From positions 372,001 to 436,000 of the forward strand of contig CADEFN010000001.1 of assembly GCA_902826615.1 (NCBI GenBank): a stretch of 64,000 bases of DNA, given 5' to 3'. Shown here in pieces: positions 1 to 64,000 of this stretch. The stretch is from an uncultured Gemmatimonadota bacterium. GTDB taxonomy: Bacteria > Gemmatimonadota > Gemmatimonadetes > Gemmatimonadales > Gemmatimonadaceae. A program made the translations under genes and the position numbers. Within the stretch, counting starts at the first letter, position 1. Each line of letters starts with the position of its first letter. The notes beneath the pieces are model-generated. The model was given only the letters and a program-made list of their open reading frames with translations. It searched no databases and was not told the DNA's origin.

Positions 1-1288
1 CATTGCCGTTGAGCGTATTGGCGCTGCCATCGCTGTCGAGGTAGAAAGTCGTGGGACGCGCCTCGCGGGGCGGCCATGCGTCGTACATGCGCCAGGATTT
101 CGCCCCCATGTTGTACACCCGCACCTTCGGCTCCTTCTCGATGCCGTTGTCGAGGCCTTTGAGCCAGCGATCGTACCAGCGGACCAGGAAGCCCGTGTAG
201 TCAAAGCGCGCATCACCCATGTCACGCTCGCCCACCACGGTGTGCTCGGTCTCCATGCGCCCCATCATGCAGTGCGCTGTTGGGGCGATGATCATGAAGG
301 TGTTGTCGCGGGCGAGCTGTGTGGCGGCGTTCTTTGTCTGATACTCGAACATGGCCATGTTCGGCCCGGTGGACACGTCGTACCAGGCATTGATGTACAG
401 CGCCGGCGCTCCATTGCGGTCGCCCTCATTGCCGAACTCGATGGTCTTCCAGCGCGGGTCGTTCATCGGCCACGTGAGGAAGTCGTCCAGGTCACTCGGC
501 GCAGACCCGATGTCGCGGTTGATGCGATTGACCGGGAGTGTCCAGACCACCGAGTCGAAGTTCACACGGGAAATCGTCTCTGGCTCCAGGTTCCACGCCT
601 TGTTGATGCGCAACATCTGCTCACGAGTGAGCCCGGCGGGAAACGAGGGTTTGTACTTGTAGCCCGAGCCGTGATACCAGGACAGCCAGAGATTCTGGAA
701 GACGCCACCGCGAAAGTGATTCCCCATTTCGTTGTACGGTCCCATGCGGCCGATTCCGGCACCCGCACTGCGTGGCACTGCGGCCGCGAAGGCGGGATGA
801 TGCATGGCGTTCATCCGGTGCTGTTCTTCGGCGCTCGACGAACATCCTAGCGCGCCGATTTTGCCGTTGGACCACGACTGTTTCGAGAGCCAGTCGATGG
901 TGTCGTACGAGTCGGGGCCTGAACCGCCCAGGTAGGTGTAGGTGCCCTCGGAGAAGTAGCGACCACGGACGTTCACATACGCAAGCGCGTAGCCGTTCTC
1001 CAGGAAGGCCTGGTTTTCGGCAATGGCTGCATTAAACAGGTAGGGGTAGAAGGTGAGAATCGTGGGGAGATTCTGACGCGGCCGGTTCTTGGGGAAGTAG
1101 AGCGAGGCGTTGAGACGTACCCCGTCGCGCATGGGGATGCGCACCATGTCTTCCCGATCGACCTGTGTGGCAAAGTACTGCGCCACCGGATTGGGACGCT
1201 CTTGAGCCGCTGCCGTTGGTGCGGCGATGGCGATCAGGCCCACGCATCCGATGATGCGCGCGGGAAGACAGCGGGCGAAAGGCAGCAT
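1..1288 (-). CDS. CocE/NonD family (peptidase S15-like) secreted hydrolase, 3' end missing
   Basis: Secreted serine hydrolase of the X-Pro dipeptidyl-peptidase/CocE family, which cleaves esters or acyl-peptides in the periplasm or outside the cell. About 429 codons are visible and the C-terminal jelly-roll domain runs off the left edge. A signal peptide covers about residues 1-28, ending APTAAAQ. The nucleophile elbow reads GCSSSA (about residue 148) where the family usually has GxSYxG. The acid is probably the Asp of NAWYDVST (about 301) and the base the His of PTAHCMMG (about 340). The start was chosen because a clean signal peptide follows the ATG. It is divergent from the next gene. Family call is firm, substrate unknown. 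Confidence 0.85.
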   Translation of the reverse strand, partial: MLPFARCLPARIIGCVGLIAIAAPTAAAQERPNPVAQYFATQVDREDMVRIPMRDGVRLNASLYFPKNRPRQNLPTILTFYPYLFNAAIAENQAFLENGYALAYVNVRGRYFSEGTYTYLGGSGPDSYDTIDWLSKQSWSNGKIGALGCSSSAEEQHRMNAMHHPAFAAAVPRSAGAGIGRMGPYNEMGNHFRGGVFQNLWLSWYHGSGYKYKPSFPAGLTREQMLRINKAWNLEPETISRVNFDSVVWTLPVNRINRDIGSAPSDLDDFLTWPMNDPRWKTIEFGNEGDRNGAPALYINAWYDVSTGPNMAMFEYQTKNAATQLARDNTFMIIAPTAHCMMGRMETEHTVVGERDMGDARFDYTGFLVRWYDRWLKGLDNGIEKEPKVRVYNMGAKSWRMYDAWPPREARPTTFYLDSDGSANTLNGN

Positions 1289-1429
1289 CGAGATCTCTCA
1301 CATGGCCAAGGTCAGCGGGAGAAGCAACGACCGGAGTGACCCCTCGGCAAGTCGGGGGCGTGACGGCAGCGCTCCTGTGCCCTTGGCGGCGGCGCGCGCG
1401 TCTTTCTGGAGAACCCCAGGGGAGACGTC

Positions 1430-1852
1430 ATGAGCACCGTGTTGTGGGCAAACGTGCTGGAGGGAGGAAATGTCCGGTCGGATCAGGTCGATCGCTACGC
1501 GCTGTACAAGCACGGTGAGAAGCTCGACTCGATTACCCGATCGCTCGGCCTTCCCTCATTTCTCGGCATCTGTGACACCACCGATGCGCGCTTCAACACG
1601 AGCGACGACGACCTGCCCCCCGGAGTGGAGTCGACGAGCGAGGTGATGGCCAGGGAAGGCGTCTGGATGGACGCCGCCAGCGCCGCCGGCTACCTCGGAA
1701 AAATCCTCGCCCACGTGCGTGAACAGAAAACACGCTTCGGATTGCTCAGTAACCAGCACGACGAGGTCGTACAGGAGCTCACTGAGGTCAGCGAGTTCGT
1801 GACGCAACATGCCGGCGCGGCCGAGAAGTTCAACTTTTCGGTGGTCATGTAA
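1430..1852 (+). CDS. Hypothetical protein, 140 aa
   Basis: I do not recognise this family. The protein is soluble-looking, without signal peptide or membrane segment. It has an acidic middle (TSDDDLPPGVES, about residues 56-67) and a helical, glutamine/glutamate-rich C-terminal half. A GGGGAG ribosome-binding site lies about 5 bases before the ATG, which supports the start. Codon use matches the neighbours. It lies 53 bases before the DUF1905 gene on the same strand, so the two may share a transcript. Function unknown. Confidence 0.6.
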   Translation: MSTVLWANVLEGGNVRSDQVDRYALYKHGEKLDSITRSLGLPSFLGICDTTDARFNTSDDDLPPGVESTSEVMAREGVWMDAASAAGYLGKILAHVREQKTRFGLLSNQHDEVVQELTEVSEFVTQHAGAAEKFNFSVVM

Positions 1853-1904
1853 TGTCTGCGGGCAGTTGAAGGGGCGGCTTTCCCCCTGAAGATTTCCGCG
1901 TGAG

Positions 1905-2207
1905 ATGAGCGCACGCCGGAAGTCATCAACGGAATCACCGGCCCACGGGGTCACCTTCAAGGCCGTCCTGTTTCGGTATCCCGGCAAGGGAGGGTGGCAT
2001 TTCGCTCCGGTGCCAGAACGGCTCGCCCCGCCCGTGACCCATGGTTGGGGACGCACCCCGGTGCGGGCGACGGTGAAGGGCACCAGCTGGGAAACCAGCG
2101 TTTGGCGTGGAAAGGACGGACGCACCCTCCTGCCCGTGCCTGCGCGCATTCGAGGCAGTTTGGGTGACGGGGACGCGATCCAGGTAAAGCTCGAGTTCGG
2201 GCTCTGA
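1905..2207 (+). CDS. DUF1905 domain-containing protein
   Basis: Small cytoplasmic protein of 100 residues that is almost entirely one DUF1905 domain. Visible family features are the opening FKAVLFRYPGKGGWHF (about residues 18-33), the central V-x-G-T-S-W-x-T-S-x-W segment (about 56-66), the DGRTLLPVPARIR strand, and the closing GDGDAIQVKLEF. The family is a small beta-barrel often linked to YdeI/OmpD-associated proteins and its biochemical role is not established. The basic N-terminal tail (MSARRKSS) lies outside the domain. It follows the 140-residue hypothetical gene with no obvious strong ribosome-binding site. Confidence 0.75.
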   Translation: MSARRKSSTESPAHGVTFKAVLFRYPGKGGWHFAPVPERLAPPVTHGWGRTPVRATVKGTSWETSVWRGKDGRTLLPVPARIRGSLGDGDAIQVKLEFGL

Positions 2208-2431
2208 AGAGGCCGAGCGCAGCTTCACGGGGGAAGAGGCGCCAACGGCGAGCCCTGCGGTGCCGTACTAACTTTGTTCTACCAGCCAGCGCTCGCATTT
2301 GATGTCTCGGCGTGGCGGCTTATTGAGACGTAAACCATTGTAGGGCATTGTCTTAACTGATTGCGGGCTTCAACGGACCGTGCGCGCCACTGGGCGCTGC
2401 TTCGCCGCTGGAAGAGTCCGTGGAGCCTTTG

Positions 2432-4873
2432 ATGAACGCACTTCCTCTGTTGCTGGCCCTGTCGTTCCAGCAGCCGCCAACCCTCGCTGTCTCTCCCAAG
2501 CCCGATACGGGCAAGGTCGAGAAGGCCGCTGAGGCTCTGACCTTCAACGGGCGCTCGCGAAACACGGATGTTTCCGTTCCACGGTTCGAGGCGCCGGTGG
2601 CCATCGACGGCGTACTCAACGAACCGCAGTGGGAAGGTGCGGCGCGGCTCGAGGGATTCTCCCAGTTCAACCCGGTGGACGGCCGTGCGTCCCTGGACTC
2701 CACCGTGGCCTACGTCTGGTACGGTCCCGACGCCATCTACTTCGGCGTTCGCGCCTACGCGCCAGCCGGTACCGTGCGCGGGACTCTCGCCGATCGTGAC
2801 CGCATCCAGAACGACGACCACGTCCAGTTCATCCTCGACACCTTCAACGACAAGCGGCAGGCCTTCGTCTTTGCGGTGAACCCGTTAGGCGTACAGAGCG
2901 ACGGCATACGCACCGAGGGGGGAGGCGGCGGTGGTGGAGGCCGTGGAGGTCGCGGCGGCGGCGGCGGCGGAGGTGGTGGTGGCGGGGGTGGTGGCTTCTC
3001 CAGGGCCAACCTCGGCAATGCCGACCTCAATCAGGACATGATCTGGCAGTCGAAGGGCCACATCACGGAGTGGGGATACGAGGTCGAAGTCCGGGTGCCT
3101 TTCAAGAGCATCCGGTATCGTGGCGGCGAGTCGATGAGCTGGGGCCTCAACGTCGTTCGCAACACGCAGCGCAACAACTACCAGGACACCTGGACGATGA
3201 CCAGCCGCGGCGCCGCGGCGTTCCTCCCCCAGTCCGGGCGGCTCACCGGGATCCACGACCTCAAGCGCGGGCTGGTGCTCGACGTCACGCCGGTGGTGAC
3301 CACCTCATTCCCCGGGAGTGACTCCTCGACGGGGTCATGGGCCTATGGAACCAAACCCCAGTATGGCGGCGACCTGCGTTGGGGGCTGACGTCGAACATG
3401 ACCATCAACGGGACCATCAATCCCGATTTCTCCCAGGTTGAGGCGGATGTCGGCCAGATCCCTGGTGATGTGCGGTTCGCGCTCTTCTTTCCCGAATTGC
3501 GCCCCTTCTTTGTGGAGGGGAACGAGCAGATTGATACCCCTAACCAGCTTGTGTATACGCGGCGAATCGTGCAGCCGCGCGCCGCGACCAAGCTGACCGG
3601 CAAGATTTCCCGCTTTGACGTTGGTGTATTGTCGGCCATCGACAATGCCAACTACTCGGCGAGCGGTGAGGACAATCCGTTCTTCAACATCATGCGTGTG
3701 CGTCGCGACCTGGGGGCGCAGAACAACATCGGGTTCACCGTCACGGACCGGCGCGAAGGGGCCGACTTCAACACGGTGCTCAACGCCGACGGACGCTTTC
3801 TGATGCGGAGTGTGTACACCGCGTCGTATCAGATGGCGACCAGCCGCACGCGTGTGGGCGACGAGCGTAACAACGGTGACATCTGGGAGTTTTCGTTCGA
3901 TCGCACCGGGCGCAACTACGGCTTCCGCAACTCCATCGAAGGTGTCTCTCGCCAGTTTGACAGCCGCACGGGATTTGTGCCGCGTCTCGACTACGTGCAG
4001 CCCCAGCTCAATCAGCGGTATACGTGGTTTGGCAAACGGGGCGCTCCAATCGAGCAGCTCATGACGTTCTTCAGTAGCCAGGGCACCTGGACCTACAACG
4101 GCTTCTTCGACGCGGAGACACCACTCGAAACGCGAGTGTCCGTATCGACGAGTTTCCAGTTCCGCGGGGGCTGGGGTATGGGCATCACGCCAAGTGTGGA
4201 GAGCTTTGGTTTCCAGCCCGAACGTTACGAGAGCTACTACGTGGAGCGGCCGCGTGGAGCGCTCAAGGACACCGTGAAGTTTGCGGTGGGGGGCCGTGTG
4301 CCGTCACGTCAGCTGCAGCTGCGCATCAGCACGCCGCAGTTTCAGAAGTTTGGTGCCTCGATCAACACCACATTTGGCCGCGACGCTGAGTTTCTGGAGA
4401 CGGCCCAGGCCAAACGGCTTGATGTGAATGCCACGCTCGACCTGCGCCCCACGCCGCAGCTGCGTGTGAACGCCATCATGCTGCATCAGGAGTTCCGTCG
4501 CGCGCGAGACAACAGCTCAATCCTGCGGACCAACATTCCGCGACTGCGCGTGGAGTACCAGCTCAACCGGGCCATCTTCTTCCGGTTTGTCAGCCAATAC
4601 GAGTCACGCACGCGCGACGCCTACCGCGACCCGCGCAGTGAGCTGCCGATTCTCTTTCGTGACGACGAGGGCGTGTTTACGCGCGCAGAGCGCAGCAAGA
4701 CCAACAACATCCGGGCCGACTGGTTGTTCTCGTATTTCCCGAGCCCCGGCAAGGTGATCTACCTGGGGTATGGCGCGAGCATGACCGAACCCGACGCCTT
4801 CCGCCTCCGTGATCTGGACCGGTCGAGCGATGGCTTCTTTGTGAAGGTGAGCTGGCTGTATCGGGTGCAGTGA
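2432..4873 (+). CDS. DUF5916 outer-membrane protein with N-terminal CBM9-like domain
   Basis: Large secreted protein (813 aa from this ATG). After a signal peptide (MNALPLLLALSFQQ) comes a carbohydrate-binding family 9-like beta-sandwich (about 45-160; APVAIDGVLNEPQW, IYFGVRAY). The rest is DUF5916, predicted to form an outer-membrane beta-barrel, with the motif FPELRPFFVEG (about 355). The family is common in Bacteroidota and Gemmatimonadota, and a role in binding or transporting polymers is inferred. I prefer the ATG at 2432 to the GTG at 2420 because a TGGAG ribosome-binding site sits 6 bases before it and the signal peptide then starts cleanly. A near-continuous polyglycine run interrupts the CBM9-like region (residues about 163-188). 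Confidence 0.85.
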   Translation: MNALPLLLALSFQQPPTLAVSPKPDTGKVEKAAEALTFNGRSRNTDVSVPRFEAPVAIDGVLNEPQWEGAARLEGFSQFNPVDGRASLDSTVAYVWYGPDAIYFGVRAYAPAGTVRGTLADRDRIQNDDHVQFILDTFNDKRQAFVFAVNPLGVQSDGIRTEGGGGGGGGRGGRGGGGGGGGGGGGGGFSRANLGNADLNQDMIWQSKGHITEWGYEVEVRVPFKSIRYRGGESMSWGLNVVRNTQRNNYQDTWTMTSRGAAAFLPQSGRLTGIHDLKRGLVLDVTPVVTTSFPGSDSSTGSWAYGTKPQYGGDLRWGLTSNMTINGTINPDFSQVEADVGQIPGDVRFALFFPELRPFFVEGNEQIDTPNQLVYTRRIVQPRAATKLTGKISRFDVGVLSAIDNANYSASGEDNPFFNIMRVRRDLGAQNNIGFTVTDRREGADFNTVLNADGRFLMRSVYTASYQMATSRTRVGDERNNGDIWEFSFDRTGRNYGFRNSIEGVSRQFDSRTGFVPRLDYVQPQLNQRYTWFGKRGAPIEQLMTFFSSQGTWTYNGFFDAETPLETRVSVSTSFQFRGGWGMGITPSVESFGFQPERYESYYVERPRGALKDTVKFAVGGRVPSRQLQLRISTPQFQKFGASINTTFGRDAEFLETAQAKRLDVNATLDLRPTPQLRVNAIMLHQEFRRARDNSSILRTNIPRLRVEYQLNRAIFFRFVSQYESRTRDAYRDPRSELPILFRDDEGVFTRAERSKTNNIRADWLFSYFPSPGKVIYLGYGASMTEPDAFRLRDLDRSSDGFFVKVSWLYRVQ
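2918..2995 (+). repeat. GGN-codon repeat encoding a polyglycine tract
   Basis: Twenty-six consecutive codons are nearly all GGN (Gly), interrupted only by two Arg codons. The tract lies inside the CBM9-like part of the DUF5916 gene. The mixed GGC/GGT/GGA/GGG codons argue against very recent slippage of one unit, but the tract could still vary in length between strains. It probably encodes a flexible loop. Confidence 0.9.
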
Positions 4874-4877
4874 GAGG

Positions 4878-4937
4878 GCACCGGGGGCGAGGCCGACTGA
4901 GCAGGGAAACTCTGTGTCGTCCCCTCGCCCCCGGTGC
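4878..4937. terminator. Long-stem hairpin between convergent genes
   Basis: A perfect 15-bp stem (4878-4892 with 4923-4937, sequence GCACCGGGGGCGAGG and its complement) encloses a 30-base loop. It starts 5 bases after the DUF5916 stop and ends 3 bases before the stop of the convergent M16 gene, so it can serve both. There is no long T-run, so termination strength is uncertain. Confidence 0.6.
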
Positions 4938-4939
4938 GT

Positions 4940-6382
4940 CTACTTCACCACGCGGGCCACATCCCACACCTCGCTCTCGCCGAGTTTGAGTGCATCAATT
5001 CCCGCCCGCACCTTGGCCAGATCACCCACCACCACCACCGTGGCCTGATCTGGGGTGAGGTACTTGCGTGCCACGCGCTGCACGTCGGCCGGAGTGACCA
5101 GCCGCACGGCGGCCGCAAAGCGGGGCAACTCGCCTAACGACAAGCCGTAGGTCTGCAGGTCAGCCACCTGCCCGGCCACGTCTGTGGTGCTTTCCAGGTC
5201 GCCGGGAAGCTGCAGCTCCAGGTAGTTCTTTGCCCGTTCCACCTCGTCGGCGGGCACCCGCACATCGCGCATACGACGGAGCTCGGTGAAGAACTCCACC
5301 AGCGATGAATCGGTGACGTTGGTGCGCACCGAGGCTGAAGCCACAAAGGGCCCCGGTGCTCGGCGGAAGGTGAAGCCCGAGCGGGCACCGTACGAATATC
5401 CCTTGGCCTCGCGCAGGTTCATGTTGAGGCGCGACGTGAAGGAGCCACCGAGGATGGTGTTCATCACCATGAGGGCGGCGTAGTCCGTGGAGCGGCGATC
5501 GACACCGGGCCAGCCGATGTTGATGACCGACTGCGCTGCATCGGGTTTGTCGACAAGAAAGACTCGCGACGAGGTGCGCACCGTGGCCGGTGTGCTGATG
5601 ACGGGTGTGGCGAGCGGCTCGCCTGAGGTGCGCCACGACCCGAAGCGTTGCGTGATGGCCGACCGCGCCTGGGCAACCGTAATGTCTCCCACGACGATGA
5701 TGGTGGTGCGCTCGGGTCGCACCGCGCCGTTGTAGAACGCGCGAACACGCGCTGAGTCCATGGAGGCGGTGGAGGCGCTGTCGCCGCCGGTGGCACGGTG
5801 ATACGGATGTCCCTCGGGGAACACGGCCTGGTTGAAGGCGAGGCCGGCGACCGACTCGGGCCGGTCCCGAAGCTGCCGGGTGTTGGCCAGGCGCAAGTCG
5901 CGCTGCCGACGGACTTCGGTCGCGCTGAAGGAGGGGCGCATCAGCACGTCGGCCATCAGATCGAGTGCCGGACCAGACGAGCGCACCGGCACCTTGAGTG
6001 CGACAGTGAATCCGTCCCACGAGGCACCCGTGGAGAGGCTGGCACCCAGGTACGCCACCTCGGCCTGCAGTGCGGCGGCATCACGTGATCCCGCGCCGTC
6101 GTCCATCAGTCCTGCCATGAAGGTAGCCATGCCAGGGTGTGACCCGTCGAGACGCACACCTCCATCGATGTCCGCCATCACCTGCACCAGGGGAAGCTCG
6201 TGTTGCTCCACCACCTTGAGGGTGACACCGTTAGGCAAAATGGTGGTCGTGACCGGCGGCACCACCAGTCGCGCTGGCTTGCCTGGTTTGGGTGCTTTCG
6301 TGCGGTCGAAGGCCTGGGCACTGGTGACGGAGAACGGCGCCCCAACCAGCAGGAGGCCAGCGACGAGTGATTGCCGGATCAT
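4940..6382 (-). CDS. M16 family peptidase-like protein, non-catalytic subunit
   Basis: Periplasmic insulinase/pitrilysin-family (M16) protein, 480 aa, with signal peptide (residues 1-24, ending SVTSAQA). Both M16 half-domains are present, but the zinc motif HxxEH is absent: the equivalent helix reads HPGMATFMAGLMDDG (about residues 82-96). It retains the Arg/Tyr-containing loop LREAKGYSYG (about 324) that helps bind substrate in two-subunit M16 enzymes. It is the second gene of an operon, and its ATG overlaps the stop of the catalytic partner (ATGA). The two most likely form a heterodimer resembling mitochondrial processing peptidase or bacterial M16B pairs. The reciprocal loss of motifs supports that reading. 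Confidence 0.9.
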   Translation of the reverse strand: MIRQSLVAGLLLVGAPFSVTSAQAFDRTKAPKPGKPARLVVPPVTTTILPNGVTLKVVEQHELPLVQVMADIDGGVRLDGSHPGMATFMAGLMDDGAGSRDAAALQAEVAYLGASLSTGASWDGFTVALKVPVRSSGPALDLMADVLMRPSFSATEVRRQRDLRLANTRQLRDRPESVAGLAFNQAVFPEGHPYHRATGGDSASTASMDSARVRAFYNGAVRPERTTIIVVGDITVAQARSAITQRFGSWRTSGEPLATPVISTPATVRTSSRVFLVDKPDAAQSVINIGWPGVDRRSTDYAALMVMNTILGGSFTSRLNMNLREAKGYSYGARSGFTFRRAPGPFVASASVRTNVTDSSLVEFFTELRRMRDVRVPADEVERAKNYLELQLPGDLESTTDVAGQVADLQTYGLSLGELPRFAAAVRLVTPADVQRVARKYLTPDQATVVVVGDLAKVRAGIDALKLGESEVWDVARVVK

Positions 6383-7743
6383 TGGATGGCCTCCCGGGTC
6401 GCGGCGAGTTCCTTCTTGCCCATCGGCACAATGCTCAGCAGCACACGCGGGCCCTTGAGATAGGTGTTCACCACGCGTTTGATGTCGTCGGCGCTCACCC
6501 GCTGGTAGCGGTCGAGTTCATCCTGAAACCCATCGGGTTTGCCCGTGGCGAAGTAGTAACTCTGCAGGCGATCCGCCTTGGCATTGACTGACTCCAGTCG
6601 GTTGAGAAAACCCGCCTCGATGGCATTGCGTGCTTGTTGCAGCTCCCGCGCGGTAGGCCCTTCGGCGGCCAGCCGCGCGATTTCGCGATCGATGGTCTGG
6701 CGCAACTCGTTGAGGTTCTTGCCGGGGCGCGCAGTGGCAAAGAGGTTGAAATCGCCGTCGAGCTTTTTGCTGCCATTGTAGGCGGTCACGCCAGTGGCCA
6801 CTTCGTCCTGGTACACCATGGTGTTGGTGAGGCGCATGTTGCGCGCGCCGGTCAGGAGGTACGCGACCAGGTCGAGTGCCGCCTCGTCGGCATGCATCGA
6901 CTTGACGCCGTGCCATGACATGTAAACCCGTGGCACCTGCACCCGGTCTTCGGCGACCATGACCGTGTCACGCACGGTGAAGGGAGCAGGCGTCGGCCGC
7001 GTGATCGACGGGCCACGCGGAATGTCGCTGAACATGCGTCGCACCGCCCGGCGTACCGAATCGGTCTTCACCGCACCAGCCACAACAATCACGGCATTGT
7101 TTGGGGCGTAGTAGGTGCGAAAGAATCCCTTCACGTCGTCGAGGGACGCGGCCGAGAGATCGGCCATGGAGCCGATCACATTCCAGGAGTATGGGTGCCC
7201 CTTGGGGTAAAGTGCCGGCGGAATAAGGTCACCACTGATTCCGTACGGCTGATTCTCCACACCCTGCCGCCGTTCGTTCTTCACGATGTCGCGCTGGGCA
7301 TCGAGTTTGGCCTGATCCATGGTGGGAAGGAGCCACCCCATCCGATCGGCTTCGAGCCAGAGCATGAGTGGCAGCGCATTGCTAGGCCCCCACTCGTAGT
7401 ACGCGGTGCGATCCTCGTCGGTGGTGCCATTGTTGCTGGAGCCCGAGGCTTCGAGGCGGGTGTCGAATTCGGGATACGGGGCGTGCTGCGACCCCATGAA
7501 CATCACGTGTTCAAAAAGGTGGGCAAAGCCGGTGCGCCCGACCTTTTCATCACCAGAGCCGACCAGGTACCAGACATTGGTGGCTACGGTGGGAACGGAA
7601 TGATCTTCGTGGACGATGAGGGTCAGCCCGTTAGGCAGTGTGTCGACCGTGGCGGGAACCCGCAGACGTGGCGATTGCGCACCGGCCCAGAGGGGGCTGA
7701 GTGCCAGGGAGAAGAGCAGGGATCGCATGAGACGAGTGAGCAT
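6379..7743 (-). CDS. M16 family zinc metallopeptidase, catalytic subunit
   Basis: Secreted zinc peptidase of the M16 family. The HLFEH zinc motif is at about residues 75-79, and the third ligand is probably the Glu of WLEADRMG (about 133). The N-terminus MLTRLMRSLLFSLALSPLWAGAQ is a signal peptide. I chose this ATG because upstream in-frame codons add an implausible 31-residue leader; the ATG at 7728 is an alternative, and neither has a good ribosome-binding site. The C-terminal half lacks the Arg-x-x-x-Gly-Tyr-x-Tyr loop kept by the partner encoded downstream with a 4-base overlap. Substrates are probably periplasmic peptides or signal-peptide remnants, by inference. Confidence 0.9.
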   Translation of the reverse strand: MLTRLMRSLLFSLALSPLWAGAQSPRLRVPATVDTLPNGLTLIVHEDHSVPTVATNVWYLVGSGDEKVGRTGFAHLFEHVMFMGSQHAPYPEFDTRLEASGSSNNGTTDEDRTAYYEWGPSNALPLMLWLEADRMGWLLPTMDQAKLDAQRDIVKNERRQGVENQPYGISGDLIPPALYPKGHPYSWNVIGSMADLSAASLDDVKGFFRTYYAPNNAVIVVAGAVKTDSVRRAVRRMFSDIPRGPSITRPTPAPFTVRDTVMVAEDRVQVPRVYMSWHGVKSMHADEAALDLVAYLLTGARNMRLTNTMVYQDEVATGVTAYNGSKKLDGDFNLFATARPGKNLNELRQTIDREIARLAAEGPTARELQQARNAIEAGFLNRLESVNAKADRLQSYYFATGKPDGFQDELDRYQRVSADDIKRVVNTYLKGPRVLLSIVPMGKKELAATREAIQ

Positions 7744-7844
7744 GCGCAGAAAGTAATGCGGCTGACATACGCAGGGCATTCTCCTACAGCGGAGCAGGGA
7801 CCCGGGCATAACGTCTGTGGCGAACTCTTCCACCACCCTTACAC

Positions 7845-9224
7845 GTGACGTTCACCCCCCGCACCATCATCGAGCCCTTTCGCATCCGGTCGGTAGAGCC
7901 AATCCGGTTCACCACGGAGGCACAGCGAAGTGCCGCCCTCACCGCCGCGGGCCATAACCCGTTCCAGCTCCGGTCCGACGATGTGCTGATCGACCTGCTT
8001 ACCGATAGTGGGACCGGTGCGATGTCGGCGAAACAGTGGGCTGGCATGCTGGCCAGCGACGAGTCGTATGCCGGGGCGCGCTCCTTTTATCGATTCGAAA
8101 GTGCGGTGCGCGACATCACGGGATTTCGCCACGTGCTGCCAACTCACCAGGGTCGGGCGGCCGAGCACATCCTCATGAGCGCCATGGTGAAGCCCGGCCA
8201 GATCGTGCCAAACAACACGCATTTCGACACCACGCGAGCCCATGTGGAGCACGCCGGCGGGGAGGCGCGTGACCTGCCAATCGCCGAGGCGCGGCAGCCG
8301 CGGGCCTTGCACCCGTTCAAGGGGAATATGGATGTCGAAGCGCTGGAGCGTCTCGTCAGCGCGGAGGGCCGGGAGCGTATTCCCCTCATCATGCTCACGG
8401 TGACGAACAACTCCGGTGGTGGACAGCCCGTGAGCCTGGAGAACGTGCGGGCGGTGTCGGCGGTGGCCCGTCGCGCTGGCATTCCGTTCATCCTCGATGC
8501 CTGCCGCTTTGCGGAGAACGCGTGGTTCATCCACACACGCGAACCGGATCATGAGTCGCGCACCCCGCGTGACATCGCTCGGCTCGTCTTTGAATGTGCC
8601 GATGGCTGCACCATGAGCGCCAAAAAAGACGGCATGGCGAACATCGGTGGCTTCCTCGCACTCAACGACGACGCCCTCGCGGCGCGCTGCCGCACGCTGG
8701 AAATTCTGACCGAGGGCTTTCCGACGTACGGAGGGATGGCGGGCTACGATCTGGAGGCAATCGCGCAGGGGCTGTGGGAGGCGCTCGATCCCGACTACCT
8801 CCGCTACCGTGTGCGTTCCATTGCGTACCTGGGTGACAAACTCACAGAAGCCGGCGTGCCGCTGGTCCTTCCCACGGGTGGCCACGCGGTCTACCTCGAT
8901 GCCGCCGCCATGTTGCCGCACATTCCAGCCCTCGAATACCCGGCCTGGTCTTTCAACAACGCCCTCTATCTCACCGGTGGGGTCCGCGGTGTGGAGATCG
9001 GGTCGGTGATGTTCGGACGTCGCCCCGATGGGAGCGAGCAGCCCGCGGCCATGGAGCTGGTGCGCCTGGCGTTTCCTCGGCGTGTGTACACGCAGAGTCA
9101 TGTGGACTACCTCGCCGAGGTGATCCTGCACGTGCATGCGGAGCGGGCGCAGCTGAGAGGATACCGCATCGTGGAGGAACAGCCCGCGCTCCGGCATTTC
9201 ACGGCCCGGCTGGAGCCCCGGTAG
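7845..9224 (+). CDS. tnaA: Tryptophanase (L-tryptophan indole-lyase)
   Basis: PLP enzyme splitting L-tryptophan to indole, pyruvate and ammonia in the cytoplasm. It is 459 aa, the usual length. The N-terminus (EPFRIRSVEPI), SGTGAMSAKQWAGML (about 55), the HFDTT segment, MSAKKD with the PLP lysine (about residues 260-261) and the C-terminal LRHFTARLEP are all family hallmarks. Tyrosine phenol-lyase is the close alternative. The segment GGVRGVEIGS matches tryptophanase, because phenol-lyases have Met-Glu-Arg-Gly there. The start is GTG, giving the expected N-terminus. No TnaC-like leader peptide or adjacent TnaB permease is present. An acyl-CoA synthetase gene follows after 40 bases. Confidence 0.88.
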   Translation: MTFTPRTIIEPFRIRSVEPIRFTTEAQRSAALTAAGHNPFQLRSDDVLIDLLTDSGTGAMSAKQWAGMLASDESYAGARSFYRFESAVRDITGFRHVLPTHQGRAAEHILMSAMVKPGQIVPNNTHFDTTRAHVEHAGGEARDLPIAEARQPRALHPFKGNMDVEALERLVSAEGRERIPLIMLTVTNNSGGGQPVSLENVRAVSAVARRAGIPFILDACRFAENAWFIHTREPDHESRTPRDIARLVFECADGCTMSAKKDGMANIGGFLALNDDALAARCRTLEILTEGFPTYGGMAGYDLEAIAQGLWEALDPDYLRYRVRSIAYLGDKLTEAGVPLVLPTGGHAVYLDAAAMLPHIPALEYPAWSFNNALYLTGGVRGVEIGSVMFGRRPDGSEQPAAMELVRLAFPRRVYTQSHVDYLAEVILHVHAERAQLRGYRIVEEQPALRHFTARLEPR

Positions 9225-9264
9225 GGACTCTTGCGGCGTTCCGGGTAACGGGCAGCTTCAGGGC

Positions 9265-10842
9265 ATGGAGCTACCATTTTCTCCCCTCGAGTTTGCCCGT
9301 CGTGCGCGTCGCCTGTACCCCGACCGTGAGGCCGTGGTGGATGGCGACCTTCGGTTTTCGTACCGCCAGTTTTTCGAACGCTGTGACCGGTGGTCATCGG
9401 CGCTTTCCGGCTTTGGAGTGCGGCAGGGGGATCGCGTGGCGTATATCGCGCCAAACACCCACGCGCATCTGGAGGGGTACTACGCCGTGCCTCAGCTGGG
9501 CGCGGTGATTGTCCCGCTCAACTACCGCCTCACGCCGGACGACTTTGTCTACCTGATCAACCACAGTGGGTCGAAGGTGGTGTGTGTGCACTCCGACCAC
9601 CTCGACCAGGTGGAGTCCATTCGCGACCGGATTCCCGGCGTCACCCACTTTGTCGCGCTGGAGGGCGGTGCCGATCGGGCCGGGTGGATCGACTATGAAG
9701 CCCAACTGACGGCAGCGGACATCGCATTCGTGCGGCCCGCCATCGGCGAACGGGATCTCCTCGCGATCAACTACACCAGCGGCACCACGTCGCGGCAGAA
9801 GGGCGTGATGATCACGCATCGCAATGCGTGGACGAACGTGGTGGGCACGCTGGTCCATCATCACATGACCTGTGAGGAGCGGTATGTGTGGACGCTCCCC
9901 ATGTTCCACGCGAATGGGTGGACATTCGTGTGGATTGTGACGGCGGTTGGTGGCACCCACATCTGCGTGCGTCGGGTGGAGCCGGCTCGGGTGTTCGAGA
10001 CCATCGTGCGTGAGCGTGGGTCGATGTTGTGTGCGGCGCCGACCGTGCTCATCGGCATTGCCAATGCACCAGCGGAGATGCGGGCGGGTGTTCCGGCAGG
10101 CGTTCGGGTTTTCACTGCGGGCGCTCCCCCGGCGGCAGCCACCATCGCGCGGATCGAGGGTGAACTCGGCTGGGAGCTCACGCAGGTCTACGGGCTCACC
10201 GAAACCGCGCCCTTCATCACCATCTGCGAACCACGCCCCGAACATCGCACGCTCACGACGGCTGAACGGGCCACGATCAAGGCTCGGCAGGGTGTGGAGC
10301 TGATTACGTCGGGCGAACTGCGCGTGGTGGACGACGACGGCCACGAAGTGCCCGCCGACGGCCAGACGTTAGGCGAGATTGTCGTGCAGGGGAACGTGGT
10401 GATGGAGGGCTACTTCAACGATCCCGAGGCCACGGGCAAGGCCATCCGTGACGGGTGGTTCCACTCGGGCGATGCCGCCGTGGTGCATCCTGATGGCTAT
10501 GTGGAAATTCGCGACCGGCTGAAGGACGTGATCATCAGCGGGGGCGAGAATATCTCCAGTGTGGAAGTGGAGGGTTGCCTGCTGCATCATCCGGCGGTGC
10601 AGGAGGTTGCCATTGTGGGCCTGCCTGACGAGAAGTGGGGTGAGTCGCCGCATGCTTTTGTGGTGTTGCGCGCCGGCGCGACCGCGACCGAAGCCGAGTT
10701 GCGAGAGTATGTGCGCGGCAAGCTCGCCCACTTCAAATGTCCCAAGGTGGTGAACTTCGTGAGCGAACTCCCCAAGACGGCCACGGGCAAGATTCAGAAG
10801 TACGTGCTGCGTGGCGGTCGGTCGGCGATCGGAAAGCAGTAG
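9265..10842 (+). CDS. Acyl-CoA synthetase (AMP-forming, fatty-acid--CoA ligase family)
   Basis: Cytoplasmic adenylate-forming enzyme activating a carboxylic acid to its CoA thioester through an acyl-AMP intermediate (525 aa). The ATP-binding loop INYTSGTTSRQKG (about 168), the YGLTET motif (about 309), the hinge region WFHSGD...RLKDVIISGGENIS (about 397-432) and the catalytic lysine in PKTATGKIQK (about 505-514) are all present, so it should be active. Overall it resembles medium- or long-chain fatty-acyl ligases. The exact acid cannot be read from sequence; an aryl acid is also possible given the tryptophanase upstream. Probably co-transcribed with tnaA (40-base gap). Confidence 0.85.
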   Translation: MELPFSPLEFARRARRLYPDREAVVDGDLRFSYRQFFERCDRWSSALSGFGVRQGDRVAYIAPNTHAHLEGYYAVPQLGAVIVPLNYRLTPDDFVYLINHSGSKVVCVHSDHLDQVESIRDRIPGVTHFVALEGGADRAGWIDYEAQLTAADIAFVRPAIGERDLLAINYTSGTTSRQKGVMITHRNAWTNVVGTLVHHHMTCEERYVWTLPMFHANGWTFVWIVTAVGGTHICVRRVEPARVFETIVRERGSMLCAAPTVLIGIANAPAEMRAGVPAGVRVFTAGAPPAAATIARIEGELGWELTQVYGLTETAPFITICEPRPEHRTLTTAERATIKARQGVELITSGELRVVDDDGHEVPADGQTLGEIVVQGNVVMEGYFNDPEATGKAIRDGWFHSGDAAVVHPDGYVEIRDRLKDVIISGGENISSVEVEGCLLHHPAVQEVAIVGLPDEKWGESPHAFVVLRAGATATEAELREYVRGKLAHFKCPKVVNFVSELPKTATGKIQKYVLRGGRSAIGKQ

Positions 10843-10848
10843 TTTCGA

Positions 10849-10876
10849 GATGGCAGATGGCAGATGGCAGATGGCA
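10849..10876. repeat. Heptanucleotide tandem repeat (GATGGCA)x4
   Basis: Four perfect copies of the 7-bp unit GATGGCA (equivalently GGCAGAT by rotation) begin 6 bases after the acyl-CoA synthetase stop codon, in the gap between two convergent genes. The unit differs at one base from the GGCAGAC array at 44658-44720. Confidence 0.95.
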
Positions 10877-10912
10877 TATGCGCGGAGCGGAAGCGGACGA
10901 CGCGCCGCTTGG

Positions 10913-11479
10913 CTACGCTCTCTCAAAGCGGCGATCGGGGATGAACCAGGCGGCTGCTACCAGGATGTAGAGCCCGATCGAGACCAGCGGGAACCACGAA
11001 GCGAGCCCCGCGCCGATGGCGTACACCACCACGGAGGCGATGCCTTTGAAGTCGGCGCCCAGGGCTCGGGCAAATGCCGAGTTGGCGCCATGCAGGCGGA
11101 CGAGGGCACGCGTGAGGATGAAGTAGGCCACGCCCGGAAGCAGCAACGACACGCCATACACCATCACCGTGAGCGGGGCGAGTGCGTTTTCCCCCATCCA
11201 GCCCGTGGTGAAAGGCACGAGCGACAACCAGAACAGGAGGTTGATGTTGGCCCACAACACGGCGCCGTTCACGCGGTCGGAGGCGTGCAGCAGGTGATGG
11301 TGGTTGACCCAGTAGATGGCGAGATACACGAACGAGATGGCGTAACTCAGGAAAACCGTCCAGAGCGCACGCAGTGCCTGCCAGGTGGTTTCATGAGGCA
11401 CCTTGAGTTCCAGCACCATGATGGTGAGGATGATGGCGAGGACGCCGTCGCTGAAGGCTTCGAGCCGGTTTTTGGTCAC
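10913..11479 (-). CDS. TMEM175 family (DUF1211) potassium channel-like membrane protein
   Basis: Integral inner-membrane protein, 188 aa, with about six hydrophobic helices. The opening signature R-L-E-A-F-S-D-G-V-L-A-I (residues 5-16) is the RxxxFSDG hallmark of bacterial TMEM175 channels, which conduct potassium. The helix-1 pore residues (I/L-rich AIILTIMVLEL) and the WVNHHHLLH segment of helix 3 fit the family. Bacterial proteins have one six-helix repeat and form tetramers; that assembly is inferred from the family. It is convergent with the acyl-CoA synthetase gene and divergent from the DUF1801 gene. Confidence 0.85.
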   Translation of the reverse strand: MTKNRLEAFSDGVLAIILTIMVLELKVPHETTWQALRALWTVFLSYAISFVYLAIYWVNHHHLLHASDRVNGAVLWANINLLFWLSLVPFTTGWMGENALAPLTVMVYGVSLLLPGVAYFILTRALVRLHGANSAFARALGADFKGIASVVVYAIGAGLASWFPLVSIGLYILVAAAWFIPDRRFERA

Positions 11480-11605
11480 GTGCGATGTTCTGGACAGGGT
11501 GGGCAGGGAAGCGTCGGGTTCGAGGGTGCCCGTGACGCGACGCTGGTGAAAATTGTGGCGCCGCTGTAGCCTCGTGCACCGAACACGACCTCAATCTCTT
11601 TGACG

Positions 11606-12112
11606 ATGGCATCGAGCGCTGCTTCAACAGTGGCTGAGTATCTGGCCGAGTTGCCGGAAGATCGGCGCGCGGTGATTGCGAAGGTGCGCGCGATCATCAG
11701 GAAACATCTCCCGAAGGGCTATGAAGAGGTGATGAACTTCGGGATGATCAATTATCAGGTGCCGCTCAAGACCTTCCCGGACACCTACAACAAGCAGCCG
11801 CTCTGTTATGCGGGGCTGGCGGCGCAGAAGAACAACTACGCGGTCTATCTGCTGGCGGTGTACGGCGACCAGACACTCGAAGCCTGGTGGCGCGCGGCCT
11901 ACAAGGCGTCGGGAAAAAAGCTGGACATGGGAAAGTCGTGTGTGCGCTTCAAAAGGCTGGAGGATCTGCCGCTGGAAGTGCTGGGGGAGTGCATAGCCAA
12001 GGTCCCCTTGGAGCGGTTTCTGGAGCGCTATGCGGCGGTAAAGGGGAGTATGCGCCTTGGCCGTAAGACACCCAGCAAAAAAGCAGTCGCAAAAAAGACA
12101 TCCCGGAAGTGA
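11606..12112 (+). CDS. DUF1801 domain-containing protein with basic C-terminal tail
   Basis: Small cytoplasmic protein (168 aa) of the DUF1801 family, some members of which (YdhG-type) are described as iron chaperones. The family core runs over about residues 8-140: STVAEYLAELPEDRRAV, the GYEEVMNFGMINYQVP segment and the AAQKNNYAVYLL strand. The last 20 residues are Lys/Arg-rich (TPSKKAVAKKTSRK), suggesting nucleic-acid contact; that is inference. The ATG at 11606 was preferred to an upstream in-frame TTG. The gene is divergent from the TMEM175 gene, leaving about 125 bases for both promoters. Confidence 0.8.
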   Translation: MASSAASTVAEYLAELPEDRRAVIAKVRAIIRKHLPKGYEEVMNFGMINYQVPLKTFPDTYNKQPLCYAGLAAQKNNYAVYLLAVYGDQTLEAWWRAAYKASGKKLDMGKSCVRFKRLEDLPLEVLGECIAKVPLERFLERYAAVKGSMRLGRKTPSKKAVAKKTSRK

Positions 12113-12236
12113 TTGGGGCGTAAGGGGATACCCTTGCTTGCTCTCGCGGGCCGGAGCACGATTTTGCGAGCGCGGCACTCCCGTTTGGCGCGGGGGGCGG
12201 GTTAAGTTTGCACTCCCCGCGGGTTGGGGGTTGGCG

Positions 12237-12309
<73 letters not shown>

Positions 12310-12344
12310 CTTCTGAAACGCACCACAAAACAACGAACCCGGTT

Positions 12345-12381
12345 ACAACGGGCCGCCAGCCAAGAGCAGGCGGCCTGTTGT
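12345..12381 (+). terminator. Hairpin terminator after tRNA-Phe
   Basis: A 13-bp stem (12345-12357 with 12369-12381; ACAACGGGCCGCC with GGCGGCCTGTTGT, one G-T pair) closes an 11-base loop. Its position directly after the tRNA gene fits an intrinsic terminator, although the T-run afterwards is weak. Confidence 0.65.
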
Positions 12382-12494
12382 GTTATCTGGTGCCTGGTTC
12401 GCGATGAGTGGCGCCACCCCGCTCACGTCGGCAGATTCGCTCAGGTGCCCCCCCACCTACACAAGACGCAGCCCTCCCCAGCCCCAGCGTTCAT

Positions 12495-13691
12495 ATGACC
12501 GACGAACGCCCGCCGCGCGCCATGCGCAACACGCTGGAATGGGCCATCCGGAGCACAGGCATCCACCTCCCCCCGCCCGTTTTCCGGGAGGAGCCCGTCC
12601 TTCTCGAGCCGGACCTTCCCGCACCTGATGCCTCGGCGGCCCAGCGTCACACCGCAGTCACCGCCGGCTCGCTCGCGGTCCTTGCCACCCTCGCCGTCGT
12701 CTACACGCTCCATCTGGCGCGTGCGCTCGTCCTCCCGGTCGTTATCGCCATCCTCCTTTCGTTCCTGCTGCGGGGGGCGGTGCGATGGCTCAAACGTCAC
12801 CGCATCAACGAACCCCTCGGCGCGGCCATCGTTGTACTGGGCAGCACCACCCTGGTGCTGGGGGCATTGGCCCTTCTCTCTGCACCAGCCAGTGACTGGA
12901 TTGACCGTGCTCCCGCCGCCCTCGCACAGGTGGAGCGCAAGGTGCGCACCTTGGCGGCGCCGATCATGCGATGGGAGGCCACCGCGGCGCGTGTAGAGTC
13001 GATGGCCAGCGGTGGCGCGGGGGCCGCGCCGGCCGGCGCCGTGGCGCGCCGCACGGGGATCATGCTGCAGCTCTTTGGGGGAGCCGCCAACCTCATGGTT
13101 GCCAGCATCAGCGTCATCTTTCTGACCTATTTCCTGCTGGCTTCGGGTGACCTCTTCATGCGCAAAACCATGAAGGCACTGCCCTACAGTGCAGGAACAT
13201 CTGGTGTTCCGCAGAAGATCTCGGACGAAGTCGAGTCGGCGGTGAGTGCGTACCTGCGGGTCTCCACGTTCATCAATATCGGCCTCGGTCTCGCCACGTG
13301 GGGGGTGCTGGCCCTGCTGGGCATGCCTAACGCCGGTCTCTGGGGCACCCTGGCCGGGCTCCTCAACGTGGTGCCATACCTCGGTGCCATCGCCACAACG
13401 GGAATCCTGGCCGTTGCGGCACTCACCGTGTTCGACAGCGTCGGTCATGCCATGCTCGTGCCCGCCGCGTACTTCGGGCTCAACATGATCGAGAGCAACG
13501 TGGCCACGCCTCTGTTGCTCGGCCGCCAGTTTCCACTCAACACCGTCGCCATACTCGTCGGGGTGATGTTGTGGGGCTTCATCTGGGGCATTCCGGGCGC
13601 CATCCTCGCCGTTCCCCTGATGGTGACCCTCAAGATTCTGTGCGATCACATCCCGGCGCTGCGCACGGTGGGTGACTACCTGGGGTCATGA
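12495..13691 (+). CDS. AI-2E family transporter (PerM/YdiK-like permease)
   Basis: Inner-membrane protein of the AI-2 exporter superfamily (PF01594), 398 aa. The layout is typical: a short cytoplasmic N-terminus, three closely spaced hydrophobic helices (about 50-140), an extra-membrane segment (about 140-190), and a five-helix C-terminal block including GTLAGLLNVVPYLGAI, a strongly conserved family motif (about 285-300), then the FGLNMIESNVATP segment. Members export autoinducer-2 or act as Na+/H+ antiporters, so the substrate cannot be assigned here. The ATG at 12495 was chosen over longer upstream readings because the preceding residues look non-coding. Confidence 0.85.
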   Translation: MTDERPPRAMRNTLEWAIRSTGIHLPPPVFREEPVLLEPDLPAPDASAAQRHTAVTAGSLAVLATLAVVYTLHLARALVLPVVIAILLSFLLRGAVRWLKRHRINEPLGAAIVVLGSTTLVLGALALLSAPASDWIDRAPAALAQVERKVRTLAAPIMRWEATAARVESMASGGAGAAPAGAVARRTGIMLQLFGGAANLMVASISVIFLTYFLLASGDLFMRKTMKALPYSAGTSGVPQKISDEVESAVSAYLRVSTFINIGLGLATWGVLALLGMPNAGLWGTLAGLLNVVPYLGAIATTGILAVAALTVFDSVGHAMLVPAAYFGLNMIESNVATPLLLGRQFPLNTVAILVGVMLWGFIWGIPGAILAVPLMVTLKILCDHIPALRTVGDYLGS

Positions 13692-13763
13692 CCCCAGCGA
13701 CCGGCGGCTGCTCACACCTTCGTTCCTCTTCGGCTGTCTGATGGCGGATCCCATCTCCCTCTC

Positions 13764-15242
13764 ATGAACACATCCCTCGCTCGCCTCCTGCTGGCCATCG
13801 CCGTCACGGCGTGTAGTGCCCCCGAAACCACTCCCACTGCAGATGCAGGTGAAGCTGTCGTTGCCCGGGTCACCAGCCGTCTGCGCCCGGGCATCGTCGC
13901 CAAGGGTGCCGCGCCGGTCACCTACTCGCTCGCCGAGCGCATGGCACGACACAAGGTGCCCGGTATCTCGGTGGCGGTTGCGGATAGTGGCCGGATTGTG
14001 TGGGCACGCGGCTTTGGGCTGAAGGAAACAGGTACCCCAGACTCGGTCTCGGCAGCAACACTCTTTCAGGCGGCTTCCATCAGCAAACCCGTCGCCGCCA
14101 CTGTCCTCCTGCGGCTCGTTGACGAGGGCAAACTTTCCCTCGACGTCCCGGTCAACGACTACCTGAAGAGCTGGACGCTGCCAGACAACAAGTTCACAGC
14201 CAGTACCAAGGTCACGCTGCGGCACCTGGTGACACATACCGCGGGCACGACGGTCCACGGCTTTCCGGGATACGCTGCAACCGACTCGGTTCCGTCGGTT
14301 CCACAGATTCTCGATGGCACCAAACCGGCAAACACCAGCGCCGTTCGTGTGGACACCACGCCGGGTGCACGCTGGCGCTACTCCGGCGGCGGCATCACCA
14401 TCGAGCAGCTGGCCATGACCGATGTCACGGGTGAGGACTTCCCGTCGCTGGCGCGGCGCCTGGTGCTCGAACCCGCCGGCATGAGCAGCAGCACCTATGA
14501 ACAACCGCTGCCCGCCTCACGCCGCGTCGAGGCGGCTGCTGGCTATCGCCCGGACGGGGTGATGGTGGAGGGACGCTGGCACACATATCCCGAGATGGCC
14601 GCTGCCGGTCTGTGGACCACACCCACTGATCTGCTCAAGTGGGCCATCGAAGTCACGGCGGCACGCAGCGGCAAGTCGACCAAGGTCCTCTCGCGGAAGA
14701 TGGCCACTGACATGCTGACCATGCAGAAAGAGCCGTCAGGGCTCGGCCCGATGCTGGACGGGAAGGGGCGCGGTTTCAACTTCGGGCATGGTGGTGCCAA
14801 CGAAGGGTATCGCTGCCAGGTGCTCTACTTTCCGGAAACGGGGCAGGGCGCGGCGGTGATGACCAACAGTGACGCTGGCGATGCACTCGCCCGTGAGCTG
14901 CTCTACGCACTCGCAGCAGAATACAAATGGGCGGACTACGGCCCACGCGAGATCGAGCCCGTTGTTCTGGACTCGGCTACACTTCGGCAAGTGGCGGGCG
15001 AGTATCCGGTGCCGCGCGCTGTGACGGGAGCTCCCAAGTCCGTCTCGCAGATCATGACGGTCGAAAACGGCAAGCTCTATGCTGAGGTGCCGGGGTTCGT
15101 GCCGAAGGTGGAGATGGTCCTCATCGCCGATGATCGTCTCATCTCTCCCGAAACGGGGTTCGAGGTACAACTTCAGCGGAAAGCAGGTGGGGCGATCGAC
15201 GGCATCAACATCGGGTCGGCGATTTTGCGCAAGAAGAAGTAG
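13764..15242 (+). CDS. Class C beta-lactamase-fold serine hydrolase, lipoprotein
   Basis: Secreted serine hydrolase of the beta-lactamase class C/penicillin-binding family (PF00144), 492 aa. The N-terminus has a lipobox (LLAIAVTAC), so it is probably membrane-anchored. The SxxK motif is SISK (about residues 105-108), the Tyr-containing second motif is YSGGG (about 206), and HGG (about 341) replaces KTG, as in esterase/D-aminopeptidase members. A C-terminal extension of about 100 residues follows the catalytic domain. These features favour an esterase or peptidase rather than an antibiotic-hydrolysing enzyme. An alpha/beta hydrolase gene starts 6 bases later. Confidence 0.85.
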   Translation: MNTSLARLLLAIAVTACSAPETTPTADAGEAVVARVTSRLRPGIVAKGAAPVTYSLAERMARHKVPGISVAVADSGRIVWARGFGLKETGTPDSVSAATLFQAASISKPVAATVLLRLVDEGKLSLDVPVNDYLKSWTLPDNKFTASTKVTLRHLVTHTAGTTVHGFPGYAATDSVPSVPQILDGTKPANTSAVRVDTTPGARWRYSGGGITIEQLAMTDVTGEDFPSLARRLVLEPAGMSSSTYEQPLPASRRVEAAAGYRPDGVMVEGRWHTYPEMAAAGLWTTPTDLLKWAIEVTAARSGKSTKVLSRKMATDMLTMQKEPSGLGPMLDGKGRGFNFGHGGANEGYRCQVLYFPETGQGAAVMTNSDAGDALARELLYALAAEYKWADYGPREIEPVVLDSATLRQVAGEYPVPRAVTGAPKSVSQIMTVENGKLYAEVPGFVPKVEMVLIADDRLISPETGFEVQLQRKAGGAIDGINIGSAILRKKK

Positions 15243-15248
15243 GCCCGC

Positions 15249-16211
15249 ATGCGTGGCGTGGTTCGATTTGTCCTTCGGCTCGTTGCGGTCGTGGTGGTGT
15301 GTGGTGCCGGGTTCGCCACGTACGCGTCGTGGCGCTACCACCGTGTGCCGCGGGCAGAGCGCGCTTGCGAAGGGTGCCAAACTCCGGTCAGCATTGGCGA
15401 CTACATCCTCGACTATCACGACACCAGGCACCCGGACACGCTACCACCGGTGATTCTGGTGCATGGTGGCCCCGGACACTCCGCCCTCTCGTTCAAGAAC
15501 GGCTTTGATTTCCTGGCCGGTGAGCGACGTGTAGTGATGTACGATCAGCGGGGTTCCGGTCGTTCGCAGAGTCGCGACCGAGCGGGTGACTACTCGGTGG
15601 ACAACCTGGTCGAAGAGCTCGAGACCTTACGACGAGAGGTTGTGCGGGCCGACCGTGTGGTGCTGGTCGGCCACTCGTTCGGGGCCGCGATTGTACAGCG
15701 ATACGCCATTGCCTACCCGGCACATGTCGACCGCATGGCGCTGGTCGGCGGCGTGCGTCTCAACAATGGAACGCCGAGCCACCTGCTCTGGAGGCTGGTC
15801 GGACCGATGTTGTGGTCCACGGTGCTCGGGCTGCCGCCCGCGACAAGTGACGCCGCCGACGACTGGTTCAACCGAGTACCCGACAGCACACGGCTCTTCG
15901 AACCGGCACGCACCGATCTCCTTAAAGAGACGGGCGTCGTGCGCTTCGCGACGTGGCGTGATGTCTCCATGTCGGCGCCTGGCCCGGCTCGAGAGGAGGA
16001 GCTGCGCGCACTCGAGATGCCGATGTCGTTCTTCTATGGTGCCGCCGACTCGCCTTACACGTCGAAACCAGTCGGCGACTATCTCTGCGGACTGGTTCCG
16101 CACTGCCGAAGCGTGGAGTTCGCGCGGAGCGGGCACTGGCCTTTTCTCGAAGAGCCGGATGCCTTTGCCAAAGCGTTCCGGGACTTCCTGACGTGGACGC
16201 CGGCGAACTGA
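15249..16211 (+). CDS. Alpha/beta hydrolase, proline iminopeptidase-like (S33)
   Basis: Membrane-anchored or secreted alpha/beta hydrolase, 320 aa. An N-terminal hydrophobic helix (about 8-27) precedes the catalytic domain. The oxyanion motif HGGPG is at about residue 75, DQRGSGRS at about 98, and the nucleophile elbow GHSFG at about 140-144. The C-terminal His is probably in SGHWPFLEEP (about 298). HGGPG and DQRG-x-GRS are typical of prolyl aminopeptidases and related S33 enzymes. It starts 6 bases after the serine hydrolase gene with no separate promoter visible, so the two are probably co-transcribed. A strong hairpin follows. Confidence 0.85.
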   Translation: MRGVVRFVLRLVAVVVVCGAGFATYASWRYHRVPRAERACEGCQTPVSIGDYILDYHDTRHPDTLPPVILVHGGPGHSALSFKNGFDFLAGERRVVMYDQRGSGRSQSRDRAGDYSVDNLVEELETLRREVVRADRVVLVGHSFGAAIVQRYAIAYPAHVDRMALVGGVRLNNGTPSHLLWRLVGPMLWSTVLGLPPATSDAADDWFNRVPDSTRLFEPARTDLLKETGVVRFATWRDVSMSAPGPAREEELRALEMPMSFFYGAADSPYTSKPVGDYLCGLVPHCRSVEFARSGHWPFLEEPDAFAKAFRDFLTWTPAN

Positions 16212-16237
16212 GAATCGGGAACAGGGGGCAAAAGAGA

Positions 16238-16260
16238 GGCCCCGAGCCAAGCTCGGGGCC
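16238..16260. terminator. Bidirectional hairpin between convergent genes
   Basis: A perfect 10-bp stem, GGCCCCGAGC with GCTCGGGGCC, encloses the loop CAA. It lies between the stops of the alpha/beta hydrolase (16211) and the convergent small secreted protein (16282). No T-run follows on the plus strand. Confidence 0.7.
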
Positions 16261-16281
16261 CCTGGTCCAACCGCGAGGAGC

Positions 16282-16674
16282 CTAGTTGCCCTTCTGACGG
16301 GTGGCCGCGAACGGAAACTCGCCCATGCCGGCCGCGATGATCTTCCCTTCCATGTTGTCCTTGTCCTTCAGGGCGCCCGACCCCTCGAGGTCGATCATCT
16401 GTCCGCCGGCGTCGAGGGAGAAACGCATGAACAAGGTGTCGCCCTTGGCCATGCCCTTCACCTCGGCCGATCCCACCTCGGAGTCGAACTTGCCCGTGAC
16501 GCTATCGCCCTTCTGCGTCAGCTTGAGCGTGGACGACATCGGGCCCTGCGGACCCTGAACCATCACGTCCCACCCGCCGCCGAAGTCGGCGAGGAGCAAT
16601 TGGGCAGTGGCGGTGACAGCGCTCAGCGAAAGCACGGCGGCAACGGCGATGCGGGAAAGACGGCTCTTGGTCAT
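16282..16674 (-). CDS. Small secreted protein of unknown function
   Basis: 130 aa from the chosen ATG. The N-terminus is a signal peptide (residues 1-24, ending TATAQ), which decided the start. The mature part is beta-rich with a repeating pattern (GGWDVMVQGP, LKLTQKGDSVTGKF, GSAEVKGMAKGDTLFMRF, DLEGSGALKD), like many small periplasmic barrel-type proteins in soil bacteria. No catalytic motif is visible. It is divergent from the VOC gene. A substrate-binding or scaffold role is only a guess. Confidence 0.7.
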   Translation of the reverse strand: MTKSRLSRIAVAAVLSLSAVTATAQLLLADFGGGWDVMVQGPQGPMSSTLKLTQKGDSVTGKFDSEVGSAEVKGMAKGDTLFMRFSLDAGGQMIDLEGSGALKDKDNMEGKIIAAGMGEFPFAATRQKGN

Positions 16675-16823
16675 GGGAATCGAGGGTGTGAAGAGGTGAT
16701 GAATCCTGCCTGAAATTGCCCACTCTGGCAATGTGTCTGCCGCCTCTGGGTCCAAACGACCTTGCCCCTCCCCCTCAACGGCAGTCAACTTCGAAGGGAA
16801 TAGCTGAGCTTACGGAGGGGGGG

Positions 16824-17402
16824 ATGAAGCGGATTCAGGCGCAGGGAGTACACCATACCACGATTGTTGGCTCCACCCGCCAGAGCGCCATCGACTTCTG
16901 GGAGGGGGTGCTGGGGATGCCGTTCATTTTCGAGCAGCCCAACCTTGGTAAACCCGACGAAAGCCACCTCTACTTTGACCCGGGTGACGGACGCCTGCTG
17001 ACCGTCTTTACCAACGAATCGCTCCAGGACGCCAGGCGCCATGCGCCACGTGAGGTGGGGTGTGTGGATCACCTGGCCTTCAATGTGTCACGAGCGACCT
17101 TCCTGCTGGCCCCGCAACGACTCCGCGACCATGGGATCGAGTTTTACGAGCGCGATCGCGGCTTCATGAACTCCATCTATTTGCGCGACCCCAACGGGCT
17201 CAAGGTCGAGCTTGCCTGCTACAAGTTCGAGGCGCCCGAGGGCTTCCGGGCGGCCGATGTTCTCATGAAGGCGCATCACCTGCGCGTGGCGCGTGGTGAT
17301 CACCACATTGCAGAAGAACATCTGGCCGACGCCATCGAGTTGTTGCTGTCGACGCGTGATCGTTTGCCACACGACGCCCCCACTGAGGTCGCCAACCGCT
17401 GA
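16824..17402 (+). CDS. VOC family (glyoxalase/ring-cleaving dioxygenase-like) protein
   Basis: Cytoplasmic vicinal-oxygen-chelate protein, 192 aa. Two beta-alpha-beta-beta-beta units occupy about residues 5-135. Probable metal ligands are His in GVHHTTI (about 10), His in VDHLAF (about 79) and Glu in LKVELA (about 129), the His-His-Glu pattern of Fe or Mn enzymes. Phe-Tyr in GIEFYERD resembles ring-cleaving dioxygenase homologues. A polar tail of about 55 residues follows the domain. The ATG at 16824 has a GGAGG ribosome-binding site 5 bases upstream. The MFS transporter gene follows directly, so they may act on the same compound. Substrate unknown. Confidence 0.8.
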   Translation: MKRIQAQGVHHTTIVGSTRQSAIDFWEGVLGMPFIFEQPNLGKPDESHLYFDPGDGRLLTVFTNESLQDARRHAPREVGCVDHLAFNVSRATFLLAPQRLRDHGIEFYERDRGFMNSIYLRDPNGLKVELACYKFEAPEGFRAADVLMKAHHLRVARGDHHIAEEHLADAIELLLSTRDRLPHDAPTEVANR

Positions 17403-17455
17403 CGACGCGCGTCTCATCAGATCTCGTTCCGCTCGCGCAGGCGCGCGGCGCCATC

Positions 17456-18640
17456 GTGCTGGCAGGGCTTGGCTACTTCGTCGACATCTTCGACCTCCTG
17501 CTGTTCGCAGTCGTTCGGGTAGCCAGTGTGCGCGAGTTGGCGGGAGAGTCGCAGTTGCTCGAGGCGGGCACCCTCCTGCAGAACACACAACTCATCGGGA
17601 TGATGCTCGGTGGTCTCGCCTGGGGAATGCTGGGCGACCGCCGGGGCCGACGCTCCGTGCTCTACGGCTCCATCCTGCTTTACTCGCTCGCCAACCTCGG
17701 CAATGCAACCGCAACCACCATGGGGCAGTACGTGGCGTGGCGCTTTGTTGCCGGCTTTGGGCTGGCCGGAGAACTTGGCGCCGCCCTGACCATCGTGAGT
17801 GAACTGGTGAGGGCACGCGACCGTGGTGCGGCCACCACCATCGTGGCCACCATGGGAGTAACGGGCGCGGTGGCGGCGGCCCTGGTGGGCGGGGCGGTGT
17901 CGTGGCGCACGGCGTACATCATTGGCGGAGTACTCGGCTTGCTCCTCCTGGCGCTGCGTATTCAGGTGCGCGATTCGGCGATGTTCACGCGCACGCGGGC
18001 GAGCGTGGAGGGGCGCGGCAGTCTGTGGCGCTTGTTAGGCAACCGTGCGCGCGCCGGCCGGTATGTGCGCGCCATCCTGATCGGAGTGCCGGTGTGGTTC
18101 ATCTCCGGGATCCTGATCACCTTTGCCCCCGAGTTTGCCAAAACATTTGGCATCGTCGGCCCGGTATCCGCGGGAACGGCAGTGCTGGTGTTTTATGCCA
18201 CCACCACCTTTGGCGATCTCACCAGTGGGCTGCTCAGCCAGTACTGGCGCTCGCGACGCAAGGCGGCCGCGTTGTACGTCGCGTTCACGGCGGTTGGAGT
18301 GACGTTGTACCTCTCCGGCGTGGCAAAGACACCACTCACCTTCTACGCCCTGTATGGGTGGGTCGGCTTCACCACAGGATACTGGGCGGTGATGGTGACC
18401 ATGGCGGTGGAGCAATTCGGCACCGACCTGCGCGCGACGGTTGGCACCAGTGTTCCCACCTTTGTCCGCGCGACGGCGGTCCCCATGACCCTGGCCTGGG
18501 GCGCGCTGCGTCCCTCGCTTGGGATTGTTGGAGCCGCCGCGGTTGTGGGCGCCGTGGCCTTTGCTGGCGCCGGGTGGGCGTTGTGGCGTCAGTCGGAGAC
18601 GTACGGAGTGGAGCTGGATTTTGTGGAGAGCGCCGCTTGA
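17456..18640 (+). CDS. MFS transporter
   Basis: Inner-membrane major facilitator, about 394 aa from this GTG, with about twelve hydrophobic helices. The loop 2-3 signature appears as GMLGDRRGRR (about 60). FGLAGELGAALTIVSEL resembles the sugar/organic-acid porter groups. The true start may be about 50 bases upstream, at a non-ATG codon overlapping the VOC stop, because the frame is open there and helix 1 begins almost immediately after the GTG. It probably forms an operon with the VOC gene. The gene ends 3 bases before the convergent pgm stop, leaving no room for a dedicated terminator. Confidence 0.85.
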   Translation: MLAGLGYFVDIFDLLLFAVVRVASVRELAGESQLLEAGTLLQNTQLIGMMLGGLAWGMLGDRRGRRSVLYGSILLYSLANLGNATATTMGQYVAWRFVAGFGLAGELGAALTIVSELVRARDRGAATTIVATMGVTGAVAAALVGGAVSWRTAYIIGGVLGLLLLALRIQVRDSAMFTRTRASVEGRGSLWRLLGNRARAGRYVRAILIGVPVWFISGILITFAPEFAKTFGIVGPVSAGTAVLVFYATTTFGDLTSGLLSQYWRSRRKAAALYVAFTAVGVTLYLSGVAKTPLTFYALYGWVGFTTGYWAVMVTMAVEQFGTDLRATVGTSVPTFVRATAVPMTLAWGALRPSLGIVGAAAVVGAVAFAGAGWALWRQSETYGVELDFVESAA

Positions 18641-18643
18641 GGG

Positions 18644-20341
<1,698 letters not shown>

Positions 20342-21496
20342 CTACCGGCCGGGGTTGGCCTTTTTCCAGAGTGCCAGCACTTCGGCCTCCCGTGCGCGGG
20401 TGATACCGGCGGCGCGTTTGGCCCGTTCAGCTGCAGGGCGTGCCTTGTCCCAGGCGATAGTATCCATGGCCGTGAGGGCCAGCGGGCGAAAGGTGAGTCC
20501 CGCGGCCACGGCGCGTGCGACGCTCACATACATGAGAGGATCGCCAGGAGCCCAGGCCGGGAGATCGCTCCAGATGCGCAACTTCTGCTCGGCGAGAAAT
20601 GACTCTGGGACCCAGGTGAAACTCACGGCGGCCGAGGTGGAGGCGCGGCAGCCAGCGAGCATCTCGGCAAAGGTCATGCGGGTGGCGGGGCCGGTGGCAT
20701 TAAACGCACCCGTCACACCCCCTTCAGCCAGGCGGACGATCCACTCCGTGAGGTCGCGCTGGTCGATGACCTGCGACGAATGGTTAGGGTTGCCGATGGC
20801 CATGACCTCGCCCCCTTCGTCGATACGGACGGGCCAGTAGGTCCAGCGATCGGTGGGGTCGGTGGGCCCGACGATGAGCCCCGGTCGTACGATGGTGGCG
20901 CGTCCCGGAAAGGCCGCGTTCACCAGGTCTTCGGAGATGGCCTTGGTGAGACCATAAGGAGCTTCGTCGCCATCTTTCCAGTTTGCGGGTGGCGTGAAGC
21001 GCTCGTAGTCCTCGGCCACTGGCGTCATGCGCACGTCGCCGGCGGTGGCAAACGACATGTTGGGCGTGCGGTACGCCGAGATGGACGAGACGAAGAGGTA
21101 GAGGTCGGTGGAGTCCTTGAGCGCCTTGGTGCTGCGCTGCACCCAGCGGTAGTCGCGCGCGTTGTTGTCGAGCACGGCGTCCCACTTGCGACGCGAGAGC
21201 ACGGCGAGGTCGCCTTCGCGGTCTGCAATGAGATGTTCGACACCGTCAACCTTGGTGGCGCTGCGCCCACGCGTGAGGATGGTGACTTCGTGCCCGCGCG
21301 CGAGAGCATACTTGACGGTGTTGGGCCCGATAAATCCGGTGCCGCCGAGGATGAGGAGTTTCTTCGCCTTTGCTGATGATGAGGCAGCGGCGGCAGTGCT
21401 GGCGAGTGTGCCGCCGAGCGCGGAGGAGGGGCGCAGGGCGAGGGCAGCGGTCGCGAGGGCGGTGCTGCGGACGAAGTTGCGGCGGGAGTCGGTCAT
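20342..21496 (-). CDS. Tat-exported NAD-dependent epimerase/dehydratase (extended SDR), copy 2
   Basis: 384 aa. The N-terminus has a twin-arginine signal (SRRNFVR, then a hydrophobic Ala/Leu stretch to about residue 30), so the folded enzyme is probably exported. The Rossmann motif GGTGFIG is at about residues 51-57. The extended-SDR catalytic pair is Tyr and Lys of YGLTK (about 190). The conserved YWPVRIDEGGEV segment is shared with the next upstream gene, showing that the two are paralogues from tandem duplication. They are separated by 27 bases and probably co-transcribed. A periplasmic Rossmann enzyme must carry its NAD across pre-bound. Substrate unknown, possibly a nucleotide sugar or surface glycan. 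Confidence 0.82.
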   Translation of the reverse strand: MTDSRRNFVRSTALATAALALRPSSALGGTLASTAAAASSSAKAKKLLILGGTGFIGPNTVKYALARGHEVTILTRGRSATKVDGVEHLIADREGDLAVLSRRKWDAVLDNNARDYRWVQRSTKALKDSTDLYLFVSSISAYRTPNMSFATAGDVRMTPVAEDYERFTPPANWKDGDEAPYGLTKAISEDLVNAAFPGRATIVRPGLIVGPTDPTDRWTYWPVRIDEGGEVMAIGNPNHSSQVIDQRDLTEWIVRLAEGGVTGAFNATGPATRMTFAEMLAGCRASTSAAVSFTWVPESFLAEQKLRIWSDLPAWAPGDPLMYVSVARAVAAGLTFRPLALTAMDTIAWDKARPAAERAKRAAGITRAREAEVLALWKKANPGR

Positions 21497-21523
21497 GATT
21501 GGTGGTCGGGTTCTCGGATACGC

Positions 21524-22603
21524 CTAACGACTTGCCTTCCAGGCCTGCAGCACCTCAGTCTCCTTCGCCGCGTCAATCTTCAACCCCTCTGTCTCACTCG
21601 CGGGCGCCTGCTTGAACCAGGCCAGTGTGTCCTTTGCCGTGCTCGCAATCGGACGGAACTTGAGCCCCTGCGCAATCGCCCGCGCGGCGCTCACCTTGGC
21701 CAGACCACGCATCGGCCCCTTGCCAGGAATTACCAGTGGAAGCCCCATGCGCCGCGCCTGCAAGAACTCGTGGTCCACCCAGGTAAACGTTGCCGCGGGA
21801 TTCACTGCCGCCTTGAGCTGCGCCGTGAAGTCGCCCATGGTCACCGTGTCTGCGCCAGGACCGGCGACGTTGTAGGTGCCGCCGATGTTCTTTTCGAGCG
21901 AGAGAATCGCAAACTCGGCCAGATCGCGCGCGTCGATGTACTGCACAGGCGCTGTAGCAAGACCGGGCACCAGCACCTCCCCGCCACGCTCGACGCGCAC
22001 GGGCCAGTAGGTAAAGCGATGCGTGGGATCGCCAGGCCCGGCGACCATATGCAAACGGAGCACCGTGCTGCGGTCGCGGTAGATCCCGTTCACCGCCTCC
22101 TCGCACAGCACCTTGAGCTCGCCGTAGTACTTGTTGACCTCCTCGCTGGCGGGGTCGGGCGCCTTGAGCAGCGGCGAGTTTTCGTCGTAGCGCTCCTGGT
22201 CGTAGGCGTAGACCGAACCCGTCGAGATAAACAGATACCGCCCCACCGACGACGTGAGCAGCGTCGCCGAGTCGCGCACGTGACGCGGGACATAGCCGCT
22301 GTTGTCGATGACGGCGTCCCACGTGCGTCCCTTGAGGGCGTCGAGTTTGCCGTCGCGGTCGCCCGTGAGTGTCTCGAGCTGCGGAAAGAGATCGGCGTTG
22401 CTCTTGCCACGATTGAACAGCGTGACCTTGTGCCCACGCTCCACGGCGCGTCGCACCATGTGCGGCCCGATAAAGCCTGTACCGCCGAGAATCAGGATGC
22501 GAAGGGGGCGCGGTTGCACATCACCCACGCGCAACGCGTTGCCGAAGTACCCGGCGGCGAGGAGACCGGCGGAGCGGCCAAGGAAATCACGACGGCTGTC
22601 CAT
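21524..22603 (-). CDS. Tat-exported NAD-dependent epimerase/dehydratase (extended SDR), copy 1
   Basis: 359 aa from the ATG that begins the twin-arginine signal MDSRRDFLGRS; a longer reading upstream would put ten residues before the signal and was rejected. The Rossmann motif GGTGFIG lies at about residues 40-46, and the catalytic YxxxK is YGELK (about 160), preceded by the Ser/Thr-rich STGSVYAY strand. YWPVRVERGGEV matches the downstream paralogue. The TAG stop lies inside a copy of the CGTTAGGC octamer. The divergent PhoX-like lipoprotein gene starts 224 bases away. Enzyme class is clear from motifs, export is inferred from the Tat signal, substrate is unknown. Confidence 0.82.
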   Translation of the reverse strand: MDSRRDFLGRSAGLLAAGYFGNALRVGDVQPRPLRILILGGTGFIGPHMVRRAVERGHKVTLFNRGKSNADLFPQLETLTGDRDGKLDALKGRTWDAVIDNSGYVPRHVRDSATLLTSSVGRYLFISTGSVYAYDQERYDENSPLLKAPDPASEEVNKYYGELKVLCEEAVNGIYRDRSTVLRLHMVAGPGDPTHRFTYWPVRVERGGEVLVPGLATAPVQYIDARDLAEFAILSLEKNIGGTYNVAGPGADTVTMGDFTAQLKAAVNPAATFTWVDHEFLQARRMGLPLVIPGKGPMRGLAKVSAARAIAQGLKFRPIASTAKDTLAWFKQAPASETEGLKIDAAKETEVLQAWKASR

Positions 22604-22826
22604 GACGGGATTGCCAATGTAAAGGAGACGCAACGGTCACACCTCGCCCATGTGGCCGCAAGGCTCGGATCGCACGCGAGGCGCCTCAGTGCTGCGATTG
22701 CCGCGAATTACCGTGCGCGATCTCACCGTGGTTGACCCGATACCCAACCCGCACCACTTCGTCACCAGTCTGATACCTCCCGCACCGACCATGCGCGCAC
22801 TCCCCTACCATGGAACTGGAGACCGC

Positions 22827-24200
22827 ATGAGACCTTTGAGCGCGCTGGTGATTTTCACGTCAGTCGGCGTATTGAGTGCCTGCACTGACCCGCACACCAC
22901 ACTCATTGCCGAAGAGCCCGCGGCAAGCTACGACCTCGCAGCCAACAGCGGTGTCTTCTCGACACCCCCCAGCATCGTGCCGTTCACGGGCGATGCGGCA
23001 TGCCTGGACAACGGACAGATCGTCAACGATCCGACCAACGAGCCCTTCCAGCTGCCTAGTGGTTGGACGCAGAAGATCATCACGTATCAGGGTGACTTCC
23101 CGACCACCAACACGGAAGTCAACTTCGACATGCTCACGCTCAACGAGACGGGGCCGATGGCTGGTCGCTACCTCTATCGCACGCACGAGGTTGATGACTA
23201 CGCCGCCCTGAGTCGCGTGGACCTGATGACGGGGGTCAGCACGCTGGTCGCCGAGCGGCAGGACTGGGAATCGTTTGATGGTCTGGTGTGGACTCCGTGG
23301 CGCACGGTGCTGATGGCCGAAGAGGTGATCACCGCGAGCTTCCGCGATCCGCAGTATCCCAACATCGAACGCGGGCTCATCTATGAGTACGACCCCGCCT
23401 CAGGCAAGGTGACGCCGCGTCCCGCCGTGGGTGCGCGTTCGCACGAAGGCATGCGCTTCGACAGCCGCGGAAACCTGTACGGCATTTCCGAGTCGCGCGG
23501 TATCGCCAACGCCGGGCGCCCGGGCGAGTCGGGCGCCATTTTCAAGTTTGTCCCGAAGCGTGAGCGTGATCTCTCCGAGGGAACGCTGTATGCGCTCAAG
23601 GTGGACGACGGCGTGTTGCGCACCGGTACGGCACGTTGGGTGAAGCTCGATCTGGACCCGACGACCTTTGACTCGGACGCCGCCGCGCAGGCCGTTGGCG
23701 CCACGGGCTGGGATCGTCCCGAAGACATCGAGATCGTTCGTCAGGGCGGCCAGGAAATCATGTACGTCGCCGTGACCGAGAGCTCCAACCTGCCGAAGAA
23801 CAATGGCGTGGTGCTCAAAATCGTTCTCCAGAATGACAACCGTGCGATGGTGAGCAACTACATCGAGCCCGGTGTCAACGTGGCTGGCGAAGTGGCCGAC
23901 CCGGTCTGGGGAAACGACGCCGGACTTGGCTTTGACGATCCGGACAACGTTGAGGTGCTCCCCAACGGCGACGTCCTGATCAACGAAGACGACTCGCCGA
24001 GTGATACCTGGATCGCCCGCGGCAGCGGACCGATGGCCACCACGGTGGTGGAGTTCTCGCGCCTGCTCGACTGTGGGGCCGAGACCACCGGCGTCTACTG
24101 GGACAAGTTCCGTAAGGTGTTGTACATGAACTCGCAGCATGCTGCCCTCAACGGCAGCCGCGATCTGACGGTGGCCATCATTCCGCCGAAGGGCCGCTAA
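22827..24200 (+). CDS. PhoX-like (DUF839) lipoprotein
   Basis: Secreted, lipid-anchored protein, 457 aa. The lipobox is GVLSAC (about residue 18). The rest is a beta-propeller of the PhoX/DUF839 type. Conserved acidic or charged clusters include SHEGMRFD (about 207), RPEDIEIV (about 300) and FDDPDNVEVLPNGDVLINED (about 370-389), which in PhoX phosphatases hold Fe and Ca ions. Whether this member is an active phosphatase cannot be settled by eye. The ATG at 22827 was chosen for the GGAG ribosome-binding site 5 bases upstream and the clean lipoprotein signal. A strong bidirectional terminator follows. Confidence 0.75.
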   Translation: MRPLSALVIFTSVGVLSACTDPHTTLIAEEPAASYDLAANSGVFSTPPSIVPFTGDAACLDNGQIVNDPTNEPFQLPSGWTQKIITYQGDFPTTNTEVNFDMLTLNETGPMAGRYLYRTHEVDDYAALSRVDLMTGVSTLVAERQDWESFDGLVWTPWRTVLMAEEVITASFRDPQYPNIERGLIYEYDPASGKVTPRPAVGARSHEGMRFDSRGNLYGISESRGIANAGRPGESGAIFKFVPKRERDLSEGTLYALKVDDGVLRTGTARWVKLDLDPTTFDSDAAAQAVGATGWDRPEDIEIVRQGGQEIMYVAVTESSNLPKNNGVVLKIVLQNDNRAMVSNYIEPGVNVAGEVADPVWGNDAGLGFDDPDNVEVLPNGDVLINEDDSPSDTWIARGSGPMATTVVEFSRLLDCGAETTGVYWDKFRKVLYMNSQHAALNGSRDLTVAIIPPKGR

Positions 24201-24218
24201 GGGCTCATACGCAGGACC

Positions 24219-24254
24219 AAAAATGGCCGGGGCAGATTGCCCCCGGCCATTTTT
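24219..24254. terminator. Strong rho-independent terminator
   Basis: A perfect 14-bp stem, AAAAATGGCCGGGG with CCCCGGCCATTTTT, has an 8-base loop and ends in five Ts on both strands. It lies 18 bases after the PhoX-like gene and insulates fumC. Confidence 0.9.
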
Positions 24255-24336
24255 GCATTGAGAGGGGTTGGTCGGAAGCTGCGGCTCATGGCGGGCGCTA
24301 GATTTCCCGGCCAACACGCCAACACCGACCACGGCA

Positions 24337-25725
24337 ATGACCAGCGTCCGCACCGAATCCGATACTTTCGGCCCGATCGACGTTCCCAGCGACCGCTACT
24401 GGGGCGCCCAGGCCCAGCGCTCACTCGGCAACTTCAAAATCGGCTGGGAAAAGCAGCCCGCGTCGATTGTGCGCGCCCTTGGCATCGTCAAGCAGGCGAG
24501 TGCCATCACCAACATGAAACTCGGCAAACTCGACCGCGCCCTTGGTGACGTGATCGTGAAGGCCGCACAGGAAGTGATCGACGGCAAACTCAACGATCAT
24601 TTCCCGCTGGTGGTGTGGCAGACTGGCTCAGGGACGCAGTCGAACATGAACGCCAACGAGGTGATCTCGAATCGTGCGATCGAGATGATGGGTGGGGTGA
24701 TGGGCTCCAAAAAGCCTGTGCATCCCAACGATCATGTGAACATGTCGCAGAGCTCCAACGACACCTTCCCGACGGCGATGCATATCGCCTGTGCGGAGCA
24801 GGTGGTGCATCACCTGATCCCTGCGCTCCAGCATCTGCACGCGGCACTCGACGCCAAGGCGAAGACGTGGGCGCATATCATCAAGATCGGCCGCACGCAC
24901 ACCCAGGACGCCACGCCAGTCACACTCGGGCAGGAGTTCTCGGGCTACGCGCAGCAGGTGGCCAATGGCATCGAGCGCCTCACGCTCACATTGCCGGCGC
25001 TGATGGAGTTGGCGCAGGGCGGTACGGCTGTCGGAACCGGCCTCGCCTCTCCGGTGGGGTTTGCCGACGCCGTGGCCTCGGAGATCGCCGCCCTCACTGG
25101 TCTCCCCTTTACCAGTGCGCCTAACAAGTTCGAGGCGCTGTCGGCGCATGATGCCATGGTGTTCACCCACGGCGCCATCACCACGGTGGCCATGGCCTGC
25201 TTCAAGATTGCCAACGACATCCGGCTCCTGGGCTCGGGTCCGCGCGCGGGTCTGGGCGAACTCTCGCTCCCCGAAAACGAACCCGGGAGCTCGATCATGC
25301 CGGGCAAGGTGAACCCCACGCAGTGCGAGGCCATCACCCAGGTGGCGGCGCACATCCTGGGGAACAACGCGGCGATTGCCTTTGCCGGGTCGCAAGGGCA
25401 CTTCCAGCTGAACGTGTACAACCCGATGATGGCCTACAACTTCTTGCAGTCGGTGCAGCTGCTGGCCGACGCGGCGGTATCGTTCACGGACAACTGTGTG
25501 GTGGGCATCGAACCGCGGCTCGACAACATCGCCCGGGGCCTGGCCAACTCGCTGATGCTCGTGACGCCCCTCAAGGAGAAGTACGGCTACGATCGCGCCG
25601 CCAAAATTGCCAAGACGGCGCACAAAAACGGCACGACACTCCGCGAAGAAGCCATCAAGGACGGGATCCCTGCTGAGGACTTTGATGCGATCGTGCGACC
25701 GGAGCTGATGATCGCTCCGGGCTAG
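24337..25725 (+). CDS. fumC: Fumarate hydratase class II
   Basis: Cytoplasmic TCA-cycle enzyme interconverting fumarate and L-malate, iron-independent tetramer, 462 aa (the usual size). The superfamily signature [15 protein letters not shown] (about residues 317-331) carries the catalytic serine of the mobile loop. [14 protein letters not shown] (about 97) and the [13 protein letters not shown] segment with the catalytic His (about 183-195) are also present. The start was set at [12 protein letters not shown], which matches the normal N-terminus; the upstream open frame overlaps the terminator region. The gene stands alone, 19 bases before a histidine kinase gene that has its own GTG start. 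Confidence 0.95.
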
Positions 25726-25744
25726 CGGTACTCACGCTCCCTTC

Positions 25745-27049
25745 GTGCAGTCCTCCCCGCTGGTCGAACTCGACGCCGCCATTCTGCAGGCCACCATCAC
25801 CATGCTGGTGCTGGTGTTGTGCGCGGCGTTGTGGGTGCGCACCCGTCGGCCCTGGTTTGGCTGGTGGGCCGTGGCGTGGGGACTCTATCTCCTGCGTATC
25901 GGGGCCATTGCAGCCTTTCTGGTCACGCAGCACCAGCCGTGGCTCTACTGGCACCAGGTGATAACCGGGTGGACCGCATTGGCCCTGCTGTGGGCGGCCA
26001 TTGTCTTCGCTCGCGCGGCGCGGTGGCGGCCCTGGCTTCTGGCCATTGCCGCCTTTCCGCTGGTGTGGTCGTGGATCGCCATTTATCGGCTGGAGAATTT
26101 CCTGCTGGCGGCGGCGCCCGCTGTGGCCTTTTTGAGCACCGCCACGGCCGTGACCGGCGCGATGTTCCTGCGCTACCGGCGGACACACCCCTCGGCGGGG
26201 GCCACCGTGCTTGGCGTGACCTTCATCCTGTGGGCCGTCCATCATCTGGACTACACGATCCTGCGGGCACGCGGTGTCTGGAATCCGTGGGGCTACTACC
26301 TGGACATTCTGTTTACTTTGGCCGCCGGCGCTGGAATCCTGCTCCTCATCAATAGCGAGCTCACCGAACACCTGCGGACCCGCAGTGAAGAGCTGGAGCA
26401 CCTCTCGCGGCGCATGGTGCGTCAGCACGAAGAAGAACGACGACGGCTCTCGCTCGCATTGCATGATGAAACGGCGCAGGTCCTCGCTGCGCTCAAGTTG
26501 CAGCTGGGGAGTGTTGCTGAGCGGGTGGATCCCTCGCTGCGGCAGCGTGTGGAACGCTCACTCATGCTGGTGGACAGCAGCCTCACGGGCATTCGCAATC
26601 TGACGCAGGCACTGAGGCCGTCTCTGCTGGATGATCTGGGGTTGGCTCCCGCGTTACGCTCGCTGGTCGCCGAATTCGGCGCCCAGCATGGTGGTGCGGT
26701 GTCCATCGATATCCCTGAAGCCCTTCCCGTGGTGTCGGAGGAGTCGGAAGTGGTGCTCTACCGCGCTCTGCAGGAGGGGCTGGCCAACGTCGGGCGCCAC
26801 GCGGGGGCGAAAGCAGTGTGGGTGAGCGTGGCAGCGTCCGGCGGTGTTCTGCAGTTGATCGTGCGTGACGATGGGCGCGGCTTTGCAGAAAACGACCTGC
26901 GCCGCCTCGAAGCCGACGGTCATGTGGGGCTCGCCGGCATGCGTGAACGGGCGGCCGCCGTTGCGGGGAGCGTGACTCTCTCGGCGGCACCCGGGAGTGG
27001 CGTCACGCTCAAGGTCGCGGTGCCCGTGCTGGAGGATCCGGTGAGATGA
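25745..27049 (+). CDS. Membrane sensor histidine kinase, NarL-type (HisKA_3)
   Basis: 434 aa. The first 210 residues are six or seven hydrophobic helices with no recognised ligand domain. They are followed by a short coiled-coil linker (RSEELEHLSRRMVRQHEEERRR) and a HisKA_3 dimerisation domain with the phospho-accepting His in LHDETAQ (about residue 239). The HATPase domain has the N box (GLANVGRHAGAKAVW, about 346-360), DDGRGF (about 376) and GLAGMRERA (about 396). The GTG start leaves only a short N-terminus before helix 1. The stop overlaps the regulator start by 4 bases (ATGA), so kinase and regulator are translationally coupled. Signal unknown. Confidence 0.88.
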   Translation: MQSSPLVELDAAILQATITMLVLVLCAALWVRTRRPWFGWWAVAWGLYLLRIGAIAAFLVTQHQPWLYWHQVITGWTALALLWAAIVFARAARWRPWLLAIAAFPLVWSWIAIYRLENFLLAAAPAVAFLSTATAVTGAMFLRYRRTHPSAGATVLGVTFILWAVHHLDYTILRARGVWNPWGYYLDILFTLAAGAGILLLINSELTEHLRTRSEELEHLSRRMVRQHEEERRRLSLALHDETAQVLAALKLQLGSVAERVDPSLRQRVERSLMLVDSSLTGIRNLTQALRPSLLDDLGLAPALRSLVAEFGAQHGGAVSIDIPEALPVVSEESEVVLYRALQEGLANVGRHAGAKAVWVSVAASGGVLQLIVRDDGRGFAENDLRRLEADGHVGLAGMRERAAAVAGSVTLSAAPGSGVTLKVAVPVLEDPVR

Positions 27050-27696
27050 GCGGCATACGACTGGTGATCGTCGACGATCACGCGATTGTTCGCGAAGGGC
27101 TACGCACAGTGCTCGAGGATGGTGAAATGTTTTCCGTGGTTGGAGAGGGCGGCACCGCGGAAGAGGCGATCCGGCTGGCGCGCACGCTCACTCCGGATGT
27201 GCTCATCCTCGACATTTCCATGCCGGGAGGATCGGGTCTGCAGGCGGTGCCGGAGATTCTTGAGACATCGCCATCCACGCGTGTGCTCATGCTGAGTGTG
27301 CATGACGACCGCGAGTATGTGATGGAGTGTGTGCGCAGTGGTGCACATGGGTACCTCCGCAAAGACTCCGCGCCACATGAATTGCGCGACGCCGTGCGTG
27401 CGGTGCATGCGGGGAGTGTGGTCTACTCCCCCGCCATCGCGCAGCAGATGGCCTCGGCCCTGCGCGACGGACTGGCTGCTGCCACAGTCCCCCCTCCGTC
27501 CGCCCTGACACCGCGGGAGCGCGAGGTACTTGCACGACTCGCCCAGGGCCTGACAAACAAGGAAATCGCCACTCAGCTCCAGATCGCCACGCGCACGGTC
27601 GAGGCGCACCGCGACTCCCTCGGACGAAAACTCGGCATCAGGACGGTGGCAGGCCTCACCCGCTACTGCCTCGAGCACAAGGTGACGGTCGGGTAA
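27046..27696 (+). CDS. LuxR/NarL-family response regulator
   Basis: 216 aa. The receiver domain (residues 4-120) has the acidic pocket VDDH (about 10), the phospho-acceptor Asp of LDISMPG (about 55) and the conserved Lys of YLRKDSAP (about 106). The C-terminal helix-turn-helix of the LuxR/GerE type spans about 150-210 (LTPREREVLARLAQGLTNKEIA). It should bind DNA as a dimer when phosphorylated by the kinase encoded immediately upstream with a 4-base overlap. The TonB receptor gene begins 65 bases downstream on the same strand, a possible target by proximity only. Confidence 0.92.
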   Translation: MSGIRLVIVDDHAIVREGLRTVLEDGEMFSVVGEGGTAEEAIRLARTLTPDVLILDISMPGGSGLQAVPEILETSPSTRVLMLSVHDDREYVMECVRSGAHGYLRKDSAPHELRDAVRAVHAGSVVYSPAIAQQMASALRDGLAAATVPPPSALTPREREVLARLAQGLTNKEIATQLQIATRTVEAHRDSLGRKLGIRTVAGLTRYCLEHKVTVG

Positions 27697-27761
27697 AGCC
27701 CGACAGGCCTCTACGTAGTAGTCACAATGGTTGGGCTGGCGTGAAAGGTCGATCGTGCGCC

Positions 27762-29930
27762 ATGACCAACAGCCTCCTTTCCGGCCTTCCGCGCCTCTCT
27801 CTCGGCGCGCTGCTCCTTTGCCCGTCGCTGGCCCTCGCCCAGTCGTCCACTGGCGACTCGACCACACTCAAAACCATCACGGTCACGGCCACCCGCCAAC
27901 CGACCGATCTTCAGAACGTCCCCGCTCCCGTTTCGGTGATCGAGGCTGGCGCGTTGCGTCGCCGGGCCCCTGGCGCGGTGGCCGAGATGTTTCGCGAGCT
28001 CGCGGGGGTCGATGTGGTCGGCGTGGGCGCCAATCAGCTGCGTCCCGCCATTCGCGGGCAGCGTGGGCAGCGCATCCTCCTGCTCCAGGACGGGCTCCGC
28101 ATCGGCAACTCACGCCGGCAGCAGGACTTTGGAGAGCTCCCGGCCCTGGTGGATGTCAGCAGCATCGAACGGGTCGAAGTGGTACGGGGGCCGTCGTCCG
28201 TGCTCTATGGCACCGATGCGATTGGTGGTGTGGTGAACCTGATCACGACGGCACCAGCCACTCGCACCAGCACGCCGGTTGTGAGCGGGCACGTGGGGTA
28301 TCGATATGGTGATGCCGGCTCCAGCAACCGCGGCGACGGGCAGGTGGCGGTGACCTCCGGTGGCTTTACCGCACGACTTGGCGGTTCGCTGCGTGATGTG
28401 GGCAACTACAAGGCCCCTGCAGGATCGTATGGCAAGGTAACGCTCACCAGCGATGCGCCGGTCATCGATGGCGGGGTTCGCGACCAGACACTCAACGGCT
28501 ATCTGGGCTGGCGCTCTGTCAGCGGTCACGGGATGTACCTAAAGGGCGAGCGATATGGTGCCGAGAATGCAGGCTTCGGTTTTGTAGAGCCTGCGCTGCT
28601 TGGCGGCAGCCAGACGCGCATCCAGATCCGCTATCCGGAGCAGCAGGTGGACCGCGTGACGGCCGGGTTCAACTCGGGGTTGCTCTCCTTTCCCATTGCC
28701 GACCGCGTCGACGTCTCGGTATACCGTCAAACAAATGGCCGCGACCTGGGACAGAACATCTTTGTGCCGTTTGGGCCGGGCACACCACCGGGGGCCGGGG
28801 TCGACATTCGCACCACCAATCGCACCGACGTCACCTCGATCGGGTTGCGTGCCGAGGCGACGCGTATGCTGAGCCGGGCAACGATCACCTATGGAGTGGA
28901 CTGGTTCCGCGATGACGCCGAGGGGCGTGACTCTTCACTCAGCACCGTGATTGGCTTTGGTCCCCCGCGGCCCACGGCCTCGCTGCGGACACAGGTGCCT
29001 AACGCTGAACTGTCGTCGGTAGGCATCTTTCTGCAGAACGATCTCCGGGTGCACGATCGCTTTTCGCTCATCGTGGGCGGGCGGTATCAGGGCACCAGCG
29101 CCGAGCCGCGGGCGACGGCTCGTCTGACCACCACACCACCAGCGGGCGCGAGCAACAACACCGGGGTGTACGCGGTCAACGGACTTTTCCGGGCGACCTC
29201 GCACCTCAACCTGGTGGGCACGGTGGGCCGCGGCTTCCGCGCCCCTAACCTGGTGGAGCGCTACTTCGATGGTCCCACGCCCGAGGGATCGGCGTATCAG
29301 AGTGCGACGCCGGACCTCAAGCCCGAGCAGAGCCTCAACGTCGATCTCGGGGCGCGCTGGCAGTCGCGCCGGGTGAATGCCGAAGTCTTCCTCTTTCAGA
29401 ATCGCATTGAAGACGGCATTCGTATTGCCGCGGCGGGCGATTCGGTGGGACGATTGCCCCGCTTTCGCAATGTGAACGTGACATCGCTGCGTGTGCGTGG
29501 CGCCGAGGTGGGGGTGAGCGGTGTGTTGCCGGCGGGCTTAACGGCGAGCGCCAACTGGTCGCGGCTCCTGACGAAGAATATCAGTGACCCGGCGCTGCCC
29601 GTGGGTGACGTCTTCGCCAGCAAGGTGAATGTGTCGTTAGGCTGGCGCGAAGCGCAGGGCCGTGTGTGGGGAGACTATGCGGTGCGCCACAACGGTCGTC
29701 AGTCGGAGATCGTGGCCGGCTCGAGTCCCGTTGGCGATGTGCTGCCGGCCTTCACGGTGCAGTCGGTGCGCGCCGGGGCGCGGCTCTGGACGCTCGGCGG
29801 CGTCACCCAGGAGGTTGGGGTGCAGGTCAACAATCTCACCAACGAGCTCTACGCCGAGGTGGCCAACGCGGGCTTCTTCCGTCCCGAGGCACGGCGCAAT
29901 GTGGTGGTGACGCTGGGGACGAGGTTCTAG
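27762..29930 (+). CDS. TonB-dependent outer-membrane receptor
   Basis: 722 aa. The signal peptide covers about residues 1-27 (LLLCPSLALAQ). The TonB box is probably KTITVTATR (about 37-45). The plug domain follows with IRGQRGQRILLLQDGLRIG (about 90) and VEVVRGPSSVLYGTDAIGGVVNLIT (about 133-157), both hallmarks of siderophore/cobalamin-type receptors. The rest is a beta-barrel ending in Phe (VTLGTRF). The start was placed at the ATG giving the clean signal peptide; a GTG lies 21 bases upstream. Ligand unknown; BtuB/FepA-like organisation suggests a metal complex or small cofactor. Confidence 0.9.
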   Translation: MTNSLLSGLPRLSLGALLLCPSLALAQSSTGDSTTLKTITVTATRQPTDLQNVPAPVSVIEAGALRRRAPGAVAEMFRELAGVDVVGVGANQLRPAIRGQRGQRILLLQDGLRIGNSRRQQDFGELPALVDVSSIERVEVVRGPSSVLYGTDAIGGVVNLITTAPATRTSTPVVSGHVGYRYGDAGSSNRGDGQVAVTSGGFTARLGGSLRDVGNYKAPAGSYGKVTLTSDAPVIDGGVRDQTLNGYLGWRSVSGHGMYLKGERYGAENAGFGFVEPALLGGSQTRIQIRYPEQQVDRVTAGFNSGLLSFPIADRVDVSVYRQTNGRDLGQNIFVPFGPGTPPGAGVDIRTTNRTDVTSIGLRAEATRMLSRATITYGVDWFRDDAEGRDSSLSTVIGFGPPRPTASLRTQVPNAELSSVGIFLQNDLRVHDRFSLIVGGRYQGTSAEPRATARLTTTPPAGASNNTGVYAVNGLFRATSHLNLVGTVGRGFRAPNLVERYFDGPTPEGSAYQSATPDLKPEQSLNVDLGARWQSRRVNAEVFLFQNRIEDGIRIAAAGDSVGRLPRFRNVNVTSLRVRGAEVGVSGVLPAGLTASANWSRLLTKNISDPALPVGDVFASKVNVSLGWREAQGRVWGDYAVRHNGRQSEIVAGSSPVGDVLPAFTVQSVRAGARLWTLGGVTQEVGVQVNNLTNELYAEVANAGFFRPEARRNVVVTLGTRF

Positions 29931-29984
29931 TAGAAACACATCTCCTTCTGAGAATTGTCGCCGAGGTCCGCACGGTGGACGCGA

Positions 29985-30491
29985 TCATCTGATGGAACCA
30001 CCGAATGCCATGTACGCAATCTTCCACTCTCCAGTCGGACCGCGTCGCAGCACCCAGACATAGCGTCCAACACGTTTCCCAGAGCTAGGTCCGGAGTCTG
30101 GACCGTACTCACCGACTTCGAACCCCCAGTCACCGTGTACGCTCGTCTCGGCAGGATACTGCACCCACGGGTTGATTCCCGTCACCTGTGAGAAAATGGA
30201 GTTCTGCCATTCGGCCACGAACGCGTCCCTGCCCACGATCGTGGCGCGTTGGCCGTCCGGTGGTTTGAGGCCATTCCGACCCAGAACAAAATGTTCGGCA
30301 ATGGTCGTACCGAGCAATGTGGAGTCTCCCTGCCGCATCGCGCGCACAAAGCGCAAGCGAACGTCGCCGATCTTGCGCACGGCGACGGCCGTCGAATCTG
30401 ATGATGTCGTCGAGTCGCGTTGCGCGAGGACATCAACTGGCATCAGAAGAGCAATGACAATGAGGGAGAGGGTGCTGAAACATCGGCGCAT
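29985..30491 (-). CDS. Secreted SnoaL/DUF4440-like (NTF2-fold) protein
   Basis: 168 aa with a signal peptide (residues 1-23, ending PVDVLAQ). The mature part has an NTF2-like cone layout: a first helix RLRFVRAMRQGDSTLLG, a TIAEHFVLG strand, GRDAFVAEWQNSIF, and a final strand pair GRYVWVLRRGPTGEWKIAYMAF (residues about 140-161) characteristic of DUF4440. Such proteins are often small enzymes or binding proteins of unknown ligand. It is divergent from the CadC-like regulator gene, which may control it; that is inference. Confidence 0.75.
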   Translation of the reverse strand: MRRCFSTLSLIVIALLMPVDVLAQRDSTTSSDSTAVAVRKIGDVRLRFVRAMRQGDSTLLGTTIAEHFVLGRNGLKPPDGQRATIVGRDAFVAEWQNSIFSQVTGINPWVQYPAETSVHGDWGFEVGEYGPDSGPSSGKRVGRYVWVLRRGPTGEWKIAYMAFGGSIR

Positions 30492-30634
30492 TTGAATCCT
30501 CCGGGTGGCGTCGCGTACACTGATTGTCGAGTCTGTGCAGTTGGGCTATACTCAAGATCGTGTCGGCAAGCGCAACGAGTTCTCTCTGAGGCGACGCTGA
30601 GTTGTTAGCATTTGTGCCGTTGAACGCTGAAGAA

Positions 30635-31474
30635 ATGCCGCTAGGCCCCAGCGAGTGCTCGGACGAGCAGCGACTGGTGGCGTCGTTCAACGGCTTTGAG
30701 CTTGACCTTACATCGTACGAGCTGCGTCGGCTCGGTAGCGTGATTCCGCTCCAGCGCCAGCCGGCGGCACTACTTGCCCTGCTGCTCAGGCGCCAAGGGG
30801 AGTACGTGACACGACACGAGATTCGACGGTATCTCTGGAAAGACAACGCAGTAGACGCGGATGCGGGGATCAACTACGCCATTTGTCAGATCCGCCGAGT
30901 GTGTGAACCGGCAACGCCCTCATGTCTTGAGACGCGACGAGGCTTTGGGTATCGATGGGTCGGGACTGTCAACGTGATGGATCGCAACGGTCACGAGCGA
31001 ATGGAGAGATCTCTCGCAACGCCGCTATGGCGGAAGGCGGTACGTTGTGCCCGAGCGGCGGCCATTGCTTCCACGATTCTGCTATTCGCTGGAACACCCC
31101 GAGAAGCCGCACATCCGATTGCGACCACCATCGCGTTCGCAGAGTTTGAGAACCTCACGGACAACGTGTGGTGCAGTGCCGTCGCACGGGCGGTGGAAAA
31201 GAGCGTCGGCTCAGCGGCGCGCAAGGTCGATCCACATCTCGGTGTCGTACACCGCACGGTGAGTCCCACTCGAACAGCGAGCTCAACGCCGGCGCCGGCA
31301 TACCTCGTTACAGGTTCCGTATGGTCCCAGGAGAGCGGGCATCAGGTGACCTTACGCGCGGTGCGACTACGAGACGGCGCAGTCGTCTGGACTCACTCAA
31401 CGGACTCCCGGACGGCAATGCAGCAGCCACTGCAAATTGCCTCTCGTCTCGTCAAGGCACTGCGATCCGGGTAA
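30635..31474 (+). CDS. CadC-like membrane-anchored transcriptional regulator
   Basis: 279 aa. An OmpR/PhoB-type winged helix fills about residues 12-110: FNGFELDLTSYELRR, a recognition region with QGEYVTRHEIRRYLW, and the wing RRGFGYRWVG. A single hydrophobic helix follows (about 142-158), then a periplasmic part of about 120 residues with a TolB-like pattern (FAEFENLTDN, PAYLVTGSVWSQ, LRDGAVVW). This is the CadC/ToxR layout: DNA-binding inside, sensor outside, no phosphorylation. In-frame TTG and GTG codons lie upstream; the ATG after GAAGAA was chosen. The most likely target is its own divergent intergenic region. Confidence 0.8.
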   Translation: MPLGPSECSDEQRLVASFNGFELDLTSYELRRLGSVIPLQRQPAALLALLLRRQGEYVTRHEIRRYLWKDNAVDADAGINYAICQIRRVCEPATPSCLETRRGFGYRWVGTVNVMDRNGHERMERSLATPLWRKAVRCARAAAIASTILLFAGTPREAAHPIATTIAFAEFENLTDNVWCSAVARAVEKSVGSAARKVDPHLGVVHRTVSPTRTASSTPAPAYLVTGSVWSQESGHQVTLRAVRLRDGAVVWTHSTDSRTAMQQPLQIASRLVKALRSG

Positions 31475-31890
31475 CCCGTACGTTCTTCCCGGTGCAGGGC
31501 TTATCGCGGCGCGCCGACGAATGATTGTTTGGGCCGCCGTACACCTCTGGCTGATGCCTGGTGATGTAATGCGCAGCGTTAGGCATGAGCACAGTCAACC
31601 CGTGGAAGAGATGCAGCGCCGCTGAAATTTCCATCGGGCGGCTTTGGGGTAACCCGGTTCCACAGAGACCAGCAACATAGGCACTTCGACTTGTGCTTCA
31701 GCGACTGTCGAGTACGCCTGGCTCAGCGGTCGGCCTGCGGCTTCCTTGATCGGGAACGGGTGTGATACCGGGAAGGCAGTTGAGATGCGCCGATCATGCA
31801 CCTCGCGGCCGCCGCGACCACCCCGCATCTTCTCGCCGCCGTCCGTGCGAAGTAATTGCACGGGCGGCGGTGTCTTTTTCCGGAGCCCCA
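31475..31890 (+). promoter_or_regulatory. 416-base gap with structured leader of the M55 peptidase gene
   Basis: No convincing gene lies here. It holds one intergenic CGTTAGGC copy (core 31578-31584), an inverted repeat TCGCGGC-C-GCCGCGA (31803-31817) and a terminator-like hairpin (31834-31879) ending 2 bases before the ribosome-binding site of the next gene. The arrangement resembles an attenuator leader. A GGGCGGC at about 31635 could pair with the left arm of the terminator as an anti-terminator, which is speculative. Confidence 0.4.
31834..31879 (+). terminator. Terminator hairpin directly upstream of the M55 peptidase start
   Basis: A 15-bp stem (31834-31848 with 31858-31872, two G-T pairs) with a 9-base loop is followed by TCTTTTT. 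The CGGAG ribosome-binding site begins at 31881 and the ATG at 31891. It either ends transcripts from upstream or acts as an attenuator of the peptidase gene. Confidence 0.75.
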
Positions 31891-33024
31891 ATGCGCACAT
31901 CGGCCTTCGCGTTTGTCGTCACCCTCTTCGCCTGCTCCGCCCCCGGCGCTTCAAACGAAACGAGCGCCCCGGCATGGACCGCAGAAAATGGCGTGACCAT
32001 CGGCACTCCGCGTGCGCGAAATGGCGACACGTTGCGAGTGCTGGTCTATCATGACATGGAGGGACTCGCCGGTCAGGACGACTACCGCACCTTCAACTAC
32101 TCCCACCCCGAGTTCTACGCAAAGGGCCGCCAGTATCTCGTGGCCGACGTGAACGCCGTGGTGGATGGGCTCTTTGCTGGTGGCGCCACAAGTGTGGACA
32201 TCGTCGACGGGCACGGGAGCGGCAATCCGGCGCCCGATCTGGATCCGGCCCTGCTCGATCCCCGCGCGAAGCAGCTCACACGCGACTCGTCTTTTCGGCA
32301 GTACACCGACATCGTGACTGCGAACACCTACGACGCGATCGCCGCGGTTGGCATGCACGCCAAAACCGGCAGCAAAGGCTTTGCCTCGCACACGGTGACA
32401 CTCGGCATGGATCTCTGGATGAATGGCCGCTCGATCACCGAAAGCGAAATGGTGGCCTACTCCTGGGGACGTGTTGGTGTGCCGATGGTCTTTGTGTCAG
32501 GCGATGACAAACTGGCCGCAGATCTGCAGACCATGCCGTGGGTACGTTTTGTGGTCACCAAACATGCGACCAGTGCCAGCACCGTGACCCTGCGCAACGT
32601 GGACAGCGTGCATGCTGAAATGAAAGCGCAGGCGGCCGAAGCCATGCGCAAGATTGCCGACGCAAAAACAATCACGGTCAAGGAACCCGTGCAGGCCGCG
32701 CTGCGGGTGGTGTTGCCGGCGAGTTTGCGTCCACTCCGCGGAGTCCCCGGTGTCACGCTGTCGCCGGAAGGTGATCGCGTGGACTTCACCGCGAAGGACT
32801 TTCAGGAGGCGTACGACGGACTCAACTCGCTCATCGGGGTTGCGCGGCTGGCCTATCCGGCAACCCAGAACGAAGTGATTCGGGCGCGTCCCGACAGCAC
32901 CCTCATCGCCCGCCTGCAGCGCGAGCGTTTGATGGAGCGCTGGTTCGATGTCGAGTCGGGGCGATGGACGCCTCCCGTGCCCGCAGCTCCGGTTGCAGGG
33001 CGCAAGTACTACGGAGCGCAGTAG
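31891..33024 (+). CDS. M55 family D-aminopeptidase (DppA-like), lipoprotein
   Basis: 377 aa, lipid-anchored (lipobox TLFAC, about residue 11-15). Peptidase family M55 removes D-amino acids from peptides with a dinuclear zinc site. The first ligands are in HDMEGLAG (about 54), DGHGSGN (about 107) supplies another His, and VGMHAKTGSKGFASHTV (about 153) further His residues. A C-terminal region of about 100 residues ends RKYYGAQ. The CGGAG ribosome-binding site 6 bases upstream and the lipoprotein signal decided the start. Likely role: recycling of D-Ala-containing peptidoglycan peptides in the periplasm. A terminator-like hairpin abuts its ribosome-binding site. Confidence 0.85.
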   Translation: MRTSAFAFVVTLFACSAPGASNETSAPAWTAENGVTIGTPRARNGDTLRVLVYHDMEGLAGQDDYRTFNYSHPEFYAKGRQYLVADVNAVVDGLFAGGATSVDIVDGHGSGNPAPDLDPALLDPRAKQLTRDSSFRQYTDIVTANTYDAIAAVGMHAKTGSKGFASHTVTLGMDLWMNGRSITESEMVAYSWGRVGVPMVFVSGDDKLAADLQTMPWVRFVVTKHATSASTVTLRNVDSVHAEMKAQAAEAMRKIADAKTITVKEPVQAALRVVLPASLRPLRGVPGVTLSPEGDRVDFTAKDFQEAYDGLNSLIGVARLAYPATQNEVIRARPDSTLIARLQRERLMERWFDVESGRWTPPVPAAPVAGRKYYGAQ

Positions 33025-33124
33025 TCAGTTAGCGGCAGGACGGTGAGCGGGGTCACGGATCAGGGTGCTTTGTCAGTCGCCGTCCTACATGCAACGCTCA
33101 TTCGTCCCACACGCATGCGCCACA

Positions 33125-33148
33125 CCTGCCGATAGAAGGGTCGGCAGG
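33125..33148. other. Perfect inverted repeat between M55 and lipoprotein genes
   Basis: CCTGCCGA and TCGGCAGG pair perfectly (8 bp) around an 8-base loop, 100 bases after the M55 stop and 78 bases before the next start. It lacks a T-run. It could be a weak terminator or a regulator-binding site. Confidence 0.4.
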
Positions 33149-33225
33149 CCCGGCGTATCCTCCCCGCCGTCCAGAGAAAGCATCGCATGCCCGCGGCGCT
33201 ACGGACGAACACGAGTGGAGACTTT

Positions 33226-34014
33226 ATGCGCATCACGAAATTCCTTCATCAAACAGCCGCGATGGCCTGTCTTGGCATCGCCGCCGCCTGTGGCGACGAC
33301 TACGACGATTCCGTGGCTCCAGCCCCAGCCCCAGCACCGGCCTTTACCGTTCTCGAAGCGAGCGGGGCCATTACGGCCAAGGTCGCCGAGTTCCGCACCC
33401 TGATCGGGGACCCGCGTAACGGCGGCACCGTTGGTCCGTCGCTGGCCGGCCGGCGCGAAATCGGATGGGACGGCGTGCCCGCCGATCTCAACAATGGTGA
33501 CAACCGGTTCCCGGCGGCGTTTTTCAACAGCAATGTGCGCCTGGGTGTGGTGATGACCACGTTAGGCACGGGCTTTCGCAACGACAGTTCGCTCTTTGCG
33601 GATCTCAACCCCACCTACGCCACACAGTTCGCGACCTTCAGCCCCAACAAGGTTTTTGCGCCAACCAGCAGTCACGTCTTTGATGTGCACTTCCAGCTGG
33701 CGGGTCAGCCAACACCGGGGCTGGTGACTGGCTTCGGGGCGGTCTTCTCTGACGTTGACCTGGCCAATACCACCACCATGGAGTTCTTCGGGCGCGATGG
33801 GAGTTCGCTTGGCAAGGCGGTGGTCCCCATTCGCAGTGACGCCGCCGGACTTTCGTTTGTGGGCGTGAAGTTCGCCAGCGCCCTGGTGGCACGTGTTCGC
33901 ATGACCCTTGGAACCGGCACCCTCGGAGCCGGTGTCAACGACGTCTCCAATGGTGGTGTCCGCGACCTGGTCGTCCTGGACGACTTCATCTACGGCGAGC
34001 CGCAGCCGCAGTAA
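33226..34014 (+). CDS. Lipoprotein of unknown function
   Basis: 262 aa. The lipobox is GIAAAC (about residue 21), followed by an acidic stretch (GDDYDD) and an APAPAPAP linker. The main part is beta-rich and reads like an extracellular sandwich domain: EFRTLIGDPRNGGTVGP, GRREIGWDGVPAD, SSHVFDVHFQL, GFGAVFSDVDLANTTTMEFFGRDG, FVGVKFASALVARVRMTLG, then VLDDFIYGEP. I recognise no named family with certainty, although the final strands resemble secreted proteins of PEP-CTERM type. The ATG has a TGGAG ribosome-binding site 5-6 bases upstream. A PAS kinase gene follows. Confidence 0.7.
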   Translation: MRITKFLHQTAAMACLGIAAACGDDYDDSVAPAPAPAPAFTVLEASGAITAKVAEFRTLIGDPRNGGTVGPSLAGRREIGWDGVPADLNNGDNRFPAAFFNSNVRLGVVMTTLGTGFRNDSSLFADLNPTYATQFATFSPNKVFAPTSSHVFDVHFQLAGQPTPGLVTGFGAVFSDVDLANTTTMEFFGRDGSSLGKAVVPIRSDAAGLSFVGVKFASALVARVRMTLGTGTLGAGVNDVSNGGVRDLVVLDDFIYGEPQPQ

Positions 34015-34169
34015 CACTCGTCTCGCAAGGCAGGGGGTGGTGGTGTGGGGTGGTGGTGGTGCGTACGGTTCCGTTCGCCGTGCGCACCACCACGGGTATC
34101 TGGAGGTTGCAACTCCATGTCGCAGCGTGCAGGCTCAACACCGTTCACAACCGTCGTCGCCCATTCAGC

Positions 34170-35684
34170 ATGCCCTCTGTTCCTGGTGGTGCGGTTCCAC
34201 AGCTCAGCGAGCCCGAACTGCTCGAGCTCTTTTTCAGCCAGTCCCTGACCGGGGCGTTCTTCATGATGCTGGACGAGCCCGTACGATGGGACGACTCGGT
34301 CGACAAACATCGCGTACTGGACTACGTCTTCACCCATCAGCGGATCACCCGGGTAAACGACGCGATGCTGGCGCACTATGGCACCACGCGTGAAGGATTG
34401 ATTGGCCGCACGCCCGAGGAGTTCTACGCGCACGACATTCCGCAGGGACGCGAAGTGTGGCGTCGCTTCTTCGATACGGGGAGGCTGTCCACCGAAACCG
34501 AGGAACGCCGCGTCGATGGAACTCCCGTTCGGATCGAAGGAGAGTACATCTGTCTGTATACCAGCGACGGCAGTATCGCCGGCCATTTCGGTGTTCAGCG
34601 GGACGTCACCGAGCGGTATCGTGCGGAACAGGCCCTGCGCGAATCGGAGGCACTCTTCTCTGCTGCATTCCGCTTGTCACCGTTCCGGCTGACGCTCAAC
34701 CGGCTGGACGATGGCCGCTTCATCGAAGTCAATGACACCTTTCTCAATGATTTGCGTCGCACGCGCGACGAGGTGATCGGCAAGACCTCTGTGGAGCTGG
34801 GCCTCTGGGCCGACCCCGGAATGCGTGAGCAGTACATCCAGCGACTGCGTCGCGAGGGCACCATCACCGAACTCGAATTCGGCGGGTACCTGCGTGATGG
34901 CCGGCGCGAGATCACGCAGATTTCGTCCACGATTATCGACGTCGGTGGCGTGCCCTGTGTCCTCACCCACGCCCACGACGTCACCGATCGTCGGCTGGCC
35001 GAGCAGGAGCTCGAGTACTCACATCAGCAGCTGCGTGCACTGGCCTCGCGGTTACAGCGCACACGCGAAGAGGAGCGCCGTACCATCGCACGCGAAATTC
35101 ACGATGAACTGGGACAGGCCCTGACGGGGATCAAACTGCAGATGGCCTGGGTGCAGGCCCATCTCAAACGTCCCGACCACGGAGTACGAGACCGTCTCAT
35201 GACGGCCATGCAACGCATCGACGGCACGATAGACTCGGTGCGCCGGATTGCCACTCAGCTGCGTCCGGCGCTGCTCGACGACCTGGGTCTTGTGGCAGCG
35301 CTGGAATGGGTGGCCCAGGACTTCGGGCGCACCGTCGGGATTCACACAACCATCCAGTTGCCGCCGGATGATCCACCGGTGGACGCCGATCGCGCGACCG
35401 CCGTGTTTCGCATTGTGCAGGAATCGCTCACCAACGTCGCGCGACACGCGGCGGCGACGCAGGTGCATGTGAGCCTGCGCGAGGAAGGCGAAATGTTGCA
35501 CGTGGCGGTCCGTGACAACGGACGCGGAATGGCGCCCGGACAACTGACCCATAGCGGGTCCCTCGGTCTACTCGGCTTGCGCGAGCGTGCCATGTCGGTG
35601 GGAGGGGTGGTGGAGATCCGCGACGCGGAGGGCGGCGGCACCGAGGTGCAACTCACCTTGCCAGTGACCGGAGTGTTGTCATGA
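34170..35684 (+). CDS. PAS-domain sensor histidine kinase (HisKA_3), soluble
   Basis: 504 aa with no membrane segment, so it senses an intracellular signal. Two PAS domains: the first about residues 15-155 (with the VNDAMLAHYGTTREGLIGRTPEEF motif), the second about 165-285 (IEVNDTFLNDLRRTRDEVIGKT). HisKA_3 has the phospho-accepting His in REIHDELGQALTG (about 310), and the HATPase domain has the N box (ESLTNVARHAAATQ, about 420) and DNGRGMAP (about 449). The ATG at 34170 was chosen; the open frame upstream is GT-rich and looks non-coding. It overlaps the regulator gene by 4 bases. Cofactor (flavin, haem or none) cannot be told by eye. Confidence 0.88.
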   Translation: MPSVPGGAVPQLSEPELLELFFSQSLTGAFFMMLDEPVRWDDSVDKHRVLDYVFTHQRITRVNDAMLAHYGTTREGLIGRTPEEFYAHDIPQGREVWRRFFDTGRLSTETEERRVDGTPVRIEGEYICLYTSDGSIAGHFGVQRDVTERYRAEQALRESEALFSAAFRLSPFRLTLNRLDDGRFIEVNDTFLNDLRRTRDEVIGKTSVELGLWADPGMREQYIQRLRREGTITELEFGGYLRDGRREITQISSTIIDVGGVPCVLTHAHDVTDRRLAEQELEYSHQQLRALASRLQRTREEERRTIAREIHDELGQALTGIKLQMAWVQAHLKRPDHGVRDRLMTAMQRIDGTIDSVRRIATQLRPALLDDLGLVAALEWVAQDFGRTVGIHTTIQLPPDDPPVDADRATAVFRIVQESLTNVARHAAATQVHVSLREEGEMLHVAVRDNGRGMAPGQLTHSGSLGLLGLRERAMSVGGVVEIRDAEGGGTEVQLTLPVTGVLS

Positions 35685-36313
35685 TCCGGCTCCTCGTCGC
35701 TGACGATCACCCGGTAGTGCGAGCGGGGCTGCAGGGCATCCTCGCGCAGGTGAGTGATATGCGTGTGGTGGGTCAGGCCAGCAACGCCGATGAGTTGCTG
35801 ACGGGGCTTCGTTCGCTGCCAGTGGATGTGCTGCTGATGGATGTCTCCATGCCGGGCCCGGGCTTTGTGCCGCTGCTGCGACAGGTGCGCGCCGACTACC
35901 CGAGTGTGGCCATCCTCGTACTGAGTGTGCATCCCGAGGATCAATACGCAACGCGAGCACTGCGTGGCGGTGCACGCGGGTACCTCACCAAGGATCACTC
36001 GCCTGACGAGTTGGTGTCGGCGGTTCGCAAAGTGCATCGCGGGGGTCGCTACATCAGCGCATCACTGGCCGAGCGGCTCGCGGCCGAGTTGTCACCGGAT
36101 GGCGCAGGAACGCCCCATGAGCAGCTGAGTGATCGCGAGTTCGACGTGCTCTGTCTCCTGGGGTCGGGGCGCACGGTGACCGAAGTTGCTCGCGAGCTGG
36201 TGCTGAGCGTCAAAACCGTGAGTACCTATCGCAAACGTGTGCTGGACAAGATGGCCATGGTGAGCAATGCCGATCTGGTGCGTTACGTCGCGGCGCAGGG
36301 GTTGATGCGTTAG
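35681..36313 (+). CDS. LuxR/NarL-family response regulator
   Basis: 210 aa. Receiver domain with acidic pair ADDH (about 7-10), phospho-Asp of LLMDVSMPG (about 54) and Lys of YLTKDHSP (about 106); LuxR-type helix-turn-helix at about 147-205 (LSDREFDVLCLLGSGRTVTEVAREL). Partner of the PAS kinase encoded immediately upstream with an ATGA overlap. Its TAG stop sits in a CGTTAGGC octamer and overlaps the TAA stop of the convergent GNAT gene, so the two genes share 4 bases. Targets unknown. Confidence 0.92.
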   Translation: MIRLLVADDHPVVRAGLQGILAQVSDMRVVGQASNADELLTGLRSLPVDVLLMDVSMPGPGFVPLLRQVRADYPSVAILVLSVHPEDQYATRALRGGARGYLTKDHSPDELVSAVRKVHRGGRYISASLAERLAAELSPDGAGTPHEQLSDREFDVLCLLGSGRTVTEVARELVLSVKTVSTYRKRVLDKMAMVSNADLVRYVAAQGLMR

Positions 36314-37137
36314 GCGCCGAGCTGCCACTTGATGCGCGTGTAGGCAATCCGGAAGCCGTGACGCTCTGCGTTACGCTGGGAGCCACTCCCGGGCAGGGCA
36401 CACATCATCGCCAGGGTGCACCCCGCCTTGGCGGCGTCGCGCAATCGATAGGCAAGGAGGGACAGCTGTGCGCCACGCCCGCGTGCCTCCACAAGAGTGC
36501 TGGCGCCCGCCAGCAGCGCCACGTCTTCATGGATCACAAGGCCACCGGTGGCCACCAGCTGACCGTCGCGCTCCACGAGGTAACATCGCATGTCGCTGCG
36601 ATGAGCGTTGACGTTCGCCAGCGCACGAATCGTGTCGGCTACCGGCGCATACTGGTCCCAGCCAGCGACCGAGGCGTCGATCCAGGACGCGACCTCGTGT
36701 GACTGCATGCGCCTGGTAGACAACGCACCAGAAGACTCTTCACTGGATGCCGCGGCCAGCTCGATGGGGCGGTACATCACGCTGGTAAACTCGATCGGCC
36801 GATAGCCGCGCGCTGTGAGCAACGTGAGCGCGGTCGCGTCGGCAAGTGGGCTCACCTCATGAAACACGGGCGATTCCCTTTCGTGGTAAAACGCCTCCAA
36901 CTCATCGAAGTGTCCTGCCTCCACCGGTTGGCGCATGCCAAGGTTGAACGTCTGCGTGATAGGCGACGCCGGTCCGTCGAACATGGCGAAGGTTCCACCG
37001 ATCTTTCGCCAGGTGGCACCAGTCTCCGGTGTCAGCCGGGCTCGCGCTTCGACAAACCCCAGGCACCCGGCAGCCTCGGTCTGTTCGAGCCGCTGGGCGA
37101 GTGCGAGGTCGGCAAGGGGGTAGTGCAGTGCGCTCAT
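36310..37137 (-). CDS. GNAT family N-acetyltransferase
   Basis: 275 aa cytoplasmic protein. The C-terminal half (about 140-272) is a GNAT fold: VERDGQLVATGGLVIHEDVALLAGASTLVEARGRGAQ covers strands 2-4 and the acetyl-CoA phosphate loop (V-E-A-R-G-R-G-A-Q, the R/Q-x-x-G-x-G/A pattern), and GSGSQRNAERHGFRIAYTRIKW is the last conserved segment. The N-terminal half (FVEARARLTPETG, FHEVSPLADATALTLLTARGY) resembles a degenerate second GNAT domain. Acceptor unknown. It converges on the response regulator with overlapping stops and is divergent from the DUF2911 gene. Confidence 0.8.
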   Translation of the reverse strand: MSALHYPLADLALAQRLEQTEAAGCLGFVEARARLTPETGATWRKIGGTFAMFDGPASPITQTFNLGMRQPVEAGHFDELEAFYHERESPVFHEVSPLADATALTLLTARGYRPIEFTSVMYRPIELAAASSEESSGALSTRRMQSHEVASWIDASVAGWDQYAPVADTIRALANVNAHRSDMRCYLVERDGQLVATGGLVIHEDVALLAGASTLVEARGRGAQLSLLAYRLRDAAKAGCTLAMMCALPGSGSQRNAERHGFRIAYTRIKWQLGA

Positions 37138-37264
37138 CGTATCAGGGCCGGGGTGTGGCGTCCATCACGCCGTTCGTCGCGTCAACATATCCATCTGCCC
37201 CAGCACCGATGAACCCACCCACGCTTCAGGTGTAGCTTGACGTTCTCCAACATTCGGACGTTTC

Positions 37265-38392
37265 ATGCGCCTCATCATTTCGTCAATCCTGGCTACCATC
37301 GCCCCAATGACGGTGGCCGCACAAGCCGGCGGCTATCTCGTTCGCCTTGGGAACGACACCATCGCGGTGGAACGGTATGAGCGTACGGCCAATCGCATCG
37401 AGGGGCAGATTGTGCGTCGTTCACCTGCCACGAGTGTGCTGCGCTACACTCTCGCGTTCAACGACGACGGCAGCGTGGCCTCGTATGAGCAGTCCGTTTT
37501 GCGCCCCGACGGATCGGCGGCGCCCAATACCACGCCGCAGCGCATGACCTTCACCGGCGACAGCGTCCTGCGGCAGGTCACGCAGAATGGCCAAGCGGTG
37601 ACGCTCCGGGCGGCGGCGCCCAGGGGCACGCTGCCCGGCATCACGGGATCCATCCTGTTCAACGAGCTGGTTGTTGGGACGGTGAAACGTTTGGGTGCGG
37701 CGCAAGTGATGGGATTCAACCCGCAGCAGTCGGCACCGATCCGGGCGGACATGCGCCTCATTAGCGCCGACTCCGCCGAGTTGGTGTCGCAGGGTTTCCG
37801 CACCGGCTTCAAGCTTTCCCCTGAGGGCAAGGTGCTGCGCAGCGACGGCTCGCTGACCACACAGAAGTTCATCGCAACGGCAGTCGCCAACCCGAACATC
37901 GGCACGATTGCCAGTGCCTGGGCCGCGAAGGACGCTGCCGGTCAGGCGTTAGGCGCCGCCTCGACCCGGGACACCGTGCAAGCGGTCGTTGGTGGCGCCA
38001 ACATCTGGATCGACTATGGTCGTCCGGCCGCCCGCGGGCGCGCCATCTGGGGCACGCTGGTGCCACACGACACCACCTGGCGCCTCGGGGCCAACGCCGC
38101 GACGCAGTTCCGGACCGACAAGGATCTGGTGATGGGTGGTGTTGCCATTCCCGCCGGTACGTACACCCTGTTCCTCTATCCGCGGGCCACCGAGGCGTGG
38201 CTCATTGTGAACAAACAAACAGGACAGTGGGGCACCGCGTACGATGCCAAACAGGACCTGGCGCGCGTCCCACTGCAGCTCCACATGAACCAGACCACGG
38301 CAGAAGAGCGCTTCCGCATGTACGTGGCCGGCAACGAGCTGATGCTGCACTGGGACAAGGGGGGGTACGGCGTGAAGATCGAGACTCGTTAG
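37265..38392 (+). CDS. DUF2911 domain-containing secreted protein
   Basis: 375 aa with signal peptide (residues 1-20). The C-terminal 150 residues are DUF2911: IWIDYGRPAARGRAIWGTL (about 237-255), the TWRLGANAATQFRTDKDL segment, IPAGTYTLFLYP and the closing HWDKGGYGVKIETR. The N-terminal 220 residues form a beta-rich domain starting GGYLVRLGNDTIAVERYER that I do not recognise but which resembles other secreted proteins of these phyla. Biochemical role of DUF2911 is unknown. The TAG stop lies within a CGTTAGGC octamer, and the gene converges on the porin-like gene with only 21 bases between. Confidence 0.8.
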   Translation: MRLIISSILATIAPMTVAAQAGGYLVRLGNDTIAVERYERTANRIEGQIVRRSPATSVLRYTLAFNDDGSVASYEQSVLRPDGSAAPNTTPQRMTFTGDSVLRQVTQNGQAVTLRAAAPRGTLPGITGSILFNELVVGTVKRLGAAQVMGFNPQQSAPIRADMRLISADSAELVSQGFRTGFKLSPEGKVLRSDGSLTTQKFIATAVANPNIGTIASAWAAKDAAGQALGAASTRDTVQAVVGGANIWIDYGRPAARGRAIWGTLVPHDTTWRLGANAATQFRTDKDLVMGGVAIPAGTYTLFLYPRATEAWLIVNKQTGQWGTAYDAKQDLARVPLQLHMNQTTAEERFRMYVAGNELMLHWDKGGYGVKIETR

Positions 38393-38413
38393 GCCCGGTC
38401 GTCACCCGAACGC

Positions 38414-39619
38414 TCAGAACTGCACACCAAGCGAAAGATTGAGATGGACAGCGCTCAGGGCGCCTGACCGGTAGGTGGTGGTCAGGCGCCTGAGTTCGAG
38501 GGCCGTGACAAATGGCGCGGGCATCCACTGCACCATGCCCGACCAGGTGGCATTGCGCAGACGCCCGGTAGGATCGAGATCCGCATCGTCGGGATCGTCA
38601 ACACCGAAGGCCGCGCCTAACGTGACGTCGTGACCGGTCTCCGCCAGCAGCTGGCTCCACACACCACGTGAGCGCACCGGAACATTCCCAACTCCCAGGT
38701 GCTGCCCCACGCCACCACCTCCAAGTCCGGCGAGCGCCTGGCCCCGGAACGCCTCTCCAACCACCGAAATCCGGGGGCCCAGCGGAAGACGCCACGCCGC
38801 TGACATCGCGGTCGAGGCGATGAGCGAATCGCCCGACGTCGCGAGCCACCCGCGGTGGCCACCGATGCTAAGATCACCGGGACGATCTGCTGAACCCCAT
38901 CGCATGATCGCCCGCCCCTGCACTGATGGCCGGTTGCTCGACTCGGCACGATCGGGCTGGGTGAGCAGTTCACCCGACGCTTCGTTGGCGCCCGCGCCGA
39001 GTATGGCGCCGTCGACGTCGAGGGAGAGGTGAGCGCCGCGTGCTACACGCACACTGCCCCGGATCTGTGGGAGCCAAAGCCAGAGATTGCCCGAGGCGGA
39101 AAGCCCGGAGAACCCAAGCGTGGCCGTGGAAACAGGATTGTATTCGGCGACGAGCGGCACCTCCTGTCCGATCAGGAGAGAGCCACGGCTCCATGCAGCC
39201 TCCACCACCGCCCGCCGAATGCGGAACAGGGGAAAGAGGTCGCCAAATCCGCTCGACTGCTGGCCCCCATAGAAATCCGTATCCACCTCGGCTCGTACTT
39301 CGGCGCCGCGCACATCGGGCCAGAACGCGCGCACCCCCAGCCGCGTCTGACGGACGGTCATCCCGAACCCACCACCATCCCCGAGCGAGTCCGACGCGGC
39401 AGGCCGCAGGACGAACTGGGGTAGATCGAAGTTGTTGGTGCGTTGCGACGTGAAAAAGCTGTTGAGCAGCACGGTGCCGGTCACCCGCACCTCCACTCGG
39501 TCGGTAGACGCCTGAGCCGGGAGGGGCGACGCAACGCCCAAGAGCGCCCACAGGGGCAGGATGACCGCGGGAAGTGACGCGAGCCACATCGGTCGCGCGC
39601 GTCGATGAGGAGGTCTCAT
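38414..39619 (-). CDS. Porin-like outer-membrane beta-barrel protein
   Basis: 401 aa with a signal peptide ending LPAQA (about residue 36). The mature chain alternates amphipathic strands with Gly/Asp turns and ends in a barrel-closing strand LSLGVQF with terminal Phe, the outer-membrane assembly signal. Segments such as VRQTRLGVRAFWPDVRGAEV and ARGAHLSLDVDGAILG resemble phosphate-selective porin or DcaP-type barrels, but I cannot assign a named family. The ATG was chosen for its GGAG ribosome-binding site 7 bases away. Its start lies only 30 bases from that of the divergent cupredoxin gene, so the two are probably functionally linked. Confidence 0.75.
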   Translation of the reverse strand: MRPPHRRARPMWLASLPAVILPLWALLGVASPLPAQASTDRVEVRVTGTVLLNSFFTSQRTNNFDLPQFVLRPAASDSLGDGGGFGMTVRQTRLGVRAFWPDVRGAEVRAEVDTDFYGGQQSSGFGDLFPLFRIRRAVVEAAWSRGSLLIGQEVPLVAEYNPVSTATLGFSGLSASGNLWLWLPQIRGSVRVARGAHLSLDVDGAILGAGANEASGELLTQPDRAESSNRPSVQGRAIMRWGSADRPGDLSIGGHRGWLATSGDSLIASTAMSAAWRLPLGPRISVVGEAFRGQALAGLGGGGVGQHLGVGNVPVRSRGVWSQLLAETGHDVTLGAAFGVDDPDDADLDPTGRLRNATWSGMVQWMPAPFVTALELRRLTTTYRSGALSAVHLNLSLGVQF

Positions 39620-39649
39620 CGCGGGACTCCGGAGGCTACTTTTCTGCTC

Positions 39650-40321
39650 ATGAGCACGCACAGGGGATGGCGGGTATGGGCCGCGGCGGTGATACTCGGC
39701 CTGGCGCCTAACGTTAATGCCCAGGGCATCGCGCTGACGGGCCGGGTGGAACTGCTGGAGCGCAAGGGCGTGGCGAAAGACGTGGACGAGAGTGTCATCT
39801 GGCTCGAGGGTCCCGGGCTCGGCGGCGGGACCGCACGCCGCGCCGAGATTTCCACGGAGGACAAGGCTTTCTCGCCCCGCATCACCGTGGTGCCCGTTGG
39901 TTCGACCATTGCCTTGCCCAACCACGACCCGTTCGATCACAACGTCTTCTCCTCTTCGGGGCCCCGTCTCTTTGATCTTGGTCTCTATGGCCGGAACGAG
40001 ACACGCACCGTCACGTTTGACAAACCCGGCATCGCCAAACTGTACTGCAACGTTCACGCGCGCATGTCGGCCATCGTTGTTGTGCACGCCACCCAGTTTG
40101 CTGCGCGTGCCGACCGGGCTGGCCGCTTCAGCATTGACGGTGTGCCTCCGGGAAAGTACACGCTGCACGTGTGGCACGAACGCGGGGGCGAACGCGAGCA
40201 ACCCGTCACCGTTCCGCTCGCCGCCGAGCTGGTCGTTTCACTCGACACGAGAAGCTGGAAGTTCACCCAGCATCTCGACAAAAACGGCAAGTCATACGAT
40301 GCCCGAGGTCGGCGGTACTAG
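39650..40321 (+). CDS. Secreted cupredoxin (plastocyanin-like) with C-terminal Cna-B-like domain
   Basis: 223 aa with signal peptide (about 1-23, ending NVNAQ). The cupredoxin domain carries a type 1 copper ligand set: His in NHDPFDHNVF (about 91-100), then Cys, His and Met in YCNVHARM (about 132-139). A carboxypeptidase-regulatory-like beta-sandwich follows (ARADRAGRFSIDGVPPGKYTLHVWHE, about 148-173). Probable role: periplasmic electron carrier or copper binder. Its stop codon is immediately followed by the GTG of the receptor kinase gene, indicating tight translational coupling. The nearest GGAGG is 14 bases before the ATG, longer than usual, so the start could be slightly upstream. Confidence 0.82.
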   Translation: MSTHRGWRVWAAAVILGLAPNVNAQGIALTGRVELLERKGVAKDVDESVIWLEGPGLGGGTARRAEISTEDKAFSPRITVVPVGSTIALPNHDPFDHNVFSSSGPRLFDLGLYGRNETRTVTFDKPGIAKLYCNVHARMSAIVVVHATQFAARADRAGRFSIDGVPPGKYTLHVWHERGGEREQPVTVPLAAELVVSLDTRSWKFTQHLDKNGKSYDARGRRY

Positions 40322-42355
40322 GTGATCAGTATCCGGAGTGTGGCGTCGCAGATTTTTGCGGCGAGTGTGGTGGTGGTAGCGGGTACGCTGCTGCTGGTCT
40401 GGCTCCTCACGGCCAGCCGGATGCGCCAGGTGAGCGAGGTGGGACTCGCGCGCGAGCTGGCCACCACCCGAGTGGCGGTGGAGGGGGCGCTGGCGCAGCG
40501 TAGCGCGAGCAAGATGCCGCTCGCTGCCGGTCTGACGAGTGTGCCAACCTACTTCTCGCGCGTTGAGCAGGCGCTGGCTCGACAGGACCTGGCGACGTTG
40601 CTCGACCAGGCTGAGGAGTACCGTGACCAGCTCGGGGCAGCGTGGACCATGCTCCTCGATCAGCGCGGAACGATGAGCGCCTGGACGCTGCATCCCGAGC
40701 GGACCGGTGAGGACTTCAGCGAGGGGGCCCTGGTGCGACGCGCGCTGGGCGGCGACACCGCCAGCGGTGCGTGGCTCGAGCCGTCAGACTCGGTCGATCA
40801 CCTCTACCAATCGATTGCCGTACCCATCCGTCGCCCCGGGGGACAGACGGTGGAAGGTTCGCTGATCGCGGCGTTTGCCCTCGATGACACGCTGCTCACG
40901 CAACTCAATCAGCAAACCGGCTCCGAGATTGCCCTGGTTACCCTGGACACCCTCGGGCGGGCGCGCTTGTCGGCGACCACTCTCGGCGGCGCACTCCGGC
41001 AGGCGATGGCGGCCGCCATCGACCAACGCAGTGAAGGGGGCCAGGTCACCCTCGACGCCGCCGGGAGCGAAAACGCCTACATCGGCTCGGCGAGTGCGCT
41101 GAGAACCGCGGGCGGAGACACGGTGGGGCTGATGGTCGGTCTTCGCTCGCGTCGTGAAGCCATGGCGGCGGTGGAACCACTACGCCGGTCCACGTGGCTC
41201 GGCTTTGGCGCCGGGTTGCTGCTCGCGCTGGTGGCCGGTTTGCTCATCTCGCGACGTATCGCGTCGCCAATTCGTCAGCTGGTGAAGGCCACACAGGCGG
41301 CTCGCGATGGCGATTACTCCGTCACACTGCCGGGACATGGGCCTCGCGAAGTCGGTGAGCTGGCGGGCGCTTTTCAGGGTTTGATGGACGACCTCCGCGC
41401 CAAGGAGGAACTGGTCGGCGTGCTGCAGCACGAGAGACATACACGCGAAATGCAGGCGGCCGCGGGCGCCACCCTCGAACCCGGCGCGATATTCGCCAAC
41501 CGGTACCAGATTGTGAAGCATCTCGGGACCGGTGGCATGGGGACGGTATATCGCGCCACTGATCGCGAGCTCGGTGAAACCGTTGCACTCAAAGCGCTGC
41601 GTGCCGAGCTGGTGGACCGCGAGAGTGGCGTGATCGACAGGTTTCGCGAGGAGATTCGCCTCGCGCGCCGCATTTCCCATCGCAATGTGGTGCGCACCCA
41701 CGACCTGGGCGTGGTTGGTGACGTGTACTACTTGACCATGGAGTACATGGAAGGACGCGCGCTCGACGACGTACTCACGCAGGAAGGACGCCTTCCTGCA
41801 GGTGCGGTGCGCTCCATCGGTGTGCAGATGCTGCGTGCCCTCGATGCGGCGCACGAGGTGGGGGTGATTCATCGCGACATCAAGCCCCCGAACCTGCTCA
41901 TCGATCGCCAGGGTTTGCTCAAGATCACCGACTTCGGCATCGCCCGTCTGGCGGACGAAACCACTCGGCAACGCAAACTCACCGCAACAGGGATGGTGGT
42001 GGGCACACCGGCCTACATGGCACCCGAGCAGCTGGCCGGCGATGACATCGATGTGCGGGCCGATATCTACGCGGCTGGCGCCGTGTTGTACGAATGCCTC
42101 ACCGGCAAGAGTCCGCACGATGGCCTGACTCTCCCGCAACTCTTCCTGCGTGCGCAGCAAGACAAGCCGGCGCCAGATCCGAGAGAGATTGTGCCGGAGA
42201 TACCGGCGACACTCGCGGAGGTGGTGCGTCGCGCCCTCTCGCTGAATCGAGACAAGCGGTTCGCAACGGCACGCGAGATGCTGGCCGCCCTGGAACCTGG
42301 CAGCATCCGTGGCCGCTCAGGTGGTGGCCGCCCTCACGAGACCGTCGCCCGCTGA
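40322..42355 (+). CDS. Transmembrane HAMP-domain receptor serine/threonine kinase
   Basis: 677 aa. One helix near the N-terminus (about 8-30), a periplasmic sensor of about 260 residues resembling a double-CACHE domain, a second helix (about 292-312), a HAMP domain (RRIASPIRQLVKATQAARDGD, about 312-365), then a full eukaryotic-type protein kinase from about 388. The kinase has the Gly loop LGTGGMGTVYRA, Lys in VALKAL, catalytic HRDIKPPNLL (about 515) and DFGIAR (about 537), so it should be active. Coupling a chemoreceptor/histidine-kinase-type HAMP sensor to a Ser/Thr kinase is uncommon. GTG start directly abuts the cupredoxin stop. The 3' end overlaps the convergent SDR gene by 39 bases. Confidence 0.9.
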   Translation: MISIRSVASQIFAASVVVVAGTLLLVWLLTASRMRQVSEVGLARELATTRVAVEGALAQRSASKMPLAAGLTSVPTYFSRVEQALARQDLATLLDQAEEYRDQLGAAWTMLLDQRGTMSAWTLHPERTGEDFSEGALVRRALGGDTASGAWLEPSDSVDHLYQSIAVPIRRPGGQTVEGSLIAAFALDDTLLTQLNQQTGSEIALVTLDTLGRARLSATTLGGALRQAMAAAIDQRSEGGQVTLDAAGSENAYIGSASALRTAGGDTVGLMVGLRSRREAMAAVEPLRRSTWLGFGAGLLLALVAGLLISRRIASPIRQLVKATQAARDGDYSVTLPGHGPREVGELAGAFQGLMDDLRAKEELVGVLQHERHTREMQAAAGATLEPGAIFANRYQIVKHLGTGGMGTVYRATDRELGETVALKALRAELVDRESGVIDRFREEIRLARRISHRNVVRTHDLGVVGDVYYLTMEYMEGRALDDVLTQEGRLPAGAVRSIGVQMLRALDAAHEVGVIHRDIKPPNLLIDRQGLLKITDFGIARLADETTRQRKLTATGMVVGTPAYMAPEQLAGDDIDVRADIYAAGAVLYECLTGKSPHDGLTLPQLFLRAQQDKPAPDPREIVPEIPATLAEVVRRALSLNRDKRFATAREMLAALEPGSIRGRSGGGRPHETVAR

Positions 42356-43819
42356 CAGCGCCTGCGCCGCCTCGGCGCGGCTGGCGATGGCCCGGATCAG
42401 GCCACCAAAGACGTGCTCGTGCACCGGGGCGATGCTGTGCCAGTAGAGGTGACCAGCCAGCCCGCGCGGAGCGAAAAGCGCTGTCTGTGTCAGAAAGGTG
42501 CCCCCATCTTCGTGCGGCACCATCGTAAACTCGAGCCAGGCACGCCCGGGCACCTTCATCTCGGCGCGCAACCGCACGAGCCGGTCGGTCTCCACCCGCT
42601 CCACGCGCCAGAAGTCCAGCGCGTCACCCGCGCGCAGCTCGGTGGGATGGCGCCGCCCGCGCCGAAGCCCCACCCCACCCATCAGGCGATCCATCCAGCC
42701 GCGCAGCCCCCAGGCCCAGTTCATCACATACCAGCCGGTGTCGCCGCCTAACGCCGATACCACAGCGAAGACGGCGGACGGAGGGGCGTTCACGACTTGC
42801 TGCCGCACCTCGAGTTCTAGGCCCTCGCGTGAGGAAAGCTGCACGGGCACGGCCTCGTCGGTGCTGGTGCCGGCGGCGTCGCTCCACTTGGTTTCCACGC
42901 GTCCAGCGTCCACCCGCTCCAACGCCAGCGCCACGGAGGCCGCGTAGTCCATTGGCACAACATCGGGAAAGAGTGTGCGTGCCCCGTCGCTGTGCAGGAT
43001 CACCTCATTGCGCAGCCCCTCGATGAGTGGCTGCGCGATCGCCTTCGGGATCGGCGTCACCAGGTGCACCCACCCCGAAGAGAGTCGCGGGGTGAGCACC
43101 GGCACCGGGAACACCCGCCGCCGCAACCCACGCGCTCGCGCGTAGCCAAGCATCATCTCGGCGTAGGTGACCACGTCGCTGCCACCGATCTCGATCACCT
43201 CACCCGCACTGGCCGGTGTGCGGAGCGCAGCGACGAGGTACTCCAGCACATTCCGTGTGGAAATGGGCTGGATGCGGCTGAACACCCACCGTGGGCAGAT
43301 TAGCAGGGGCACACGCTCGGTGAGGTAGCGGATGATCTCGAACGACAGACTCCCCGACCCGACGATGACCGCTGCGCGAAACTCGGTCACCGAAATGCCA
43401 CTCTCCCGCAGCGCATCACCAGTGGCTTGACGCGATCGCAAGTGTGCCGAGAGCTCACCCTCGCTGTTGCCGAGTCCGCCGAGGTAGATGATGCGCCGAC
43501 CACCGGCCGCGTGCAGGGCTCGCGAGAAGTTGCGGGCCCCGACGAGGTCGCGCTCGTGGAATGAGTGCCCGGCCCCCATGCTGTGCACCAGGTAGAAGGC
43601 CGTGTCGACGCCCTCCATGGCGGAGTCGAGCGACGTGCTGTCGAGCACATCACCGGCGACGATCTCCACCTGGTCGCGCCAGCGACGTCCTTCGAGGCGC
43701 GAAGGGTCACGCACAAGACAGCGCACGCGGTAGCCAGAGGCCAGCAACCGCGGCACGAGGCGTCCACCGATATAGCCGGTAGCGCCTGTCACCAGAACCA
43801 GAGATCCCGAACCTTCCAT
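42317..43819 (-). CDS. NAD(P)-binding SDR fused to DUF2867 domain
   Basis: 500 aa. The N-terminal 290 residues are an atypical SDR (NmrA-like) with nucleotide motif TGATGYIGGRL (about 11-21) and segments such as YLGGLGNSEGELSAHLRSR. The C-terminal 165 residues are DUF2867, a START/SRPBCC-like fold (VVNAPPSAVFAVVSALGG, DALDFWRVERVE, ALFAPRGLAGHLYWHSIAPVHEHVF). This fusion is a known bacterial arrangement, predicted to bind NAD(P) and a hydrophobic ligand; no reaction is established. The canonical YxxxK pair is not evident, as is common in this atypical subgroup. It converges on and overlaps the receptor kinase gene by 39 bases. Confidence 0.85.
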   Translation of the reverse strand: MEGSGSLVLVTGATGYIGGRLVPRLLASGYRVRCLVRDPSRLEGRRWRDQVEIVAGDVLDSTSLDSAMEGVDTAFYLVHSMGAGHSFHERDLVGARNFSRALHAAGGRRIIYLGGLGNSEGELSAHLRSRQATGDALRESGISVTEFRAAVIVGSGSLSFEIIRYLTERVPLLICPRWVFSRIQPISTRNVLEYLVAALRTPASAGEVIEIGGSDVVTYAEMMLGYARARGLRRRVFPVPVLTPRLSSGWVHLVTPIPKAIAQPLIEGLRNEVILHSDGARTLFPDVVPMDYAASVALALERVDAGRVETKWSDAAGTSTDEAVPVQLSSREGLELEVRQQVVNAPPSAVFAVVSALGGDTGWYVMNWAWGLRGWMDRLMGGVGLRRGRRHPTELRAGDALDFWRVERVETDRLVRLRAEMKVPGRAWLEFTMVPHEDGGTFLTQTALFAPRGLAGHLYWHSIAPVHEHVFGGLIRAIASRAEAAQALSAGDGLVRAATT

Positions 43820-43825
43820 ACCTGC

Positions 43826-43849
43826 AAACGGTTGGTTGGAGCCAGCCGT
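43826..43849 (-). terminator. Hairpin after the creatininase gene
   Basis: AACGGTTGG and CCAGCCGTT form a 9-bp stem with one G-T pair and a 6-base loop. It lies 13 bases downstream of the creatininase stop and just upstream of the SDR-DUF2867 start. It has no T-run, so activity is uncertain. Confidence 0.4.
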
Positions 43850-43861
43850 TCCTCGAAGCGC

Positions 43862-44617
43862 TCAGTCCTCGTACATCCGGGCAGGGTCCAGGGCGTCGAG
43901 GTCGGTGAGGAAGGTGGCGAGCTTCCCGGTGAGGTCGCTAAGAAAGCGCTCACCCTTTGCGGGCGTGGCCATTCCCGGGTTCCCGACCCCGGTGTCGTCC
44001 GTCACCTGCGTCCACCGGCGTGGGGTCCACGCCCACCCCTCCCGCATACCGGCCACACGCGGTCGCCGCGCGGTGCCCGGACCAGCGGTGCCTAACGGGT
44101 GCACCAGATCCGGGGCAACCTGCTGCATGACGCAGGTCTCCAGTTCCCCGGCATGGTCGCCGGGCTCATCGCAGTACTGCCTTGCGTCCAGCACCTGCCA
44201 CCAGTTCACCTGCACCAGCACCATGGACGTGGCCGGCTGCAGTTCACGGATGATCTGCTTGAAATCGTTGCCGCCATGTCCGTTGAGGATCACCAGCTTG
44301 CGCACCCCATGTGGTTCCATGGAGGTGATCAAATCGCGAAGGATGCTGGTTTGTGTGGCCGGGTTGAGGTTGAGGCAAAAGGGAATGTCGAGTTGTCCCG
44401 TCTGCACGCCGAAGGGAATGGTCGGCAGCAGCACTACACGCGCCCCACGTTCGGCGGCGGCGGCCACGGCGCGCGCCCCGACCGCATCACACTGGATGGT
44501 GTCGGTGGCATAGGGCAGGTGGTAGTTGTGTGCTTCGGTGGCACCCCACGGAAGCACCGCGACTTCAAAGTGTTTGCCCCGGATGTCGCGCCAGGTCGCT
44601 GCTGAGAGGAGGGTCAT
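43862..44617 (-). CDS. Creatininase family amidohydrolase
   Basis: 251 aa cytoplasmic metal-dependent amidohydrolase. Family motifs: PWGATEAHNYHLPYATD (about residues 23-39) with metal-binding Glu/His/Asp, the LNGHGGN loop (about 110), and HAGELETC (about 155) with another Glu ligand. Members hydrolyse creatinine, amide bonds in riboflavin/F420 or mycofactocin precursors, or small amides, so substrate is open. A proline-racemase-family gene lies upstream on the same strand, separated by a heptanucleotide repeat array. The ATG was accepted because the family N-terminus begins close to this point. Confidence 0.87.
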   Translation of the reverse strand: MTLLSAATWRDIRGKHFEVAVLPWGATEAHNYHLPYATDTIQCDAVGARAVAAAAERGARVVLLPTIPFGVQTGQLDIPFCLNLNPATQTSILRDLITSMEPHGVRKLVILNGHGGNDFKQIIRELQPATSMVLVQVNWWQVLDARQYCDEPGDHAGELETCVMQQVAPDLVHPLGTAGPGTARRPRVAGMREGWAWTPRRWTQVTDDTGVGNPGMATPAKGERFLSDLTGKLATFLTDLDALDPARMYED

Positions 44618-44657
44618 GTTGGTCTATTGCGCCACCGCAGAAGCCAGTTAGTAAGTG

Positions 44658-44720
44658 GTCTGCCGTCTGCCGTCTGCCGTCTGCCGTCTGCCGTCTGCCG
44701 TCTGCCGTCTGCCGTCTACC
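44658..44720. repeat. Heptanucleotide tandem repeat (GTCTGCC)x8 plus one variant
   Basis: Eight perfect copies of GTCTGCC (44658-44713; GGCAGAC on the other strand) and a ninth, GTCTACC (44714-44720), whose CTA is the stop codon of the proline-racemase-family gene. The array fills most of the 98-base gap to the creatininase gene. It shares six of seven bases per unit with the array at 10849-10876. Confidence 0.97.
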
Positions 44721-45768
44721 AGATATCCCCAACCGTGAACCCCTGCGGAAACGGATCGGTTGGGTCCAGCACATACTGACTGAAGCCCGTGATCCACCCT
44801 TGCCCACTGAGTGTCGGGACAATGGCGCTCCGCTCACCCACGCGTGTCTCCTCGACGATTTCGCCGGTGAACAACGTGCCCAGCACACTCTCGTGGTGAA
44901 ATGGCTGCCCCGGTGACAAGAGCCCTCGTGCATGCAGCGTTGCCATCTTGGCGCAGGTGCCGGTGCCACAGGGCGAACGATCGATGGAGCCCGTCCAGGT
45001 GGAAGGTCTCGCCCAGTCGAAGGCGCCCGTAGACACGATGACCGCGTTGCGTGCGTGATGGGCAGGATCATGCGGGGGCCCGGAGAGCTGGGAGATTGTG
45101 ATGCCCGCAAACCCTGGTTGCTCCGGATGCACCACCGGCAGCTGCTCGCGGGCCGCTGCCTTCACCATCTCACCGATGCGCACGATGTCGCGTCCTTCGT
45201 CGGGCGTGAGGCGCAGCCCGAATTGCGACGCGTCGGCGATGGCATAAAACATCCCGCCATACGCCACGTCCACGCGCACCGTGCCGAGCTGCGGCACCTC
45301 GACTGGCTCGTCGAGGTACATCGAAAAAGCAGGCACGTTGCGAAAGGTCACCCGTGTCACCTTTCCGCCGCTGCACTCTGCACGCACCCGAATGAGTCCC
45401 GCCGGGGCTTCGAGCACCAGGTCGGTCACCGGCTCATGCATGGGCAGTATCCCTGTCTCGAGCAGCACGGTCACGACACAGATCGTGTTGCTTCCCGACA
45501 TGCCGGGATACTCCACATGCTCCATGATCACGTAGCCGGCCTGCGCTTCGGGGTGCGTGGGCGGGAGGAGGATGTTGCAGCACGAGGCCGGGTATCCGCG
45601 TGGCTCGTTGAGCATGCGCTTGCGGATATGGTCCCCCTCACGCGCCAGCCACTGCATCTTCTCGAACATGGTGGCGCCAGGCACATGCGGGACGCCGCCA
45701 ACGATCACACGTCCCGGTTCACCGCAGGCGTGTGCATCGACGGCATGAATGACGCTGGACAGTCGCAC
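44716..45768 (-). CDS. Proline racemase superfamily enzyme (hydroxyproline epimerase/dehydratase type)
   Basis: 350 aa cytoplasmic enzyme. Of the two catalytic thiol positions of proline racemase, the first is Ser in PGMSGSNTICV (about residue 91) and the second is Cys in DRSPCGTGTCAK (about 268). The Ser/Cys combination is found among trans-3-hydroxy-L-proline dehydratases and 4-hydroxyproline 2-epimerases and argues against a true proline racemase, which uses Cys/Cys. The N-terminal DAHACGEPGRVIVGG and the PASCCNILLPP segment are family features. Probably involved in hydroxyproline or collagen-peptide use. Its stop codon lies in the last repeat of the heptad array. Confidence 0.85.
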   Translation of the reverse strand: MRLSSVIHAVDAHACGEPGRVIVGGVPHVPGATMFEKMQWLAREGDHIRKRMLNEPRGYPASCCNILLPPTHPEAQAGYVIMEHVEYPGMSGSNTICVVTVLLETGILPMHEPVTDLVLEAPAGLIRVRAECSGGKVTRVTFRNVPAFSMYLDEPVEVPQLGTVRVDVAYGGMFYAIADASQFGLRLTPDEGRDIVRIGEMVKAAAREQLPVVHPEQPGFAGITISQLSGPPHDPAHHARNAVIVSTGAFDWARPSTWTGSIDRSPCGTGTCAKMATLHARGLLSPGQPFHHESVLGTLFTGEIVEETRVGERSAIVPTLSGQGWITGFSQYVLDPTDPFPQGFTVGDIW

Positions 45769-45804
45769 AGATCGGATCGGGAGAAATTGGGCGTCTCAAC
45801 AACA

Positions 45805-45826
45805 AACGCGCCGATGACGGCGCGTT
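45805..45826. terminator. Hairpins downstream of the Gly-zipper protein gene
   Basis: A 9-bp stem AACGCGCCG/CGGCGCGTT with loop ATGA. A second GC-rich hairpin, GGCGCG/CGCGCC (45841-45857), lies next to it. Both sit between the stop of the 185-aa gene and the start of the racemase-family gene on the same strand, and probably separate the two transcripts. Confidence 0.5.
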
Positions 45827-45861
45827 GTCTCCCGAATGATGGCGCGCGGAACGCGCCCGAA

Positions 45862-46419
45862 CTAGAAGGCGATCGACACCCCGAGTCCGCGCGGCGCAGG
45901 CACCACTGAAACCTGCCGCAAAGGGACAGGGCGCCAGCGTTCCGACGCAAAGCGGCTCCCGAGTATCCCGCCCACAACGGCGCCCACACCCGCTCCCACC
46001 AGTGCACTTGTGGTGCGGCTGTACTTTCGGCTCGAGTCGCTGGGACTGGCGAGGGCGGCAAAGCTGTACGCAACCACGGCCCCGCCAACGGCTCCGTAGA
46101 TCGCACCCCGCTGGACAAGTGGACGATTGCTCGTGCGCTCACCATCGCTGCGCTCAAGCTTGGTGATGTCGGAGAGGGCAATCGACCAGATCCCGCGCCC
46201 GCCCGCCGCCTCGATGAATACCGCGGTGTCGCCGCGTTGCTGCAGGTAGCTCGCAACCAGCGGCGCCACGAGTGTTCTTGCCGTGACACGCACCCGCGAG
46301 CCCGGAACGAGGGCGAGGGTAAACGAGGCCTGCTGGGCACCGGCTCGGGCAGAAAGGGAGCCAATGCCGATCAACGTCGCCAGAAACACACGCCGTGCGC
46401 GCGAAATGCCAGTCATCAT
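45862..46419 (-). CDS. Secreted/membrane protein with Gly-zipper helices, unknown function
   Basis: 185 aa. Signal peptide about 1-28 (ending ARAGAQ). The mature N-terminus FTLALVPGSRVRVTART and GIWSIALSDITKLERSDGER look like a small SH3-like barrel. Two glycine-rich hydrophobic helices follow: GAIYGAVGGAVVAYSFAAL (about 105-123) and ALVGAGVGAVVGGILGSRF (about 138-156), a glycine-zipper pattern typical of outer-membrane-associated proteins. The C-terminus ends in a strand GLGVSIAF with terminal Phe. Not assigned to a named family. Confidence 0.7.
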   Translation of the reverse strand: MMTGISRARRVFLATLIGIGSLSARAGAQQASFTLALVPGSRVRVTARTLVAPLVASYLQQRGDTAVFIEAAGGRGIWSIALSDITKLERSDGERTSNRPLVQRGAIYGAVGGAVVAYSFAALASPSDSSRKYSRTTSALVGAGVGAVVGGILGSRFASERWRPVPLRQVSVVPAPRGLGVSIAF

Positions 46420-46675
46420 GAACGCCGTAAGGGTCTGTTTGACATGAACTTAACCTGATCCGTCACCGTACTGCCCACTCTTTGCACCACCCTGCCAGAC
46501 AGGGACGGTCGGCCGGGGCCGAGGGAAACGCCTTTTTCGAGTGGAAGAAGAGTGCCAAGTCGCTCCAGCCATTGGCGTCGCCCCGAAATCGGGCATTTGG
46601 AGCCTCGTGCCCCAGAGTCTAGTTTCCCTCGGCCGCGCAGCGGCAACCCAAGCGTCCCCTTTTCCTTTTGGCCCA

Positions 46676-47989
46676 ATGACGCACGCCACGGTAGTCGACA
46701 CCACGGACATGGTTCGTACCCCACTCACACCGGGCCGGGTTTCGACCCCGGTCGGCACGCTCGAGGGGTCGGCCATCCTCAAGGTGGCCGGGGAAATCCG
46801 GCAGCGGATCGCCAGCGGCGAGAAGGTATGCAACCTCACGGTCGGCGACTTCGACCCCAAGCAATTCCCGATTCCGAAGTTCCTGGAGACCGGAATTGTC
46901 GACGCATTGCATCACCATGAGACCAACTATCCGCCGTCGCATGGCATGCCCGCGTTGCGTGAGGCGATCGTGCAGTACACCGAGCGCTCACTCGGCCTGC
47001 GATACCCGGTGGAGTCGACGCTGGTCACGGCGGGCTCGCGTCCCGGGGTGTACGGGACCTATGCGACCCTGGTCGATCCGGGAGATCGCGTGGTGTATGG
47101 GGCGCCATCGTGGAACAACAACTACTACTGCCACATGGTGGGGGCGGTGCCGGTGCCGGTGGCATGCACCGCGGCCGATGCCTTCATGCCAACCGCCGAG
47201 GCGATTGCCCCACTGCTCAAAGGGGCTCGGCTCCTGGCGCTCAACTCCCCGCTCAACCCCTGCGGCACCTGCTTCACCGCCGAGTCGTTAGGCGCGATCT
47301 GTGATCTCGTGCTGGAGGAAAACGCGCGGCGCGGTGCCGGTGAGCGGCCCTTGTATCTCGCGTACGATCAGGTGTACTGGCAGCTGACCTTTGGTGACAT
47401 CGTCCATGTGGACCCGGTGACGCTGCGGCCGGAGATGGCAAAGTACACCGTGTATATCGATGGCATCTCGAAGGCCTTTGCCTCCACCGGCATTCGTGTC
47501 GGCTGGGTGATTGGCCCCACGGACATCATCGACAAGATGAACAACTTCCTGCAGCATGTGGGCACCTGGGCCCCGCGGGCCGAGCAGGTGGCCACGGCCC
47601 GATTGCTCATGGCGGGGGATGCCATCGAGACCTACCGGAAGGAGCTGATCGCCGGTGCGCAGGCGCGTCTCAACGCACTGTACGACGGATTGATGGCGCT
47701 GCGCGCGGCCGGGCATCCCGTCGACGCGGTGGCGCCACAGGGGGCGATTTACCTGAGTGGTCAGTTTGCGCTGATGGGGCGCACCACACCCGAAGGGGAA
47801 CGTCTCAGCACCAACGAGGATGTGCGGCGCTGGTTGCTGCGCACGGCCGGCCTCGGTGTCGTGCCGTTCAATGCCTTTGGAGCGACCGGTGAAACGGGGT
47901 GGTGCCGTCTGTCCATTGGCGCAGTGAGCCTGAGCGACATTGGTATTGCGTTGCCACGCCTCAAGGCGGGCCTCGAGGCCCTGACCTGA
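46676..47989 (+). CDS. PLP-dependent aminotransferase class I/II (fold type I)
   Basis: 437 aa cytoplasmic aminotransferase. The PLP lysine is in YIDGISKAFASTGIRVGW (about residue 266). Other fold-type I residues: NLTVGDFDPKQFP near the N-terminus, TAGSRPGVYGTY (about 122), NSPLNPCGT (about 192) and AYDQVYW (about 232). It resembles aspartate/aromatic aminotransferases, though the Cys-containing NSPLNPCGTCF loop and C-terminal LSTNEDVRRWLL are unusual, so substrate is open. I chose the ATG at 46676; a further in-frame ATG lies 11 codons on. About 250 bases upstream hold no gene, only short inverted repeats (for example 46582-46593). Confidence 0.85.
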   Translation: MTHATVVDTTDMVRTPLTPGRVSTPVGTLEGSAILKVAGEIRQRIASGEKVCNLTVGDFDPKQFPIPKFLETGIVDALHHHETNYPPSHGMPALREAIVQYTERSLGLRYPVESTLVTAGSRPGVYGTYATLVDPGDRVVYGAPSWNNNYYCHMVGAVPVPVACTAADAFMPTAEAIAPLLKGARLLALNSPLNPCGTCFTAESLGAICDLVLEENARRGAGERPLYLAYDQVYWQLTFGDIVHVDPVTLRPEMAKYTVYIDGISKAFASTGIRVGWVIGPTDIIDKMNNFLQHVGTWAPRAEQVATARLLMAGDAIETYRKELIAGAQARLNALYDGLMALRAAGHPVDAVAPQGAIYLSGQFALMGRTTPEGERLSTNEDVRRWLLRTAGLGVVPFNAFGATGETGWCRLSIGAVSLSDIGIALPRLKAGLEALT

Positions 47990-48036
47990 CGCTCGAACAC
48001 TCTCAAGTCACCGACCAGTCCTCTCAACCCACTCCC

Positions 48037-48612
48037 ATGCGTTTCCTCGTCGTCGCAGTTCTCGCGGCAGGTGTGCCCGCCTTTGCCTCTGCACAGACCA
48101 TCCCACCTAAAGAGGAGCAGATTGCGGCCGCTGTGCTGCCACTCCCCGAGCAGCTCCGGGCGGGCGCGCGTGTGATCGGCTACGATGCCGGTGGCAAGTT
48201 CGTGACGCTGCGCGAAGGGAAGGGAATGGTCTGTCTGGCGCAGTATCCGAAGGAGCCGCAGTTCCATGTGTCGTGTTATCACGAGTCCCTGGAGCCCTTC
48301 ATGGCTCGCGGGCGCGAACTGCGCGCCGGTGGCACGGTGGACGCGCAGGTGGACACGGTTCGGTTTGCCGAAGTGAAAAGCGGCAAACTCAAGGTGCCAG
48401 GTGGCCCGGCCACGTTGTATCAGATCTTCGGCAAGACGTACGATCCGAAGACGATGGCGGTCGGTGAAGAGCGACGCCTGTACGTCGTGTATGTGCCAGG
48501 CGCGACCGGGGCCTCGACCGGCTTGCCGGAACGCCCGCGCGGGAATGACCCGTGGATCATGTTCCCCGGGACACCCAAGGCCCATATCATGTTCACGGCC
48601 ACCATGCGTTAG
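48037..48612 (+). CDS. Secreted protein of unknown function
   Basis: 191 aa with a signal peptide (residues 1-20, ending FASAQ). The mature region is mixed alpha/beta without obvious catalytic signature: AAAVLPLPEQLRAGARVIGY, GKFVTLREGKGMVCLA, HVSCYHESLEPFMARGREL and GEERRLYVVYVPGATG. Two Cys (about 68 and 80) may form a disulfide. It follows the aminotransferase by 47 bases. Its TAG stop sits inside a CGTTAGGC octamer and overlaps the stop of the convergent SDR gene. Confidence 0.7.
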   Translation: MRFLVVAVLAAGVPAFASAQTIPPKEEQIAAAVLPLPEQLRAGARVIGYDAGGKFVTLREGKGMVCLAQYPKEPQFHVSCYHESLEPFMARGRELRAGGTVDAQVDTVRFAEVKSGKLKVPGGPATLYQIFGKTYDPKTMAVGEERRLYVVYVPGATGASTGLPERPRGNDPWIMFPGTPKAHIMFTATMR

Positions 48613-49589
48613 GCGCTGCGGCGCGCCCGCAAGCCCGCATAGCGCCGCAGCCGTCCGGCCACACGCTCGAGCCAGGCCACCTGTCGCAGGGTGCCCTGGC
48701 GCACGGCCGGCATCTCACGCATGACGTTCCGGGTCCAGTTACCTCCCCAGTCCGGGTTGCTCCCGTCAGCATCGCGCAGTTTGTAGCGTGCGGCCACCTC
48801 CCACGAACTGGTGAGGTGGCCGGACCACTTCATGACCTCTGGATCGCGGGCCAGTGCCACCACCGCACGCCCCACCAGCAGGGGTGATTCGGAGTGCAGG
48901 AAGTGTTTGTCCTTCTTGCCACCCTCACGCCAGGTGTCTTCGGTCACGCCGAAGTGTTCGAGCATGGTCTCGGACCGCAGGAATCCCGGTGTGATGGCCA
49001 CTGCGGCAACGCCGGAGGGACGGAGCTCTTCGGCGAGGCGGAAGGCCAGCAACTTGTGGCCCCCCATGATGAGGTCGTGCACAACGTTGCTGCCGTAGAA
49101 GGGAAAGTCGGCACCCGTGACCTGCACGATCAGCCCGCGTTTGCGCTTCTTCATGAGTCGCGCGGCACAAACTGCGCCGTGCAGCCGAGTGACGAGGCCG
49201 AGTTCCAGCGCCTTCACCGCGTTGGTGAGATCCGTGTCCCACGCGGGGGTCCAGGGACCATAGGCGGGATCCTCACCGGCCACGCTGTCAGCAAAGACAT
49301 CGAGTCGTTTGTGCTCGGCGATGACACGCTCGAAGAGTGCGCGCACCTCACTCTCCACGGTGTGGTCGACCCGGACCGGAATGCCTGTGCCACCAGCGGC
49401 CGTCACCATGGACGCCGTCTCCTCGATGGTCTCCGGTCGATTGTACGCGGAGCGCTGCCCGGCGGCTGAGCGTCCCGTGCAGTACACCACCGCGCCGGCC
49501 TCGCCAAAGGCGCGGGCGATGCCGCGGCCGGCGCCACGAGTCGCGCCGCCCACTATCACCACCAGCGACTGCCGCTTGCGTGCTGTCAC
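48609..49589 (-). CDS. Short-chain dehydrogenase/reductase-like protein with degenerate active site
   Basis: 326 aa. The N-terminal nucleotide motif GGATRGAGRGIA (about 14-25) is intact and the Rossmann pattern is clear, including an Asn-like substitution in DSVAGED. The catalytic residues are not: where relatives such as DHRS1 have Ser, then YGVGK, this protein has Thr (VTGAD) and HDLIM, so both the catalytic Tyr and Lys appear replaced. It may bind NAD(P) without redox activity, or use other residues. The GTG start has a strong AGGAGGG ribosome-binding site. It is divergent from a TetR regulator gene with a palindromic operator in the 63-base gap. Confidence 0.85.
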   Translation of the reverse strand: MTARKRQSLVVIVGGATRGAGRGIARAFGEAGAVVYCTGRSAAGQRSAYNRPETIEETASMVTAAGGTGIPVRVDHTVESEVRALFERVIAEHKRLDVFADSVAGEDPAYGPWTPAWDTDLTNAVKALELGLVTRLHGAVCAARLMKKRKRGLIVQVTGADFPFYGSNVVHDLIMGGHKLLAFRLAEELRPSGVAAVAITPGFLRSETMLEHFGVTEDTWREGGKKDKHFLHSESPLLVGRAVVALARDPEVMKWSGHLTSSWEVAARYKLRDADGSNPDWGGNWTRNVMREMPAVRQGTLRQVAWLERVAGRLRRYAGLRARRSA

Positions 49590-49604
49590 GTCGCCCTCCT
49601 AATT

Positions 49605-49626
49605 AGTAAATGAACGTTCAGTTATT
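49605..49626. promoter_or_regulatory. Palindromic operator between SDR and TetR genes
   Basis: A perfect 10-bp palindrome TGAACGTTCA (49611-49620) sits in a 22-bp near-palindrome with 18 of 22 positions symmetric. It is A/T-rich amid GC-rich DNA and lies in the only space available for the promoters of both divergent genes. This is the typical position and shape of a TetR-family operator. Confidence 0.75.
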
Positions 49627-49652
49627 ATCTGACCACACCAGCCGGAGCGCAA

Positions 49653-50291
49653 GTGTCTCCCCGACCACGCACCATCGACGATGGCGAAATCCTCATGGCC
49701 TGCAGCCGGGTGATGCAGCGCGTGGGACCGGCGCGGTTCACCCTCGCGCTCGTCGCGGATGAAGCGGGCGTCTCGGCGGCCACCGTGGTGCAGCGCTTCG
49801 GGTCCAAGTTGCGGCTGCTGCGGGCCATGAGCGCGGCGTCGGCACAATCCACCACGCAGCTGGTGAGCGGGTTGCGCGGTACGCTCACCTCTCCCCTCGC
49901 CGCCGCCCGCGAGTTTGTCCTGTGTGTGGCAGACATGGCCAGCACACCGGGAGAAATGGCACATCATCTCTCGTGGCTCCAACTCGATCTCAGCGACGCG
50001 GTGATGCGCCGAAACCTGGCACTCATGCAGCGTGAACAGCATCAGCAGCTCGCGCGCTTGCTTCGTGAGGCGACCGATGCGGGCGAACTCGCGCCGCATG
50101 ACCCCGAGGCCCTGGCGCGCGCCCTTCAGGCCAGTGCCACGGGCGGGCTCTTTGCCTGGGTGACGGCGCGGGAAGGAACGGCGCGCACCTGGCTGGCACG
50201 CGACCTCGAGGTGATCCTCGCGCCCTACCTGCAGAAAACAAACGCCGCCGCGGCACGCAAGGAGCCGCGACGGCGTCAACGCAAGCGCTGA
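49653..50291 (+). CDS. TetR/AcrR family transcriptional repressor
   Basis: 212 aa. The N-terminal DNA-binding domain (about residues 8-55) has the helix-turn-helix FTLALVADEAGVSAATVVQRFGSKLRLLRAM; Phe replaces the more usual Tyr in the recognition helix. The remaining helices form the ligand and dimerisation domain. The C-terminus is a basic tail (KEPRRRQRKR). The GTG start has GGAG about 5 bases upstream. Divergent orientation and the palindrome between the genes suggest that it represses both itself and the degenerate SDR gene. Inducer unknown. Confidence 0.88.
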   Translation: MSPRPRTIDDGEILMACSRVMQRVGPARFTLALVADEAGVSAATVVQRFGSKLRLLRAMSAASAQSTTQLVSGLRGTLTSPLAAAREFVLCVADMASTPGEMAHHLSWLQLDLSDAVMRRNLALMQREQHQQLARLLREATDAGELAPHDPEALARALQASATGGLFAWVTAREGTARTWLARDLEVILAPYLQKTNAAAARKEPRRRQRKR

Positions 50292-50300
50292 CCCGTCGGT

Positions 50301-50525
50301 TCAGCGCACCAGCACTCGGCGCACTTCGTCGCCGATCACATCGAGCGCATCGAGGGCACGTTCCACCAGCCCAACCAGTCCGCGCCGTTGCGGCAACCAG
50401 CGCACCGGGCCGCTGACCGGTTCTGGGAGGGGGGCGTCGGTGGTGGCCAGCGCCGTTGGGGGCGGGCGCCTGGGCGGATCGAGGGAACCTGCCGGATCGG
50501 GCAGGGGGAAATCAGCCTCTGACAT
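50301..50525 (-). CDS. Small proline-rich hypothetical protein
   Basis: 74 aa. The first half is Pro-rich and disordered-looking (PLPDPAGSLDPPRRPPPTAL), the second half amphipathic helical (LVGLVERALDALDVIGDEVRRVLV). A GAGG ribosome-binding site lies about 5 bases before the ATG. Its stop lies 9 bases from the convergent TetR stop. No family recognised and no signal peptide. Coding status is likely but not certain. Confidence 0.45.
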   Translation of the reverse strand: MSEADFPLPDPAGSLDPPRRPPPTALATTDAPLPEPVSGPVRWLPQRRGLVGLVERALDALDVIGDEVRRVLVR

Positions 50526-50654
50526 AACAACCTCACCGATGGCGACTCCTCACCCTACCCGATGGGGAGGAGTGTGGTTTCACGGAGCGGGCGGCAGCAG
50601 CACGTTCCGGCATCTCCCTGTGCTCAGCCAGGCATCAGCCCACGGTTCTCGGCG

Positions 50655-51446
50655 TTAGTCGGTGTGACGCCAGCTGCCGACGAGCCGAGGGGTCTCCGTC
50701 GGCTGGGGTGAACCTCCGGCGGGCTCGAGTGTCATCGCACAGAGGTCGACAAAGTCGATCGCCGCGACGTCGGTACCGACCGGAACAATCACCGTTGCGC
50801 GACCATTGGCGTCCGTGTCGAAGGTGCCCATCGACACCGGGTTCTTTCCTTTGGCAATCGCCCAGAGCTGATACACTTTGCCCTTGGGTGCCTGCGGCAC
50901 GTTGAACGCCGAGACGATGAAGACGTTGCGCGTGTGATTCCAGAAGACGCGCGCATTGGGCTTGCCCGCCGACTCGCTGAGAGAGACGACATGCACTTCG
51001 GGCCCCTCGAACGCGGTGAGGGTGCGCTCCTTGAGTGCCAGTTCCTCACGTGTTTCGGTCAGTTCCTTCTGCAAGGCGACCACGGCGTCGCGCGCTCCGG
51101 ACACCCGACCCTGACTCAGGACAGCGATCGTGAGGCAAGCTGCCGCCGCCAACCAGGGGATGGCACGCGTCCACGAGGCAGTTGGGCGTGGTGTCGCGCG
51201 AGACCCGGCACTCGCCAGCGGGCGCACACGCGTCGCGTCGGCGAGAATTCGGTCACGCAGCGAACCAGGTGCGCGCACGGCCGGGGCCGCGTACGCCATG
51301 AGTCCGGCCACCTCGCGGTAAGCCTCGACCTCTCGGCGGAAGTTTTCGTCCCGGGCCATGAGGGCGTCGAGGGCCGGCTGTTCGGCCGGATCAACCGCGC
51401 CTAACGCGTAGGCCGCCGCGGTGTCACGCAGGTCACGAGTGGTCAT
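50655..51446 (-). CDS. Anti-sigma factor, RskA family
   Basis: 263 aa single-pass membrane protein. The cytoplasmic N-terminal helical domain (DLRDTAAAYALGAVDPAEQPALDALMA, about 4-30) binds the ECF sigma factor. A transmembrane helix follows (about 94-110, IPWLAAAACLTIAVLS), then a periplasmic coiled stretch and the RskA C-terminal domain (VHVVSLSESAGKPNARVFWNHTRN, YQLWAIAKGKNPVSMGTF, about 150-215). It should hold the sigma factor encoded directly upstream (4-base ATGA overlap) inactive until the periplasmic domain is cleaved. The signal is unknown. Confidence 0.9.
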   Translation of the reverse strand: MTTRDLRDTAAAYALGAVDPAEQPALDALMARDENFRREVEAYREVAGLMAYAAPAVRAPGSLRDRILADATRVRPLASAGSRATPRPTASWTRAIPWLAAAACLTIAVLSQGRVSGARDAVVALQKELTETREELALKERTLTAFEGPEVHVVSLSESAGKPNARVFWNHTRNVFIVSAFNVPQAPKGKVYQLWAIAKGKNPVSMGTFDTDANGRATVIVPVGTDVAAIDFVDLCAMTLEPAGGSPQPTETPRLVGSWRHTD

Positions 51447-52003
51447 GCGCTCACCGCCACGGGAGAGGTGACGCCAGACGTCAGGGAATGCCGCAGCACG
51501 TCGAGGCCAGTCCGCAGGTAGGTGCCGACGGTGGCTTCGGGCTCACCCATGGTGTGCGCAATCTCTGCGCGGGAGAGTCCACGAAACCAGGCCAGTTCCA
51601 CGGCCTGCCGCTGTGACGGCGAGAGTTGCTCGAGAGCGCCGCTGGCCAGAAGGGTGTGGGCCGAGAGTGGTGCGGCCGACGTTACTCCAGCAGTGGCCCG
51701 TGACGCGAGCGCGGCTCGGCGCGCCGCAGTGGTGAGATGAACCAGGACTGGAGTGGAGTCTGCCGCTGCTTGCCGCGCTTCACGCCAGACCGTGGCGAAC
51801 GCGTCGGCGACAGCCGCTTCGGCGCGCTCCGGGTCCTGCGTGATGGCGAGTGCTAGTCCGTACACAGCGGCTCCATATGTGTCATAGAGGGACCCGAGCG
51901 CGCGCTCGTCACCGGCAGCCATGCGCGCGAGGAGCCGAGCGTCGTCGGCTCTGCGCTGGTCTGCCACCGATGCGATTCCGTGCCCTGTCAGCGGGTCCGT
52001 CAT
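51443..52003 (-). CDS. ECF RNA polymerase sigma factor (SigK-like)
   Basis: 186 aa. Region 2 (about 25-90) has the core-binding/-10 recognition helices (DERALGSLYDTYGAAVYGLAL, DAFATVWREA). Region 4 (about 120-180) has the -35 recognition helix-turn-helix (LSPSQRQAVELAWFRGLSRAEIAHTMGEPEATVGTYLRTGL). Linked to an RskA-type anti-sigma gene by ATGA overlap, as in sigK-rskA systems. The ATG at 52003 was chosen because it yields the normal sigma N-terminus; further upstream frame is low-complexity. The divergent S9 peptidase gene across a 188-base promoter region is a plausible regulon member, by inference. Confidence 0.9.
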   Translation of the reverse strand: MTDPLTGHGIASVADQRRADDARLLARMAAGDERALGSLYDTYGAAVYGLALAITQDPERAEAAVADAFATVWREARQAAADSTPVLVHLTTAARRAALASRATAGVTSAAPLSAHTLLASGALEQLSPSQRQAVELAWFRGLSRAEIAHTMGEPEATVGTYLRTGLDVLRHSLTSGVTSPVAVSA

Positions 52004-52191
52004 GCGTTCAGCAAACGTGGGTGCAGAAGATTGTGCCTGTGCGGCAGTGAGTGCGAGCCCACGACGCCCAGTAGTTGGGCTACGCCGCCCCGGTCCGATC
52101 GGATTGCATGGAGGTAGCCAGCCGGGTGCACGCGAGCGAGCTTCTTGGCCTTCCACGGCCGTCGGCGCCACCCTCCGAGGAGGCTAACTCC

Positions 52192-53331
52192 ATGTTTCGC
52201 AAGCACTTGCAGGTATTCGGGATCATCATCTGTACGGTCGCGGGACCGCTACTGACCCTGGCTCAGGCGCAGGACGGGGGCACTGCCCGGCACCGCGGGG
52301 CGATGGACACCACGCGAGTCCGCGAGCTGTACGTGAGCAACCGGCCAGAGGATCACCCCCCGGCGGACTATGCGCGCGACATGGCCGCCCGGCGGCGTGG
52401 CGACAGCGTGTATGCCAGCAAAAGCGTCGGCGTGATGCGCTACCGCAAGGTGACCTACAAGAGCACAGCCGACGGCATGGAGATTCCGGCGCACCTGTTC
52501 GAGCCGCTGCAACTGCGGGGAGCCCGTGGACACGCGGCGATGGTATGGGTGCATGGCGGCGTGCACAGCAACTGGGGCACGTCGATGTTTCCCTTTGTGC
52601 GCGAGGCAGTGCAACGGGGTTATGTGGTGATTGCACCGGACTACCGCGGGAGCACAGGGTATGGTGAGGCCCATCATCGCGCCATCGACTACGGCGGCAA
52701 GGAAGTGATCGACGTGATGAGCGCCGTGGAGTTGCTCAAGACGTTGCCGCATGTGGATCAGGATCGCCTTGGCATGATGGGGTGGAGCCATGGCGGGTTC
52801 ATCACGGCCTTGTCGATCATGCGCGAGTCACACCCGTTCAAGGGTGGGGCGGCGATTGTCCCCGTGACCAACCTTTTCTTCCGCCTTTCGTACAAGGGCC
52901 CGGGGTACACCCGCAGCTTCTCCACACAGCAGGGGCTGCAAGGCATGCCATTCGAAAAACGCGAAGAATACGAGCGACGTTCACCCCTCTATCAGGTGGA
53001 GCGCCTGCAGGTGCCTATCCTGGTGCATGTCGCCACGAATGACGAGGACGTGAACTACGTCGAGGATCAGCAGCTGGTCTGGAAGCTGCGTGCACTCAAA
53101 CCCGATCTTGCCGAAACCAAGGTGTATGTCGACCCCGCTCCCTGGGGCTCGAGTGTCGGGCATGCGTTCAGCCGTCGCGTCGATCCGCAAACCCTGGAAC
53201 GTGTCGACTCCCCGGCCCAGATCGACTCGTGGAATCGCACCTGGGCCTTCTTTGACTGGGTGTTGCGTCCGTACGAAGACCGGTCGAAGGCGTTAGGCAA
53301 GTGCTGGACGGAAGACTGCTCGCGGCGATAG
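52192..53331 (+). CDS. Secreted prolyl oligopeptidase family (S9) peptidase/hydrolase
   Basis: 379 aa with a signal peptide (residues 1-26, ending TLAQAQ). Only the alpha/beta-hydrolase domain is present, with no beta-propeller. The oxyanion region is WVHGGVHSNWG (about 120), the nucleophile GWSHGG (about 196-201), Asp probably in ATNDEDVNY (about 285), and His in SVGHAFS (about 322). The motif YRGSTGYG (about 155) is typical of S9C acylaminoacyl-peptidases. The start is supported by a GGAGG ribosome-binding site. Divergent from the ECF sigma gene. Confidence 0.87.
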   Translation: MFRKHLQVFGIIICTVAGPLLTLAQAQDGGTARHRGAMDTTRVRELYVSNRPEDHPPADYARDMAARRRGDSVYASKSVGVMRYRKVTYKSTADGMEIPAHLFEPLQLRGARGHAAMVWVHGGVHSNWGTSMFPFVREAVQRGYVVIAPDYRGSTGYGEAHHRAIDYGGKEVIDVMSAVELLKTLPHVDQDRLGMMGWSHGGFITALSIMRESHPFKGGAAIVPVTNLFFRLSYKGPGYTRSFSTQQGLQGMPFEKREEYERRSPLYQVERLQVPILVHVATNDEDVNYVEDQQLVWKLRALKPDLAETKVYVDPAPWGSSVGHAFSRRVDPQTLERVDSPAQIDSWNRTWAFFDWVLRPYEDRSKALGKCWTEDCSRR

Positions 53332-53344
53332 CAGGACGCGGCAC

Positions 53345-54124
53345 GTGGAAATGCAACCTCACACCATTCAGAAGATGACTACAGATCAGAAGACGACTAC
53401 AGACCTCCAGCGCCAGGTGACCTGGCTCAAGGGCTACGCCGCCGTCTCCAGCGTGATGCTCACTCTGCTCCTGCTCAGTGCCTTTGCCCAGCCCAAACAG
53501 CGCTTTGGTGAAATCGATGTGGAGCGCATCAACATCGTGGAGCCCGACGGGAAACTCCGCATGGTACTCTCGAACCGTCCGCGCTCCATCGGGCCGATCT
53601 ACAAGGGGCAACCGTTCGGGTATCCGGGCGGAACGCGACCCGGGATCATCTTCTTCAACGATGAAGGCACCGAAAACGGGGGACTCACCTTCAATGGTCA
53701 GACCGGTCCCGACGGGAAGTATCAGGCCACGAGCCACTTCTCGTTCGATCAGTTCAACCAGGACCAGGTGCTGTATTTCCAGTACAACGACAACAACGGC
53801 CAGCGACGTATGGGCTTCACGATCGCCGACCGCGCCGATGTGGACATCATGCAGATGGTGAAGCAGCGCGACTCGATTGTCGCGGCCACCGCCGAGGGAG
53901 CCGCCCGCAACGCGGCTTTGCAGCAGTGGGCGCAGCAGCGCCCCGGTGGGCGGGCGATGGTGGCGCAGCGGGTGTATGTGGGGCGCGATGTGGCACGTAA
54001 CGCGGTCGTGAATCTCTCCGATCCCGAGGGGCGCACGCGTCTGCGCCTGGTGGTTGATTCACTTGGCAACCCCGGTCTGGAGTTTCTCAGCGCCACGGGC
54101 CAGGTAACGAGCCGGCTTCCATAA
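53345..54124 (+). CDS. Membrane-anchored protein of unknown function
   Basis: 259 aa. One hydrophobic helix (about 34-48, VSSVMLTLLLLSAFA) anchors a mostly extracytoplasmic protein. The following region reads FGEIDVERINIVEPDGKLR, RPGIIFFNDEGTENGGLTF and FTIADRADVDIM; I recall similar uncharacterised proteins in Bacteroidota and Gemmatimonadota but know no function. A second copy of the FGEIDVERINI-type motif occurs near the C-terminus (YVGRDVARNAVVNLSDPEGRTRLRL), suggesting an internal repeat. The GTG start has AGGA 8 bases upstream; an ATG two codons later is possible. It ends 7 bases before the sheath gene. Confidence 0.65.
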   Translation: MEMQPHTIQKMTTDQKTTTDLQRQVTWLKGYAAVSSVMLTLLLLSAFAQPKQRFGEIDVERINIVEPDGKLRMVLSNRPRSIGPIYKGQPFGYPGGTRPGIIFFNDEGTENGGLTFNGQTGPDGKYQATSHFSFDQFNQDQVLYFQYNDNNGQRRMGFTIADRADVDIMQMVKQRDSIVAATAEGAARNAALQQWAQQRPGGRAMVAQRVYVGRDVARNAVVNLSDPEGRTRLRLVVDSLGNPGLEFLSATGQVTSRLP

Positions 54125-54131
54125 CCGCGCG

Positions 54132-55268
54132 ATGGAATTCCCCGGAGTACCTATTGAGGAGTTCACGCCAGTCATTGCTGGCGTGGGCACTGGTGCGGCC
54201 CTCTTTGTCGGCCCAACAGAAAAGGGGCCACTCCCCGGGCGCTCAAACTATCTCTTGCCAGTCACGAGTCTGGCCGCGTTTCATGCGCGTTACGGTGCGT
54301 CGCCAGAGTTGTTTGGCGGCGCCGCCACCGTGCCAAACGATGTGGCACTCGCTGCACAACTCTTTTTCGCCAATGGGGGAGAGCGGCTCTTTGTGGCACG
54401 TGTCCGTGCGCGCGGCATCGCCCCGGGCGTGAGGGCGTATCGCACCGCGCTCAAGGCGACGATTGAAGTCGACGAGACGCTTGTCATCGCCGCTCCGGGG
54501 AGCAGCCGAGGACCACATGCTACCGCCATCCAGGCGCTGCTCGCGTCGCACGTGGCCGCGTCGCCTACCCCGCACATGGCTCTGCTCGATCCCCCGCCGA
54601 GCCTGGATGTGGCCGCCGTGCGAGCGTGGCGGTCGCACTTCGCAGAGCGGCGGGCCGCTCTCTACTACCCATGGCTTGTCGTGCAGCACCCCGTCAGCGG
54701 AGCAGATGTGGTTGTCCCGCCCAGTGGCGCGGTCGCTGGAGTGATCGCCGCGACCGACCGAACCCAGGGGCCCGAGAAGGCGCCAACGGGTTCGGTGTCC
54801 GGCGTGCTACGCGCAGAGCGAGACGTCACCAACGCAGAACAGCAGCTTCTCAACCCCGAGGGAATCAACGCGCTGCGGACCCTTCCCGGTCGCGGTGTGT
54901 CGGTCTGGGGCGCCCGTACCACCAGCAACGATCCCGAATGGCGTTACGTGAGCATCGTGCGGTACCTCGGCTGGCTGCAGCAGAGTATTGCCGTATGGCT
55001 GCGGCAGTTGGTGTTCGAGGCCAACACGCCAGCCACCTGGGCGCGGGTGGTCAGCAGTTGTGGGGCGTTCCTGCAGGGTGAGTGGACGCGGGGAGCGCTG
55101 ATGGGCACCACCCCACGAGACGCCTGGTTCGTGCGCTGCGACCAGAGCACCATGTCACAGGATGACATCGACAATGGGAGGCTGATCTGCCTCGTGGGTG
55201 TCGCGCCGCTACGGCCGGCGGAGTTCATCATCTTTCGCATCGGGGTCTCTCTGGCGGCCACTGCCTGA
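54132..55268 (+). CDS. Contractile phage-tail sheath family protein, orphan
   Basis: 378 aa, about the length of short sheath proteins of phage-derived contractile systems. The N-terminal signature FPGVPIEEFTPVIAGVGTG-AALFVGP (about 3-29) and the C-terminal domain are diagnostic: ISTVRYLGWLQQSI-like strand (actual VSIVRYLGWLQQSIAV, about 272-287), WARVVSSCGAFLQGEW, DAWFVRCDQSTMSQDDIDNGRL and PAEFIIFRIG. Sheath monomers assemble around a tube and contract to push it through a membrane. No tube, baseplate, spike, ATPase, tape-measure or T6SS gene lies nearby, so the gene stands alone. It may be a remnant, part of a split cluster or a repurposed sheath. The frame is intact, arguing against decay. 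Confidence 0.85.
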   Translation: MEFPGVPIEEFTPVIAGVGTGAALFVGPTEKGPLPGRSNYLLPVTSLAAFHARYGASPELFGGAATVPNDVALAAQLFFANGGERLFVARVRARGIAPGVRAYRTALKATIEVDETLVIAAPGSSRGPHATAIQALLASHVAASPTPHMALLDPPPSLDVAAVRAWRSHFAERRAALYYPWLVVQHPVSGADVVVPPSGAVAGVIAATDRTQGPEKAPTGSVSGVLRAERDVTNAEQQLLNPEGINALRTLPGRGVSVWGARTTSNDPEWRYVSIVRYLGWLQQSIAVWLRQLVFEANTPATWARVVSSCGAFLQGEWTRGALMGTTPRDAWFVRCDQSTMSQDDIDNGRLICLVGVAPLRPAEFIIFRIGVSLAATA

Positions 55269-55370
55269 CCCGACGCAGCGCGAATGCCTTGAGTGCAGTC
55301 CGGCGGGGAGCCACATTCACGGGGCGCAGAACACACCACGCGCGACGCTCCTCCGTTCCCACGCCCCATC

Positions 55371-56525
55371 ATGTCACTTCGCTATCTCGTTGCCGCCGCG
55401 GCGCTCACCGTTTCGACCGTCGCCTCGGCACAGCCCGCTGTTTTCAAGTCAGCGCAGCATGACTACAAAGTCACCACGGTGGCCGAGGGGCTGATGAACC
55501 CCTGGTCGATGGCGTGGCTCCCCAACGGCGATATGCTGGTGACGGAGCGCCCGGGTCGACTGCGCATCGTGCGCAAAGGCAAACTCGTTGAAGCACCCGT
55601 GGGTGGAGTGCCGGCCGTCGTGTCGCGCGGACAGGGAGGCCTGCTCGAAGTGGCGCTGCATCCCTCATTCGCCACAAACAAACTCGTCTACCTGACCTAC
55701 TCCAAACCCGTCGGTGACAGTGGGCAAGCGACCACCGCTGTTGCCCGCGGGCGCTGGGAGAATGATGGGCTGCACGACGTCAGCGACGTCTTTGTCGCGC
55801 AGACACGCGGGGCGCCCGGACACTTCGGATCACGCCTCGCGTTCGACAAAAACGGCTTCCTCTTTGTCACGGTTGGCGATCGTCAGGCCCCGTCGACCGG
55901 GAACCTCGAGGCCCACCCCGCGCAGGATCTCTCCAATCACCAAGGCACCATCAATCGCATTCACGATGATGGTCGCGTTCCCACCGACAATCCTTTTGTA
56001 GGCAAGGAGGGCGCGCGGCCGGAAATCTGGAGCTATGGTCATCGCAATCCACAGGCGCTCATGGTTCACCCCGAAACGGGAGACCTGTGGGCCACGGAAC
56101 ATGGGCCACAGGGCGGAGACGAGCTCAACCTGATCAAGAAGGGCGCCAACTACGGATGGCCGGTCATTGGCTTTGGCGTGAACTACCGCACCGGCTCGGC
56201 CATTCACGTGGGCACGATGCGCGAGGGAATGGAGGCGCCGGTGCACGTGTGGGTTCCGTCGATTGGTGTGTCGGGAATGACCTATTACTCGGGCGACAAG
56301 TTTCCGGCCTGGAAGGGGAGTGTGCTGGCGGGCGGCCTGGCCGGTGAACAACTGGCGCGCTTCACCATGGATGGTCAAAAGGCCGAGCTGGCGGAGGTAC
56401 TCGCCCGTCGTCAGGGGCGTATTCGCGATGTGCGGCAGGGGCCGGATGGCCTGGTCTACCTCGCCATCGACAATCGCGAAGGGAAGCCGACGGCCATTCT
56501 CCGATTGGAGCCCGTGAAGAAGTAG
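55371..56525 (+). CDS. PQQ-dependent aldose sugar dehydrogenase family protein
   Basis: 384 aa with signal peptide (residues 1-21, ending VASAQ). Six-bladed propeller of the soluble glucose/aldose dehydrogenase type. Family features: GLMNPWSMAWLPNGDMLVTERPGRL (about 36-60), RGQGGLLEVALHP (about 84), the H in GHFGSRLAF (about 145), SYGHRNPQAL (about 222) and EHGPQGGDELN (about 244), whose His/Arg/Asp residues bind PQQ and calcium in relatives. It oxidises sugars in the periplasm and passes electrons to an acceptor. The sugar is not predictable. Start chosen for the signal peptide. Confidence 0.88.
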   Translation: MSLRYLVAAAALTVSTVASAQPAVFKSAQHDYKVTTVAEGLMNPWSMAWLPNGDMLVTERPGRLRIVRKGKLVEAPVGGVPAVVSRGQGGLLEVALHPSFATNKLVYLTYSKPVGDSGQATTAVARGRWENDGLHDVSDVFVAQTRGAPGHFGSRLAFDKNGFLFVTVGDRQAPSTGNLEAHPAQDLSNHQGTINRIHDDGRVPTDNPFVGKEGARPEIWSYGHRNPQALMVHPETGDLWATEHGPQGGDELNLIKKGANYGWPVIGFGVNYRTGSAIHVGTMREGMEAPVHVWVPSIGVSGMTYYSGDKFPAWKGSVLAGGLAGEQLARFTMDGQKAELAEVLARRQGRIRDVRQGPDGLVYLAIDNREGKPTAILRLEPVKK

Positions 56526-56548
56526 CCAGTCGTTCCTCTGCCCAAAAA

Positions 56549-56582
56549 GAAAACGGACCCCCATCGGCGAGGGTCCGTTTTC
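56549..56582. terminator. Bidirectional rho-independent terminator
   Basis: A 12-bp stem GAAAACGGACCC/GGGTCCGTTTTC with a 10-base loop, T-rich on both sides, lies 24 bases after the sugar dehydrogenase stop. A second short hairpin (56623-56643, GCTCTGGCT/AGCCAGAGC) lies nearer the convergent gene. Confidence 0.88.
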
Positions 56583-56679
56583 AAAGACCGGCAACAAGTC
56601 GGTCGACCTGCGGACGTTCTCGGCTCTGGCTCACAGCCAGAGCTGCCACCTGCGTTCTGCGAGTTGTTCTTCCGCCTTC

Positions 56680-57153
56680 TCAGGTGATGCGAAGGGTGGT
56701 GCGCTTGGTCACCCGCCATTTCCCATCTTCGCGTTTCAGATCGACCGCGATGTCCTCCTCGGTGACGGGCATTCGCACCGATCCCGTCGCGATCACCACC
56801 TGGAAGAGGACTCGCGCCGAGTCGCCCTCGGCCGAAACCCCCATGACAACGATGACTGCGGCCGCGTCGACCAGTTCGCAGCCTTTCGCGGGGTTGCAGC
56901 GCCGGGAGCCCAATAGGTTGCCGAGCCTGGCTTGGGCTCTCTCCGCCAACTTTACCAACCTGGCATCACTCGCCTTTCCGTCCCCGAGCCAGGTCAGATC
57001 CAAGACTCGCTTGCCCGGAGGAACGTGCGTAAGCGCGCTCGGAAGCGCCGCATCGACGATCTCAGGCCTTTCGGTCGCCGACTGCGCAAACATCACCGGG
57101 CCTTGAAGAGTAAGCACAAAGACAACAACCGCACCGGCTATGGCGTTCTTCAT
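56680..57153 (-). CDS. Small secreted protein of unknown function
   Basis: 157 aa with signal peptide (residues 1-23, ending VMFAQ). The mature part begins SATERPEIVDAAL and has a helical stretch ARLVKLAERAQARLGNLLGSRR, a Cys pair (CNPAKGC, about 86-92) that may form a disulfide, then a mostly beta region closing in DIAVDLKREDGKWRVTKRTTLRIT, which resembles the last two strands of NTF2/DUF4440-like proteins. Function unknown. Divergent from the Big2/LVIVD gene. Confidence 0.65.
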   Translation of the reverse strand: MKNAIAGAVVVFVLTLQGPVMFAQSATERPEIVDAALPSALTHVPPGKRVLDLTWLGDGKASDARLVKLAERAQARLGNLLGSRRCNPAKGCELVDAAAVIVVMGVSAEGDSARVLFQVVIATGSVRMPVTEEDIAVDLKREDGKWRVTKRTTLRIT

Positions 57154-57260
57154 GGAGTCCCCCGCGTTGTCTGAAGTATTGCGAGTCGAGCCTTCGCCTG
57201 CGCGGGGTTAACGGCCGCTGCCTTGCGGCACTCATCCGCCGACCGCATATCTGGTGACTC

Positions 57261-57295
57261 GGCGACACGCAACAGGTTGTAAGTGCGGTGTCGCC
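57261..57295 (+). other. Inverted repeat in the leader of the LVIVD gene
   Basis: GGCGACAC (57261-57268) and GTGTCGCC (57288-57295) are perfectly complementary around a 19-base loop, 37 bases before the ATG. It could be an operator or a structured 5' leader; no T-run follows. Confidence 0.35.
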
Positions 57296-57331
57296 AAGCG
57301 GTTGGCCGACCACCCCTGCACCGGATTCAGT

Positions 57332-59350
57332 ATGACTCGCTCAATTCGCGTTCTTTCAGCGGTCGTGGCCTTTGGCGCCATAGCCCCCATGCTACGCGCC
57401 CAGGCCGAAGTCGCCCGCATCACCGCCGACCCGGCACGGGTCACCATTCGGTCCGGGCAAACGCTCCCACTCAAGATCACGGCGTTTGACGCTCAGGGGC
57501 GTGAAATCACCGATCCCCAGATGCGCGTGAATGCGCCGCGCGGCACGATGCGATGGAGCGAAGGTCAGTTGATGGCGATGCGGGCCGGCTCCTACACGCT
57601 GACAGTAGCAGCGGCCGGACGAGGAACGGAAATGATCTCCCTCGACATCCCCGTACTTGTCACGAACCCGGCACTCGGCAAACTGGAAATTGCAGCCGAA
57701 GCGGGTGCGCTGTATGTGGGCACGCTGCTGGCCCACACCGCAAAAGGGACACACGCCGACAACAGCGTCCGTCAGGATCTGCGGGTGACCTGGCGTTCGT
57801 CCGACGCCGCAGTGGCCACGGTCGATCGCTTTGGAAACGTGAGCGCTCTCAAGCCTGGGCCGGTGGTGATCTCCGCAGAAGCGGAAGGAATCACGGCGCG
57901 CAAGGAGTATCGCGTCGCAGCCAACCCCGTGACCGCGCTGGAACTTGGCGTGAAGGACAACACGGTGAATACCGGCGACGTGGTGCACCTCATCGCGGTG
58001 GCCAAACGTGCCAATGGGCAGCCCGTGAGTGATGCCAAGATCTCATGGACGTACCAGTATACGCCTGACGATACGACCGTGGCGCCTGGTGGTCCCGGGA
58101 TCATCGATCGGGCACCTGATGGCACGATGTTGTTTACCGCCAATGCGCCAGGTCGATTCACCCTGATGGCGCAGGCCGGGAATGTCTTTGCGCGTACCGT
58201 GATGGATGTGCAGCCGCGTGATGTGCGACGCCGTATCACAGTGACCGGTCGCGGCAGCATCAACACAACCGCCACCTCCGATCTCTGGCCATGGACGGGC
58301 AAGGACGGCCGCGACTATTGCCTGGTCGGCACCTGGGGTGGTGACGGGTACGCGCTCGTGTTCGACATCACGGACATGAGCAACATCGTGAAGACCGACT
58401 CCATCCGGATCGATGCACGTACCATCAACGATGTGACGGTCTCGCCCGATGGGCGGTATGGCGTGCTGACCCGCGAAGGCGCATCCAATCGCGTGAATGG
58501 TGTGGTGATTCTCGACCTCGCCACACCCGCGCACCCGAAGATCGCCTCGACCTTTGATGAAGATCTCACCGGTGGTGTGCACAACGCCTTTGCGACCAAC
58601 GACTACCTCTACGCCATCTCGGGCGGGCAGAAGTACATCATCATCGACGTCAAGGACATTACCAAACCAAAGAGAGTTGGTGAGTTCCGCTATCCCGGGG
58701 CACGGATCCACGATCTCTGGGTGAACAACGGCATTGCCTACTCGGCCCAGGGCGGGATTGGCGCGGTGATCGTGGATGTCGGCAATGGCAAGTGGGGCGG
58801 CACACCGAGCAAGCCCAAACTGATCAATGTTTTCCCGATCAACTCGGGTCACGAAATCTTCCCCTACTTCCAGAAGAGCACCGGCAAGACCTATCTCTTT
58901 CTCGGCGATGAGGAGATGAATCGCGCGGGGCGGGTGTGGGAAGGCACCAACTACCGTGCCGGGCTGGGATCGCCGGGCAACATCGCGCAGACCTCCGGTG
59001 GCTACGTGCACATTGTGGACGCCACCGACCCCATGAACATGAAGAAGGTCGGACGCTACCACCTCGAGGACTACGGTTCGCATGACATCATCGTGGAGGA
59101 TGACGTGCTGTACCAGGCGTACTACGATGGCGGTGTGCGGATTGTCGACGTCTCCGGAGAGTTGTTAGGCAACATCGCCGACCAGCGCCGGGAGATCGCG
59201 GTATTCAAGTCCTTCGACCCCAAGGGTCATACCGCCAATGCCTCGTTCGTGATGAATGCCATGCCCTGGAAGGGGCAGGTCCTCTTCACCGACTACAACT
59301 CCGGTTTGTGGGCCGCAAAGCTGGAGCCAAAGCCGAAGGTCACACCGTAA
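57332..59350 (+). CDS. Secreted Big2 plus LVIVD-repeat beta-propeller protein
   Basis: 672 aa with signal peptide (about 1-24). Two or three bacterial Ig-like segments come first: ARVTIRSGQTLPLKITAFDAQG (about 32-53), then a Big2-type repeat with VTWRSSDAAVATVDRFGNVSALKPG (about 150-175). The C-terminal 370 residues form LVIVD-repeat blades (VFDITDMSNIVK, VVILDLATPAHPK, IIIDVKDITKPKRVG, HIVDATDPMNMKKVG, GVRIVDVSGE). LVIVD proteins are cell-surface or secreted and bind unknown partners. It is divergent from the 157-residue secreted protein and ends in a strong terminator. Confidence 0.82.
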   Translation: MTRSIRVLSAVVAFGAIAPMLRAQAEVARITADPARVTIRSGQTLPLKITAFDAQGREITDPQMRVNAPRGTMRWSEGQLMAMRAGSYTLTVAAAGRGTEMISLDIPVLVTNPALGKLEIAAEAGALYVGTLLAHTAKGTHADNSVRQDLRVTWRSSDAAVATVDRFGNVSALKPGPVVISAEAEGITARKEYRVAANPVTALELGVKDNTVNTGDVVHLIAVAKRANGQPVSDAKISWTYQYTPDDTTVAPGGPGIIDRAPDGTMLFTANAPGRFTLMAQAGNVFARTVMDVQPRDVRRRITVTGRGSINTTATSDLWPWTGKDGRDYCLVGTWGGDGYALVFDITDMSNIVKTDSIRIDARTINDVTVSPDGRYGVLTREGASNRVNGVVILDLATPAHPKIASTFDEDLTGGVHNAFATNDYLYAISGGQKYIIIDVKDITKPKRVGEFRYPGARIHDLWVNNGIAYSAQGGIGAVIVDVGNGKWGGTPSKPKLINVFPINSGHEIFPYFQKSTGKTYLFLGDEEMNRAGRVWEGTNYRAGLGSPGNIAQTSGGYVHIVDATDPMNMKKVGRYHLEDYGSHDIIVEDDVLYQAYYDGGVRIVDVSGELLGNIADQRREIAVFKSFDPKGHTANASFVMNAMPWKGQVLFTDYNSGLWAAKLEPKPKVTP

Positions 59351-59373
59351 GTCCAGGCGCGTGCATGCGTAAC

Positions 59374-59408
59374 GGGGGATCGGGCGGTGCCCGGTCCCCC
59401 TGTTCTTT
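59374..59408 (+). terminator. Rho-independent terminator after the LVIVD gene
   Basis: GGGGGATCGGGC pairs with GCCCGGTCCCCC (12 bp, one G-T) around the 3-base loop GGT, followed by TGTTCTTT. It lies 23 bases after the stop codon. Confidence 0.85.
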
Positions 59409-59473
59409 GCCACCGATGTGCCCGGAACGCTTGAGCGCGGGTAGCAGGTTGAGCAACTTCCCAGGTGATGCAG

Positions 59474-60616
59474 ATGTCTCGCTGGCTCGTATTTGCGCTG
59501 GTCCTCACAGCCTCCTGTTCCTGGCCGGACGGACTGCGCTCGCGCGTGCGCATCATGACGCCGCATGAGCAGTATGCGCAGTCGTTGCAGCGAGCGGGCC
59601 TCGATTCGACGGTGCTGGGCCGTGACTGGCTGACCGCAAGCGACAGCGCGCTGCGGGCGCCGCTCATGCTGACGCTGCCATTTCGCGAAGCTGGCGCCTA
59701 CAGCCGTGGTGAGGCACGTGCGGTGGCGTTCGGCTTTACCCTCGCGCGCGGTCGGCAGGTGGAGGTGGTGCTCCAGCATGAGGGCCTCCCGGCACGACTT
59801 TTTGTGGATCTCTTCAGACAAACGGCAGACAGCGCCGGCAGGGTGCACGAGGCAACGGCGACACGTGACTCTGCTGGCGTGCTCCGGATTGTCCACGAGT
59901 CGGACGACAGCGCCACCTACTTGCTGCGTTTGCAGCCCGAGCTGCTCCGTGACGGGCGTTTCGAACTCACGGTCCGCAGCGGTCCTTCACTCGCCTTCCC
60001 GGTGCAGGGGGGCACCAATCGCTGGGTGCAAAGCCTGTTTGGTGTCCCGAGAGATGCCGGTCGTCGCCGTCATGAAGGGATCGACATCTTTGCCGCGCGT
60101 GGCACACCGGTGGTGGCGTCCGTCGACGGAGTGGTCGAGTCGACGCGGTCGAATGAGCTGGGCGGGCTGGTGGTCTGGCTGCGGGACCCGGAGCGCGGTC
60201 TTTCGTTGTACTACGCCCACCTCGACGCACATGCCGTACGCGAAGGCGCGCGCGTCCGCCGCGGCGACACACTGGGGTTCGTGGGCAATACCGGGAACGC
60301 GCGCACGACCAAGCCGCATCTCCACTTTGGTGTGTACGCCCGTGGAGAGGGCGCCATCGATCCGTATCCCTGGGTGCGGTTCAGTGAGGGCGAGATGTCC
60401 GCCATCGTGGCCGATCGCACCTCATTGGGCGCGCAGGTGGTGGCCGTGACACAACCGGCGGTGGTGCGGCGGCGACCCGGGTTCCGCGCGGACTCCATCC
60501 GCAGCGTGAGCAAAGCCGAGTCGCTTCAGGTAGTTGGAGTAAATGGCGGGTGGTATCGCGTGCAGCTGCCGAGTGGCGAGGCAGGGTACATCGCCGCGCG
60601 CACGGTCGGTCACTGA
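59474..60616 (+). CDS. M23 (LytM) family peptidase with C-terminal SH3 domain, lipoprotein
   Basis: 380 aa, lipid-anchored (lipobox LTASC, about residue 15). A 180-residue N-terminal region of unknown fold precedes the LytM domain (about 190-300). Zinc ligands are the His and Asp of RRHEGIDIF (about 198-205) and the His of HLHFG (about 281), the usual HxxxD...HxH set, so it should be an active endopeptidase, probably acting on peptidoglycan cross-links. An SH3-type domain (TQPAVVRRRPGFRADSIRSV...VQLPSGEAGYI, about 320-375) probably binds the wall. The ATG at 59474 was chosen because AGGTGA lies 5 bases upstream; two start codons precede it. Confidence 0.87.
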   Translation: MSRWLVFALVLTASCSWPDGLRSRVRIMTPHEQYAQSLQRAGLDSTVLGRDWLTASDSALRAPLMLTLPFREAGAYSRGEARAVAFGFTLARGRQVEVVLQHEGLPARLFVDLFRQTADSAGRVHEATATRDSAGVLRIVHESDDSATYLLRLQPELLRDGRFELTVRSGPSLAFPVQGGTNRWVQSLFGVPRDAGRRRHEGIDIFAARGTPVVASVDGVVESTRSNELGGLVVWLRDPERGLSLYYAHLDAHAVREGARVRRGDTLGFVGNTGNARTTKPHLHFGVYARGEGAIDPYPWVRFSEGEMSAIVADRTSLGAQVVAVTQPAVVRRRPGFRADSIRSVSKAESLQVVGVNGGWYRVQLPSGEAGYIAARTVGH

Positions 60617-60629
60617 GCGCGGGACGCCG

Positions 60630-60653
60630 TACCCCCGGCTCTCGCCGGAGGTA
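60630..60653. terminator. Hairpin between convergent M23 and amidohydrolase genes
   Basis: TACCCCCGGC pairs with GCCGGAGGTA (9 of 10 positions) around a TCTC loop, 14 bases after the M23 stop and 15 before the convergent stop. No T-run. Confidence 0.6.
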
Positions 60654-60667
60654 TGACGGAGGTGCCA

Positions 60668-63600
60668 TCACGGCCGGCGCGGTGCGTCAAAGGCTCCCGT
60701 CGACTTCACGTTGGACTGCAGCGCATCGGCGCTGACCCATGGGCGCGGGCCAAAGGGAATCGCGCGCGGCCACACCTGATCGAGCGACATGGCGTCGTAC
60801 AACACGCCCCCCTTCATGACGTACTGGGCGTCGATGGTAGCCTTGATGTTGACGAGGGGATTGGTATTGAGAACCATGAGATCGGCCAGCTTGCCCACCT
60901 CGATCGATCCCAGGTCCTTGTCGGCGCCGAGGAAGCGCGCGCCATGCACACTGGCCAGTTCGAGCGCACCGTGGTTGCCTAACGCCGACGCCCCCATCCA
61001 CACTTCCCAATGCGGGGCCAGTCCATGGTGTTCACCATGGCTGCCAATGGCACCCCACCCACCCTGGGCAATGATGTCGGCCATGGCCTGTGCGATGAGG
61101 GGGTAGCTGTAGTCGGTGGCGGGCCGGAGTGAGCGCACGCGCGTGTGCGGCACGAGCTGACGCCAGGGGAACCACAACCGCTGCTTGGCATCCTTCCACA
61201 CGTCGGATTCCTGGAACCAGTATTCAATGCTCCACGCGCCCGGGCCCGCCACTACTAACGTGGGAGAGTATGTGGCACCGGCCTGTCCCAGGAACTTGGC
61301 GCCGTCGCTGTACATCGGGACTTCACTGAAGGCGTGTTCCCACCCGGTCTGCCCATCCATGATGAAGCCGAGGTTCTCGAAGAAGAAGCCGCCTTCTGAT
61401 GTGAGGTTCGTCCCCACGCTTCGCGCGGCCTCGGCCATCCATTGGCGCTGATCGCGGCGTGGTTGCGCGTATTGCTTGATGGAGGTGGCTCCCCAATCCG
61501 CCATCTTCTTCACCATCGCAAAGGCGTCGCGGGCGTTGTTGATCTCGTTGGCGCGGGCGGCGTCGCCTGCCGTGATGTTGTCACCCGTGCTGAAGCCGCG
61601 AGGCCCGATGATTTCGCCGGCCTCGATGAGTTCCGCGGTGGGAAACATGTTCTGGCTGTACATCGAGACGTCCATAGTGGTGGTGACGCCGTACGCCAGA
61701 TAGATCGCCTGCTCGAAATCACGCCGCGGTCGCATGCCACGCCACTCGCGGTAGTGATGTGAGTGCATGTCGACAAAGCCGGGAATGATTGTCTTCCCCG
61801 CCACATTCACCACCTTGTCGACGCCGTTCGTGCTGCAGGCGCCAACGCAGGTGATGCGGCTGCCGCGCACCACCACCGTTCCGCGTTCAATCACCTGCCG
61901 CTTGTTGAGGGTAACGATGCGCGCGTTGGTGAGGGCGACGCTCCCGCTCGGAACGGCACGTGGCACCGAGAGCTTGAGCGAGAGGGTGTCGGTGCGGCCG
62001 GTGCGCAGGTGATGGATGTAAAACGCTGCGCCGCTCGAGTACTCCAGCGTGGTGCTGTCACGCCAGCGCGGGAAGAGACCGCCATCGCGGGTGAGCTGCG
62101 TAACGGCGAACTGGCCTCGGCGCTTTTCGACTCGTTGCGCGGCACTCCCGGTGCCGCCCCACGCCATGGGGGCGACGTACACGTTGTCGCCTTCCTGGAA
62201 GGCCACCCAGTTGCCCGATGGTGATGGGACGATCTCGTCGGCGAAGGGGAAGGTGAGGTGTTCCTGCTGGTCGCGTCCGTCGATGGTGACCGACATGAGC
62301 GCCGTGCCGCCGCGTCCGCTGGCCGCCGCTTTCTCCTCGGGCCAGAAGACTCGTCCTTCGGGGCCCACCGAAGGGCGTGGGAGCTGTCGTCGGGCTTCGC
62401 CACTGATGGCCATGCCTGACGGGCGGTTGATGATCCCGAGCACGACGCCCGTGTCACCTCGCGCGCCGGCGTCGGCCGAGAGGCGGAGAACGTCGAACCA
62501 GACGTTGTGGGACATGGTGCGGCCGCGGGCCGTGGCGCCCTCGCCGCGTGCGACAATCACATAGCGTCCGTCGGCGCTGAACACCGGGTCGGTGTAGTCG
62601 CCGGGCTCACTCGTCAGGCGCTGCGGCGCGCCACCCGTTGCGGGCACCTTCCACACATGACCGCGACCGGTGTCGTCCCATGAGACAAACGAAATCCAGC
62701 GACCATCAGGGCTCCAGGTGGGGGCAAACTCCAGGGGGTCAAAGGCCGCTGCGGTGAGACGACGTGGTGCGCCAGTGGCGCCGTCCTGCAGGTAGACACG
62801 CCCCACGGCCTGGAAAGCAATCGTGCGCCCGTCAGCGCTCGACGACGGCCAGCGGAAGAACTTCGCCACCACGGGTTCGTCGGTAATGCGGAACTCCTTG
62901 CGTGCCATCTGCGAGATGGTGCGACGCACCGGCGCGGTGAAGGGAATGGTGGTCACGGCGCCGGTGGTGGCGTCCACGCGCCGGAGTTTGCCGCCCTGGG
63001 TGATGAGGAGGGAACGCCCGTCCGCTGTCCACTTGTAGCGTGGCAGCACGCCCAGCGTCTTCGATCCGCTTGCCGCCATCGGGTCGATGGGGTCCATGAG
63101 CAGGCGTTCGGCGCCGCTGCGGAGATCGCGCAGCCAGAGGGCGGTTCGCGGTCCAAAGCGGTGTCCCTTGAATTCGAGCACGCCGTCGGGAATCTGACGG
63201 GCAAAGGCCAGCCAGCGTCCATCGGGTGAGACCTCGGGGGCGGCTGCCCCGCCGCTGGAAAAGCGGGCGGCTGCCGCACTTCCGCTTTCACCGGCGGTGA
63301 TGTCGACCACTTCGCCTGTTTTGAAGGTGAAACGTCGCAGCTGGAGCGAGCCCGCGAGTGGTTCGCGTGGTTCGACGTTCATCCCGACCTGATAGAACAG
63401 AAAACGTCCGTCACCCGAAATGGTGGGCCATGCCGGCGCACTGTTGTTGCCACCCGCACCTGCTGCCACGAGTTGGGTGCCCGAACCGCCGTCCCGGTGA
63501 TACATCCAGATCCCGCCGGCTGCGGCACCACCCTCGCCACCGCCACCTCCTCCTCGCGCTGCGCGTCGCACGACGATGAACTGACCATCGGGTGTCCATG

Positions 63601-64000
63601 CCGGTTCGTACGCGGCCACGTTGAGGTCAGAGAAGACCGGCCGCGGACTGGAGCCGTCCGCGTTCATCAGCCAGAGGTTGTACTGGCCTCGGCGGTCGGT
63701 GATAAACGCGATGGTGCGTCCGTCGGGCGAAATGCGGGGCTGGAAGTTGAGCGCCACACCGCTGTTTTGCGTGATGGCAACCGCGTCACCTCCGCTCGCC
63801 GGCATCCGATAGATGTGACCGAGCAGGTCGAAGACGATCCAGCTCCCATCGGGGGAGAGATCGGCCGACATCCACGTTCCCTCGCTCGTGGAGAAGTTGA
63901 TCTCACGTGTGGTGCCACGTGCGAGGGTCACATCCCAGCGCGCCGAGTCGGCTGCCGTGCGCTGGGCCTGAAGTGGGGCTGTGAGGCAGATGGCGAGCAG
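60668..64000 (-). CDS. Beta-propeller/amidohydrolase fusion, exported, 5' end missing
   Basis: At least 1111 codons; the N-terminus runs off the right edge inside a signal peptide (the visible start is LLAICLTAPLQAQ). The first 640 or so residues are TolB/PD40-type propeller blades (LSPDGSWIVFDL, ISPDGRTIAFITDRRGQYNLW, WSPDGRWISFVSW). The C-terminal 400 residues are an amidohydrolase barrel: the metal motif in GFVDMHSHHYREW, the Lys-like NARDAFAMVKKMADWGATSIKQY, a His in SHGEHHG, and LGSIEVGKLADLMVLNTNP. The fusion is known in Gemmatimonadota and related phyla. Predicted to hydrolyse peptides or cyclic amides in the periplasm; substrate unknown. Confidence 0.87.
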   Translation of the reverse strand: MLAICLTAPLQAQRTAADSARWDVTLARGTTREINFSTSEGTWMSADLSPDGSWIVFDLLGHIYRMPASGGDAVAITQNSGVALNFQPRISPDGRTIAFITDRRGQYNLWLMNADGSSPRPVFSDLNVAAYEPAWTPDGQFIVVRRAARGGGGGGEGGAAAGGIWMYHRDGGSGTQLVAAGAGGNNSAPAWPTISGDGRFLFYQVGMNVEPREPLAGSLQLRRFTFKTGEVVDITAGESGSAAAARFSSGGAAAPEVSPDGRWLAFARQIPDGVLEFKGHRFGPRTALWLRDLRSGAERLLMDPIDPMAASGSKTLGVLPRYKWTADGRSLLITQGGKLRRVDATTGAVTTIPFTAPVRRTISQMARKEFRITDEPVVAKFFRWPSSSADGRTIAFQAVGRVYLQDGATGAPRRLTAAAFDPLEFAPTWSPDGRWISFVSWDDTGRGHVWKVPATGGAPQRLTSEPGDYTDPVFSADGRYVIVARGEGATARGRTMSHNVWFDVLRLSADAGARGDTGVVLGIINRPSGMAISGEARRQLPRPSVGPEGRVFWPEEKAAASGRGGTALMSVTIDGRDQQEHLTFPFADEIVPSPSGNWVAFQEGDNVYVAPMAWGGTGSAAQRVEKRRGQFAVTQLTRDGGLFPRWRDSTTLEYSSGAAFYIHHLRTGRTDTLSLKLSVPRAVPSGSVALTNARIVTLNKRQVIERGTVVVRGSRITCVGACSTNGVDKVVNVAGKTIIPGFVDMHSHHYREWRGMRPRRDFEQAIYLAYGVTTTMDVSMYSQNMFPTAELIEAGEIIGPRGFSTGDNITAGDAARANEINNARDAFAMVKKMADWGATSIKQYAQPRRDQRQWMAEAARSVGTNLTSEGGFFFENLGFIMDGQTGWEHAFSEVPMYSDGAKFLGQAGATYSPTLVVAGPGAWSIEYWFQESDVWKDAKQRLWFPWRQLVPHTRVRSLRPATDYSYPLIAQAMADIIAQGGWGAIGSHGEHHGLAPHWEVWMGASALGNHGALELASVHGARFLGADKDLGSIEVGKLADLMVLNTNPLVNIKATIDAQYVMKGGVLYDAMSLDQVWPRAIPFGPRPWVSADALQSNVKSTGAFDAPRRP

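Follow-up and report, generated by a model that had tools for sequence, protein, structure and literature searches.

A strong stem-loop followed by a T-tract stands directly in front of the gene for an M55 D-aminopeptidase-family protein in a bacterium of the family Gemmatimonadaceae. The hairpin is real, beyond chance. It has no comparable counterpart in front of the M55 genes of relatives and lies in a single-copy, patchy context. From this setting we infer which transcript the hairpin ends and how the M55 gene is transcribed. With roughly an even chance, it is the predicted terminator of an upstream unit, either a regulator gene or a non-coding transcript, and M55 would be expressed by read-through or from a close promoter that escaped detection. 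The original prediction had seen an attenuator or a ligand-responsive leader. In a tentative, species-specific form of that reading, M55 mRNA would start in the upstream gap, and the choice between termination at 31879 and read-through would depend on a signal, be it a protein, a ligand or the translation of a short leader open reading frame (ORF); we consider this possible and somewhat doubtful. Control by cell-wall peptides or a metal, as the original prediction suggested, is speculative. Taken as it is, the finding is of small importance: one species has a predicted intrinsic terminator at an unusual place. Regulated read-through, if true, would turn it into a newly evolved attenuator in front of a gene that stands directly behind another gene in many relatives.

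The hairpin in front of the M55 gene

The window, a stretch of 64,000 nucleotides, is part of contig 1 of a 5.9-Mb genome. The M55 gene (31891–33024, + strand) encodes 377 amino acids and was assigned by its reading frame and by Pfam (PF04951, E-value 1.1e-46). That translation begins at 31891 is borne out by L003, a same-genus relative with the same TCCGGAGCC..CATG context; the ribosome-binding site, CGGAG at 31881–31885 (+ strand), also recurs there in the same setting. The product is likely exported, judging by eye from a signal-like stretch at the N-terminus. M55 proteins at an E-value of 1e-60 or better are present in 4 of the 179 genomes of the family and in 33 of the 395 of the phylum, with the own genome counted in both.

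The stem-loop spans 31834–31872 on the + strand and has arms at 31834–31850 and 31856–31872 and the 5-nt loop AGTAA. Sequence and terminator scan give 17 pairs, G-T included, of which 12 are G-C. Without the two outer pairs the stem has the 15 pairs originally described, and both the stem and its T-run were confirmed. The T-tract, TCTTTTT, occupies 31873–31879 and is followed by C31880, CGGAG and the ATG at 31891–31893. The hairpin thus adjoins the ribosome-binding site as proposed, with one intervening base rather than two. The stable GC-rich stem with a T-tract directly 3' of it is the combination that defines an intrinsic terminator, and any transcript started upstream must read through it to reach M55, as the original prediction rightly held.

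Folded on its own, the 76-nt hairpin reaches −38.4 kcal/mol (z −4.59), and none of 200 shuffles was equally stable. None of 2000 dinucleotide shuffles of 31475–31890 gave at least 15 pairs plus a T-tract, and their longest perfect stem had 12 pairs, compared with the 17 observed. A loose consensus scan of 2.2 kb found one terminator site where shuffles gave 1.9. Thus, what is exceptional is the length of the stem and not the mere presence of a terminator-like match. The same scan found no terminator-like site on the reverse strand at the hairpin. The T-tract is confined to the + strand, in keeping with a terminator of upstream transcription. A repeated or mobile hairpin was rejected: neither the hairpin nor the 416-nt gap that contains it has a second copy in the genome, a repeat scan of the region found no repeats, which is weak evidence because the scan did not register even the hairpin as an inverted repeat, and a plasmid comparison returned no match.

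Terminators elsewhere in the genome

Genes were called in 2.0 Mb of the genome with a simple codon-usage caller, and a scan of both strands for hairpins with a T-tract, at an energy of −18 kcal/mol or lower, yielded 64 intergenic and 17 intragenic sites. Intergenic sites with a codirectional upstream neighbour mostly lie 4–48 nt past its stop (42 of 52). Ten intergenic sites, the M55 hairpin among them, reach −28 kcal/mol or lower, and eight of these ten are 15–35 nt past a codirectional stop. The M55 hairpin shares with such terminators a GC-rich perfect stem, a short loop and a T-tract, and its energy is that of the strongest 3' terminators of the genome, which argues for the end of an upstream unit. 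Its position differs in two respects, lying 360 nt rather than 4–48 nt past the codirectional stop and one base ahead of a ribosome-binding site. The distance counts against the upstream-unit reading, as does the finding that no + strand ORF of at least 20 codons ends 4–48 nt before the hairpin.

Proximity to the next gene is less unusual. In twelve rows of the census a codirectional start follows within 50 nt, and in eight of them an upstream gene ends 4–45 nt before the stem, with the terminator 13–47 nt ahead of the next start (one hairpin accounts for two rows through nested calls). An upstream gene's terminator close before a start is therefore not rare, which again favours our preferred reading. 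The census also contains a very strong hairpin at G000:C1:218013-218057 (21 pairs, −32.9 kcal/mol), which lies between two genes, 35 nt past the first and 37 nt ahead of the second.

The attenuator draws its main support from the orphan sites. Of the strong sites, 22 have no codirectional gene ending in the 60 nt upstream. Only two of these, the M55 hairpin and the terminator before hisG, have a same-strand start in the 60 nt that follow. The gene caller had overlooked the regulator gene at 30602–31474; at the true distance of 360 nt the M55 site is still an orphan by the 60-nt rule. The hisG site is a genuine histidine attenuator, so the argument from placement stands to that extent and weighs against a simple upstream terminator; beyond position, we found no support for an attenuator or ligand-responsive leader in conservation, leader structure or Rfam families.

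Comparison with relatives and with the hisG attenuator

Conservation of the stem in relatives had been set beforehand as a test of the attenuator. We collected 49 M55 loci, which after removal of the own locus, 11 duplicates and one without a usable start left 36 distinct relatives. None of the 36 has a comparable terminator before M55, L006 having contributed just 104 nt of upstream sequence to this check. A terminator of any kind within 150 nt upstream was found in one (L199), where it is weak (−12.3 kcal/mol) and ends 39 nt before the start. Two same-genus M55 copies among the 36, about 70% identical, have no terminator upstream. The attenuator reading thus fails this test. The 35 relatives lacking a terminator and the weak site in the 36th are as expected if the hairpin belongs to an upstream unit.

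The gene neighbourhood differs as well. In 23 of the 36 relatives an upstream open frame of at least 120 codons either overlaps M55 or stops no more than 13 nt from it, so the lone M55 gene behind a terminator is a local arrangement, which again fits an upstream terminator. Frames adjoining M55 occur in L031–L041 and others; the one checked, in L032, is an amidohydrolase. The pairing of an amidohydrolase with M55 suggests, from the gene content, a D-amino-acid or D-peptide operon.

The hisG attenuator served as a positive control. By reading, each of the 11 Gemmatimonadaceae loci (L058, L155–L164) has a terminator before hisG together with a leader ORF that contains a His-codon run; a strict scan recovered 10 of the 11, L162 containing N letters. 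The comparison was thus able to detect a conserved attenuator, and it detected none for M55. The two sites are alike in part: in both, the terminator lies about 20 nt ahead of the start codon, and no codirectional gene ends just upstream. They differ in that hisG has its His-rich leader ORF and conservation in 11 of 11 loci, whereas the M55 gap has neither a codon run nor conservation. Strength is no bar to attenuation, since the hisG terminator of L159 is also very strong (16 pairs, −36.6). Lineage-restricted, fast-evolving attenuators are covered by a general description in PMC2965389, which would accommodate an attenuator present in one species.

The gap upstream of the hairpin

The gap between the regulator and M55 covers 416 nt (31475–31890), as originally given. 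Its part before the hairpin (31475–31833, + strand) is non-coding by the searches that follow. Without the hairpin, this 359-nt leader folds like its shuffles, 45 of 100 of which were as stable (z −0.09), and its last 134 nt, hairpin excluded, are no better than average (z +0.93). The full 416 nt reach z −1.62, so the hairpin alone supplies the excess stability. A leader devoid of excess structure is consistent with the terminator of an upstream unit and speaks against an attenuator. Rfam returned nothing at the gathering threshold in the window besides a tRNA elsewhere in it, and only chance-level matches, far below gathering, in 31400–31950. A riboswitch or other known RNA family was therefore rejected, there being no match to a known aptamer and a leader no more stable than shuffles. 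A decayed gene was rejected likewise, as a six-frame Pfam search of the gap was empty up to an E-value of 1.

Nor is the gap conserved. Among the 395 phylum genomes searched, 11 others gave matches, all of them short, GC-rich stretches; two early ones (L024, L025) were viewed as alignments and the others judged by length and query range. The idea of a conserved gap was rejected on these grounds, and the single-copy state of the gap with such matches elsewhere favours a local upstream unit.

Translation of the leader offers the attenuator a mechanism. A 19-codon ORF (31796–31855, + strand), which we do not claim as a gene, has its stop inside the hairpin loop. In pyrBI-type coupled attenuation the leader ORF reads into the terminator, and the M55 ORF could be read in the same way, with a close ribosome preventing the hairpin from forming. 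It differs from the pyrBI type in having 19 codons, no clear ribosome-binding site and a frequency expected by chance: ORFs of at least 19 codons ending in the hairpin occurred in 49.65% of 2000 shuffles, about half, which counts against attenuation by this route. The leader frames contain no run of a regulating codon, their one Ala-rich stretch being unremarkable at the local GC content. We think it highly improbable that a young species-specific attenuator acts on the lone M55 gene, which lacks the usual operon neighbour, with read-through dependent on a ribosome on this Ala-rich ORF; were it so, M55 would be responsive to translation speed or alanine supply.

An anti-terminator was to be sought by folding the leader. 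The 5' arm of the terminator pairs with the gap no better than expected by chance, 247 of 300 shuffles being as good, which is unfavourable to an attenuator; the same test failed to separate the hisG controls, which also score like shuffles, and pairing energy was dropped as a discriminator.

The upstream unit and the expression of M55

The terminator may belong to the nearest codirectional gene, a winged-helix regulator (30602–31474, + strand; Trans_reg_C by reading frame and Pfam), whose stop lies 360 nt before the hairpin. A search of 178 further genomes of the family found no match to this regulator. The GC content over 29800–31799 is 0.585–0.623, compared with 0.645 in an 800-kb sample. 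Given the lower GC and a regulator without relatives in the family, this stretch is probably lineage-specific, and both features agree with our preferred reading. The patch at 29800–31800 also holds a DUF4440/SnoaL-like ORF with scores below the Pfam cut-offs, and is possibly acquired DNA.

We propose that a factor-independent terminator would end a + strand transcript from the regulator, leaving a 360-nt 3' tail, or alternatively one from a non-coding or decayed unit within 31475–31833. The lone M55 gene would have come to stand directly behind this terminator in the lineage-specific, lower-GC stretch, and would be weakly expressed, either through read-through or from a promoter near the hairpin that is invisible to our scan.

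Promoter evidence bears on each reading. Our scan found no two-box promoter on the + strand of the gap. At a score of at least 7 it recognises 12.4% of 428 divergent upstream regions and 1.5% of 1162 intragenic stretches, and with such low sensitivity its silence says little about where M55 transcription starts. A single TAnnnT box stands at 31479; its sequence, TACGTT, is identical to that of the −10-like box ahead of the hisG leader in the same genome, a point for an attenuator transcribed from within the gap, although a matching −35 box is absent.

It is unlikely that M55 transcription instead starts within or just past the hairpin, so that the mRNA would not contain the full stem and the hairpin would insulate the gene. 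The empty two-box scan of the gap is compatible with such a start, and three other starts in the genome stand 13–25 nt behind an upstream gene's terminator, so crowding of this kind is tolerated; against it, no TAnnnT box occurs in 31485–31890, the scan itself saying little either way. Very unlikely is a separate small RNA encoded in 31475–31833 with the hairpin as its 3' end. An orphan terminator preceded by a non-coding gap would fit such an RNA, but there is no Rfam match, excess structure or recognisable promoter, and no homologous gap in 395 phylum genomes besides the short GC-rich matches.

The hisG leader of Gemmatimonadaceae

The conserved histidine leader-peptide attenuator before hisG in Gemmatimonadaceae is a by-product of the census and is more useful than the M55 hairpin. 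In the genome under study (L058, 2644–2860; G000:C1, about 302644–302860; − strand) it has MNLYSRHHHAHHVHGHLGLGGSGVR as its leader, with the terminator 21 nt ahead of hisG; across the family loci the terminators end 18–92 nt ahead of the gene. Neither of two hisG loci outside the family has the leader-peptide arrangement, six hisG attenuator loci searched gave no Rfam match at gathering, and a literature search on leader-peptide attenuation in Gemmatimonas found no paper. By eye, TTGAC[GC] followed after 17 or 18 nt by TAnnnT precedes the hisG leaders of L154, L155, L157, L161 and L162, and in these loci 7 to 11 nt separate the end of the promoter-like match from the leader ATG. Thus, the hisG leader-peptide mRNA may be nearly leaderless.
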